The notes under the pieces were generated by a model. That model was not told where the DNA came from, ran no database searches, and saw only the letters and a program-made list of their open reading frames with translations. Shown in pieces: positions 1 to 47,443 of a DNA stretch of 47,443 nt; within the stretch, counting starts at the first letter, position 1, and each line of letters starts with the position of its first letter. Origin of the DNA: Clostridiaceae bacterium (GTDB taxonomy: Bacteria > Bacillota > Clostridia > DSM-8532); NCBI GenBank assembly GCA_012521615.1, contig JAAYMA010000050.1:1-47443 (forward strand), read 5' to 3'. The position numbers and the translations under genes were made by a program.

Positions 1-1
1 A

Positions 2-844
2 GTAATAGGTGTTGTTGCCAATAAACAGAAAGACAATGAATATGTTCACACAATAATGGTTCTGGAAAAACTCATTGAGAAAGGTTTTGAAACCGTTATA
101 TCTCAGGATATAGATAACAGTATCAATTTGCCGGTACGATTTTCTGATTCTTTATATGAGGAATCTGATTTTGTCATATGCATTGGCGGTGACGGTACTT
201 TTTTGAAGGTTGCAAGACAGGCATATGTTTTTCAAAAGCCAGTGCTGGGAATAAATAAAGGTACTGTCGGTTTTCTGGCTGAAGTAGAGGTAAATGATAT
301 TGATGAGGCAATTGACAAGTTATCAAGGCAGGAATACAGAATTGAGCCGCGAATGGTGTTAAAGGCCAAAGTATTCCGTAATGGTGAAAAGGTATATGAA
401 GATATAGCCATAAATGATGTTGTGGTATCACGGGCGGCTTTGTCACGTATTGTAAATTTAAAGGTCTCACTTGATGACAAATATGTTGATACTTTCCCGG
501 GAGATGGCATTATTGTATCCACGCCCACAGGATCGACCGGGTACACACTTTCAGCAGGAGGCCCTATTATTCAGCCTGATATGCGGCTTATGATTATTTC
601 ACCTATCTGTCCCCACAGTTTGTATTCCAGGTCTTTCATTGCCTCGGAAAAGAGAACTGTAAAGATCAATATGGATCACAAAGGGGAACTTTCAGCCATG
701 CTCACCCTTGACGGGCAGGAAGGATTTAAACTTAAACTGGGTGATGAGGTTTATGTAGAGACAGCTGAAAAAGATGTGCTTTTTGCTTCGGTCACCAATT
801 ATAATTTTTATGATCTTCTGCGGGCAAAACTGCGTACAAGGTAA
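2..844 (+). CDS. nadK: NAD kinase (5' end outside window)
   Basis: Phosphorylates NAD to NADP with ATP (or polyphosphate) in the cytoplasm. The frame is open from base 2, and the residues before the first internal ATG (base 56) read VIGVVANKQKDNEYVHTI, a typical NAD kinase N-terminus. The true start therefore lies just left of the window. The GGDGTFL nucleotide-binding motif follows about 60 residues in, and the second signature, TGSTGYTLSAGGP, lies near bases 530-565. The frame ends in LRAKLRTR. It heads the nadK-argR-recN cluster common in Clostridia. I see nothing unusual apart from the cut start. Confidence 0.95.
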   Translation, partial: VIGVVANKQKDNEYVHTIMVLEKLIEKGFETVISQDIDNSINLPVRFSDSLYEESDFVICIGGDGTFLKVARQAYVFQKPVLGINKGTVGFLAEVEVNDIDEAIDKLSRQEYRIEPRMVLKAKVFRNGEKVYEDIAINDVVVSRAALSRIVNLKVSLDDKYVDTFPGDGIIVSTPTGSTGYTLSAGGPIIQPDMRLMIISPICPHSLYSRSFIASEKRTVKINMDHKGELSAMLTLDGQEGFKLKLGDEVYVETAEKDVLFASVTNYNFYDLLRAKLRTR

Positions 845-906
845 TTTGCCGTGCATGCACCACAAATTTTATTATCAATAAAAAAGTTATGGAATGGGGT
901 TTTTTT

Positions 907-1365
907 ATGAAGTATAATCGCCATTCGAAAATATTGGAAATTATCGAAAAATACGAAATCGAAACACAGGATGAATTGGCAGAAAAACTCAGGGATATAG
1001 GTATGGATGTTACCCAGGCCACCATATCCCGGGATATTAAGGAATTAAGGCTTGTAAAGACACTTACAGAGGGCGGCAAATACAGATATACAGCTCTTCA
1101 TTCCGAAAACAGCAGTGTTAATGACAGTCTCAGGGTTATAATGAAGGAAGCTTTTGTTTCAAGTGATTACGCCAATAACATACTGGTAATCAAGACCAAG
1201 CCCGGTATGGCCCAGGCAGTTGCTGCTACAATTGATGGACTTGGCTGGAATGACATAGTTGGCACAATTGCAGGGGATGATACCATTTTAATTGTCTGCA
1301 GGGCAGAAAAAATAGCTGAGGAGCTCATGGAGAAATTCACACGGATTGTGAAGGGAGTGTCCTGA
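907..1365 (+). CDS. argR: Arginine repressor ArgR
   Basis: Transcription factor that senses arginine and represses or activates arginine metabolism genes. The N-terminal winged-helix domain (about residues 1-70) contains the family signature VTQATISRDIKELRL. The C-terminal hexamerisation and arginine-binding domain (about 80-150) contains the conserved GTIAGDDTILIV stretch. I chose ATG 907, giving 152 residues, the family's usual length. An in-frame ATG at 889 would add MEWGFF and has no ribosome site. The gene ends 7 bp before recN, so the two are probably co-transcribed, as in other Firmicutes. Confidence 0.95.
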   Translation: MKYNRHSKILEIIEKYEIETQDELAEKLRDIGMDVTQATISRDIKELRLVKTLTEGGKYRYTALHSENSSVNDSLRVIMKEAFVSSDYANNILVIKTKPGMAQAVAATIDGLGWNDIVGTIAGDDTILIVCRAEKIAEELMEKFTRIVKGVS

Positions 1366-1372
1366 GAGGAAT

Positions 1373-3058
1373 ATGCTTGTTCAGCTTCAAATCGAGAATG
1401 TGGCTATAATTGAAAAACTGATTATTTCTATGAGTAAGGGATTTAACGTGCTTACGGGTGAAACCGGAGCCGGGAAATCAATTCTGATAGATTCTTTGGG
1501 TGCTCTGCTGGGCTCTCGTATTTCCCGTGAACTCATACGTTCGGGGGCGAACAAGGCCACTGTGGAGGGCATATTCCTTTATGAAAACAATGAAATTGAC
1601 ACACTTCTGGAATCCTACGGGATAGAACCGCAGGAGGATGGTACACTGATTATCTCACGCACATTTACTGAATACGGAAAAAATATCTGCAGAATAAATG
1701 GTTCTCTGGTAACGGTGTCTGTTTTAAAAGAAATTGGGGAAAAGCTGGTGGATATTCATGGCCAGCATGATAATCAATCTCTTTTACGCCCTGAGACCCA
1801 TATAGAAATTTTGGATTTATATGCAGGATCAGAACTTGAAAAAGTAAAAAATGAGTACAAAACAGTTTTAGAGGGTTACCGGGCTCTTAATAAGCGGCTG
1901 AAGTCTCTTACAGGTGAAGACAGGGAGAGGGAGCGTACAATGGATATGCTCAGATATCAGATAAAGGAGATTGAACGGGCCGGCATATACCCGGGCGAAG
2001 ATGAAGAGCTCGAACAACAAAGCCGGATTTTATCCCATGCCGAGGAAATAATTTCTTCATTCTCAAAAGCATACAGCTGGATTTATGGTGACGACAGCTA
2101 TGAGGAAAGTGCACTGGATAAAGTCAGTATGTCGGTCAATGCAATTGAGGAAGTAGAGAATATTGACAGTCAGTATGGCTCAATTTGCACTTCCTTGAGG
2201 GAAGTGGAAGAAAAACTAAAGGATATTTCCACTGAAATGCGCTATATCCGTGACAGTATAGAATATGATCCTGAAGTGCATAAGAGTATTGAGGAGCGGA
2301 TCAGTCTCATTCAGGAACTAAAGCGCAAGTATGGCGAAACTATTGAAGAAATTTTAAAATTTCTTGATGAAGCTAAAAAAAGACTTGATGAAATGGAACG
2401 CAGTGAGGAAATTATAGAAAATATCAAAAAAGAAATTTGTGAAAAAGAAAAAATATTACATAAATTATGTGAAAAGATGAACGGGATAAGGAAAGAATAT
2501 GGTAAGAAGCTTTCAGAGAATATAACCCGGGAACTGAGTGAGCTTGAAATGCCTAAAACCAGATTTGAAGTTATGATAGAATCCAGACCTGAAGATGGTT
2601 TCACTGAAGATGGAACTGATAAGGTAGAGTTTTTGTTCTCCCCCAATATAGGAGAGAATCTGAAACCTCTTTCCAAAATAGCATCCGGAGGGGAAATGTC
2701 GAGGGTTATGCTGGGCATAAAATCAATAATAGCTGATATTGATGCCATACCCACACTTGTTTTTGATGAGATAGATACGGGTGTCAGTGGCAGAGCCGCA
2801 TCCAAAGTCGGTGAGAAACTCAAATCAGTTGCCAGAAATCATCAGGTTATATGTATCACCCACCACGCCCAGATTGCATGTCTGGCAGATAACCATTACC
2901 TCATACAAAAGGAGGAAAAAGCCGGGCGTACCCTTACAAATGTGGAGTGGCTTGATCAGCAAGGCCGGGAAAATGAAATTACCAGACTTCTAAGTGGTGA
3001 ACATGCCACAGAAACTGCAAGAAATCTCGCACGTGAATTACTGAATCAAGTTCAATAA
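1373..3058 (+). CDS. recN: DNA repair protein RecN
   Basis: SMC-like ATPase that acts early in double-strand break repair. The Walker A motif GETGAGKS is at residues 29-36. Long charged helical coiled coils fill roughly residues 150-400. The ABC-type signature LSKIASGGEMSRVML and the Walker B stretch LVFDEIDTGVSG lie near residues 430-475, followed by the D-loop/switch HH region ICITHHAQIA. The length of 561 residues is normal. It is immediately downstream of argR, and the ribosome site GAGAGGA precedes ATG 1373. Confidence 0.96.
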   Translation: MLVQLQIENVAIIEKLIISMSKGFNVLTGETGAGKSILIDSLGALLGSRISRELIRSGANKATVEGIFLYENNEIDTLLESYGIEPQEDGTLIISRTFTEYGKNICRINGSLVTVSVLKEIGEKLVDIHGQHDNQSLLRPETHIEILDLYAGSELEKVKNEYKTVLEGYRALNKRLKSLTGEDRERERTMDMLRYQIKEIERAGIYPGEDEELEQQSRILSHAEEIISSFSKAYSWIYGDDSYEESALDKVSMSVNAIEEVENIDSQYGSICTSLREVEEKLKDISTEMRYIRDSIEYDPEVHKSIEERISLIQELKRKYGETIEEILKFLDEAKKRLDEMERSEEIIENIKKEICEKEKILHKLCEKMNGIRKEYGKKLSENITRELSELEMPKTRFEVMIESRPEDGFTEDGTDKVEFLFSPNIGENLKPLSKIASGGEMSRVMLGIKSIIADIDAIPTLVFDEIDTGVSGRAASKVGEKLKSVARNHQVICITHHAQIACLADNHYLIQKEEKAGRTLTNVEWLDQQGRENEITRLLSGEHATETARNLARELLNQVQ

Positions 3059-3115
3059 TGGATTTAAAAAACGGGTTTGAAATTCAGAACAACATTAAAT
3101 AAAGGGAGAAGAAAG

Positions 3116-3706
3116 ATGATTGTTAAAAAGGCAGAACTTGTAAGGACAGCAGTTGAACCGGGCCAGTATCCCGATACAGGTTTGCCTGAGTTTGTTTTAG
3201 CAGGCCGTTCAAATGTAGGCAAGTCTTCGTTTATAAATGCTATGACCAACAGAAAAAATCTGGCAAGGACAGCCTCAACACCCGGTAAAACCCGGGTAAT
3301 TAATTTTTTTAATGTCAATGATGAATTAATGCTTGTGGACTTACCGGGCTATGGCTATGCAAAGGTTTCAAAGAAAGAACAGCTGAAATGGGGCAGAATT
3401 ATTGAAACATATCTGAATACAAGCAGTTTTATTAAAGGTATATTATTACTTGTTGACATACGCCATAAGCCTACAGAGGACGATATTTTAATGGCCAATT
3501 ATATCAGGCAGACCCAAAATGATTTTATAGTGGTTGCAACAAAGGCTGATAAAATTGGCAGATCCAAATACAAAAAACATATTGATATAATTAAAAAAAC
3601 GTTAAATCTTGGAGCTGAGGATGACGTAATACCTTTTTCAGCTGAGAAACGTTCCGGAATAGAAGATGTCTGGGAAAAAATAGAGACCATAAAGAATCGA
3701 GAGTGA
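3116..3706 (+). CDS. engB: Ribosome biogenesis GTPase EngB/YsxC
   Basis: Essential GTPase for assembly of the large ribosomal subunit. The G1 motif GRSNVGKS is at residues 30-37, the G3 motif DLPGYGYA follows, and G4 is TKADK. The start is ATG 3116, preceded by AAAGGGAGAAGAAAG. An upstream in-frame TTG at 3077 is less likely because the extra 13 residues are not typical of the family. The length is 196 residues, as expected. The gene lies between recN and cinA, with only 4 bp before cinA. Confidence 0.95.
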   Translation: MIVKKAELVRTAVEPGQYPDTGLPEFVLAGRSNVGKSSFINAMTNRKNLARTASTPGKTRVINFFNVNDELMLVDLPGYGYAKVSKKEQLKWGRIIETYLNTSSFIKGILLLVDIRHKPTEDDILMANYIRQTQNDFIVVATKADKIGRSKYKKHIDIIKKTLNLGAEDDVIPFSAEKRSGIEDVWEKIETIKNRE

Positions 3707-3710
3707 AAAT

Positions 3711-4949
3711 ATGATTGCAGAAATTATTGCAGTGGGAACTGAGCTTTTAATGGGACAAATTGCAAATACCAATGCACAGTTTTTGTCCCGCAGGCTCAAT
3801 GATCTTGGTATAAGTGTTTATTATCACAGTGTAGTGGGCGATAATCCCAAGCGGCTGGAAGACAGTTTAAAAATAGCTTTGGAGAGGGCAAATCTAATAA
3901 TAACAACCGGAGGTTTGGGTCCTACTCAGGATGATATTACAAAGGAGACCATAGCCTCTGCATTGGGGTTAAAGCTTGTACTTCACGAGGAGACGCATAA
4001 AAATATCAGATGCTTTTTTGAAAGACGCAACCGCAAAATGCAAAAAAATAATGAAAAACAGGCCTACTTGCCTGAAAACGGGATATTGATCCCCAATAAT
4101 CAGGGAACGGCTCCGGGCTGCATTGTTGAGACTGACAACAAGATAATCGTCATGCTTCCGGGTCCCCCGAAAGAGCTTATCCCAATGTTTGAGGAAACAG
4201 TTTTTCCTTATTTTTCGAAGAAAACCGGTCAGATTATAGGCTCCAGACTGTTGAAAGTCTTCGGTATAGGCGAGTCTGAAATGGAAATGAGAATAGCCGA
4301 TATATTGGAAAGTCAGACAAATCCCACTATTGCACCCTATGTACAGGACGGTGAAATTGTTATCAGGGTCACTGCCCGTTGCCATGACGAAGCAGAGGCC
4401 GAAAAAATGATAATGCCTGTTATAGAAAAGATCAAAGCACGTTTAGGTGATCTTATCTACGCCTATAACGGAGAAAATATGGAAGAAGTGGTTGTTGAAC
4501 TCCTGAAGCAAAAGGGTGTATCCCTTTCTGTAGCCGAATCTTGCACAGGCGGGATGCTTAGCGCAAGAATAATAAATGTTCCCGGTGCATCGGATATATT
4601 TGAAAGAGGATACATAACCTACTCCAATTATGCTAAGATTGAAGAGCTGGGTGTCTCAAAAGATACTCTTAAGAAATACGGGGCTGTGAGCAGCCAGACT
4701 GCTGTTGAAATGGTAGAAGGTTTAGTTAAGAAAACCGGTACCAGGGCCGGGATATCAATCACCGGTATTGCAGGTCCCGGAGGGGGAACGGAGGAAAAAC
4801 CTGTAGGTCTTGTATTTATAGCCCTGTACATTGATGGGAAAGTTGAATGCAGAGAGTTTAATTTAATGGGCGACAGACACAGAATAAGAAATGTGGCCAG
4901 TCTGAATGCACTGAATATGTTGAGAAAAAAATTGATTGAACTACAATAA
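3711..4949 (+). CDS. cinA: CinA-like protein: competence/damage-inducible MoCF-domain plus NMN deamidase-domain protein
   Basis: Two-domain protein. The N-terminal MoCF/molybdopterin-binding-like domain (about residues 1-170) starts MIAEIIAVGTELLMGQ and contains TTGGLGPTQDD. The C-terminal CinA/PncC domain (about 255-412) contains SVAESCTGGML and SITGIAGPGGG. Relatives act as NMN amidohydrolase and/or ADP-ribose pyrophosphatase in pyridine-nucleotide recycling. The length of 412 residues is standard. In Bacillus and Streptococcus cinA is often next to recA. Here murJ sits between them, and recA has its own promoter. Confidence 0.93.
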   Translation: MIAEIIAVGTELLMGQIANTNAQFLSRRLNDLGISVYYHSVVGDNPKRLEDSLKIALERANLIITTGGLGPTQDDITKETIASALGLKLVLHEETHKNIRCFFERRNRKMQKNNEKQAYLPENGILIPNNQGTAPGCIVETDNKIIVMLPGPPKELIPMFEETVFPYFSKKTGQIIGSRLLKVFGIGESEMEMRIADILESQTNPTIAPYVQDGEIVIRVTARCHDEAEAEKMIMPVIEKIKARLGDLIYAYNGENMEEVVVELLKQKGVSLSVAESCTGGMLSARIINVPGASDIFERGYITYSNYAKIEELGVSKDTLKKYGAVSSQTAVEMVEGLVKKTGTRAGISITGIAGPGGGTEEKPVGLVFIALYIDGKVECREFNLMGDRHRIRNVASLNALNMLRKKLIELQ

Positions 4950-4965
4950 ATCACAGGAGTATATT

Positions 4966-6558
4966 ATGGAAAACAATCAGGATACAGTAAGTAAACTTAC
5001 CGGGGCAGCCGGTATTGTAATGATTGCAACTTTGCTCAGCCGTATAACAGGTTTTTTAAGATCATTGCTCATAACAACAAATATGCTGCCTCAGGGATAC
5101 TCAGATGAATTTCTACTGGCTTTTACCCTTCCGGATCTGGTTTACGATCTTTTGGCAGGAGGGGCCATTGCCGCAGCACTTATACCGGTGCTTTCCACTT
5201 ATATTGCAAAAGGCAGGGAAAAAACCGGCTGGAAGGCAATAAGCACTTTCATGAATTTAACCGTAATTATACTGATAGTTCTTGAGATAATTTTCTTTGT
5301 ATTTACTGATGATTTACTGTCCATTCTGGCAGCAGGATATGAGGAAGGCAGTTCGGGCGATAAAGCCCTCCTCATTGACCTGACCCGTATACTTCTTTTG
5401 TCAGCACCCTTCATGATGATGGCAGGTCAGCTTAATGGAATTCTCAACTCCTATAAAAAATTTGCAGTAGCGGCTTTTGGACCTGTAATATATAACCTGT
5501 GCACTATTCTGAGTATTGCAGTCTTCGGTGCCAAGAGTGTTTATCTGACAGCCTGGGGAGTAGTAATTGGCGCCATGATCTTCTTTTTGGTACAGTTTTC
5601 AGCCTGTTTCAAGCACTTTTCACTGTACAGACCGAAAATTTATATAAAAAGTCCTGCGTTCAGGAGACTTGCAACTTTGGCTGTGCCTTCCCTCATTTCT
5701 TCAACAATTATAGAAATCAATCTGATTATCTCAAAGAGTTATGCTACATATTTCGATGAGGGCATGGTGACACTCTTGAACAGTGCCAATCGTACCTGGC
5801 AGCTTCCCCTGGGGTTATTTGCCCAAAGCATCGGAGTAGCTATTTTGCCAACTCTTTCTGAAAAGTTTGCATCGGGTAGTTATGAAAATTTCAAACATCT
5901 TTTATATAAGGGCCTGAGGGTAGTGTATATTTTATCCATGCCCACTTCAATCATCATGATTATTTTAAGCCAGGATATATTCCGTGCGATGTTCAAGTGG
6001 GGGGGCTTTTCAGAGGTAAATGTTTTCTATGGCGGGCTGTGCCTGATGGGTTATTCTGCAGCGTTGATTTTTGCATCTGTTATATCACTTATGACCAGGG
6101 CATTTTACTCCATACACAACAGCAAAACTCCTCTTTTATGCAGCCTTTTCGGTATAGGTGCAAATTATTTGTTCAACTACCTTTTCAACAGATTTAGCGA
6201 TATTGGAATAGCGGGTACTGCCCTTGCCTATTCCATATCATCTTTTGTCAATATGATTGCTCTGATACTTGCCTTCAAGAGAAGAACCGGTGTTGATATT
6301 ATCGCAGAGAATTTTGGCTTTATGGGCAAGGCTCTGGTATCGGTTACGGCATCGGGTGGAATTACCTATATTCTTTCTGTCCTGATCCGGCCTGATATTA
6401 ATTCAAAGTTCAGTCAGGTAGCTGCTCTGATTTTACCGATGGCAGCAGGCCTGGGAGTCTTCTGGCTTATTATGGGCAGGTTGAAAGTACCTGAAATAAA
6501 GTATGTTAATGAACTTTTCCTGTCACGTATTAAAAAAGTTGTTCAATATATAACATAA
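4966..6558 (+). CDS. murJ: Lipid II flippase MurJ (MviN family)
   Basis: Integral membrane flippase that moves lipid II across the membrane for peptidoglycan synthesis. The protein is about 530 residues with some 14 hydrophobic segments. It has the MviN-type N-terminus LLSRITGFLRSLLI and the conserved DEFLLAFTLPDLVYDLLAGGAI stretch (quoted in part). ATG 4966 follows CAGGAG with 8 bp spacing. A TTG at 4936 inside the end of cinA is in frame but lacks a good ribosome site. The gene is translationally close to cinA and precedes the recA promoter. Confidence 0.93.
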   Translation: MENNQDTVSKLTGAAGIVMIATLLSRITGFLRSLLITTNMLPQGYSDEFLLAFTLPDLVYDLLAGGAIAAALIPVLSTYIAKGREKTGWKAISTFMNLTVIILIVLEIIFFVFTDDLLSILAAGYEEGSSGDKALLIDLTRILLLSAPFMMMAGQLNGILNSYKKFAVAAFGPVIYNLCTILSIAVFGAKSVYLTAWGVVIGAMIFFLVQFSACFKHFSLYRPKIYIKSPAFRRLATLAVPSLISSTIIEINLIISKSYATYFDEGMVTLLNSANRTWQLPLGLFAQSIGVAILPTLSEKFASGSYENFKHLLYKGLRVVYILSMPTSIIMIILSQDIFRAMFKWGGFSEVNVFYGGLCLMGYSAALIFASVISLMTRAFYSIHNSKTPLLCSLFGIGANYLFNYLFNRFSDIGIAGTALAYSISSFVNMIALILAFKRRTGVDIIAENFGFMGKALVSVTASGGITYILSVLIRPDINSKFSQVAALILPMAAGLGVFWLIMGRLKVPEIKYVNELFLSRIKKVVQYIT

Positions 6559-6583
6559 TGTAAAAAAATAGCACTAAAATATC

Positions 6584-6612
6584 TTGACGCTTAAAAATTT
6601 CTGTACTATAAT
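6584..6612 (+). promoter_or_regulatory. Sigma-A type promoter of recA
   Basis: A TTGACG -35 box (6584-6589) and a perfect TATAAT -10 box (6607-6612) are separated by 17 bp. The expected transcription start is at about 6618-6620, inside the SOS operator. Confidence 0.85.
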
Positions 6613-6614
6613 AA

Positions 6615-6626
6615 GAACAAATGTTC
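6615..6626 (+). promoter_or_regulatory. LexA (DinR)-type SOS box in the recA promoter
   Basis: The perfect palindrome GAACAAATGTTC fits the Gram-positive LexA core GAAC-N4-GTTC. It lies directly after the -10 box and over the predicted transcription start, so LexA bound here would block recA transcription. The N4 spacing and position are read directly from the sequence. Identification as a LexA site follows the known Bacillus/clostridial consensus. Confidence 0.85.
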
Positions 6627-6656
6627 GATAAAGGAGGGTTTGCCGCAAGGCATGCT

Positions 6657-7688
6657 ATGGACGAAAAGAAAAAAGCATTGGAACTGGTGATGAGCCAGAT
6701 AGAGAAACAATTCGGTAAAGGCGCGGTTATGAAGCTTGGTGAGGTGTCCCATGTAAGTGTTGACGCAATTCCTACAGGAGCACTTTCATTGGATATTGCA
6801 CTGGGGGTCGGGGGATTGCCCAGAGGCAGAATTATAGAGATATATGGCCCTGAATCATCGGGTAAGACTACAGTAGCCCTCCATGCTGTTGCTGAAGCGC
6901 AAAAGGCCGGTGGAGAAGCAGCGTTTATTGATGCGGAGCATGCTTTGGATCCGGTTTATGCCAGAAATTTAGGTGTTGATATCGATAATCTTATTGTTTC
7001 TCAGCCCGATACGGGGGAACAAGCGCTTGAAATAACTGAAGCTCTTGTCAGAAGTGGAGCTATAGATATTATTGTTATAGACTCGGTTGCTGCGCTGGTA
7101 CCGAAAGCTGAAATTGATGGTGAGATGGGTGATCAATTTGTCGGGCTTCAGGCAAGGCTCATGTCACAGGCTATGAGAAAGCTTTCGGGTGTTGTAAGTA
7201 AATCAAAGACAGTCGCCATTTTCATCAACCAGCTTCGTGAGAAAGTTGGTGTAATGTTTGGGAATCCTGAAGTTACGCCTGGCGGTCGTGCCCTAAAGTT
7301 TTATTCTTCTGTACGCCTTGATGTAAGAAGGGTTGAAACAATCAAGGAAGGGACCACCCCTGTGGGCAACCGTACCAAGGTTAAGGTTGTTAAAAATAAA
7401 GTGGCTCCTCCGTTCAAAGAGGCAGAGTTTGATATTATTTACGGAAAAGGGATCTCTAAAGAAGGATGTATCCTTGATGTGGGAGTCTCATTGGATATTA
7501 TCAAAAAGAGCGGTTCCTGGTTTTCATATAATGATCAGCGAATTGGCCAGGGTCGTGAAAATGTAAAAAAATATCTTATGGAAAATCCGGAGTTGACAAG
7601 GGAAATTGAAAGTAAAATTAAAGCTGAATATGAAAAAGCATTTTTAAACAGTATCGAAGCCCATGTGGCTGATGATGATGTAGAATAG
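6657..7688 (+). CDS. recA: Recombinase RecA
   Basis: ATP-dependent strand-exchange protein and co-protease for LexA. Walker A GPESSGKT is at residues 64-71, and Walker [13 protein letters not shown] and the [14 protein letters not shown] loop region follow. I chose ATG 6657, giving 343 residues from [10 protein letters not shown]. An in-frame ATG at 6621 lies inside the SOS operator, at or next to the predicted transcription start, and has no ribosome site. The SD-like AAAGGAGGG sits unusually far upstream, and a nearer AAGG is 6 bp from ATG 6657, so start choice keeps some doubt. The gene is monocistronic, ending at a strong terminator. Confidence 0.96.
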
Positions 7689-7745
7689 GAAGAATTTTTA
7701 CATAGCTTTCTGTTTTTTTGCGGAAAATACAGAAACCTGTAGTCC

Positions 7746-7776
7746 AAAGCCTGTCTATCTTATAGACAGGCTTTTT
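7746..7776 (+). terminator. Rho-independent terminator of recA
   Basis: A perfect 13-bp stem (7746-7758 with 7762-7774) has a 3-base loop CTT, and the T-rich tract that closes it continues to 7776. Confidence 0.93.
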
Positions 7777-7963
7777 CAGTAATAACCGCATAATGCACCT
7801 TTTATATTGACGCCCGCGACTTTACTATACCGGATTATTTCGTTATACTTGAATTTGAGATATGTTGATATTGACTCTATTTTTTATTAAATCGCTCGTT
7901 CTTTATGTTGTTTTGCACAATTTATGCCTTTGTCAAACAAGGAGTTAGGATCGGGGATAAATA

Positions 7964-8935
7964 ATGAAATATACTTATTCGGCTTTAGTGTTAGTTCTCA
8001 TCTTGCTTATTGGAATGCTTATCAATATTTTCATTGCTCATGACAATGAAAAAAGTATGCCTATAATACAAAAAGATCCAGCGTATCATTTTATGATAGT
8101 TACCCGGGACAATAATGACCCTTTTTGGCCCAGGTTCAAGGAAGGAGCTTTGGCTTCGGGGTTGGAAAAGAATATTTTTGTAGAGTTTATTGATATTCCT
8201 CATAAAGATCCGGCACTGATTGAAAGGGTTGTTGACCGGGCTGTTCTTTCCCAGGTGGATGGCATAGCGTTTCAGCCTTATGATGTGGAGATAAGTTCAA
8301 ATGCTGTGGCTAAAACAATGGAAGCAGGCATAGCAACCATAGTTTATGAAACTGATGTTTACTATATACCGGATGTACCTACAGTAGGCTCAAACAGCTA
8401 CGAAATAGGGTATACAGCCGGTGAAATGGCAGCAGCAGTTTCAGGCGGACAGGCAAAAATAGCTTTAATAGTCAATGAACCCGGGATTGATGATCCCAAG
8501 CAATACAATAACATCAAACTCCAGGGGCTTCTGGATGCCATATCCCGGTATCCTGAAATAACGCTGGAACGCATTTACAGTTTGAATACCAAAATGTTTG
8601 AAGTTGATAAATTAACCATGTCCATGCTTGCTGAGAATCCCGGCATTAACCTAATAATCTGCAGTGACGGGGAAAATACACCGGGAGTTGCCCAGGTTGT
8701 TATAGATATGGGCAGGGTGGGGGATATCAATATTATCGGTTTTGGAAGTATGCCAAAAACTATAGAATATATTAAAGAAGGTGTAATTTATGGAACTATA
8801 GTGGCTGACAGCTATGAAATTGGCTACAACACTGTAACACAACTTGCTGATATGTGTAGCGGCAAACAGATAAGTGAAGTATTGAATTCGGGGATATATA
8901 CTTTTACGTCAGAAAATATCAGCGATTATAATTAA
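7964..8935 (+). CDS. Membrane-anchored sugar-binding sensor protein (XylFII/RbsB-like, Peripla_BP_4 fold)
   Basis: A periplasmic-binding-protein domain (about residues 40-320) follows a single N-terminal hydrophobic anchor (about 5-27) with no lipobox Cys. It therefore stays attached to the membrane rather than becoming a lipoprotein. The stretch TRDNNDPFWPRFKEGAL is typical of ribose/xylose-type binding proteins. It sits directly upstream of a LytS/YesM kinase and a YesN regulator. The arrangement matches the XylFII-LytS D-xylose sensing complex described in Clostridium beijerinckii. I infer that it presents bound sugar to the kinase. The actual ligand cannot be read from sequence. Confidence 0.8.
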   Translation: MKYTYSALVLVLILLIGMLINIFIAHDNEKSMPIIQKDPAYHFMIVTRDNNDPFWPRFKEGALASGLEKNIFVEFIDIPHKDPALIERVVDRAVLSQVDGIAFQPYDVEISSNAVAKTMEAGIATIVYETDVYYIPDVPTVGSNSYEIGYTAGEMAAAVSGGQAKIALIVNEPGIDDPKQYNNIKLQGLLDAISRYPEITLERIYSLNTKMFEVDKLTMSMLAENPGINLIICSDGENTPGVAQVVIDMGRVGDINIIGFGSMPKTIEYIKEGVIYGTIVADSYEIGYNTVTQLADMCSGKQISEVLNSGIYTFTSENISDYN

Positions 8936-8964
8936 GTTTTCTCCAATGATAAATGGTGAAAAAG

Positions 8965-10482
8965 ATGAACAGATTCAAAAGTGTGAAATTCCGTACAAAA
9001 TTAATAATATTTTTTCTTTTGGCCATCCTGGTGGTACTTCTGGCCTCGGTATATAATTACTTTTCTCTTCAGATGTTAATCAAGGATACTACTGAGATGT
9101 ACGAAAAAACCATGGAGCTAATATCCATTTACAGATTGCTCGGCTACTTTCAAAATGAAATTGAAACATACCTTTCAACCAACAGTTCCGACAGCCTTAT
9201 TGCATTTTACGATTATATGAATGAAATAAGGGGATTGGCAGACAGCCTTATAAGTAATGTTGTTTATACCTCTGAAGGAATTAAGAGCAAAAATGTAGGC
9301 AATATGATCATCAATTATTTAAGACACGGGGAAGAAGCCATTATAGCAAAAAGAGGCCGTGATATTGAAGGCTACACATCCTATTATGAACGTACAGTGA
9401 AAGAAAATAATGAAATAATGCGATATATAGAAGAAATAATGAGTTATGAGCTTATTGATACTTCGGATAATTATGCTGTCATATCCAGAAGAATTCAGTT
9501 CGCTACAAAATTCAATAACTTTCTTATTGCCGGTGTAATTGTTTTTGTTACAGTCATGATTTTAAGTTTTTCTTTTCAAATCACCAAGCCCATTACAAAA
9601 TTAGCCTCCTATGCAAAAAAAGTCTCTGCCGGGGATTTCGATGTGGAAGTTCATTCTGACAGCCATGACGAAATCGGAATTCTTTATAAGGCTTTTAACA
9701 GAATGGTTATCAGCATCAAAAAGTATATAGGTGAGATAGAGGAAAAAGCAAGACTGGAAAAAATCCTTAATGAACAGCAGCTAAATAACCTTAAAATGAA
9801 AAATGCGCTGAGGGAGGCAGAGCTGCTGGCCTTGCAGTCGCAAATAAATCCCCATTTTATTTTTAATACTATAAATATCGGAGCTAAAATAGCAATGCTT
9901 GAAGGGGACATGAAAACATGCACCTACCTGGAAAATGCTGCTGATATTTTCAGATATAATTTAAAAGGTCTGGATTCTGCTGTTGAACTGAGAGAAGAGA
10001 TTGAAAACGTAAAATCCTATATTTATCTTTTACAGACCCGTTTTGGTGATACTGTCAATTTCAATATGGAAATCGGGGAGGATGAAGGAGCTCTCAATAT
10101 TATAGTTCCCAGAATGATTTTGCAGCCAATAGTTGAAAATGCTTATATACATGGAATAAGCGAAATGGAGGAAGGCGGTGTAATTACCCTTAAGGTCTGC
10201 AGTGACGCAGAGAATGTCTATGTGTATGTAATAGACAATGGGAAGGGCATGAGTCAGGATAAAATAGATGAACTGCTGGGAGGTAAAAACGACCAGGAAA
10301 TAAATTTATCTCTTTCTTCCAAAACCGGACACACAACCGGAATAGGTATAGACAATGTAATAAGACGGTTGAGATTGTATTTTAACAGGCATGATGTATT
10401 GGATATTAAATGTGAGTCCGGACTGACCAAGGTTATCTTCAAACTTCCTAAAAACAGACAACAGGAGGAGCAAAATGTATAG
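8965..10482 (+). CDS. LytS/YesM-type sensor histidine kinase
   Basis: Membrane kinase of the HisK_5 type. The order is TM1 (about residues 8-30), an extracellular sensor region, TM2 (about 185-208), HAMP (about 210-260), a short coiled coil, and a His_kinase domain whose phosphoacceptor His lies in QSQINPHFIFNT (bases 9853-9855). A HATPase_c domain follows, with VENAYIHGI and DNGKGM. The start could be ATG 8953 or 8965; 8965 has a GGTGA site at suitable spacing. Its end overlaps the regulator gene by 8 bp, so translation is coupled. The partner sensor is the binding protein just upstream. Confidence 0.88.
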   Translation: MNRFKSVKFRTKLIIFFLLAILVVLLASVYNYFSLQMLIKDTTEMYEKTMELISIYRLLGYFQNEIETYLSTNSSDSLIAFYDYMNEIRGLADSLISNVVYTSEGIKSKNVGNMIINYLRHGEEAIIAKRGRDIEGYTSYYERTVKENNEIMRYIEEIMSYELIDTSDNYAVISRRIQFATKFNNFLIAGVIVFVTVMILSFSFQITKPITKLASYAKKVSAGDFDVEVHSDSHDEIGILYKAFNRMVISIKKYIGEIEEKARLEKILNEQQLNNLKMKNALREAELLALQSQINPHFIFNTINIGAKIAMLEGDMKTCTYLENAADIFRYNLKGLDSAVELREEIENVKSYIYLLQTRFGDTVNFNMEIGEDEGALNIIVPRMILQPIVENAYIHGISEMEEGGVITLKVCSDAENVYVYVIDNGKGMSQDKIDELLGGKNDQEINLSLSSKTGHTTGIGIDNVIRRLRLYFNRHDVLDIKCESGLTKVIFKLPKNRQQEEQNV

Positions 10483-12046
10483 GGTGCTTATTGTGGATGA
10501 TGAACCAATTGCCATAGATGCGGTGGAATACATAATAAAAAACAATCTCGAAAATCTGGAGGTCGGAGGAAAAGCCAGATCGGGCAGGGAAGCCATTGAA
10601 AAAGCTTATAACATCAGACCGGATATAGTTATTATAGATATTAAGATGCCTGGGATAAATGGGCTGGAAGCAATCCGCAAGATAAAGGAATTCAACCCTG
10701 ATGTCTATTTCATCGTTATTTCTGCTTACGACTTTTTTGAGTACGCAAAGGAAGCCATGTCCCTTGGTGTTGTGGAATATCTGGTGAAACCTGTCAAGGA
10801 AGCTAAGCTTGTCGAGGCACTTAAAAGAGTTATGGAAATTATTTCCCAAAAACGTAAAAGAATCAGCAGAGAACTTGAACTGAAAGAAAAGCTGGAAATA
10901 ATCATTCCCACTCTTGAAAATGGATTTATCCATTCCATATGTTCGCATGAGAACAACACAGAAGAATTAATCAACTTCAGCCGCTTATTTGAGCTTGAAA
11001 ACAAAGCAGGTTATGTAATGGCCATAGAATTTGGTGACAGATTTCAAAGCAAAATCAGTGCAAGTGTAAAAACTCAGAACCATTACGGCAATTGGCGTGA
11101 TATACTTAAATCGATGTGTAACTGTATAGTCGGACCTCTTATGTTTAACCGTATAATAACCTATATCATCAATGATACTCAGGATGATAGTTTCTCGGTG
11201 AAGATATCAGCCGTCAGACTTGCCGAAGAGTTTGCAAATAAAGTGCGTAACAGTTTTGGTGACGTTTTGATTGGAATCGGAAGATGTTATGAAAATGTGG
11301 TGAATGCAAAAAAATCCTACAGTGAAGCTATGCAGGCACTGCAATATTTAAGCCGCAGTTCAGATTTTATTCTCCATATTGACGATGTAATAGTAGAGTT
11401 TGATAAAGAGCATGAAATAGATAAGGAAATAGAGCGTGAAATTAATGAAAAAGTGTCCAGAGGCGATGTAAATTCAGCATTAGTTGCATTTGACAGAATA
11501 TTTGATGATATTGTGCCTGATACTTCCGGTCTTGACGAGGCCAGGGACAAATGTATTTTTATTTTGGTAGAGCTGTCAAAACGCTGGGATTATATCAGAT
11601 ATGATTTCAGGAAAGTTCTTAAGAAAATAATTAATGCGAATAATTTAGATGAATTAAAGAATATTCTTAGAAGATACATTGAAAAAACTACTGAGAAAGT
11701 GGCTTTAAGCCATCAGGAAAAAGTAAATTCAATAATTGCCGCAGCAGATGAGTACATGCTGAAAAACTATGCAAAAGATATTACACTGGAGGATATTGCC
11801 CGTGTAGTAAATTTAAGCCCTTACTATTTCAGTCGTTTCTACAAGGAACAAAGCGGGGTTAACTTCATTGACAGGCTAACTGCTATACGTATTGAAAAAG
11901 CAAAAGAATACTTTCAAAATACCGATTTGTCTCTGAAGGAGGTTTCAGGACTTGTCGGATATCAGGACCCGAATTATTTTTCCAAATTATTCAAAAAGAC
12001 TACTGGGTATACTGTCACCGAATATAAGGAGATTTATAGAAAGTGA
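10475..12046 (+). CDS. YesN-type response regulator, AraC-family DNA-binding output
   Basis: Receiver domain (about residues 1-120) with the phosphoacceptor Asp55 in IVIIDIKMPG and the switch Lys in EYLVKPV. A central region of about 290 residues, typical of YesN proteins, follows. The C-terminal AraC-type double helix-turn-helix (about 420-520) contains SPYYFSRFYKEQSG and VGYQDPNYFSKLFKKTTG. Ribosome site ACAGGAGG precedes ATG 10475. It probably activates the downstream sugar-transport genes when the kinase detects sugar, by analogy with the XylFII-LytS-YesN system. Confidence 0.9.
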   Translation: MYRVLIVDDEPIAIDAVEYIIKNNLENLEVGGKARSGREAIEKAYNIRPDIVIIDIKMPGINGLEAIRKIKEFNPDVYFIVISAYDFFEYAKEAMSLGVVEYLVKPVKEAKLVEALKRVMEIISQKRKRISRELELKEKLEIIIPTLENGFIHSICSHENNTEELINFSRLFELENKAGYVMAIEFGDRFQSKISASVKTQNHYGNWRDILKSMCNCIVGPLMFNRIITYIINDTQDDSFSVKISAVRLAEEFANKVRNSFGDVLIGIGRCYENVVNAKKSYSEAMQALQYLSRSSDFILHIDDVIVEFDKEHEIDKEIEREINEKVSRGDVNSALVAFDRIFDDIVPDTSGLDEARDKCIFILVELSKRWDYIRYDFRKVLKKIINANNLDELKNILRRYIEKTTEKVALSHQEKVNSIIAAADEYMLKNYAKDITLEDIARVVNLSPYYFSRFYKEQSGVNFIDRLTAIRIEKAKEYFQNTDLSLKEVSGLVGYQDPNYFSKLFKKTTGYTVTEYKEIYRK

Positions 12047-12055
12047 GGTTGGCAT

Positions 12056-13105
12056 ATGAGTACCTTCGCCCAAAGAGTTCTTAAAGTTGTACTCATGCTG
12101 ATTTGTGTGATGTTTTTGTGTTCATGCAGACAGCAGGGTTCGGCTGAAGAGACGGACACAGGCAGAAAACCGGTTATAGGATTTTCTCTGGCGACTTTAA
12201 AAGAGGACAGATGGCTCAGGGACAGAGATATTTTCATTGCTAAGGCAAAGCAGGCAGGTTACGATGTGATGGTCAAACATGCCAACAACGACAGCCAACT
12301 TCAATTTGAGCAGGTTAATGATATGATAGCAGAAGGGATAGATGTTCTGGTCATTGCACCCCAGGACAGTGATGATGCGGCAAGGTGTGTAAATGCTGCC
12401 AAAAAGGCAGGTATCCCGGTTGTATCCTATGATCGTCTGGTCCTGAATGCCAATGTTGATGCATATGTTTCTTTTGATGTTGTAAAAGTAGGGCAACTGA
12501 TGGCCGAAGCCCTTGTCAGCGAAGTACCCGAGGGTGGTTATATCATAGTTTGCGGTGCTGAAAATGATCACAACAGTAAACTTTATTATTCAGGGTATAT
12601 GTCAGTGCTGTCCAGGTCGAAGAATGCACAAAAAATAGATGTTATTGCAGAGACATGGGTTGAGGACTGGAGAAGAGAAGGGGCCTTTGACTTTGTCTCC
12701 AAAGTACTGAGAGAAAACGGGGATAAAGTGCATGGGATTATTGCCGGAAATGATTCGTTAGCCTGGGGGGCCATTGACGCCATTTCGGTAGCGCGCCTGA
12801 CGGGCAAAATCAAAGTAGTAGGTCATGATGCCGATCTTGCGGCTTGTCAGCGGATTGTGGAAGGTACTCAACTTGCAACAATATATAAACCTATAAAAAA
12901 CCTGGTTGAAGCAACGCTGGAAGTATGTGATGCACTGTTGAAAGATGAACCGTTCTCATATAATCGTACAATTAATGATGGTACATATGATATCCCATAT
13001 GTAATGCTGGATGTAATACTGGTAACAAAGGATAATATAGATGATACAGTGATAAAAGATGGATTTCATTTAAAGAAGGATATTTACAGAAACCTTGATG
13101 AATAG
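12056..13105 (+). CDS. Sugar-binding lipoprotein (XylF/ChvE-like), second binding protein
   Basis: A lipoprotein signal peptide has the lipobox LCSC at about residues 20-23. It is followed by a type I periplasmic-binding fold with GFSLATLKEDRW and VIAPQDSDDAARCVNAAKKAGIP (the last quoted in part), typical of xylose/multiple-sugar binding proteins. It starts 9 bp after the YesN stop and ends before a terminator, so it belongs to the regulatory transcript rather than the transporter transcript. It could be a second sensor component, a low-abundance binding protein, or a duplicate with altered sugar preference. Confidence 0.83.
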   Translation: MSTFAQRVLKVVLMLICVMFLCSCRQQGSAEETDTGRKPVIGFSLATLKEDRWLRDRDIFIAKAKQAGYDVMVKHANNDSQLQFEQVNDMIAEGIDVLVIAPQDSDDAARCVNAAKKAGIPVVSYDRLVLNANVDAYVSFDVVKVGQLMAEALVSEVPEGGYIIVCGAENDHNSKLYYSGYMSVLSRSKNAQKIDVIAETWVEDWRREGAFDFVSKVLRENGDKVHGIIAGNDSLAWGAIDAISVARLTGKIKVVGHDADLAACQRIVEGTQLATIYKPIKNLVEATLEVCDALLKDEPFSYNRTINDGTYDIPYVMLDVILVTKDNIDDTVIKDGFHLKKDIYRNLDE

Positions 13106-13117
13106 AGGATGAAAATA

Positions 13118-13150
13118 CGGGAAGTAATTTTTTGCTTCCCGTTTTTTTTT
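13118..13150 (+). terminator. Rho-independent terminator after the sensor/regulator operon
   Basis: A CGGGAAG / CTTCCCG stem (13118-13124 and 13135-13141) is followed by nine T residues. It separates the sensor-kinase-regulator transcript from the transporter genes. Confidence 0.9.
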
Positions 13151-13227
13151 ACAGCAAATAATTACAGATTTGATAAAAGCAAAAAAAAGACAGGTAATTT
13201 TGTATTATAAACCAACAATATATTTTA

Positions 13228-13256
13228 TTGTTAATCATACCTCCTTCAAATATGAT
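13228..13256 (+). promoter_or_regulatory. Candidate promoter of the sugar-transport operon
   Basis: TTGTTA (13228-13233) and TATGAT (13251-13256) are separated by 17 bp. It fits sigma-A spacing, but neither box is perfect. If used, transcription starts near 13263. Confidence 0.5.
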
Positions 13257-13290
13257 AAAACTATCAGAACAAAATACTATTTGAAGGAGG
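13240..13290 (+). repeat. 13-bp perfect inverted repeat that includes the Shine-Dalgarno of the sugar-binding protein gene
   Basis: The left arm CCTCCTTCAAATA (13240-13252) is the exact reverse complement of the right arm TATTTGAAGGAGG (13278-13290). The right arm is the ribosome site of the gene starting at 13298. The 25-base spacer itself contains a small TGATA/TATCA hairpin. At RNA level the structure would hide the ribosome site. At DNA level the left arm overlaps the candidate -10 box and could be an operator half. Confidence 0.8.
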
Positions 13291-13297
13291 AACCCCA

Positions 13298-14458
13298 ATG
13301 AAAAAATTTATTGCATTATTACTGGTCCTGACAATGACACTTTCCCTGGTGGCCTGCGGAGGGAAGGCAACACAGACTGAACAGACAACTGACCCCTCAA
13401 ATCAGCAAACTGATGTATCTGACAAATCAGGCGACAGTAAGACAGTTGACATCGGCATAGTTCTGCCGACTAAAGACGAACCCAGATGGATTCAGGACGA
13501 GACACGCTTTAAGGATGCACTGAGATCGACAGAATATAGCGTTGAAGTTCTTTTCAGCCAGGGAGATTCTGCAAGGGAGAAACAGAATGTTGAAGCCCTG
13601 ATAGCCAAAGGAATTAAAGTTCTGATCATATGTGCCCATGACGGTGCAGCTGCAGCTGCTGCCGCTGAAGCTGCCAAAAAAGAAGGCGTTACAGTTATTG
13701 CTTACGACAGACTTATAAATGGTACTGATGCAGTAGACTATTATGTAACTTTTGACAGTGTTGCTGTAGGTGAAGCCATGGGACAGTATCTTGCTGACAG
13801 AGCTGAAGGTAAAGGCAATCCCCTTTATCTCTATGCCGGTGCAGCTTCTGACAACAATTCATTCCTGTTCTTCGAAGGTGCATGGAATATCTTACAGCCC
13901 AAGATAGCTGATGGTACTTTTGAAATCAAAAACTCCAGTGAAGCTGTGGCACTTCAGGACAAAGCTACATTAACCCGTGACGAAATGGCCAGAATTATCG
14001 GACAGGTCACAACCAACTGGGACTTTAACGAAGCTAAGAACAAGGCAGAAGCTCACTTGACAGCTGTAGGAAAAGAAGACAAAGGTGACGTGTTTATTCT
14101 TGCTCCTAACGATGGAACAGCCAGATCAATTGCTGACACCTTTGCTGCTGACCCGGATGTAACAAGCTATGTAGTTACCGGTCAGGACGCTGAAAAAGCT
14201 TCAGTCCAATACATAATAGACGGTAAACAGTCTATGACAGTGTTCAAGGACGTACGTACACTGGTTAACGATGCAATCAATATGGCAATTAGCGTGTTAA
14301 AGGGCAATACTCCTGAAACAACAGGAGCATACAACAATGGGGTTATCGATGTAAAAGCTAAGCAGACTGACGTAATAGTAGTTGATAAAGATAATGTAAA
14401 AGCCGCGCTGATAGACTCAGGATATTATCCTGCATCTGACTTCACAGGTCTTGATTAA
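13298..14458 (+). CDS. Sugar ABC transporter substrate-binding lipoprotein (ChvE/XylF type)
   Basis: A lipoprotein signal peptide with lipobox LVAC (about residues 16-19) and a Thr/Gln/Ser-rich linker to about residue 48 precede a type I binding-protein fold containing GIVLPTKDEPRWIQDE and ICAHDGAAAAAAAEAAKKEG. Its closest families are ChvE/MmsE multiple-sugar and XylF xylose binding proteins. It is the first gene of the transporter operon and has a very strong ribosome site GAAGGAGG. A hairpin after the stop probably keeps it more abundant than the ATPase and permease, as is usual for binding proteins. Confidence 0.88.
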   Translation: MKKFIALLLVLTMTLSLVACGGKATQTEQTTDPSNQQTDVSDKSGDSKTVDIGIVLPTKDEPRWIQDETRFKDALRSTEYSVEVLFSQGDSAREKQNVEALIAKGIKVLIICAHDGAAAAAAAEAAKKEGVTVIAYDRLINGTDAVDYYVTFDSVAVGEAMGQYLADRAEGKGNPLYLYAGAASDNNSFLFFEGAWNILQPKIADGTFEIKNSSEAVALQDKATLTRDEMARIIGQVTTNWDFNEAKNKAEAHLTAVGKEDKGDVFILAPNDGTARSIADTFAADPDVTSYVVTGQDAEKASVQYIIDGKQSMTVFKDVRTLVNDAINMAISVLKGNTPETTGAYNNGVIDVKAKQTDVIVVDKDNVKAALIDSGYYPASDFTGLD

Positions 14459-14468
14459 TAGTAGTTAT

Positions 14469-14510
14469 CAAGAGGGGATAGTATATAACTACTATCCCTC
14501 TTTCGTTTTG
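14469..14510 (+). terminator. Intercistronic hairpin (leaky terminator) between binding protein and ATPase genes
   Basis: A stem of about 12 bp (AGAGGGGATAGTA with TACTATCCCTCT, one bulged G) is followed by TTTCGTTTTG. The T tract is interrupted, so partial termination or 3'-end protection of the upstream message is likely. Confidence 0.65.
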
Positions 14511-14548
14511 GACATAGGTTTTATAGCTTAAGATTAAGGAGCGTTGCT

Positions 14549-16078
14549 ATGGAAAAGTATATTTTGGAGATGAGGAATATCTCTAAAGAGTTTCCAGGTG
14601 TCAAAGCTTTGGATAATGTTAACTTCAAAGTTAAAGAAGGAGAAATCCATTGTCTTGTAGGAGAAAACGGAGCTGGAAAATCTACTTTAATGAAGGTTTT
14701 GAGCGGAGTTTATCCTTATGGAACTTATGAAGGAGATATAATTATCAATGGCGAAGTTCAGAAATATATGGGCATTGCTGACAGTGAAGCGGCAGGAATC
14801 GCTATAATTTATCAGGAGCTGGCTTTGGTACCTGAGATGACTATATATGAAAATATATTTTTGGGAAACGAAATTACGAAGGGTTTGGCCATAGATGAAA
14901 ATGAAACAATCAGAAAAGCTACAGAGATAATGAATAAAGTCGGTTTAAAAATAAACCCTTCCATGAGAATAAAAGACATAGGTATTGGCAGCCAACAACT
15001 TGTTGAAATAGCAAAAGCTCTTAGCAAAAATGTTAAAATTCTTATTCTGGACGAGCCTACAGCAGCACTTAATGAGATTGACAGTCAGAATCTTCTCCAG
15101 CTTATCAGGGATCTGAAAAAAGAGGGTGTAACCTCCATAATGATTTCACATAAACTTAAAGAGGTTATAGCCATAGCAGATACCATTACAGTTCTGAGAG
15201 ACGGCAAAACCATATGTACAATGGATAATACCAATAACAAGGTAAAAGAAAATGAAATTATCAAGCATATGGTGGGCAGGGAAATTGACAATATATATCC
15301 GAAAAGAGAAAAGATTGAACCCGGTGAAGTGGTTCTTGAGGTTAGGAATTGGAATGTATATGATCCTAAACTCGGACGTCAGATCATACATAATGTCAAC
15401 TTCAATGTCCGGAAAGGTGAAATAGTAGGCATCTCAGGCTTGATGGGAGCCGGCCGTACAGAATTGGCACTGAGCATTTTTGGCAATCCGAGAGGCTACA
15501 AAGTTGATGGCGAGCTTTATGTTGGCGGAACAAAACAAATGTTTAATCACCCAAGTCAGGCTTTTAAAGCAGGTATTGCTTATGTTACTGAAGACAGAAA
15601 AGGGGATGGACTCATTCTCATTCAGGATATCAAATCAAACATTACCCTGGCAAATCTTAAGGTTTTAGCAAGATTGGGAATTATCAATGAAAATGAAGAA
15701 GTTAAGGTAAGCAATGAATATAAGGAGTCTATTAATATAAAGGCGCCCTCTATTGAACAGATAGTTGGGAATTTAAGCGGAGGAAACCAGCAAAAGGTTT
15801 CATTGTGCAAAGCACTGTTTGCATCTCCTAATATTCTTATCCTCGATGAGCCTACACGGGGTATTGACGTAGGTGCTAAATACGAAATCTACACTATCAT
15901 GAACAGGTTGGTACAGGAAGGTATGAGTATTATTATGATTTCGTCCGATTTACTTGAAGTCATTGGCATGAGCGACAGAATCTATGTTATGGCTGAGGGT
16001 AAGTTTGTCGGGGAAATCGATGCAAAAGATGCTACCGAGCATAACATTATGGAAATGGCCACTATACAGGAGGGATAA
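14549..16078 (+). CDS. Sugar ABC transporter ATP-binding protein (MmsA/GguA/XylG family)
   Basis: A tandem ABC ATPase of 509 residues, typical of monosaccharide importers. NBD1 has Walker A GENGAGKST, and its signature region has degenerated to IGIGSQQLVEIAKAL. NBD2 has the degenerate Walker A GLMGAGRTE, a canonical LSGGNQQKVSL signature and ILILDEPTRGIDVGA. This asymmetry is normal for the family. It is preceded by AAGGAG and overlaps the permease start by one base (TAATG). It energises uptake of the sugar bound by the lipoprotein encoded at 13298. Confidence 0.92.
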   Translation: MEKYILEMRNISKEFPGVKALDNVNFKVKEGEIHCLVGENGAGKSTLMKVLSGVYPYGTYEGDIIINGEVQKYMGIADSEAAGIAIIYQELALVPEMTIYENIFLGNEITKGLAIDENETIRKATEIMNKVGLKINPSMRIKDIGIGSQQLVEIAKALSKNVKILILDEPTAALNEIDSQNLLQLIRDLKKEGVTSIMISHKLKEVIAIADTITVLRDGKTICTMDNTNNKVKENEIIKHMVGREIDNIYPKREKIEPGEVVLEVRNWNVYDPKLGRQIIHNVNFNVRKGEIVGISGLMGAGRTELALSIFGNPRGYKVDGELYVGGTKQMFNHPSQAFKAGIAYVTEDRKGDGLILIQDIKSNITLANLKVLARLGIINENEEVKVSNEYKESINIKAPSIEQIVGNLSGGNQQKVSLCKALFASPNILILDEPTRGIDVGAKYEIYTIMNRLVQEGMSIIMISSDLLEVIGMSDRIYVMAEGKFVGEIDAKDATEHNIMEMATIQEG

Positions 16079-17256
16079 TGATGACTCTGTTTCAAGAACT
16101 AAGACATCTGCTTAAGAAAAACATCAGAGAATATGGAATGTACATAGCATTGCTTGTGATTGTAATTGCCTTCGGGCTGGCAACTGACGGGCTTTTTATT
16201 TCACCCAGAAACATCAGTACCCTTTTAAATCAGACAGGCTACATTATGGTACTTGCTGTTGGTATGACTCTGATTATAGTCTGTCAGTACATCGACCTTT
16301 CAGTAGGTTACCTGGCCGGATTTTCAGGGGCGATAGCAGCAATACTTATGACACAATATGGTGTGTCTGAGTGGGTTGCTATACCTGTCGTAATGATATT
16401 TGGACTGATAGTCGGAATATTTAATGGTTTTCTGGTAGGTCAGCTGGGAATTCCGGCATATGTAGTCTCACTGGCAGGTATGTTTATCTGGAGAGGACTT
16501 CTGCTTATGGCGACAAATAAAACCGGAACGATAATTATTCCAAATAAGGGATTTAACGCTATAGGCAACGGGTTTATTCCTGATATTGTCGAGAATAATG
16601 AGTTTCATGTTCTCACCCTGATAATAGGTGCTTTGGGAATACTTATCTATATTATAAGTGCTATAAGAAACAGACAGAGCAAAATAAGGTATGGTTTTGA
16701 AGTACTGTCAAAACCATTGTTTATAATAAAACTCATATTTATTTCATTTATCATAGGTCTTTTATCATGGATCATTGCAGATTATAACGGATTATCCTGG
16801 ACTGTTATTATCTGTTTATTAGTTGTAGGTATTTATCATTTTATAACTCAGAAAACTACTCTCGGCAGGCATATTTATGCAATGGGCGGAAACAGAAATG
16901 CAGCCCAGCTTGCAGGTATCAGTGTAAAAAAGATTACATTTATTATTTTTGCGTCGATGGGTATGCTGTCTGCAGTATCAGGAATTCTGTATACTTCGAG
17001 ATTGCAGTCAGCCACAACTACTGCAGGTACAATGTTTGAACTGGACGCTATAGCTTCTGCATTCGTGGGCGGGGCCTCTGCAAGCGGTGGTGTCGGTAAG
17101 GTGACCGGTTCTATAGTAGGTGCACTTGTAATGGCGGCACTGACCAATGGTATGAACCTTATGGGTGTGGATATTTCATACCAGTATGCTATACGCGGAG
17201 CGGTTCTGGTCCTTGCAGTTTTCTTTGACGTAACAACAAGAAAGCGAGGTAAATAA
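16078..17256 (+). CDS. Sugar ABC transporter permease (MmsB/GguB/XylH family)
   Basis: A membrane permease of 392 residues with about ten hydrophobic segments. It is longer than RbsC because of an extra membrane region in the middle (about 180-250), as in XylH and MmsB. The cytoplasmic coupling region reads GGNRNAAQLAGI, and the C-terminal signature is GGASASGGVGKVTGSIVGAL. It overlaps the ATPase gene stop. AGGAGGG is 3 bp from ATG 16078 and 6 bp from a second ATG at 16081, so either may be the start. It forms the channel of the importer. Confidence 0.91.
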   Translation: MMTLFQELRHLLKKNIREYGMYIALLVIVIAFGLATDGLFISPRNISTLLNQTGYIMVLAVGMTLIIVCQYIDLSVGYLAGFSGAIAAILMTQYGVSEWVAIPVVMIFGLIVGIFNGFLVGQLGIPAYVVSLAGMFIWRGLLLMATNKTGTIIIPNKGFNAIGNGFIPDIVENNEFHVLTLIIGALGILIYIISAIRNRQSKIRYGFEVLSKPLFIIKLIFISFIIGLLSWIIADYNGLSWTVIICLLVVGIYHFITQKTTLGRHIYAMGGNRNAAQLAGISVKKITFIIFASMGMLSAVSGILYTSRLQSATTTAGTMFELDAIASAFVGGASASGGVGKVTGSIVGALVMAALTNGMNLMGVDISYQYAIRGAVLVLAVFFDVTTRKRGK

Positions 17257-17283
17257 ATTCTGCATAAATAACAGCCTCCCCAG

Positions 17284-17319
17284 CTATGCCTTCCTGATTT
17301 ATAGATTTGGAAGGCATAG
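17284..17319 (+). repeat. Perfect 11-bp inverted repeat after the transporter operon
   Basis: CTATGCCTTCC (17284-17294) pairs with GGAAGGCATAG (17309-17319) across a 14-base loop. No T tract follows, so it looks like a 3'-end stabilising hairpin or weak terminator rather than a classical terminator. Confidence 0.7.
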
Positions 17320-17393
17320 TGTTATATATGATGAATGACAATAAAACTGTTTCATAGTCAGAGAGGCTTTTAGATGTAAAAGGGGGTATCGAA

Positions 17394-19520
17394 ATGTTGT
17401 TTTCCCGAAAAGCCAGGAATCATGGCAAAGAAAAGATTTTAGAGAAAAACGGAATGGAAAAGACCGGCACAGTTCATACTCCCGTTATTGCTCTTAAAAA
17501 GAATTTGCTTAGAAGAACAAAAATACACGCACGCTTTATGGTTTCTTTCCTCATATTATCAATTGTACCTCTTCTGATAGTAGGACTGCTTTCGGTAAGA
17601 ATGTCCGGATCAGCTGTTGAGAATAAAATAGAGTCTTATTCTTCGGAATTATTAAAATCAGCCGGGAATTATGTTAACCTTGAAACAGCACGTTATATAG
17701 GGATAAACAAGGAAGTGGCTCTTTCCGATCTGGTTCAGAAGGATCTGGTAATCATCGACAGAATGAATGAAATTTCTCAGAGGCAGACAGGGCAGTCCAT
17801 CGAAAGGTATTTGACAAACAAGTTTTTGACAGATGAAAAGGTAATTTGTTCTGTTATCATGACTGAAGACAGACTATTTAAATATGGAACTTCAAATATT
17901 TTGCAGAAATCAGAATGGGAAGAGATTTATAACAGGGTACTGGAATCGGGTGGCGGAGCCAAAGATTTCAAAACTCTCAGTTTATACAAAAAACTTGAAA
18001 ATGCTGATTCTGTAATTTATGCAAATAATATTACCGATGCACTTACTGATGAGCATATTGGTGTAATTATTACCATTATTGATGAAGAATATCTTTTTAA
18101 CAGTTTCCGGGATGTACAGATAGCAGAGGACTCAGAGGTTTTGGTAATTGACAGTGAGGGAGTGATTGTCTCCAGTACCAACAGGCAGGAAGTGGGATCT
18201 GTAATATCAGACACTGAATTAATAGAGCATGTCATAAATTCAGCAGAAAATCAGGAAAGTTTTCATTATGATGATTCGCTTGTATCTGCACAAAAATTGA
18301 GTCCTTCCGGATGGTATCTTATTTCTAAAATTCCGTACACTTATCTTTATAAGGAGTCAAGAAGTATTCAAAGTTTTGTAATTTTATTTATAATTATCAG
18401 TTTTATTCTGTCATTTATTGCTGCAACTATTATATCAGGCAGTATTTCCATCCCTCTGAAAAAGCTGGTCGAAGCAATGAAAAAAGCAAAAGAGGGAGAT
18501 CTCACCATAAGTTCCAGAGATGATAACAAGGATGAAATTGCGATTCTGTTTTATAATTTCAACCAGATGCTGAGTAATATCAAAAACCTTATCATTAAAG
18601 TGCGAAACAGCGCCCAACAAGTGTTGGAAGGTTCTGCGCGTGTTGAGGTTTCTGCAGACCAGTCATTGATCTTTTCCCAACAGATAGCAGCCGCAGTCAG
18701 CCAGATAGCTGAAGGGTCGGCAAACCAAGCGGCAAATACAGTGGAAAGTGTTGAGTATATGAGCTTTTTGTCAAATGATATTCAAGAAGTTGGGAATATT
18801 ATGGGAGAAGTATCTGAAAATCTATCAAAAACCCGGGATATGAGCCGGAGCATTCAGGAGCATGTGCATACTTTGAAGGAAAAGGCTCTTAAAACAAGTC
18901 AAATTACTGGCACGGTAGTCAATGGAATAATGGAGCTTAACGATGACATGGAAAGAATCGGTGAAGTTACTAATATGATTACTTCCATATCTGAACAGAC
19001 CAATCTCTTATCCCTTAATGCAGCTATAGAAGCGGCAAGGGCAGGAGAAGCGGGCAGAGGTTTTGCTGTTGTGGCAGAAGAAGTAAAAAAATTGTCCGAT
19101 CAGACCAAGGAAGCATCCCAATCTATAAGTAATCTGCTTGAAAAAATTCAGGATAAAGCTCAAAGTTCTGCAGAACAGGCAGCAGGAGCTATAAGAATAG
19201 TTGATGAACAATCAGAGGCTGTTAATATTGCCAATGAATCTTTTAGAAATATATTCGAGAATATGGAAAACATCTTCAGTCTCATTGATAAATTAGATCA
19301 ATATTGCAATAAAATGCTGACTTCTAAAGAAAAATCAGCAAAGGCCATGGAAAATATATCAGCTTTATCCGAGGAATTTGCAGCAACTGCCCAGGAGGTA
19401 TCAGCAAGTACAGAAGAAAATATAGAAAGCAGTGAGAAACTTGCAGAGTATGCGAAAAACATGAGAGCACTGGCTAAAGAGCTTGAACAGATGATACTGA
19501 ACTTTAAAACTGAGATTTAA
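17394..19520 (+). CDS. Methyl-accepting chemotaxis protein (dCache-type receptor)
   Basis: Membrane chemoreceptor. A cytoplasmic N-terminal extension of about 45 residues rich in basic residues is followed by TM1 (about 48-70) and an extracellular sensor region of about 250 residues ending in the Cache-like [19 protein letters not shown]2 (about 325-350), HAMP and the signalling domain with the hairpin tip [20 protein letters not shown] come next. AAAAGGGGG precedes ATG 17394. Its place directly after a sugar importer suggests chemotaxis to the same or a related sugar, either by direct binding or via the binding proteins. That link is inferred from position only. Confidence 0.92.
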
Positions 19521-19583
19521 GTGCAATTGGCTCCGGTCCGACCGAAGATTAACAGCTTGAGACCTTTTTTCACCCTTTGATTG

Positions 19584-19592
19584 TGATATAAT
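19584..19592 (+). promoter_or_regulatory. Extended -10 promoter of recX
   Basis: TGATATAAT is a perfect extended -10 element (TGnTATAAT) 24 bp before the recX start. No good -35 box is seen at 17 bp spacing. Confidence 0.55.
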
Positions 19593-19615
19593 TAACCATA
19601 ATAAGCGGAGAACGG

Positions 19616-20257
19616 GTGAAAATAATGGTTATAACATCTATTGAACCAATAAAAGATAAAAAAATGCTGAAGATTTTTATAGATAATGTTTACGCCTTCT
19701 CTATGCCTCAAAGTGAATATTCGAAGAATCCTTTACAGGAAAATCAGGAAATAACCGAGGAAGAGATTGCCAAAATTCGCCAGAATATACTTGTCCGGTC
19801 AGCAAGAGAGAGTGCGGTCAGGTTTTTGTTATCAAGGGACAGAAGTGAGGCAGAAGTTATTAACAAATTGATATATAAAGGTTTTGACAAAGATGTTGCA
19901 AAAGATGCAGCCCAGGCTCTGAAAGCAATTGGTTATATTGATGATGACAGGTTCGCCAGAAGATATATAGCAGAAAGGATAAGATTGAAATCATTGTCCA
20001 AAAAGGCTTTGAGATTAGAATTAAAGCGGAAGGGAATTGCGGATGAAATTATAGATGAGGCTCTCAGTGAGTTGGAAATAGAAGAGGAAGAAGTGGCTTT
20101 CAGAGCAGCCAGGAAGAAATTTGGCAAATATGATATCCGGGATGAAAAAATTCAGCTGAAAATAATGAGGTTTCTTTGTCATAGAGGATTTTCAATAGAA
20201 ACAGGGAAAAAAGTAATTAAATATTTATTAGGCGATAAGGAAAATTATTACGCCTGA
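19616..20257 (+). CDS. recX: Regulatory protein RecX
   Basis: Modulator that binds RecA filaments and inhibits recombinase and co-protease activity. The sequence has the three-helix repeats typical of RecX, including RFLLSRDRSEAEVINKL, YIDDDRFARRYIAERI and the C-terminal FLCHRGFSIETGKKVIKYL. The 213-residue length is in the Firmicute range. I chose GTG 19616, which follows GGAG by 5 bp; ATG 19625 is an alternative. The gene is not next to recA, being about 12 kb downstream after the sugar locus, and no SOS box is visible at its promoter. Confidence 0.9.
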   Translation: MKIMVITSIEPIKDKKMLKIFIDNVYAFSMPQSEYSKNPLQENQEITEEEIAKIRQNILVRSARESAVRFLLSRDRSEAEVINKLIYKGFDKDVAKDAAQALKAIGYIDDDRFARRYIAERIRLKSLSKKALRLELKRKGIADEIIDEALSELEIEEEEVAFRAARKKFGKYDIRDEKIQLKIMRFLCHRGFSIETGKKVIKYLLGDKENYYA

Positions 20258-20307
20258 TCAAAACATTGCATTGCAATATACAGTATTGAAATATCTCCAG
20301 AAATTAG

Positions 20308-20336
20308 TTGACAATTTCTTCCTTTAATTATACAAT
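20308..20336 (+). promoter_or_regulatory. Strong sigma-A promoter of the Flp1-like pilin gene
   Basis: A perfect TTGACA (20308-20313) is followed by a 17-bp spacer and TACAAT (20331-20336). A second TATAAT (20343-20348) lies just downstream. Confidence 0.8.
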
Positions 20337-20356
20337 ATTTTGTATAATATTGTATA
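20329..20356 (+). repeat. 11-bp perfect inverted repeat over the -10 box (candidate operator)
   Basis: TATACAATATT (20329-20339) and AATATTGTATA (20346-20356) are exact reverse complements separated by TTGTAT. The palindrome covers the -10 box and predicted transcription start, the usual position for a repressor site. The binding protein is unknown. Confidence 0.7.
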
Positions 20357-20381
20357 ATTTTGGAGAAGGGGAGTTTGTGCC

Positions 20382-20582
20382 ATGAGGTTCACTAGTTTTT
20401 TAAAAAGTAATAAGGGGATCAATACTGTGGAAATAGTCATACTTCTTGCGATTATAGTAGGCATTGCAATAATATTCAAAAATGAAATTACCGAATTTGT
20501 CAAGAATCTGCTGGACTCTATTTTCAATAAACCTGATATAGTTGATCTTCAAAGCCAATTGATGAATATGCACATAATTTAA
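20382..20582 (+). CDS. Flp1-like type IVb pilin-family small protein
   Basis: A 66-residue protein. The short basic N-terminus (MRFTSFLKSNKG) is followed by INTVEIVILLAIIVGIAIIF, a single membrane helix with a conserved Glu near its start. The C-terminus has the typical FVKNLLDSIFNK. This matches the Flp1-like family found with Tad pili in Clostridia. The G-I-N-T-V-E junction resembles a prepilin peptidase site. GGAGAAGGGGAG precedes the ATG by 8 bp. No tad assembly genes are nearby, so it is an orphan here, transcribed alone between a strong promoter and a terminator. Confidence 0.78.
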   Translation: MRFTSFLKSNKGINTVEIVILLAIIVGIAIIFKNEITEFVKNLLDSIFNKPDIVDLQSQLMNMHII

Positions 20583-20608
20583 ACACTGAAATATCAGTGT
20601 TTTTTTAT
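20581..20608 (+). terminator. Rho-independent terminator overlapping the pilin stop codon
   Basis: A 9-bp stem AAACACTGA / TCAGTGTTT with an AATA loop is followed by T residues. The stem begins within the TAA stop codon. Confidence 0.9.
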
Positions 20609-20651
20609 TTTCAGGATTTATTTGAATTTAATTCAAATATTATTCTTTCTA

Positions 20652-20680
20652 TTGCATACAATATGAAAATATAATATACT
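20652..20680 (+). promoter_or_regulatory. Promoter of the fapR-plsX-fab operon
   Basis: TTGCAT (20652-20657) and TATACT (20675-20680) are separated by 17 bp. The expected transcription start is near 20687. Confidence 0.55.
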
Positions 20681-20691
20681 ATTAACAGACC

Positions 20692-20708
20692 TTATTAGCT
20701 GGTAATAA
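20692..20708 (+). promoter_or_regulatory. Candidate FapR operator
   Basis: The palindrome TTATTA-GCTGG-TAATAA lies just after the predicted transcription start of fapR. FapR is known to autoregulate from sites near the promoter in Bacillus. The match to the Bacillus FapR consensus is only partial, so assignment rests on position and symmetry. Confidence 0.45.
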
Positions 20709-20759
20709 AAATAAACTGAAAATAATAAAAATAATAATACTGATACGGAGAGATAAAAA

Positions 20760-21326
20760 TTGAGCAGGGTTTCGACAGCTAAGAAAGAACGTCAAAATAT
20801 GCTGATTGAAATACTTAATGCTGACCCGTTCCTTACAGATGAGGAGCTTGCAGAGCAGCTTAATGTAAGTGTACCTACTGTGAGGCTCGACCGTCTTGAG
20901 TTGGGGATTCCTGAACTGAGGCAACGAATTAAGGAAATGGCCTCCAAAAACCATAATAAAGTCAGGTCTATAAAGGCCAATGAAATAATAGGTGAGATAG
21001 TTGAGCTGAATTTGGGTGAAAGTGCCATTTCGGTGTTGGAAACTACTGAAGATATGGTGTTTTCCCAGTCCAAGATAGTCAGAGGCCATTATATATATTC
21101 CATGGCTGAATCAATAGCCATTGCTGTTATTGATGCAGATGTTGCCTTGGTAGGTGTAGCCAACATAAAGTACAAACGTCCTATATATGCAGGAAATAAG
21201 CTTGTGGCAAAGGTTTCAATCAAACACAAGAGACCCGGCGGGAAATATATTGTTTGGGTTATGATTTATAATAAGCAAGTTGAAGTTTTCAGGGGAAAAT
21301 TCCTACTTGTAGAAGTTGATATTTAG
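20760..21326 (+). CDS. fapR: Fatty acid biosynthesis transcriptional regulator FapR
   Basis: Repressor of lipid synthesis genes that is released by malonyl-CoA or malonyl-ACP. The N-terminal DeoR-like helix-turn-helix (about residues 15-60) contains LTDEELAEQLNVSVPTVRLD. The C-terminal hot-dog ligand domain (about 75-188) contains ALVGVANIKYKRPIYAGNKL. The 188-residue length is normal. The start is TTG 20760, preceded by GGAGAG; no ATG fits. It heads the plsX-fabH-fabD-fabG-acpP cluster that it is expected to control, as in Bacillus. Confidence 0.92.
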   Translation: MSRVSTAKKERQNMLIEILNADPFLTDEELAEQLNVSVPTVRLDRLELGIPELRQRIKEMASKNHNKVRSIKANEIIGEIVELNLGESAISVLETTEDMVFSQSKIVRGHYIYSMAESIAIAVIDADVALVGVANIKYKRPIYAGNKLVAKVSIKHKRPGGKYIVWVMIYNKQVEVFRGKFLLVEVDI

Positions 21327-21389
21327 TATATAATTGGAAGATAATATGTAATACGACGCAGTTAAAGCGAGTATAAGGAGCTGAAACTA

Positions 21390-22409
21390 TTGAGGATATT
21401 AGTCGATGCAATGGGCGGAGATAACGCGCCGGAGGAAATAGTTAAAGGTTGTATAGAAGCTGTCAATAAAAAGGATGGCTTTGAAATTGAGCTATTAGGT
21501 GATGCTGAGAAAATAGAAAAATGTTTTTTGTCTGATACGGACAGATCCAGATTTATCATTACTGCTACCAGTGATGAGATTACCAATCTGGATAAACCCA
21601 CCGAAGCCATTAGAAAGAAGCCAAACTCAGCATTGGTTGTAGGAATGAAAAAGATAAAAAACCAGTCTGCCCAGATATTTATTTCTGCCGGCAGTACAGG
21701 TGCTCTTTTAGCGGGTTCACTTCTTATCGCCGGGAGAATTAAAGGGGTATCCAGGCCTGCACTTGCCCCGGTTGTACCCTCCAAAAAAGGGCAGACAATG
21801 ATAATAGATGCCGGTATGAATACCAGGATCAAGCCTATTAATTATCTTCAGTTTGCCATTATGGGTACAGAGTACATGAGATTCATGTACAACATAGAAA
21901 ATCCCCGTGTAGGTCTTCTCAATGTCGGAACAGAAGAAACCAAAGGCGATGAGACTTTAAAGCAGGCATATGAGATTCTCTATAATTCCAGATTAAATTT
22001 TATAGGAAATGTGGAAGGTCGCGATTTAACAGATGGAAAAGTGGATGTAGTTGTATGTGACGGCTTTACAGGCAATGCCATGCTGAAGGTAATGGAAGGC
22101 ACGGGAAGCTATTTCATGAACTATCTTAAAAAGACCTATTCCAGAAACATATTTGGGAAAATCAGTTACCTTCTTATAAAACGTGAACTTAAAAAACTGG
22201 CAAAACAGACAGATCCTGAAGAATTGGGCGGAACCCCCATATTAGGGGTAAATGGAATGATTTATAAATGTCACGGCAACTCAAAGGCAAAAGCAATAAA
22301 AAATACTATCCTTAAAGCCTGCAGCACGGCATGTACTTCGGTTCTTGACCAGATGAAGAACATCTTCCCCACTATGGAAGTAGGTGGATTATATGACAAA
22401 GCCCTTTAA
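21390..22409 (+). CDS. plsX: Phosphate acyltransferase PlsX
   Basis: Converts acyl-ACP to acyl-phosphate, the first step in phospholipid synthesis through PlsX/PlsY. The N-terminus RILVDAMGGDNAPEEIVKG is a family signature, and ISAGSTGALLAGSLL and VVVCDGFTGNAMLKV are conserved. The length is 339 residues. The start is TTG 21390 with AAGGAG 9 bp upstream. The stop overlaps the start of fabH, so the two are translationally coupled. It lies downstream of its regulator gene fapR. Confidence 0.95.
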   Translation: MRILVDAMGGDNAPEEIVKGCIEAVNKKDGFEIELLGDAEKIEKCFLSDTDRSRFIITATSDEITNLDKPTEAIRKKPNSALVVGMKKIKNQSAQIFISAGSTGALLAGSLLIAGRIKGVSRPALAPVVPSKKGQTMIIDAGMNTRIKPINYLQFAIMGTEYMRFMYNIENPRVGLLNVGTEETKGDETLKQAYEILYNSRLNFIGNVEGRDLTDGKVDVVVCDGFTGNAMLKVMEGTGSYFMNYLKKTYSRNIFGKISYLLIKRELKKLAKQTDPEELGGTPILGVNGMIYKCHGNSKAKAIKNTILKACSTACTSVLDQMKNIFPTMEVGGLYDKAL

Positions 22410-23388
22410 GGTAGGTATAACAGGAACAGGAAGGGCTCTTCCTGAAAAAAGGCTTACCAACAGTGATCTTGAAAAGATGGTTGATACTTCCGATGAATGG
22501 ATAGTCAAAAGAACCGGAATAAGTGAAAGGCGTATTCTTGACGAGGATATGCCTTTGTCTCAGCTGGCCTCTAAGGCGGCAAAAAATGCCATAACTGATG
22601 CAGGACTTGATGCTTCAGATATTGATTTAATCATTGCCACTACTGTAACACCCGACTATCTTAGTCCATCCCTGGCGTGTTCAGTACAAAAAGAAATAGG
22701 CGCGGAGAAAGCAGCAGCCTTTGATATGAATGCGGCATGCACCGGTTTTATATATGCTCTTAAGGTCGCTCAGGGGCTGATTATGAGCGAAGCATACAAC
22801 AATGTGCTGATTGTGGCAGCTGAGGCTATGAGCCGCGCAACAGATTTCACCGACAGAAAGACCTGTGTACTGTTTGGCGATGGTGCAGGTGCAGTAGTTT
22901 TAGGCAGAGTGGAAGATGGTACCGGAATAGACAAAGTAAACCTTGGAGCCATAGGTAAAATGGGGTCAGTTTTGACAATACCCTGTTTATATATATCAGA
23001 AGAAGATAGGGCCAGGCGCAGCGAGGGAATGAAGCAGGTTGTCTGGATGGACGGAAGCGAAGTCTTTATTTTCGCATCCCGCATCATGAGTGAGGCGACA
23101 AGCAGTATTTTAAAAGAGACCGGTACAGATATCAGTGAGATCAAATATCTTTTCCCTCATCAGGCTAATATACGAATTTTACAAAATGCTGCAAAGAGGC
23201 TTGAAATGTCTATGGACAGAATATATTCAAATTTGAGCATGACAGGAAACATTTCAAGTGCAAGCATACCAGTTTGCCTTAATGAAGCATATGAAAAAAA
23301 TATGCTTCAAAAAGGAGACAAGCTTGTTCTGGTTGCCTTTGGCGGTGGCCTCACATATGGCGCTTCTCTTCTGACTTGGTCCAAATAA
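22393..23388 (+). CDS. fabH: 3-oxoacyl-ACP synthase III FabH
   Basis: Starts type II fatty acid synthesis by condensing acetyl-CoA (or a branched acyl-CoA) with malonyl-ACP. The catalytic triad is visible: Cys116 in NAACTGFIYA, His in FPHQANIRI and Asn in MTGNISSASIP. ATG 22393 has AGGTGG 5 bp upstream and overlaps plsX by 17 bp. GTG 22384 is an alternative. The length is 331 residues, normal for FabH. Whether it prefers acetyl-CoA or branched primers cannot be judged from this alone. Confidence 0.95.
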   Translation: MTKPFKVGITGTGRALPEKRLTNSDLEKMVDTSDEWIVKRTGISERRILDEDMPLSQLASKAAKNAITDAGLDASDIDLIIATTVTPDYLSPSLACSVQKEIGAEKAAAFDMNAACTGFIYALKVAQGLIMSEAYNNVLIVAAEAMSRATDFTDRKTCVLFGDGAGAVVLGRVEDGTGIDKVNLGAIGKMGSVLTIPCLYISEEDRARRSEGMKQVVWMDGSEVFIFASRIMSEATSSILKETGTDISEIKYLFPHQANIRILQNAAKRLEMSMDRIYSNLSMTGNISSASIPVCLNEAYEKNMLQKGDKLVLVAFGGGLTYGASLLTWSK

Positions 23389-23409
23389 ATATTTTATTGT
23401 GGAGGTAAT

Positions 23410-24348
23410 ATGGGAAAAATAGCATTTATATTTCCTGGTCAGGGTGCGCAATATGTCGGTATGGCGAAGGAAATTTCTTCAGTATGCAAATCATCTGAAA
23501 ATATTATTGACGAAGCCACCGATGCGTTGGGCATTGATATGAAAGAAATGCTCTTTGAAAGCAGCGAAGACACTCTTAAGATTACTGAGAATACCCAGCC
23601 GGCAATTCTTACAGCAAGTATTGCCTGTGCTCAGCCTCTTTTGGAAGCTGGGATAATTCCCGATTATACGGCAGGTCTGAGCCTGGGCGAGTATTCAGCA
23701 CATGTTTTATCGGGGTCACTGAGCTTTAAGGACGCTGTAAAAATAGTCAGAAAAAGAGGCAAATTTATGCAGGAGGCAGTTCCTGTAGGCAAGGGCAGTA
23801 CTGCCGCGATAATGGGGCTCGCAAGAGAAGATGTTTATGATATATGCAAACAGGCCGGAAATTTAGGTGTAGTTGAGCCAACCAACTTTAATTGTCCGGG
23901 GCAGATTGTAATAGCCGGTGAAAATGAAGCTGTTGATAAGGCCATAAAACTTGCCGGAGAGAAGGGTGCAAAAAGAGCAATTAAGTTGAATGTCAGTGCG
24001 CCATTCCACTGCAGTCTCCTGAAACCTGCAGGTGAAAAATTAAGAAAAGAGCTGGAAAGCATAAAGGTAAATGAAATGAAAATCCCTGTGGCCACAAATG
24101 TTACAGGTAAGATTATAGAAAACAGCAGCCAGATCAAAGAGCTATTGGTGAAACAGGTAAGTTCCTCTGTTTTATGGGAAGATTGTGTCCGGACCCTGAT
24201 AGATCTGGGAGTTGACACTTTTATCGAAATAGGGCCGGGTAAGGTCTTGACAGGGTTCATGAAAAGGATTGACAGAAGTGTAAGAGCCTATAATGTTGAG
24301 GATAAAGAATCCTTAGACCGGACACTGGTTTCTTTAAAAGACAGCTAA
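23410..24348 (+). CDS. fabD: Malonyl-CoA:ACP transacylase FabD
   Basis: Transfers malonate from CoA to ACP. The N-terminal PGQGAQYVGM and the nucleophile elbow GLSLGEYSA (Ser91) are present. The second catalytic residue is the His in SAPFHCSLL. The residue before the nucleophile is Leu rather than the common His (GHSLG), a frequent Firmicute variant. The length is 312 residues. TGGAGG lies 5 bp before ATG 23410, and fabH ends 21 bp upstream. Confidence 0.95.
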   Translation: MGKIAFIFPGQGAQYVGMAKEISSVCKSSENIIDEATDALGIDMKEMLFESSEDTLKITENTQPAILTASIACAQPLLEAGIIPDYTAGLSLGEYSAHVLSGSLSFKDAVKIVRKRGKFMQEAVPVGKGSTAAIMGLAREDVYDICKQAGNLGVVEPTNFNCPGQIVIAGENEAVDKAIKLAGEKGAKRAIKLNVSAPFHCSLLKPAGEKLRKELESIKVNEMKIPVATNVTGKIIENSSQIKELLVKQVSSSVLWEDCVRTLIDLGVDTFIEIGPGKVLTGFMKRIDRSVRAYNVEDKESLDRTLVSLKDS

Positions 24349-24394
24349 GTACATACTTTCCTAAAACAAAGAAAAGGAAGTGAATTTCAGAATA

Positions 24395-25132
24395 ATGGAT
24401 TTTAAAGGGAAAACAGTTATTGTGACAGGTTCATCGCGGGGAATCGGCTATTCAATAGCTGAGGCTTTTGCAAAGCTCAATGCCAATGTGATGATGACCG
24501 GTACCACTGACAGTGTTTTTAAATCTTGTGAAACTTTAAAGCAAAAGGGGTTCAGTATTGAGGGTTTTGCCGGGGACATAAGCAATGCAGATAATGTTCA
24601 GGCTCTGGTAAATAAAACTGTCGAGACTTTTGGAACCATAGATGTTCTGGTTAATAATGCAGGTATTACACGCGACAATCTGCTAATCAGGATGAATGAA
24701 GAAGATTGGGACGATGTAATAAGAATAAATCTGAAAGGTACTTTTTTGTGTACCAAGGCAGCAGTCCGTTTGATGATGAAAAAGCGAAAAGGTTGTATTA
24801 TCAATATTGCCTCGATTGTCGGACTTATGGGAAATGCCGGCCAGACAAACTATTCGGCCTCAAAAGCCGGAATAATTGGATTTACAAAGTCGGTAGCCAG
24901 GGAATTTGCATCCCGGGGAATTACTTGTAATGCAATTGCCCCTGGTTTTATAGAAACAGATATGACCAACAAACTTCCTGAGGAAATCAAGGAAAATTAC
25001 CTGAAAAGTATACCGCTCGGCAGGTTTGGGACTCCTTCCGATGTTGCGGATCTGGCAGTGTTTTTGGCTTCCGACAAGGCAAGGTATATTACTGGTCAGG
25101 TAATAAATGTTGACGGTGGACTGTATATGTAA
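24395..25132 (+). CDS. fabG: 3-oxoacyl-ACP reductase FabG
   Basis: NADPH-dependent short-chain reductase of the fatty acid cycle. The Rossmann motif TGSSRGIG is at residues 11-18 and NNAG follows. The catalytic Ser140, Tyr153 and Lys157 (YSASK) are present. It ends with the typical ITGQVINVDGGLYM. ATG 24395 gives 245 residues. The clear ribosome site AAAGGAAG is about 14 bp away, so GTG 24380 is not excluded. Genes on both sides are fab genes. Confidence 0.93.
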   Translation: MDFKGKTVIVTGSSRGIGYSIAEAFAKLNANVMMTGTTDSVFKSCETLKQKGFSIEGFAGDISNADNVQALVNKTVETFGTIDVLVNNAGITRDNLLIRMNEEDWDDVIRINLKGTFLCTKAAVRLMMKKRKGCIINIASIVGLMGNAGQTNYSASKAGIIGFTKSVAREFASRGITCNAIAPGFIETDMTNKLPEEIKENYLKSIPLGRFGTPSDVADLAVFLASDKARYITGQVINVDGGLYM

Positions 25133-25261
25133 TATTATTTCTTTTAGACGCAATAATATGAATAGCTGGTAAACTCAAATTTCTTAAAACTCATTTATTA
25201 TTTTGATGAGTACAACTTTAATTTTGTAAATGCAATTCTTGTCTGGAAGGGGGTGAATGTT

Positions 25262-25492
25262 GTGGTATTTGAGAAAGTAAAAGATATTATCGTCGAACAG
25301 CTTGGCGTCGAAGAAAGTGAAGTAACATTGGAAGCTTCTTTTATTGATGATCTTGGCGCTGATTCACTCGACATTGTAGAGCTCATTATGGCTCTTGAAG
25401 AAGAGTTTGATTTAGAAATACCAGACAAGGAAGCAGAAAAGATTACAACCGTTGGTGAAGCCGTTGAATACATTAAGGCTCATCAAAATTAA
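25262..25492 (+). CDS. acpP: Acyl carrier protein
   Basis: Small acidic carrier of acyl chains. Ser35 in the motif [10 protein letters not shown] is the 4'-phosphopantetheine site. I chose GTG 25262, with GGAAGGGGG 8 bp upstream, giving 76 residues from VFEKVKDII, the usual ACP length. GTG 25253 would add three residues but lies on the ribosome site. A terminator follows, which allows ACP messages to end here and be made in excess over fabF. Confidence 0.96.
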
Positions 25493-25510
25493 AAATTAGA
25501 GCAAATTATA

Positions 25511-25549
25511 AAAAAGTCCCAACTTTTCATAAGTGTTGGGGCTTTTTTT
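25511..25549 (+). terminator. Rho-independent terminator after acpP
   Basis: A GTCCCAAC / GTTGGGGC stem with one G-T pair and a flanking A/T extension is followed by seven T residues. Confidence 0.9.
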
Positions 25550-25641
25550 GTTAAGGCATTATTAAAAACAGTATACTAAAGAAGCTGATTTTTCAATATA
25601 AAAGCTGAGCAGATCTCGTGGCAAAGTAAAGGAGGTCAATG

Positions 25642-26880
25642 ATGAAAAGACGAGTTGTTATAACAGGGCTGGGCGTTGTTCATTCTTTGGGAAAAGAGGT
25701 TCCGGACTTCTGGAATTCAATAAAAGAAGGTAAAAATGGCATAAAGAAAATTACGAAGTTTGATACGAGTGATTTTACTACTAAAGTAGGTGCTCAGATT
25801 GATGATTTTGACCCTACCCAATATATAGAGAAAAAAGAAGCCAAGAGGATGGATCTGTTTACCCAATATGCCATTGTCGCCTCACAGCAGGCAGTTGATA
25901 TGGCAGGTATAGATTTTTCTAAAATTGATCCTTTCCGTGCAGGAGTAATTATTGGATCCGGCATAGGCGGAATAGAGACCTTAGAGGCAAATTGCAAAAT
26001 TCTTTTCGAAAAGGGTCCGAAGAAAGTGAGTCCGTTCTTTGTCCCGATGATGATAGCCAATATGGCATCCGGTATGGTTGCCATCAGATTTGGAATAAGG
26101 GGACCAAACGCATGTGTGGTTACTGCATGTGCTTCAGCTAATCATTCAATAGGAGAAGCTATGAGGAAAATACAGAGTGGTGAAGCTGATGTTATGATTG
26201 CAGGGGGCTCAGAAGCAGCTCTGACACCTCTGGGATACTCTGGTTTCTGTGCTATGAGAGCCATGTCACAAAATGAGGATCCTGATTCTGCATGCAGACC
26301 CTTTGATAAAAACCGCGACGGCTTTGTAATGGGTGAAGGTGCGGGAATACTGGTACTTGAGGAATATGAACACGCTGTAAAACGTGGGGCTTCCATACTT
26401 GCTGAGCTGGCCGGATACGGCTCCACAGGTGATGCCTATCATATTACTGCGCCCGATCCTGAGGGTTTAGGGTGTATTAAGGGTATCGAGAACGCTTTGG
26501 AAGATGCGGGTATTGCCCCCGAGGAAGTGGATTATTTTAATGCCCACGGTACAAGTACTCCACTTAACGATCCTTCCGAAACAAAATGTATTAAAGAAGT
26601 GTTTGGAGAGCATGCCAAAAAACTTGCCATCAGCTCCACGAAATCAATGACCGGCCATCTCCTGGGTGCTGCCGGAGGTATAGAGGCGGTTATCTCAGTT
26701 ATGGCTATAAAGGATGGTTTTATACCACCGACAATCAATTTAAATGAGCCTGATCCGGAATGTGACCTTGACTATGTACCCAATAAGGGTCGTGAAGCTG
26801 ATGTAAGGTGTGTAGTTTCAAATGCCCTTGGATTTGGTGGTCATAACGGGGCACTGGTGTTTAAGAAAATTGTGGATTAA
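25642..26880 (+). CDS. fabF: 3-oxoacyl-ACP synthase II FabF
   Basis: Elongating condensing enzyme of fatty acid synthesis. Catalytic Cys163 is in VVTACASANHSIG, and the two His residues lie in NAHGTSTPLND and STKSMTGHLLGAAG. Two adjacent ATG codons (25639, 25642) follow AAAGGAGG. The second has the better 6-bp spacing and gives 412 residues. It lies downstream of the acpP terminator, so it depends on read-through or an unseen promoter in 25550-25638. Confidence 0.95.
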   Translation: MKRRVVITGLGVVHSLGKEVPDFWNSIKEGKNGIKKITKFDTSDFTTKVGAQIDDFDPTQYIEKKEAKRMDLFTQYAIVASQQAVDMAGIDFSKIDPFRAGVIIGSGIGGIETLEANCKILFEKGPKKVSPFFVPMMIANMASGMVAIRFGIRGPNACVVTACASANHSIGEAMRKIQSGEADVMIAGGSEAALTPLGYSGFCAMRAMSQNEDPDSACRPFDKNRDGFVMGEGAGILVLEEYEHAVKRGASILAELAGYGSTGDAYHITAPDPEGLGCIKGIENALEDAGIAPEEVDYFNAHGTSTPLNDPSETKCIKEVFGEHAKKLAISSTKSMTGHLLGAAGGIEAVISVMAIKDGFIPPTINLNEPDPECDLDYVPNKGREADVRCVVSNALGFGGHNGALVFKKIVD

Positions 26881-26924
26881 AGATGTCCTGACGTTCGAGG
26901 ACGACTTAATAAGACAGGAGTTAG

Positions 26925-27002
26925 ACAGGGGGACGGTTCCGGTGCCCTGAAGCAGGATACATTTCAAAAGGCATGACAGCGGAGCCGTCCCCTTGTCATG
27001 CC
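26925..27002. repeat. REP-like nested palindromic element
   Basis: GACAGGGGGACGGTTCC on the left faces GGAGCCGTCCCCTTGTC on the right as an imperfect inverted repeat. A second perfect inverted repeat, GGCATGACA (26970-26978) and TGTCATGCC (26994-27002), surrounds the right arm. The GGGGACGGTTCC word is, from my knowledge of clostridial genomes, a recurrent dispersed motif. It lies in the 225-bp gap between fabF and rnc and has no coding potential. Confidence 0.6.
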
Positions 27003-27129
27003 CATGGGGTGGCAGAATTTTTTCAAAAAGTGAAATGCGTTTTTTTGGGATATATGTTAGTATTGAAGTGATTATAATATATTATTATACCGGCACGAAT
27101 TTTACATGGGTTTCGGGAGGCATTATATT

Positions 27130-27849
27130 TTGAATAAGATACCTGATATGATATATGAAAAGGTTAAAGCTCTTGAAGAGAGGATAGGTTACAAATACAG
27201 GAATAAAAACTATGCTATCAATGCATTGGTTCACAGCTCCTTTTCCAACGAAAATCAGCATTATGGCATTAGCAGTAACGAAAGACTTGAATTTCTGGGA
27301 GATGCAATCCTTGACTTTGTTCTGGGACTGATGCTCTATAATAATAAGGCTAACTTCAGCGAGGGACAGATGAGCAAAATGCGTGCGCTTATAGTTTGTG
27401 AAGCCTCCCTTAACAATTGTGCAAAAAAAATCAATCTTGGCGAACTGCTTCTTCTCGGAAAGGGTGAAGAAGCCAGCGGGGGAAGGGAAAGACCATCCAT
27501 ACTTTCTGATGCGGTAGAGGCCATAATAGGCAGCATTTATCTGGATGGCGGTATGGAGGAAGCAGAAAGATTTATAAAAAGAATACTTACTGAGACTTAT
27601 GAAAAGGCTGTAAAAGGTATTTTGTTCAGAGATTATAAAACGGCACTCCAGGAAGAACTTCAAAAATCCGGTGATGTAAAGATAGAATATAAACTGGTAG
27701 ATTCCTATGGCCCCGACCATTCCAAAACTTTTAAAATGTCGGTTTATGCTGATAATATACAGATAGGTACAGGGACAGGAAAAAGTAAAAAAGAAGCTGA
27801 GCAGATGGCTGCTAAAGCGGCGTTAGATGAGATTAATCAGGAAAAGTAG
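27130..27849 (+). CDS. rnc: Ribonuclease III
   Basis: Double-strand RNA endonuclease for rRNA and mRNA processing. The signature ERLEFLGDAI is at residues 51-60 with the metal-binding acidic residues. The second acidic cluster is in SDAVEAIIGSIYLDGG. A C-terminal dsRNA-binding domain (about 160-235) contains DYKTALQEELQKSG and KSKKEAEQMAAKAAL. TTG 27130 has GGGAGG 9 bp upstream. The in-frame ATG 27106 has no ribosome site and would add GFGRHYIL. The length is 239 residues. Confidence 0.94.
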   Translation: MNKIPDMIYEKVKALEERIGYKYRNKNYAINALVHSSFSNENQHYGISSNERLEFLGDAILDFVLGLMLYNNKANFSEGQMSKMRALIVCEASLNNCAKKINLGELLLLGKGEEASGGRERPSILSDAVEAIIGSIYLDGGMEEAERFIKRILTETYEKAVKGILFRDYKTALQEELQKSGDVKIEYKLVDSYGPDHSKTFKMSVYADNIQIGTGTGKSKKEAEQMAAKAALDEINQEK

Positions 27850-27858
27850 AGGTAATAA

Positions 27859-28893
27859 ATGAGAAGTCGTCATATAAACATACCCATATTCATACCTCAT
27901 AAAGGTTGTCCACATACCTGTATTTTCTGCGATCAAAGGAAAATAAGCGGTCAGATTACATTGCAGACACCCGAAAAAGTTAATGAAATCATAAAAGAAA
28001 GCCTCAGCACAATTGAAAGCGGTAATAATACAGAGATTGCTTTTTTCGGCGGAAGTTTTACAGGACTTCCAATCCAGGAGATGATACAGTACCTTGAAAT
28101 CGCAAAATCTTATGTGGATTTAAAAATGGTTCATGGTATACGATTGTCTACAAGACCTGATTATATCAATCCTCATATAATGGATATACTTCAGGAATAC
28201 GGTGTAACAGCCATAGAGCTTGGAGTACAGAGTATGGATCCCGAAGTCCTGGAAGCAAGCAAAAGAGGACACACGGTTGAGGATACTGTAAAAGCATCTA
28301 AACTGATAAAGCAAAGAAATATAAGTCTTGGTATCCAGACTATGCTGGGGCTTCCTGAGGACACCTTTTCAAAGGCTTTGAAAACGGCTGAACAAGTAGT
28401 AGCATTAAAGCCTGACATGGTAAGGATTTACCCGGCTCTGGTTTTAAAGGATACCGAACTTGAAAGTCTCTATAATCAAGGCAGGTTTGTGCCTTTAACA
28501 GTTGAAGAGGCTGTCGGCTGGTGTGCTGAAATTGTTCAGCTTTACAGAAAGGAAGAAATAAAAATATTGAGAATTGGTCTGCATTCGTCTGAACTTCTTG
28601 AAGGTTCAATTGTAGCAGGACCATACCATCCTGCCTTTGGGGAACTGGTAGAATCAAGGATTTTACTAAAAGAGATTATAAAAGAACTGGACAATATGGA
28701 ATTAAATGAAAACAGCGAAATTATAATCGGAACGCGCCCCGAATTATTATCAAAAATAATTGGGCACAAGCGCGAGAATATGAAAGTCATAAAAGAAAGA
28801 TACAATTTAAAAACAGTGAGGGTTATGTCCGATATCAAAATAAAAGAATTTGAAATACAAGTAATTAAACATCAGACCAAAGGAGAATGTTAA
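27859..28893 (+). CDS. Radical SAM protein (Elp3/coproporphyrinogen-oxidase-like), function unassigned
   Basis: The radical SAM cluster motif C-x3-C-x2-C is seen in GCPHTCIFCDQ near residue 17-26, followed by EIAFFGGSFTGLP and IELGVQSMDPEVL, both typical of the Elp3-like branch. A C-terminal domain of about 100 residues ends in SDIKIKEFEIQV. The 344-residue protein is regularly found next to rnc in clostridia, but I know of no established substrate. The start is ATG 27859 after AGAGGT. The stop overlaps the next gene as TAATG, indicating coupling. Confidence 0.82.
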   Translation: MRSRHINIPIFIPHKGCPHTCIFCDQRKISGQITLQTPEKVNEIIKESLSTIESGNNTEIAFFGGSFTGLPIQEMIQYLEIAKSYVDLKMVHGIRLSTRPDYINPHIMDILQEYGVTAIELGVQSMDPEVLEASKRGHTVEDTVKASKLIKQRNISLGIQTMLGLPEDTFSKALKTAEQVVALKPDMVRIYPALVLKDTELESLYNQGRFVPLTVEEAVGWCAEIVQLYRKEEIKILRIGLHSSELLEGSIVAGPYHPAFGELVESRILLKEIIKELDNMELNENSEIIIGTRPELLSKIIGHKRENMKVIKERYNLKTVRVMSDIKIKEFEIQVIKHQTKGEC

Positions 28894-29735
28894 TGAGAAC
28901 CATAGATGCAGCTCATATAACAGAAACAGTTGAAAGACTTTGTATGGAAGCAAATTATTATCTTAACAAGGACATAGAAGAGGCTCTTAAAAAAGCAGCA
29001 GAAAATGAAGAATCAGAAATCGGCAGATCTGTTCTTTCCAGTCTTATTAAAAATGCTGAGATTGCCAGAAATGAAAATATGGCAATATGTCAGGATACAG
29101 GGATGGCTGTAATATTTGTTGAAATAGGTCGGGATGTATACATAGAGGGTAAACATATTGAGGATGCTATAAATGAAGGCGTCAGAAGGGGATATAAAAA
29201 AGGTTATATGAGATGTTCCGTAGTAAAGGATCCTTTAAGGCGGACGAATACCGGGGACAACACCCCTGCTGTTATTTACTATGATATTGTCGAAGGCGAT
29301 AAAATAGTGATACATGTAGCACCCAAAGGTTTCGGAAGCGAGAACATGAGTACAATAAAAATGCTTAAACCATCAGATGGACCAGAGGGTGTTAAAAAGA
29401 CAGTAATAGAAGCAATAAGCAGAGCCGGGGCAAATCCCTGCCCTCCTGTTATAGTAGGAGTGGGCATAGGCGGTACCATGGAAAAAGCAGCCCTGATTTC
29501 CAAAAAGGCGTTATTGAGATCTGTCGATGAAAGAAATCCCGATCCATATTACAGGGATTTGGAAAATGAGCTTCTCGAAAAAATAAATAATTTGGGAATA
29601 GGTCCTGCAGGGTTAGGCGGAAGGATAACAGCGCTTGGTGTAAATATTGAAACATATCCGACTCATATCGCAGGATTGCCGGTGGCTGTAAACATCAGCT
29701 GTCATGCAACCCGCCACAAGTCAGCAACAATATAA
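28893..29735 (+). CDS. Fumarate hydratase class I, alpha subunit
   Basis: Iron-sulfur fumarase half that, with a beta subunit, interconverts fumarate and malate. Related alpha subunits also occur in L(+)-tartrate dehydratase, so substrate is not certain. Likely cluster ligands are Cys66 (AICQDTGMAV), Cys183 (GANPCPPVIVG) and Cys270 (ISCHATRHKS). ATG 28893 follows AAAGGAG by 7 bp and gives 280 residues. The usual adjacent beta-subunit gene is missing; rsmI follows 23 bp later. The beta half must be elsewhere in the genome if the enzyme works. Confidence 0.87.
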   Translation: MRTIDAAHITETVERLCMEANYYLNKDIEEALKKAAENEESEIGRSVLSSLIKNAEIARNENMAICQDTGMAVIFVEIGRDVYIEGKHIEDAINEGVRRGYKKGYMRCSVVKDPLRRTNTGDNTPAVIYYDIVEGDKIVIHVAPKGFGSENMSTIKMLKPSDGPEGVKKTVIEAISRAGANPCPPVIVGVGIGGTMEKAALISKKALLRSVDERNPDPYYRDLENELLEKINNLGIGPAGLGGRITALGVNIETYPTHIAGLPVAVNISCHATRHKSATI

Positions 29736-29758
29736 GTTAAGTTTTTCAGGGAGAGAAT

Positions 29759-30610
29759 ATGAAAGAGAATTCAGGCGTTCTATATATTGTATCAACACCT
29801 ATTGGCAATCTTGAGGATATTACCTTAAGAGCCGTAAGGGTACTGTCCGAGGTTGATATTATTGCCTGTGAAGACACAAGGCATTCTATTAAGCTTTTAA
29901 ATCATCTTGATATTAAAAAACCTCTGATAAGCTATCATGACAATAATCGGATAATGAGAGCCCATCAGCTTATTGAAAAGCTTCGGGAGGGAAATGATAT
30001 TGCACTTATCAGTGATGCAGGCACTCCTCTTATCTCAGATCCCGGTGAAGAACTGGTTTCCATGGCTGTTGAAAATGGAATTAAAGTAACGGTTATCCCG
30101 GGATGTACTGCGTCAATAGCTGCCCTGACACTGTCAGGTCTTCCAACAGGAAGATTTGTATTTGAAGGTTTTTTACCTCAAAAACGTACTGACAGAATTA
30201 AGCATCTGGAAAACATACAGTATGAAGACAGGACTATAATTTTCTATGAAGGTCCCCACAGATTAAAGGCCATGCTGAAAGATGTCCTGGAAGTTTTGGG
30301 TGACAGAAAATGCGCTGTAGTACGGGAGCTTACCAAGATTCATGAAGAAGTAGTGCGGGGAACTGTAAGCCAGGCTCTTTCCCATTTTGAAACCCATAAT
30401 CCCCGGGGCGAATTTGTAATAGTAATAGAAGGTTCAAAAAACAAAGCTCCCTCTGAAGAAAAATCTGAGCTGACTGAACTGTCCGTTGAGGAGCATGTCA
30501 ACTATTATATAAACCAGGGCCAGTCCCGGATGCAGGCAATGAAATCGGCGGCAAAAGACCGTGGCATTACCAAAAGAGAAGTTTATGCCATTCTGAACAC
30601 TGACAAGTAA
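29759..30610 (+). CDS. rsmI: 16S rRNA (cytidine-1402-2'-O)-methyltransferase RsmI
   Basis: SAM-dependent 2'-O-methyltransferase acting at C1402 of 16S rRNA, in the tetrapyrrole methylase fold. The N-terminus GVLYIVSTPIGNLEDITLRA is the family signature. EDTRHSIKLL, ALISDAGTPLISDPG and VIFYEGPHRL-like IIFYEGPHRL are conserved. The C-terminus has a small helical domain (about 235-283). GGGAGAG precedes ATG 29759. The length is 283 residues. Its stop is 4 bp from the stop of a convergent gene. Confidence 0.95.
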   Translation: MKENSGVLYIVSTPIGNLEDITLRAVRVLSEVDIIACEDTRHSIKLLNHLDIKKPLISYHDNNRIMRAHQLIEKLREGNDIALISDAGTPLISDPGEELVSMAVENGIKVTVIPGCTASIAALTLSGLPTGRFVFEGFLPQKRTDRIKHLENIQYEDRTIIFYEGPHRLKAMLKDVLEVLGDRKCAVVRELTKIHEEVVRGTVSQALSHFETHNPRGEFVIVIEGSKNKAPSEEKSELTELSVEEHVNYYINQGQSRMQAMKSAAKDRGITKREVYAILNTDK

Positions 30611-30614
30611 ATCT

Positions 30615-31010
30615 TTAGTTACTTGGTATAACTTTCAGTTCTGTTCCTGTATTCTGCAAAAGAGAAGTCAGTCGTTTTATAAACGAGCTTTCGCCTCCCT
30701 TTGGTCCTTCTCCGGCAATAATTACTTCAATATCGTAATGATGGGCAAACTGAGCTATTGTTTCAGGTATTTTATCCGAATTAAGAATTGTAAGGTCTGC
30801 CCCGTGGGATTTTGCCAGGTTAAACAGGTATTCCATGGCTTTCCCGTCTTTAAGATTATCTACAAAATTCCAGTTTTCTTTAGTTACGTGAATAACATAC
30901 AAAGTTCCATCATCTCTTTTTAAAGCAGCACCTGCTTTTATCAGCCTTTCACAGGATTTCTGCTGAGTAACGCATACCAACACAGAACGGTATGAATTCA
31001 ATTCTATCAT
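30615..31010 (-). CDS. Universal stress protein (UspA)-like protein
   Basis: A 131-residue single-domain protein resembling the UspA fold, or the Usp part of KdpD. It starts with SVLVCVTQQKS, has YVIHV as a second strand and ends with IIAGEGPKGGESSFIKRLTS, close to the Usp ATP-binding G-x2-G-x9-G(S/T) pattern. Its role is unknown. The ATG at 31010 sits directly against GGAG. TTG 31001, 9 bp from the GGAG, may be the real start. It converges on rsmI with only 4 bp between stops. Confidence 0.68.
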   Translation of the reverse strand: MIELNSYRSVLVCVTQQKSCERLIKAGAALKRDDGTLYVIHVTKENWNFVDNLKDGKAMEYLFNLAKSHGADLTILNSDKIPETIAQFAHHYDIEVIIAGEGPKGGESSFIKRLTSLLQNTGTELKVIPSN

Positions 31011-31109
31011 CTCCGAATTTATATAAACATTTGATTTATTTTTAGTTGTAAGCTAATAATATTGTACCAGAATTCAACTTAAATGTCTCCTACTGCATGG
31101 GTTTATGTT

Positions 31110-31139
31110 TTGACATTTTCATTGCAATTTAGTTATAAT
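31110..31139 (+). promoter_or_regulatory. Sigma-A promoter of the HAD hydrolase gene
   Basis: Perfect TTGACA (31110-31115) and TATAAT (31134-31139) with an 18-bp spacer. Confidence 0.8.
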
Positions 31140-31172
31140 CGTGATGCAGTTATATGAAAAATGGTGATTAAT

Positions 31173-31814
31173 ATGAGTTTCAAACACATTGTATGGGATT
31201 GGAACGGCACTCTTTTAAATGATGCAGAGGCGTGTACCAAATCAATAAACCTGATCCTTGAAAAAAGGAACTTGAAAACCATAACGGTTGAAGATTACAG
31301 GGCACAGATACAATTTCCCGTTATAAAGATGTACGAAGATTCAGGGTTTGATTTTAGCGCTGAAAGTTTTGATGATCTTAGTGAAGAATATATAGAAAAC
31401 TATTTAAATTTATTCGATGATATAGCCCTTCATGAAGATGCGCTTGATGTTCTTCAGGGTTTTAAAAAACAGGGTTTAAAGCAGCACATTGTTTCAGCAT
31501 CTGGGATTGATATTCTGAGGAGACAGGTTGAGCTCTATAATCTGAATGAATTTTTCACCCATATCCTCGGTCAGGAAAATAACAGAGGAGACAGCAAAGT
31601 GCATCTGGCGCACGAATTGTTAAAATATATAGACTGCAATCCTAAGGATGTCCTTTTTATCGGGGATACTCCCCATGATTACGAAGTGGCAAGCAAGGCC
31701 GGATTTGACTGCCGCCTGGTTTCCAACGGACACAGCAGCAAGGAAAGACTTGAAGAAACAGGTGCTCTGGTATATTCCAATCTTAACGAATTATACAAAG
31801 ACATTGGTTTTTAA
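31173..31814 (+). CDS. HAD-superfamily hydrolase (phosphoglycolate-phosphatase-like)
   Basis: A HAD phosphatase fold of 213 residues. Motif I is DWNGT near residue 9, so the second acidic residue of the usual DxDG(T/V) is Asn. Motif II is the Ser of HIVSASG. The Lys of motif III is near GDSKVHLAH, and motif IV is FIGDTPHDYEVA. A helical cap fills residues 15-80. ATG 31173 brings motif I to the N-terminus as usual; ATG 31161 is less likely. The strong promoter and isolated position suggest a single-gene unit. The substrate is unknown. Confidence 0.82.
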   Translation: MSFKHIVWDWNGTLLNDAEACTKSINLILEKRNLKTITVEDYRAQIQFPVIKMYEDSGFDFSAESFDDLSEEYIENYLNLFDDIALHEDALDVLQGFKKQGLKQHIVSASGIDILRRQVELYNLNEFFTHILGQENNRGDSKVHLAHELLKYIDCNPKDVLFIGDTPHDYEVASKAGFDCRLVSNGHSSKERLEETGALVYSNLNELYKDIGF

Positions 31815-32028
31815 TTCATCAGTAAGCAGGAATTTTATTCTTTGCATCTAATGAATAATTATGTTACATCAGTTTAAAAATAATAGAAGTTAAATGAACG
31901 TTTGTCCCTGATAACTAATATGATAATATAATAAAACAAACAAAGGTAGCGGTTGTAATAAATCGATGAAAAAATCTTTTCAAGTTGTTTAAATTATATA
32001 AAATTGTTATGTCTGACATATTGTTCTA

Positions 32029-32057
32029 TTGAGAGAGCAAACATGATATGCTATAAT
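32029..32057 (+). promoter_or_regulatory. Strong extended -10 promoter of the ncRNA
   Basis: TTGAGA (32029-32034), a 17-bp spacer, and TATAAT (32052-32057) preceded by TGC, making a full extended -10 box. Transcription is expected from about 32064. Confidence 0.8.
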
Positions 32058-32063
32058 TAAGTC

Positions 32064-32298
32064 AGAAAAAATCCTGAAATGTGCGTGGTGCCTTTATTTT
32101 GAACCTGCTATGTTTGATACGGGAGCCCGGAGTTTGTATACGTAGCACAGGCCGCAATCTAATACCATCGCAGCTCGCTGCGACTGGCGGCGGAAGTGTG
32201 AAATATACAACAGGGCACCCACCTGGTGGAGCGCCAGGTGTCAAAATGGGCAAACGGCATTTTGGGAGGAAGGCTGCTCAGAAATGGGCAGCCTTTTT
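32064..32298 (+). ncRNA. Structured non-coding RNA, candidate 6S RNA
   Basis: A transcript of about 235 nt between a strong promoter and a terminator, with no convincing protein. The outer stem pairs GTGGTGCC (about 32084-32091) with GGGCACCCAC (about 32213-32222). Inside are a CCTGCTATGT / ACGTAGCACAGG stem, a GCCGC / GCGGC stem and the hairpin CGCAG-CTCG-CTGCG. Downstream hairpins are CACCTGG/CCAGGTG (32220-32240) and CAAAATG/CATTTTG (32242-32264). A long rod closed by an outer stem with internal bubbles resembles Firmicute 6S RNA, which would bind sigma-A RNA polymerase. That name is from recall of shape and sequence feel, not an alignment. RNase P, tmRNA and SRP RNA signatures are absent. 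Confidence 0.55.
32270..32298 (+). terminator. Rho-independent terminator of the ncRNA
   Basis: GGCTGC (32272-32277) pairs with GCAGCC (32288-32293), extended by A-T pairs, followed by TTTTT. Confidence 0.87.
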
Positions 32299-32306
32299 GG
32301 TATCAA

Positions 32307-33293
32307 TTATTTCTGAGTATTAGCTGTTTCCAATATCTCGTTAATTACTATTTCAGGTTTATATAAATGAATGTTTTCGCCTGTATCGCTTACTTCGATC
32401 ATAGTTGCATGGGGGGACAATGATAAAATATCTTTCGACATTTCCTCGAATATCCTTCCAAGCTGGCGCGCAGAGTATTCTGATGCACCATTTTGAACCC
32501 ATTCCCTTATCAGAAATTCAATGGAGGTGTTGAGAATTCTAAGAGGTATGGGCGGAAAGTCAGGGTTTTTTAATTGGCTTATGTTACTCATAAATTCTGC
32601 CAACTCGGCCTGAACGGTTTTATGGTTCTCAATTCTCAAATAGTGCTCTACAATATATTTTTTATACTTTTTATCAGGGTTATAGCCCTTAAAGGGGCTA
32701 AAAATTCTATAAACTCCTTTTGCAGCATTTTTTGCCTTAATTTGCGCCAATTCAAAAATATTGCTGCAATCCTCTTTCTCGTTCACATTTTCCAGCCAAG
32801 ATTCATATTCAAGGGGAGGGGGATTGATAAAGACTGCTCCGGCCACCTTTTCCGGTCTTGTCAGGGCAAAGTAAGCGGAATATATTACTCCGGTTCCGTT
32901 TGATACCAGGTAAACTGGCTTGTCAACACCCTCAGAATTTAATATGGAATCAAGTTCGGCGCAAATGCCTTCTAATGTTTTGGGACTGTCATCTTGTGTG
33001 CTCCATCCGTACCCGCTTCTGTCATAAGTAATTATTCGGAATTTTTGCTCTAAAGCGTCCTGAATGGACCACCATTCAGCCTGAGAACCTCCTATGGCAT
33101 TTATGACAACAATGGTGTCTCCTTCGCCTTTCACACGCATAAAAATCTTTTTTCCGTTTATATCAACCAATTTGCCTTCCAGGGGCGGATTTTTAAACCA
33201 CTTTGTATTGATCCTGAAACTTAAATAAATAAAAATGCAATAGGATGCAATCATTAAAGCGGCACATATCAAGATATAAAATAAAGGTTTCAT
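32307..33293 (-). CDS. Alpha/beta-hydrolase-fold protein, probably catalytically dead, membrane anchored
   Basis: The N-terminal membrane anchor is at about residues 4-27, followed by an alpha/beta-hydrolase domain with YDRSGYGWS, a typical family block. At the nucleophile elbow the sequence is LVSNGTGV, so Gly133 stands where GxSxG enzymes have Ser. Near the end, TGENIHLYKPE has Glu306 where relatives have the catalytic His (GHxIHLxKPE). I checked both codons on the complementary strand (GGA, GAA). This suggests a binding or structural role rather than hydrolysis. GGAG is 9 bp before the ATG. It converges on the ncRNA terminator. Confidence 0.8.
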   Translation of the reverse strand: MKPLFYILICAALMIASYCIFIYLSFRINTKWFKNPPLEGKLVDINGKKIFMRVKGEGDTIVVINAIGGSQAEWWSIQDALEQKFRIITYDRSGYGWSTQDDSPKTLEGICAELDSILNSEGVDKPVYLVSNGTGVIYSAYFALTRPEKVAGAVFINPPPLEYESWLENVNEKEDCSNIFELAQIKAKNAAKGVYRIFSPFKGYNPDKKYKKYIVEHYLRIENHKTVQAELAEFMSNISQLKNPDFPPIPLRILNTSIEFLIREWVQNGASEYSARQLGRIFEEMSKDILSLSPHATMIEVSDTGENIHLYKPEIVINEILETANTQK

Positions 33294-33316
33294 GTCACAT
33301 TACTCCTGTTTTATAA

Positions 33317-33349
33317 ATAAAAAAGAAATGACACATTTTGTGCCATTTC
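33317..33349 (-). terminator. Rho-independent terminator of the beta-propeller-like gene
   Basis: Read on the minus strand, GAAATGGCACA pairs with TGTGTCATTTC (one mismatch, 3-base loop) and is followed by TTTTTTATTT. Confidence 0.8.
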
Positions 33350-33388
33350 ATATGCTAACACACTAATATGGAGACATCAAGATTAAAC

Positions 33389-34495
33389 TTAAGGTTTTAA
33401 CAGTCCTCTTATGGTATTTTCTAAAAACTCTATACGGTTTTCCAGCTCTCTGATCCTTACATAAATCAAATCATGATTTTCACCGGAGCTTTGTTTACGG
33501 GCAGCAAGTTTATTTATATCAAAAGGAAAACTCAGACCATTTCCAAACAGCATCGGGGTAATATCTGATTTAAAGAAAGTATCTTCTGTATGTGTTGATT
33601 GAAATTTGCATTTTAGCGGTATATCACGTCCGGTAAGATCTATTTTGGATTCAGCTTCAACTTTTGAGCAATCCTGCTTTATTGCAGAAACTACAAATGC
33701 GTTTTTCAGCGTACGAATCACATAGGGCGCATTTCTTACAGCAATTAAGCTGTCGCTTCCGGGACCTACAGAAACATTGAAAACTTCAAGACCTTTGGAG
33801 AATTTGTTAAGTATGGTATCATACCTGAATAATAACGTTTTCCCATCGCTTTCTTCCAATGAGGCAAGTACATAAACCGGCCCGTTTTTGCATGCCACTG
33901 CCTGCAGAATATGGGAATCGTTATATGGAAAAGGTGTAGTGACAGGCTTGGAAAATTTGCCGTCAAATATACTTCTGTGTACAAGAAGATTAACGTTTTG
34001 AATGTTTGTTACAAAAAATATATGTACAGTATAGCCGTCTGAGCACACGGCATAGTTTTTAGCGTCCCTTACTATGACACCCTCGACCTCGGGCATGGTG
34101 TATGCTGTTCCTTCCAGCCTCTGGTATGTAAGCAGCTGTCTTCTGTTATGATTCACAATATAGAAAATATGAATTTTTCCGTCTGCTCCAGCCATTCTTA
34201 CACTGTATGGTGAACTTCCGCAAATACGGCTTTCGAGAAGCACTACAGGCTCTTTTTTTTCTTCACCGACCGGCATATAAATAAGTCTGTCCATATAATC
34301 AACATAACAAGTGCTGATATTGTCATCTGAATCTATTAATGCGGAAAAATCAGCCACAGCACTGTCTGAGATCAGAAAAGGCGGGCCCCATTTGTTACCA
34401 TCCAGCATACTCAAATATATGCCATTTTTATACCATATACACGTAATTATGCCCATGCTGTTTTTAAGTATATATCTCAGATTTTTAAGAGACAC
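33389..34495 (-). CDS. Uncharacterised beta-propeller-like protein with C-terminal coiled coil
   Basis: I do not recognise a named family. The 368-residue protein has repeating beta-rich units of about 45-50 residues with motifs such as DGKIHIFYI, DGYTVHIFFV and NGPVYVLAS, which suggest a BNR/WD-like propeller over residues 1-270. A linker follows, and the last 30 residues (IRELENRIEFLENTIRGLL) form a coiled coil that may oligomerise. There is no signal peptide or membrane segment. GTG 34495 follows GGGAAGTGGGAA. It is transcribed away from the Cys-rich gene across a 248-bp gap and ends at a terminator. A spore or cell-surface role is possible but unproven. Confidence 0.6.
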   Translation of the reverse strand: MSLKNLRYILKNSMGIITCIWYKNGIYLSMLDGNKWGPPFLISDSAVADFSALIDSDDNISTCYVDYMDRLIYMPVGEEKKEPVVLLESRICGSSPYSVRMAGADGKIHIFYIVNHNRRQLLTYQRLEGTAYTMPEVEGVIVRDAKNYAVCSDGYTVHIFFVTNIQNVNLLVHRSIFDGKFSKPVTTPFPYNDSHILQAVACKNGPVYVLASLEESDGKTLLFRYDTILNKFSKGLEVFNVSVGPGSDSLIAVRNAPYVIRTLKNAFVVSAIKQDCSKVEAESKIDLTGRDIPLKCKFQSTHTEDTFFKSDITPMLFGNGLSFPFDINKLAARKQSSGENHDLIYVRIRELENRIEFLENTIRGLLKP

Positions 34496-34743
34496 TTTCC
34501 CACTTCCCTTGTACTGATGGTTCCAATATAAAAAAATGATGGTACTTTATTTCAATTTAATGTATCAACCTGTACCCCTGAAAAATAGATCTATATTGCA
34601 GCCAGATTTATACTGTTTAAAAGGTTTATCACTATAATGCTATTTATGTCCCGGAATGAATATGACCACTGTAACCAATTCATTCAGAAGGCATATTATG
34701 TCAATGTGAAGGCAATTATTCTGTGAAATGGAGGACCGATATA

Positions 34744-35580
34744 ATGGGCTGCAAAGATCAAATCGTTCCAGGACTTATAGGCGGCGAAGACATATGCAAG
34801 CTACGGGAAGCCGTTTGTGTTCATGTAGAAAAAGTATATGACAATTGCCGTGAGAAAGATTGCATTGAAGATGCGGTAGTAGATTTTGTTGATAATGTAC
34901 AGGACCTCATTCAAAATGCGGTTAAGGTAAAAACAAAAGATGCAGAAGTTGTGGCAGTATTGGCTGATCTTGAAGATGTTCCTTTTAAGAGAGGCTTCTT
35001 TACTGTCAATGTACGCTATAAAATCCGTGTGGCAGTTGAATTCTGCTATAAGGACGTAACAGGAAAACTTGTTAATTCTTCTCCTAAGATTGGCTATGTA
35101 TGGTTTTCCAAGACGGTCATACTCTTTGGTTCAGAAGGCAAGATAAAAATCTTCAGAAGTGTTGATCCGTCCAGTGCTCTGCCAGTCCAGTGTGAAGGAT
35201 GTAACGACGGATGCGGCGGATTAGTTGAACAAGATAATCTCCCGATAATTAAAGTTGAGGTAGCGGAACCTCTGGTTCTTAACACCAGAATTAAGAGAGT
35301 ACATGAAAAACGCCACTGCGGATGCGATGATGACAGTAGTGAGGTCAATGCTATTATTGGGCCGCAGAGAAGAGTGGTCGTTACAATCGGCTTATTCTCG
35401 ATTATCAAACTTGTGCGCCTTGTACAGCTGCTGATACCTGCATTCAATTTCTGCTATCCTGATAAGGAATGCATAACTTCTACAGATGAAAATCCTTGCG
35501 ATGTCTTTGATACTATTGAGTTTCCGCTGGATCAGTTCTTCCCTCCACAGAAATTTGAATTTCCGAGGGATGACGACTGA
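34744..35580 (+). CDS. Cysteine-rich clostridial protein, possibly spore-associated
   Basis: A 278-residue protein opening with MGCKDQIVPGLIGGEDICKL. I recognise it as a recurrent clostridial family without a firmly assigned function. More than ten Cys are spread through it, including CEGC, CGC and CYPDKEC. The central part is beta-rich (FFTVNVRYKIRVAVEF, KTVILFGSEGKIKIF). There is no signal peptide. High Cys content and distribution in spore-formers suggest a coat or exosporium component, as inference only. ATG 34744 has GGAGG 9 bp upstream; an in-frame GTG at 34723 is less likely. A hairpin and a palindromic repeat follow. Confidence 0.65.
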   Translation: MGCKDQIVPGLIGGEDICKLREAVCVHVEKVYDNCREKDCIEDAVVDFVDNVQDLIQNAVKVKTKDAEVVAVLADLEDVPFKRGFFTVNVRYKIRVAVEFCYKDVTGKLVNSSPKIGYVWFSKTVILFGSEGKIKIFRSVDPSSALPVQCEGCNDGCGGLVEQDNLPIIKVEVAEPLVLNTRIKRVHEKRHCGCDDDSSEVNAIIGPQRRVVVTIGLFSIIKLVRLVQLLIPAFNFCYPDKECITSTDENPCDVFDTIEFPLDQFFPPQKFEFPRDDD

Positions 35581-35587
35581 AATTGTT

Positions 35588-35615
35588 AAAGGGAAGGGCC
35601 GACGTCCTTCCTTTG
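35588..35615 (+). terminator. Hairpin after the Cys-rich gene (weak terminator)
   Basis: AAAGGGAAGG and CCTTCCTTT form a stem with one bulge around GCCGACGT, followed by a T-rich GTTTTC. It lies 8 bp after the stop codon. Confidence 0.5.
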
Positions 35616-35616
35616 T

Positions 35617-35671
35617 TTTCAAAGGGGACAATTCTTCCGTCTGGTTCAAAAAAGAATTGTCCCCTTTGAAA
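35617..35671. repeat. 20-bp perfect palindromic repeat (GGGGACAATTC type)
   Basis: The left arm (35617-35636) and right arm (35652-35671) are exact reverse complements over 20 bp, with a 15-bp spacer. The core AAAGGGGACAATTCTT shares the GGGGAC..TTC pattern with the element at 26925-27002. No T tract follows, so it is not an ordinary terminator. Confidence 0.8.
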
Positions 35672-35721
35672 TTTGAAAAAACTACATAAAACATTTGTTT
35701 TTATTAAAAGATTATAAAAGG

Positions 35722-35751
35722 TTGCAGTAATGTATGTAATTTGTATATAAT
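35722..35751 (+). promoter_or_regulatory. Candidate promoter of the diguanylate cyclase / V-ATPase operon
   Basis: TTGCAG (35722-35727) and TATAAT (35746-35751) with 18-bp spacing, about 90 bp before the cyclase gene. Confidence 0.5.
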
Positions 35752-35843
35752 GGTAGATAAATAAGGAAAATTGGCAGATATATCTGTTGAAAAGCGATGC
35801 TTCATGCTGCTTTAACATCGGATAAATATTGTGAGGTACATGG

Positions 35844-37034
35844 ATGCGTAAAATCTTTTCCAAGATAGCACCTTTTATTGTTCTTTTGACTGCATGGTTT
35901 ATAGCCATGAAGTCGGAGGGCATGGGCATTGCTATGCGCTCTCTGTTAGATGTTTTGCCCTACGTGTTTGCTCTTCTGTCAATCGTATTGAGTATCTGGT
36001 TCCAAAACAGCAACTATTTTTTCTATTCATGTTTCATTCTTGTCGCTTATATGTTTATGTCGGCAACATCAGACAAATCGCCGGTTATTATAGAAATTAC
36101 AAAAAATCTTAGTGTTTTCCTTCCCGTAAACGCCCTGTGGCTTAACTTTTCTCAGGAAAGAGGAATAACGAGCAGCTATGGAAGGAATAAAGCCATAGTT
36201 ATTTCCGCCCAGATGATCTGGCTGTTGATTATTGCAATAGGGAAGTCAAAAATATCAGCATCTGAGGCAGCAGATCAGGCTGTTATAAATTTAAAGGTAC
36301 CTGCCATAGCATTATTCATACTTTGCATTTTTGTATTATTTATGGACTATCTGTTAAGATCTCGTTATTCAAGTCTTATCTATGTTGCAATACTTTGCAC
36401 GAGTTTTATAACACTTCATTTTGCACATAGGCCTGTCATTGTTGCTGTATTTACAACGGCCTCTTTTGTTATAATCCTGATGGCTCTATTGGAAATTTCA
36501 TACTCTCTTGCTTTTTACGATTCCCTTACAGGTGTATTATCAAGAAGAGCGCTTGAACAGGAACTTTTAAAGTTAGGTAATAGATATTGTATAGCAATTA
36601 TAGATATAGATCATTTTAAACATATTAACGACAATTTTGGACACGATGTTGGGGATGAGGTCCTGAAAATGATAGCAGCAGTGCTTTGTCAGGAAGCCGG
36701 AAAATCCAAAGTATTTCGATATGGTGGCGAAGAATTTGTTGTCCTTTTTACAGGAATGTCTTATAATAATGTAGTAAATGAACTGGATAAGATTAGAAGA
36801 ACTATTGCACAAAGATCTTTCATTTTAAGGGATAAAAATCGGCCCAGGGAAAAACCTAAGACAGTATTTAGAAATGTTTCAAATTCAGATAAATCATCGA
36901 TTAATATAACAGTCAGCATTGGGGTTGCCCAAAAAAACAGTCAATTGAAAACTCCATATGATGTAATTAAAAAAGCTGATGAAGCACTATATAAATCTAA
37001 GAACAGTGGCAGAAACTGTATTACAAAGGCTTAG
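35844..37034 (+). CDS. Membrane diguanylate cyclase (GGDEF domain)
   Basis: Makes the second messenger c-di-GMP from GTP. The N-terminal half (residues 1-225) holds about seven hydrophobic segments and is probably a membrane sensor. The GGDEF domain (about 225-395) has AFYDSLTGVLSRRAL, metal-binding Asp254 in IIDIDHFKHIND and the active GGEEF at 294-298. No RxxD inhibitory I-site precedes it, so product feedback is probably absent. ATG 35844 has GTGAGG 7 bp upstream. Its stop is only 17 bp before the first V-ATPase gene and no terminator separates them. Confidence 0.92.
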   Translation: MRKIFSKIAPFIVLLTAWFIAMKSEGMGIAMRSLLDVLPYVFALLSIVLSIWFQNSNYFFYSCFILVAYMFMSATSDKSPVIIEITKNLSVFLPVNALWLNFSQERGITSSYGRNKAIVISAQMIWLLIIAIGKSKISASEAADQAVINLKVPAIALFILCIFVLFMDYLLRSRYSSLIYVAILCTSFITLHFAHRPVIVAVFTTASFVIILMALLEISYSLAFYDSLTGVLSRRALEQELLKLGNRYCIAIIDIDHFKHINDNFGHDVGDEVLKMIAAVLCQEAGKSKVFRYGGEEFVVLFTGMSYNNVVNELDKIRRTIAQRSFILRDKNRPREKPKTVFRNVSNSDKSSINITVSIGVAQKNSQLKTPYDVIKKADEALYKSKNSGRNCITKA

Positions 37035-37051
37035 ATTTGTAAGGAGGTCTT

Positions 37052-37357
37052 ATGAATAATATTCTTCAGGACATAATCAAGTGTGAGCGGGAAGCTACAA
37101 GGCTTGAAGAAGAAGCCAGGCAAAAATCTCTTAAAATCATCTCTGAAGCAAGAAAAAAAGCCGCTGAACTGGTGGAAACTTCCCTCATTGAAGGTGAGGC
37201 ATTAAGTGAGAAACTGATAAAAGAAGCGCAAGAAAAAGCTGAACAGAAGTTAAGTTTGGTAGCACATCAGGAAATCAAAACTGTTTCTGCCGAAAAAATT
37301 GAAGCAGCTGTAAATTTAATCGTGGAAAGGGTAGTGGATAAGCCGTGGCAGTGGTAA
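37052..37357 (+). CDS. V/A-type ATPase G/H-like peripheral stalk subunit
   Basis: A 101-residue, almost wholly helical, charged protein (for example EEEARQKSLKIISEARKKAA) with the Ala/Glu/Lys heptads of the peripheral-stalk G/H subunit, which pairs with subunit E to hold the stator. It is the first ATPase gene, as in several bacterial V-ATPase operons. AGGAGG lies before ATG 37052. Its end overlaps the subunit I start by 13 bp, so translation is coupled. The assignment rests on composition and position. Confidence 0.78.
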   Translation: MNNILQDIIKCEREATRLEEEARQKSLKIISEARKKAAELVETSLIEGEALSEKLIKEAQEKAEQKLSLVAHQEIKTVSAEKIEAAVNLIVERVVDKPWQW

Positions 37358-39342
37358 AAATGAACAAGATTACCATACTGGGGCTTAAAAAAGAACGCTC
37401 ATCACTATTGGAGTCCCTGATGAAATTTGGTGTGGTAGATTTAAAAGAGGAAAAACCTGATGAAAACCTGGACGGAATCTATAATTCTGCAGATAATAAT
37501 GAGGTTGCTGAAATAGATGCTGTCATATCTGATTTTGAAAGGGCAATCAGTATCCTCGACAGCTATGTGCCCAAAAAACAGTCTTTGTTCTCTGCCCGTA
37601 AAATTATTTCAGAATCGGATTACCTGAATACTATAAAACAGCGGGAAGATATACTTTCTTGTGTAAATAAAATCAATGATCTTGAGGATGAAATAACAAA
37701 AATAAAGAGTGAGGAGAACCGTCTTAAAAATCTTGCTCTGTCACTGGATCCCTGGATTAACATTGATATACCATTGAATGTTTCAGAGACTAAATACACT
37801 TTCTGTTTAATGGGAACCATACCTGCAACCCGTAATTATCAAGATTTTCTGACTGATTTATCCCAAAAATGTCCTGAGAGTGTTGTTCTAAAGGGAGAAA
37901 CCGGAAGTGAACATCATTATATAGCAATTATAGCCCACAAATCTATAAAAGAGGAAGTTGCCGCTCTTTTAAGAAATTGGGGGTTTAACAGAATTACGTT
38001 TAATGAACTAAGCGGTTCGGCCAGAGAAGGCAAAGAGATTATAGAAGATAATTTGCTGGAACTGGCAGAGAAAAGGCAGCGTAATCTGGAATCCATCAGA
38101 AAACTTGCAGAAAAAAGAGAAGAAATTGAAATAGTATCCGATGGATACAGGATGGAAAAAGCACGTATTGAAGCAAAAAGCAAATTATTATCCACCCGCT
38201 CTGTATTTGTTCTTAAAGGGTGGCTTCCGAAAGATCATTCCGGTAAGGTAACCGATTATATCAGCAAAAATTATTTTTGTGCTGTAAATATCGAAGAGCC
38301 CGCTGAAGATGAAGAATTCCCGGTGCTTCTTGAAAACGGTCCGGTAGTTGAATCCATATCACCTGTTATCAATATGTACGGTCTGCCATCAAGCAGGGAA
38401 ATTGATCCAAGCGCCATAACCATGCCGTTCTATATTTTCTTCTTCGGCCTGATGCTGGGAGATGGCGGCTATGGTATCATTATTGCACTTATAACAGCAT
38501 TCATCCTGAAAAAATTCAGACTTGAAGACTCCACCAGACGTTTTATTAAACTGCTGTTTTACTGTGGACTTGCGACAATTTTTGCCGGATTTTTATACGG
38601 AAGCTGGTTTGGTATTGCATCCCTTTCTGGAACAGCACTGTTAATATCGCCTTTGGATGAGCCTGAGCTAATGATGAGTTATTCCATACTTTTTGGTATT
38701 ATTCATATGTATGCGGGAATGTTTATGCAGGCTCTAAATCTTATTCGCCGTAAACAGTATCTTGACGCTGTCTTTGATGTATTATTTGTATATATCATGA
38801 ATACCGGATTTGTACTTTTGCTTCTTCCCTATGCACCAGGATTGAGTATCCCAGGTGACAGCAGTATAGTACAAGCCGGTAAATATGTCTTTATAACCGG
38901 AGTTATCCTGATTTTACTCACACAGGGCAGAAAATCCAAGAATATTATAGGTAAAATATTCGGAGGCATACCTAAGCTTTACGATATCATAGGCTTCTTC
39001 GGAGATTGCCTTTCATATATACGAATACTGGCATTGGGACTTGCCTCTGCAATAATTGGGGACATAGTCAATACTTTGTCCTTTTCGTTCGGCGGCATGT
39101 TTCTGATAAAATTTATATTTGCTGCTTTGATACTTGTCGTCGGACATATAATAAATTTCGCCTTGAACGCTCTGGGTGCTTTTGTGCATTCCTGCCGACT
39201 TCAGTTTCTTGAGTTCTTCGGAAAATTCCTTGAAGGCGGGGGAGAACCCTTTATACCCTTTAAAGCCAAAACAAAATACATTATTGTAAAACATGAGATA
39301 TCCAAACTGCTTGATACCGGGGCAAAATCCCGGATTGCATAA
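37345..39342 (+). CDS. atpI: V/A-type ATPase subunit I (a-subunit)
   Basis: Large stator subunit of 665 residues that carries the ion half-channels. The N-terminal cytoplasmic part (about 1-350) is rich in coiled coils. The C-terminal part has about seven or eight membrane segments, starting near FYIFFFGLMLGDGGYG and including DCLSYIRILALGLASAIIGD, which holds the essential channel Arg. GTG 37345 gives MAVVKMNKI, the usual N-terminus of the family. It follows the G/H subunit gene with overlap and precedes subunit K by 24 bp. Confidence 0.95.
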   Translation: MAVVKMNKITILGLKKERSSLLESLMKFGVVDLKEEKPDENLDGIYNSADNNEVAEIDAVISDFERAISILDSYVPKKQSLFSARKIISESDYLNTIKQREDILSCVNKINDLEDEITKIKSEENRLKNLALSLDPWINIDIPLNVSETKYTFCLMGTIPATRNYQDFLTDLSQKCPESVVLKGETGSEHHYIAIIAHKSIKEEVAALLRNWGFNRITFNELSGSAREGKEIIEDNLLELAEKRQRNLESIRKLAEKREEIEIVSDGYRMEKARIEAKSKLLSTRSVFVLKGWLPKDHSGKVTDYISKNYFCAVNIEEPAEDEEFPVLLENGPVVESISPVINMYGLPSSREIDPSAITMPFYIFFFGLMLGDGGYGIIIALITAFILKKFRLEDSTRRFIKLLFYCGLATIFAGFLYGSWFGIASLSGTALLISPLDEPELMMSYSILFGIIHMYAGMFMQALNLIRRKQYLDAVFDVLFVYIMNTGFVLLLLPYAPGLSIPGDSSIVQAGKYVFITGVILILLTQGRKSKNIIGKIFGGIPKLYDIIGFFGDCLSYIRILALGLASAIIGDIVNTLSFSFGGMFLIKFIFAALILVVGHIINFALNALGAFVHSCRLQFLEFFGKFLEGGGEPFIPFKAKTKYIIVKHEISKLLDTGAKSRIA

Positions 39343-39366
39343 ATTTATATTTCAGGAGGATAAGTT

Positions 39367-39834
39367 ATGAAGTTCATTGATTTGTTTCTAAACCCTCAAG
39401 CCTGGGCATTGTCAGGTGCGGTGGTAGCATTTTTGGTTTCAGCTTTAGGTTCTGCAAAAGGTTGCGGTATTGCAGGACAGGCTGCAGCAGGTGTTGTTGC
39501 AGAAGAACCGAGCAGGTTTGGTTCAACAATGATTTTGCAGGCACTTGCTTCAACGCAGGCAATCTATGGCTTTGTTATAGCCTTTATGATTATCGGTAAA
39601 ATATCGGCAGATTTGACTTTGGAACAGGGTATTTCCTTATTCGTAGCTGGCCTTCCGGCAGGTATAGTAGGTTATGTATCCGCAGTATTCCAGGGTAAAG
39701 TTGCAACAGCAGGTATTCACCTTGTTGCAAAGAGGCCGGAAGCTGTGGGCAGCGGTATTATTTATGCGCTCACCGTAGAATTGTTCGCCATTTTGGCACT
39801 GGTTGTATCCATTCTTATGGTAGCCAAAATTTAA
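39367..39834 (+). CDS. atpK: V/A-type ATPase subunit K (membrane rotor ring, probably Na+-binding)
   Basis: A 155-residue proteolipid with four membrane helices from a duplicated hairpin; both halves carry GSAKGCG- or QGKVATAG-like turns. Leu60, Thr63, Gln64, Gln109 and Glu138 align one-for-one, with an offset of one, with the Na+ ligands Leu61, Thr64, Gln65, Gln110 and Glu139 of Enterococcus hirae NtpK. This supports Na+ rather than H+ translocation. CAGGAGG precedes ATG 39367. Only the second hairpin has the carboxylate, as in other V-type K subunits. Confidence 0.93.
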   Translation: MKFIDLFLNPQAWALSGAVVAFLVSALGSAKGCGIAGQAAAGVVAEEPSRFGSTMILQALASTQAIYGFVIAFMIIGKISADLTLEQGISLFVAGLPAGIVGYVSAVFQGKVATAGIHLVAKRPEAVGSGIIYALTVELFAILALVVSILMVAKI

Positions 39835-39858
39835 GAGTATAAAGGGGCATATAAAATA

Positions 39859-40467
39859 ATGCATGAAACCATTGGTGTTGAACAAATAAAAAACAAAATT
39901 ATGGCCGATTCCAAAGTTTTATGTGAGAAAATAATCCGGGATGCTGAGCGCGAAGCCGGAAATATAATCGAAAAGGCTGAAAAAGAAGCTTTTCAAAAAG
40001 TCAGTATTATGATTGAGAAGGCAAAGGAAGAGGCAGCTCGGATAGGAGAGCGCATGAAGGCAGTAGCCCAGCTGGAAGAAAGGAAAAGGGAACTTAAAGG
40101 TCGCCAGAATGCTTTGGACCAGGCTTTTAAACTTTCCCTTGAACGTATTGCTTCCATGCCTGATGACAGATATGCGTCATTTATAGAGAAAGTGCTGCTA
40201 AAAGCCGTTTCAGAAGGAAAAGGTGAAATAGTATTCAATCAAAGGGATAAAGAACGGCTGGGCAAGAAGTTCGTTTCCGAGATTAATAAGAAGCTGAAAA
40301 GTTCAGGTAAGAATTCGGAAATAGTCTTGTCCGGGGATACACTTAATTCCAGGGGCGGGTTTGTCTTAAAGTATGGTGATATGGAAGTAAACTGTACTTT
40401 GGAAACTATTATGAATATGGCGAGACCTGCTTTGGAACTGGATGTGGCCGCAATTTTGTTTGATTAG
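39859..40467 (+). CDS. atpE: V/A-type ATPase subunit E (peripheral stalk)
   Basis: A 202-residue stator subunit. The N-terminal long helix (about residues 1-90, for example ERKRELKGRQNALDQ) pairs with the G/H subunit, and a globular C-terminal domain contacts A3B3. The ending CTLETIMNMARPALELDVAAILFD (quoted for its LETI..R..LE..V...LF pattern) is typical of the family. AAGGGGC lies about 12 bp before the ATG. The operon position between K and C is standard. Confidence 0.92.
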   Translation: MHETIGVEQIKNKIMADSKVLCEKIIRDAEREAGNIIEKAEKEAFQKVSIMIEKAKEEAARIGERMKAVAQLEERKRELKGRQNALDQAFKLSLERIASMPDDRYASFIEKVLLKAVSEGKGEIVFNQRDKERLGKKFVSEINKKLKSSGKNSEIVLSGDTLNSRGGFVLKYGDMEVNCTLETIMNMARPALELDVAAILFD

Positions 40468-40481
40468 ATAAAGGAGTTTTT

Positions 40482-41498
40482 ATGGGTAGGATCAGAGAAG
40501 AGGATTACGCCTATGCAACTGCACGGGTACGTGCTGTTGAAGTAAGGCTTATGGATGATAACAAAATAAACAGACTTTTAAATATGACCGATCCTCAGGA
40601 TGCTGTTAAGTTCTTGCTGGAATCGGGTTATGGAGCTGATCATACCGATAGTGAAAAGAAGGCAGCAGAGAACATTGAAGTTCTCTTTGATGATGAACTC
40701 AAAAACACTTATAATTTCTTGCTTGAAATACTCCCGAGCCCCGAGCCTGTATACCTCTTTATGAGGAGATATGATTATCTTAATGCCAAGTTGATTTTAA
40801 AGGCAGAGTTTTTAGGTGTTAATGTGCTGGAACGTCTTTCACATTTGGGCACAATTGAACCTGAAAAGCTCCATGAATATATTACTGACAGAAATTTCGA
40901 CGAATTGCCTGAAATCTTCTCAGAGGCAATTCACGAAAGCATTGAAGCTTTCAACCTGACGAGAGATCCGCAGGTTATTGATCTGATTCTTGATAAAGCA
41001 AGCTATCAGAATATGTTAAGTGATGCAATGCGGTATGAGGATCCTTTCCTCACTAAGCTTGTAAAAAAGCTTATTGATACTGCAAATATCCGGATTATTA
41101 TAAGAACGGAGCTTTTAGGTCAACCTGAAGAATTCATTAAAAAGGCTTTGATAGAAGGCGGCAATTTTCCGGTCGGAGGGTCTCAAGAGTTTTCAGGACA
41201 GAACCGGGAGAAATTATTGCAGATTTTAAATGAAGCCGGACTTGAAAAGCTGTCGCTCAAACTGGCCAAGGCTTTTGAAAATAATCATGGGATATCCGAA
41301 ATTGAAAAAATACTGGACGATTATGTTATAAGTTATTTTAAACCCAGCAAATTTGCTATATTAGGTCTTGATCCGGTGATAGCGTACTTGTTTCTGAAAG
41401 AAACAGAAATCAAAAATTTAAGGCTGATAATAACCGGTATGGTCAATAAAATACCGGCTGAAGCCATCAGAGAAAGGCTGAGGATGAGTTATGCATAA
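40482..41498 (+). CDS. atpC: V/A-type ATPase subunit C (d-like, central rotor socket)
   Basis: A 338-residue all-helical subunit that links the central stalk to the K ring. It begins EEDYAYATARVRAVEVRLM, a recognisable V-ATPase C/d N-terminus, and has YDYLNAKLILKAEFLG and EIKNLRLIITGMVNKIP near the end. AAAGGAG precedes ATG 40482. It overlaps subunit F by 8 bp, so translation is coupled. Confidence 0.93.
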   Translation: MGRIREEDYAYATARVRAVEVRLMDDNKINRLLNMTDPQDAVKFLLESGYGADHTDSEKKAAENIEVLFDDELKNTYNFLLEILPSPEPVYLFMRRYDYLNAKLILKAEFLGVNVLERLSHLGTIEPEKLHEYITDRNFDELPEIFSEAIHESIEAFNLTRDPQVIDLILDKASYQNMLSDAMRYEDPFLTKLVKKLIDTANIRIIIRTELLGQPEEFIKKALIEGGNFPVGGSQEFSGQNREKLLQILNEAGLEKLSLKLAKAFENNHGISEIEKILDDYVISYFKPSKFAILGLDPVIAYLFLKETEIKNLRLIITGMVNKIPAEAIRERLRMSYA

Positions 41499-41811
41499 GA
41501 TTGCTGTTATGGGAGACAGGGACAGTATTCTTGGATTTAAAGCTCTCGGTTTTGATGTTTATCCTGCCTCCGAAAAGGAAGAAGCGGGCGAACTTCTCAA
41601 TTCACTTGTGGAGGAAGGGTATGCCCTTATCTATATTACAGAAGACCTGGCAGCTCTCATACCGGACGAGATCTCACGTTACAGAAACAGTTATTTTCCT
41701 GCAATCATCCCTATTCCCGGAACTAAAGGCTCCTTGGGTATCGGGATGAGAGCGGTCAAGGAAAATGTTGAAAAAGCAGTTGGTGTAGATATTTTTTCTG
41801 GCGAGGATTAG
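41491..41811 (+). CDS. atpF: V/A-type ATPase subunit F
   Basis: A 106-residue subunit of the central stalk that regulates ATPase coupling with subunit D. It has the CheY-like fold typical of the family: HKIAVMGDRDSILGFKALG at the start, YALIYITEDLA, FPAIIPIPGTKGSLGIG and VEKAVGVDI at the end. It starts within the end of subunit C and is followed by a 62-bp gap before subunit A. Confidence 0.94.
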   Translation: MHKIAVMGDRDSILGFKALGFDVYPASEKEEAGELLNSLVEEGYALIYITEDLAALIPDEISRYRNSYFPAIIPIPGTKGSLGIGMRAVKENVEKAVGVDIFSGED

Positions 41812-41873
41812 TCAACTGTTTATTTTAAATAATAAAGAATTCGGGTTATCTCGGATTATGTGAAAGGAATTGG

Positions 41874-43649
41874 ATGATGATGAATCAAGGCAGAATCGTT
41901 AAGGTATCCGGACCTTTAGTTATCGCAGAAAATATGCGTGACTGTAATATGCTTGACGTTGTCCATGTCTCGGACAAAAAGCTTATAGGCGAGATTCTTG
42001 AAATTCATGAAGACAGGGCTTCCATCCAGGTTTACGAGGAAACCTCCGGTCTTGGTCCCGGCGAAATAGTAGTCTCTACCCGGGAGCCTCTAAGTGTTGA
42101 GTTGGGGCCCGGGCTTATTGAAAATATCTTCGATGGTATTCAAAGACCCCTGGATGCCATGAGAATTCAGACAGGAAATAATATTACCAGGGGAGTTCAT
42201 ATTAATGCTCTGGACAGGACTAAAAAATGGTCTTTTGTCCCCACTGTAAAAGCCGGAGACTATGTTAAGGCAGGAGATATAATCGGAACAGTCCAGGAAA
42301 ACGAAGTTTTTGAACACCGTATACTTGTTCCCTTAGGAATTGAAGGAACAATTGAAAATATCCGCAGCGGGGAGTATACAGTTGATACGGTTGTAGCAGA
42401 AGTAAGGGATCAGGACGGAAAGAGCCATGCCCTGACTATGATGCAGAAATGGCCTGTCCGTAAAGAACGGCCATATAAAGAAAAACTTGCTCCAAATGAG
42501 CCTTTGATTACAGGTCAGCGTGTAATTGATACACTTTTCCCCATTGCGTCAGGTGGAGTGGCTGCCATCCCGGGTCCTTTCGGAAGTGGAAAAACAGTTG
42601 TACAGCATCTGCTGGCCAAATGGTCAGAGGCCGACCTGGTAGTTTATATAGGCTGCGGCGAACGCGGCAATGAAATGACAGATGTTTTAAGGGAATTCCC
42701 TGAACTGCATGATCCAAAAACAGGGCATCCCCTTATGAAACGTACTGTTCTTATAGCAAATACTTCAGATATGCCTGTTGCTGCCCGTGAGGCATCTATT
42801 TATACAGGCATAACCATTGCGGAATATTTCAGGGATATGGGATATACAGTGGCATTAATGGCTGACTCTACTTCCAGATGGGCGGAAGCCCTGCGTGAGA
42901 TGTCGGGACGCCTTGAAGAAATGCCCGGCGAAGAAGGCTATCCCGCTTATTTGTCATCCCGTCTTGCCCAGTTCTATGAGCGGGCAGGTAAGGTCAAAAC
43001 ACTTGGTTCAAGCGACAGAACAGGTGCTATAAGTGTAATAGGAGCTGTATCACCTCCCGGTGGAGACCTTTCGGAGCCGGTTACCCAGGCCACATTAAGA
43101 ATTGTTAAGGTATTCTGGGGTCTTGATTATAATTTGTCATACAGACGCCATTTCCCTGCTATTAACTGGCTTACGAGTTATTCACTTTATCAGGACAGGC
43201 TTGACGAATGGTACCGCAAAAATGTATCCAGGGACTGGAGCAGATACCGGGAAGATATGATGCGTATCCTTCAGGAAGAAGCAAGTCTTCAGGAAATAGT
43301 CCAGCTGGTAGGCGTTGATGCGTTGTCTCCTGCTGACAGGGTCACTCTTGAGGCTGCCAGGTCCATTCGTGAAGATTATCTGCAGCAGAATGCCTTTGAT
43401 GAAGTAGATACTTACAGTTCACTTGAAAAACAGTTTGGAATGCTGAAAATAATTCTTGCGTTTTATTACAAGAGCATGGAGGCAATCAGGAAAGGTGTAG
43501 GTATAGACGACCTGTTCTCTATGCCTGTGAGAGAAAAAATAGCAAGATTAAAATATGTTCCTGAAGAGAAAATAAAGGAAACCTTCAGCGAGGTCGATGA
43601 AGAGCTCTCAAACCAGATAGAAGCTTTGATAAACAGAGCGGGTGATTAA
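41874..43649 (+). CDS. atpA: V/A-type ATPase catalytic subunit A
   Basis: The catalytic subunit, 591 residues. The P-loop [11 protein letters not shown] is near residues 233-243, followed by [30 protein letters not shown] and the non-homologous bulge region (about 110-190) that distinguishes V-type A from F-type beta. The C-terminal helical domain follows. Three consecutive ATG codons (41874, 41877, 41880) follow AAAGGAA; the second has the best spacing, so the protein may be one residue shorter. Subunit B follows 29 bp later. Confidence 0.97.
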
Positions 43650-43678
43650 TCTCTTCAGTAAGAAAGGAGAAAGCCATA

Positions 43679-45064
43679 ATGCTTAAAGAATATCGTTCTT
43701 TGGCTGAAGTTGCCGGACCGCTGCTGCTGGTTCGAAATGTAGAAGGGGTAACTTTTAACGAATTAGGTGAAATAGAGCTTGCAAATGGAGAGATAAGGCG
43801 CTGCAGGGTATTGGAAGTAGACGGGAACACTGCACTTGTTCAGTTATTTGAAGATGCAGTTGGAATAAACCTCTCCAACAGTAAGGTGCGTTTTTTGGGT
43901 CGCAATCTGGAGCTTCCTGTTTCAACAGATATGCTCGGCAGAGTTTTTGATGGAATGGGAAATCCCATTGATAATGGACCTGCAATAATTCCGGAGAAGA
44001 GACTGGATATCAACGGACTTCCGATAAACCCGACCTCCAGGGACTATCCAAACGAGTTTATTCAGACCGGAATATCTGCAATAGATGGGCTGAATACTCT
44101 GGTACGAGGGCAGAAGTTGCCTATTTTCTCAGCTTCGGGTCTGCCTCATGCAGATTTGGCCGCCCAGATAGCACGCCAGGCCAAGGTTCTTGGAACTGAC
44201 AGCAAGTTTGCGGTTGTGTTTGCTGCAATAGGAATAACCTTTGAAGAAGCAGATTTCTTTATCAGCGACTTCAAAAGAACCGGCGCAATAGAACGTGCCG
44301 TTCTGTTCATGAATCTTGCCAATGACCCTGCTGTTGAACGTATTGCCACACCACGCATGGCGCTTACGGCAGCAGAATATCTGGCATTTGAAAAAGACAT
44401 GCATGTGCTTGTTATACTGACAGATATCACAAACTATGCAGAAGCCCTGCGTGAAGTTTCAGCAGCACGTAAGGAAGTACCCGGACGACGTGGGTATCCC
44501 GGGTATTTGTATACAGACCTTGCAACCTTGTACGAAAGGGCAGGCCGTATAGTAGGAAAAGAAGGCTCCATTACTCTTATTCCTATACTTACCATGCCCG
44601 AAGATGACAAGACGCATCCCATTCCTGACCTTACAGGATATATTACAGAGGGTCAGATAATATTAAGCCGTGAGCTTCACAAGAAAGGCTTAAGACCGCC
44701 CATAGATGTACTGCCTTCACTTTCCAGACTTAAGGATAAAGGAATAGGAGAGGGCAGAACCCGTGAAGACCACGCAAATACAATGAATCAGCTGTTTGCA
44801 GCTTATGCCCGTGGTAAAGAGGCCAAAGAACTGGCAGCCATTTTAGGTGAAGCTGCGCTTACAGATATAGACAAGCTTTATGCAAAGTTTTCAGATGAAT
44901 TTGAAAAACGTTATGTATCTCAGGGATATAATACCGACCGCAGTATTGAAGAAACACTGGATTTAGGCTGGGAACTGCTGTCCATTTTGCCTGTATCTGA
45001 ACTTAAGAGAATTGATATTAAATATATTGATAAATATCATCCTGACAGGAAAAAGAACGGTTAA
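43679..45064 (+). CDS. atpB: V/A-type ATPase regulatory subunit B
   Basis: The non-catalytic partner of A, 461 residues. It lacks a P-loop, with [19 protein letters not shown] in its place, as is normal. The signatures [20 protein letters not shown] and [20 protein letters not shown] (split here) are typical of subunit B. It alternates with A in the A3B3 head. AAAGGAG precedes ATG 43679, and the spacing to subunit D is 44 bp. Confidence 0.97.
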
Positions 45065-45108
45065 TATCCGGCAAACAGAAATCAGCCAATATAAAGGAGT
45101 GAAACATA

Positions 45109-45780
45109 ATGGCAAGGCTTAATGTTAACCTTACCCGCATGGTGTTGACAAATCTGAAAAGAAGATTAAATACGGCAAGACGGGGTCATAAACTGCTCAA
45201 GGACAAACGCGATGAGCTTATGAAAAAGTTCCTTGAGATAGTCAAAGAGAACCGGAAAGAACGTGAAAAAGTCGAGAAAATGTTAATGGATGTTCATTCC
45301 CGGTTCATAATGGCTCGTGCCCTTATGAGCGACACTCATCTTGAGGAGGCTTTGATTTACCCTAAACAGAAAGTAACACTCAAGGCTTCGTCAAAAAATG
45401 TTATGAGTGTACAGGTTCCGGTATTTGAATTTGAAACCGAAGGGCAAGGTGACAGGGATATATTCCCGTATGGTTTTGCCAATACATCAGGGGAACTGGA
45501 TGAAGCAATTATCGCGTTGTCAAAGGTTACCCCCCACTTATTAAGACTTGCAGAGCTTGAAAAGACTGCTCAGCTTATGGCTGATGAAATTGAAAAGACA
45601 AGACGAAGGGTTAATGCTCTTGAATACGTTATGATCCCCAATCTGGAAGAGACCATAAAATATATTGTAATGAAACTGGATGAAAACGAGAGGGGAAACC
45701 TAACCCGTCTTATGAAAGTCAAGGACATGATACTTGAGCAGGCTCATGGGTATAAAAAGAAGATGACGGAAGAATCTTAG
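45109..45780 (+). CDS. atpD: V/A-type ATPase subunit D (central rotor shaft)
   Basis: A 223-residue antiparallel coiled-coil shaft turning inside A3B3. The N-terminus contains [21 protein letters not shown], and the C-terminal helix contains [24 protein letters not shown] (partly quoted), both strong family signatures. AAAGGAG precedes ATG 45109. It closes the operon. A hairpin at 45805-45828 follows about 25 bp after the stop. Confidence 0.96.
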
Positions 45781-45804
45781 CAGTACAAAACACCATAAAA
45801 ACGG

Positions 45805-45828
45805 CAGATAACCTGTTATGGTTATCTG
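45805..45828 (+). terminator. Hairpin after the V-ATPase operon
   Basis: A perfect 9-bp stem CAGATAACC / GGTTATCTG with a TGTTAT loop. The downstream sequence is ACAACAACTTT, without a clear T run, so it may be a weak terminator or a 3'-stabilising hairpin. Confidence 0.55.
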
Positions 45829-45915
45829 ACAACAACTTTATGGTAACTTCATTTTGTTTGATTCCACCCCAACATTTACGCAGAGCCCATATTAATAGTG
45901 TTATTTTCTTGAAAT

Positions 45916-46224
45916 TCATTTATATAAAATAATAATTATGAAAGGAATAAATAACTGTACAAGAAATCTCCAGTCAACAGAATACAAATTAATAATTTTT
46001 AATTCCTTTAAAATAACATAAAGTATATTATACAAAGTTATCCATATTGTAAAAAATGTAATTCGGTTTAAGTTATTTTTGTCTTTACTATTTTTAATAC
46101 CTATAGGCAAAATTATATATGGAATTACAGTATAAAGAAAAGTTAATAGATTGTTTTCAATAATAAAAACATAAAGAGAAATCAGAAAGCCTATCGATAT
46201 ACATTAATAGGTTAATTTTTTCAT
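45916..46224 (-). pseudogene. Small membrane protein gene with premature stop (bacteriocin-immunity-like)
   Basis: A good start exists: GGGAAGG, 6 bp, then ATG at 46224 reading MKKLTY. An in-frame TAA follows at 46206-46204. The same frame then stays open to 45916 and encodes about 95 residues with three or four hydrophobic segments (GFLISLYVFII, FFTIWITLYNILYVIL, FLVQLFIPFIIIIL). Without the stop it would be a 102-residue membrane protein of the size of many bacteriocin immunity proteins. That function is inferred from size and its neighbourhood, not homology. A shortened product from TTG 46110 is possible. Confidence 0.5.
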
Positions 46225-46249
46225 AAATGCACCTTCCCTTTTACGAAAT

Positions 46250-46492
46250 TTAAGGGAAAGTACCCTTAAACTTATAGTAAAGATATTTAATTTTTGTGTT
46301 GAAGTAAATTTTAATCCGTATGTGAGAAATAGTATGATAAAATTTATCATCGAGAATAGGACTGCTATTTATTAATAATATATACTTAATCTTTTCTGGT
46401 ATTATAAATTTTGTAAGGAATAAGAATAATGCAAAAACATAATCATATAACAATAATAAGGAAAAAAACATTAGAATAATAGTTTTGTACAT
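46250..46492 (-). other. Doubtful open frame, 80 residues, hydrophobic start
   Basis: MYKTIILMFFSLLLLYDYV opens a frame with one or two membrane segments and a basic tail. There is no ribosome site before the ATG and no recognisable family. Base composition is very AT-rich. It may be a random open frame in decayed DNA, or part of the damaged locus. The rest of 45830-46760 shows no other convincing gene apart from the damaged ones listed here. Confidence 0.2.
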
Positions 46493-46580
46493 ATTAAAAA
46501 ATCTTTTGGGAGGCTAAAAGGGATTTCTTGTCTGCCATTATTAGTAATAAACATACAATTATTTTCTTGGAAGTTATTGT

Positions 46581-46760
46581 TTATTCTAATGAAAGAACTA
46601 AAATTATTATAATAATAAAAACAAATAGTCCGTTTAGTAAAAGCTCAATTACTTTTTCTTGAATATTTAGACTACTGTTTAAAATTCCTACAATATTAAT
46701 AAAAAGTATAACAAAAATAATGAATGTTAATATGAGAGTATACGTGATGTCTTGACTGAC
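46581..46760 (-). pseudogene. C-terminal fragment of a membrane protein, cut at the IS21 remnant
   Basis: On the minus strand a frame runs from the istB boundary to a TAA at 46583-46581. It reads about 57 residues with two strong membrane helices (TLILTFIIFVILFINIVGIL and GLFVFIIIIILVLSL) and no start codon of its own. It looks like the tail of a larger membrane protein broken where the IS21 sequence begins. Family unknown. Confidence 0.45.
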
Positions 46761-47037
46761 ATAATAAACTGGGGCTGTTCCATATTATTTGTGATGAATG
46801 GGGATTTATTCCGTTCGAAAAAGAAGGCTCTCAATTGCTATTCCAAGTTGGTCGGAATGCTATGAAAGAAGAAATTTGATTATCACCACCAATCTTGAAT
46901 TTAGCAAATGGAACGGTATATTTTACGATGAAAAACTTACCAGTGCCATTATAGACAGAATTATTCATCATAGTCATCTTATTGTTTTTGAAGGAACAAG
47001 CAATCGCTTAGAAAACTCTATGATTAAATCAAATTGA
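46760..47037 (+). pseudogene. IS21-family istB ATPase remnant, 5'-truncated and frameshifted
   Basis: The first frame reads KLGLFHIICDEWGFIPFEKE and then GSQLLFQV, the IstB Walker B region. Near 46849-46852 the frame shifts, and the other frame continues SECYERRNLIITTNLEFSKW and NGIFYDEKLTSAIIDRIIHH, the conserved IstB C-terminal block. The N-terminal half including Walker A is absent. A TGA at 46757-46759 and the adjoining membrane-protein fragment mark the left break. No istA is seen. It is a dead insertion sequence fragment. Confidence 0.85.
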
Positions 47038-47072
47038 AAAACTATTATTTTACAAAATTAGACTACCCGTGC

Positions 47073-47111
47073 TGCACTTTTCATGTCATTTTGGTGCATT
47101 TTTTCTTGACA
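47073..47111. repeat. Imperfect direct repeats, possible IS21 terminal region
   Basis: TGCACTTTTCATGTCA (47073-47088) and TGCATTTTTTCTTGACA (47095-47111) are similar repeats just downstream of the istB remnant. IS21-family ends carry several such internal repeats, so this may be the old right end of the element. Confidence 0.4.
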
Positions 47112-47112
47112 A

Positions 47113-47154
47113 AAAACATTTATTAGACTAGGTTGTCGGGACCCTAGTCTAATA
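47113..47154 (-). terminator. Terminator of the bacteriocin gene
   Basis: A perfect 12-bp stem TATTAGACTAGG / CCTAGTCTAATA (47121-47132 and 47143-47154) with a 10-base loop. Read on the minus strand it is followed by AAATGTTTTTTG, consistent with termination of the gene at 47166-47416. Confidence 0.7.
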
Positions 47155-47165
47155 TGTAGTAAAAT

Positions 47166-47416
47166 TTAATTGCTTATTAATCCTTTACCAATCAGATATC
47201 CACCTACAAGTCCACCAGCTGTTACAATACCGACTATCGCCCATCCTATTGGTCCCAGGACAGATATGCGGCAACACCCATAGACATAATTGTTTTTCCT
47301 CCAAAACCTATTGCAGCGGAAGTTGCCATACCAACTATTGTTCCGCCTGCAACAATTGTGTCACCGTCAACTCCACCATTAATTTCTAACATTTCTTGTG
47401 ATGTTAATTCATTCAT
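47166..47416 (-). pseudogene. Frameshifted double-glycine-leader bacteriocin precursor
   Basis: ATG at 47416 (AGGAAG upstream) encodes the leader MNELTSQEMLEINGG, which fits the GG-leader consensus LSxxELxxIxGG with cleavage after residue 15. A Gly-rich hydrophobic core follows: VDGDTIVAGGTIVGMATSAA, then IGFGGKTIMSMGVAAYLS. The frame then hits TAG at 47248-47246. One frame over, the sequence continues VLGPIGWAIVGIVTAGGLVG and GYLIGKGLISN to a TAA at 47166. The total of 251 nt implies one missing base near 47256-47262. GxxxG motifs suggest a class II (Blp/two-peptide-like) pore former. Confidence 0.75.
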
Positions 47417-47443
47417 ATGTATATTACTTCCTGTTAATTTGAT

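Follow-up and report, generated by a model that had tools for sequence, protein, structure and literature searches.

The locus and its surroundings

The window, a stretch of 47,443 nt of clostridial DNA, carries on its forward strand a match to the 6S RNA family that is flanked by a promoter and a terminator (Table 1). The -35 element TTGAGA (32029-32034) and the -10 element TATAAT (32052-32057), the latter preceded by TG, form the best promoter site of the region with 11 of 12 consensus positions, and both hexamers are conserved across the genus and the family in the aligned relatives for which upstream DNA is available. At the other end, the predicted folds show a hairpin GGCTGCTC-agaaat-GGGCAGCC followed by TTTTT, and members of the genus have a comparable terminator hairpin, some with different yet complementary arms. 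A simple scan for terminators did not pick up the one at 32270-32298, probably because such a scan lengthens the stem into the A/U pairs; the predicted fold shows it. A preliminary description of this DNA had proposed both an extended -10 promoter and a terminator, and the former is confirmed by its consensus matches and its conservation in relatives, the latter by the hairpin and U-run in the folds and by the comparable hairpins of the genus.

Convergent to the 6S gene lies, at 32307-33293 on the minus strand, a gene of the alpha/beta-hydrolase fold (Abhydrolase_1). Relatives of this gene (33-54% identity) adjoin 6S in most members of the genus and in several of the family, so that the neighbourhood is partly conserved. 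The upstream segment 29759-31814 holds, in order, a tetrapyrrole-methylase-family gene, a small Usp-domain gene on the minus strand and a HAD hydrolase, an order that recurs in two relatives (L050, L051). The 6S gene of lactic acid bacteria is flanked by rarA and uspA (PMC8414754). Two long open frames on the far side of the hydrolase gene, 33389-34495 (-) and 34723-35580 (+), gave no Pfam match at E 0.001.

Table 1. Features of the 6S RNA locus, in window coordinates
Feature	Positions	Strand	Description
Sigma-A type promoter	32029-32057	+	TTGAGA, 17-nt spacer, extended -10 TG-n-TATAAT
Predicted primary 6S transcript	32065-32298	+	Inferred from fold, promoter and conservation; start about 7-8 nt past the -10, end in terminator U-run
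6S RNA core	32068-32272	+	Full-length RF00013 match
Closing stem, 5' strand	32072-32085	+	Partner 32255-32267; compensatory changes at 32077-32079
P2 (downstream helix), 5' strand	32096-32105	+	Predicted pRNA template; partner 32237-32247; Rfam consensus structure
Central bubble, 5' side	32106-32120	+	From constrained refolding
Predicted pRNA start	32108	+	Template C, hence GTP-initiated; placed by alignment with B. subtilis 6S-1
Apical arm	32121-32217	+	Starts GGGAGCCC...GGGCACCC; inner helices; consensus fold with compensatory changes
3'-central-bubble hairpin	32220-32240	+	First of two hairpins set apart in the preliminary description; 99.5% of cells paired
P2, 3' strand	32237-32247	+	GGUG part overlaps the 3'-bubble hairpin
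Closing stem, 3' strand	32255-32267	+	Partner 32072-32085
Intrinsic terminator	~32270-32298	+	Predicted folds; comparable hairpins in genus members

Identification and distribution

When the whole window was scanned against all 4227 Rfam families, the 6S RNA covariance model RF00013 was the sole match above threshold. It reached 79.7 bits, where the gathering score is 46.4, with an E-value of 3.4e-14, and it spans the full model, 1-187 of 187 positions. A rescan of 31850-32450 at a permissive threshold returned no further match of note besides one to a CRISPR-repeat model at 31872-31895, which at 22.9 bits against 42 (E 0.65) and in AT-rich sequence was judged to be due to chance. The preliminary description had tentatively named a 6S RNA and, failing that, an undescribed abundant RNA; the scan against RF00013 and the full library, which it had suggested, bears out the first of these and excludes the second.

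The search for 6S genes covered the present genome and those of 60 relatives; of these 61 whole genomes, 55 carry the gene, as do 46 of the 48 that are of good quality. This genome (2.2 Mb, 99.94% complete) has one copy only; a second paralogue was looked for in it and not found, whereas B. subtilis has two 6S genes. Among the class-level relatives, G052 (L002/L046) and G042 (L047/L048) have two 6S matches each, against one in the others, and these pairs may be paralogues, as 6S-1 and 6S-2 are in B. subtilis, or else the product of a mixed assembly.

Structure and covariation

The predicted transcript (32065-32298) has a minimum free energy of -99.6 kcal/mol. Shuffled versions average -73.3 (sd 4.6), which gives z = -5.7, and none of 200 shuffles was as stable as the native sequence. 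We aligned the window gene with those of 30 relatives (13 genus members, 16 family members and one order-level relative) and found the extended -10 promoter, the closing stem, the central bubble, P2, the apical arm and the 3'-bubble hairpin to be conserved in the resulting 31 sequences. Nineteen of the 44 pairs in the consensus fold show pair-keeping changes on both sides, which is the compensatory covariation among relatives that had been proposed as a check. Paired cells make up 99.0% of the closing stem, 91% of the lower part of P2 and 100% of its upper part, while the tip of the apical arm (32165-32184) varies between lineages. The long helices and the outer stem closing the molecule, which had been read from the single sequence, are upheld by this degree of pairing and by the stability of the fold.

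Alternative readings

The RNA has 205 positions compared with the 187 of the Rfam consensus, owing to a larger apical arm (34 nt in a hidden loop segment against the model's 8), and on this ground one might take it for a structured RNA of an undescribed kind that resembles 6S RNA without being one. Such a reading is made very improbable by a full-length RF00013 match well over the curated threshold, by the finding of the gene across the class with the same model, and by the presence of all 6S landmarks; the consensus structure of closing stem, P2, central bubble and apical arm is the same here as in RF00013, and the longer arm stays within the range of the family. Nor does the region behave as a riboswitch leader or as a gene for a short protein. 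Frames of 80 aa (+, 32081-32323) and 63 aa (-, 32062-32253) are indeed open in the window, but the former has an in-frame stop in 30 of 30 relatives and is without a Pfam match, and the latter is not kept in relatives, in agreement with the earlier view that about 235 nt here hold no credible gene. As for a leader, the terminator sits between the RNA and the next gene, which is itself oppositely oriented. A coding or leader function thus has a vanishingly small probability.

Two hairpins (32220-32264) had been described as foreign to the 6S rod, and they would suit a 6S-derived RNA to which 3' hairpins conferring a second function had been added. A strong hairpin does exist at 32220-32240, but it lies inside the RF00013 match, is fully paired in 30 of the 31 sequences, and has counterparts well outside the family: all 14 of the 6S RNAs taken from beyond it have a strong hairpin at the corresponding place, which in 13 of them reads ACCUGn...nCAGGU or differs from this only slightly (in the remaining one, L016, a different hairpin ranked first). 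A 3'-central-bubble hairpin forms in B. subtilis 6S-1 RNA when free, and Firmicute RNAs of the 6S-1 type are predicted to have one too (PMC8876501); the canonical 6S structure described for lactic acid bacteria includes a hairpin that faces the 5' bulge (PMC8414754). The hairpin at 32220-32240 is this known element of Firmicute 6S RNAs. The second, 32242-32264, was rejected as a real hairpin, being fully paired in only 3 of the 31 sequences and having a probability of about zero in the predicted ensemble. It is a chance fold-back of the 3' strands of P2 and the closing stem, and the A-rich and U-rich strands of these helices account for the 71.9% of its cells that are paired nonetheless. With one hairpin known from Firmicutes and the other unconserved, an added second function is highly unlikely.

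Predicted pRNA and release

As a 6S RNA, the molecule belongs to a widespread class of small RNAs that mimic an open promoter and occupy the housekeeping polymerase, from which they are released once the polymerase copies them into a short pRNA (PMC8876501). The pRNA predicted to be read from C32108 is 5'-GCAGGUUCAAAAUA, and the 5' end of the antisense pRNA predicted opposite that base is 5'-GCAGGUUCAAAA. The template motif UUGAACCNNC (UUGAACC, two bases, then C) occurs in 31 of 31 sequences, C32108 itself is invariant, every sequence has GG at pRNA positions 4/5, and U7-A12 reads UCAAAA, in 30 of 31 or with slight variation. The predicted template aligns with that of B. subtilis 6S-1 RNA, and the predicted pRNA with the B. 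subtilis 6S-1 pRNA GUUCGGUCAAAACU, reported as 5'-GUUCGGUCAAAACUA (PMC12005410); the two pRNAs both begin with G and carry UCAAAA at positions 7-12; the GG falls at 5/6 there as opposed to 4/5 here, and both placements are reported to be typical (PMC8414754). The GG, U7-A12 and GTP start of the predicted pRNA match features reported as hallmarks in B. subtilis and in lactic acid bacteria (PMC8414754, PMC12005410).

By analogy with the family, the rod with its central bubble would imitate an open promoter, bind the sigma-A RNA polymerase and block it under nucleotide scarcity, and on a nutrient upshift the polymerase would transcribe the template from C32108 into the short pRNA. According to the folding predictions, pRNA synthesis would open P2, whereupon the distal 5' bubble would pair with the freed 3' strand of P2 and the RNA would be released. 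Under constrained refolding, the distal 5' bubble (32113-32120) can pair with 32238-32245 to give a predicted central bubble collapse helix, and blocking 14 nt of the template leads to this helix in the predictions for the window gene and most members of the genus. It is predicted in only 20 of the 31 sequences, which counts against the favoured explanation. Both the 3'-bubble hairpin and the top of P2 draw on a single GGU strand, for which they compete, and an overlap of this type has been described for E. coli 6S RNA; since the overlapping pairs are invariant, covariation speaks neither for nor against it. Release in this clostridial lineage may conceivably combine an E. coli-like strand overlap with a B. 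subtilis-type collapse helix, a scheme that we regard as rather unlikely.

Conclusions

The 3'-central-bubble hairpin, the predicted GTP-initiated pRNA and the predicted collapse helix liken this RNA to B. subtilis 6S-1 (BsrA; PMC8876501, PMC12005410), from which it differs in its longer hairpin (7 pairs) and in the GGUG strand shared with P2. By its description it can also be likened to the 6S RNA of Clostridioides difficile (RCd3), expressed and abundant at about 200 and 175 nt, as a clostridial 6S RNA with its own sigma-A promoter (PMC3649979). This clostridial locus is almost certainly a 6S RNA gene (ssrS) of the ordinary kind, with a sigma-A promoter and a terminator of its own and, presumably, the established 6S mechanism. 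As an unremarkable member of a family already known, it leaves our knowledge of 6S RNA unchanged; what is gained is that the gene is now cleanly annotated in this genome and its relatives, together with an alignment of clostridial 6S RNAs that allows predicted pRNA starts and the 3'-bubble hairpin to be compared.
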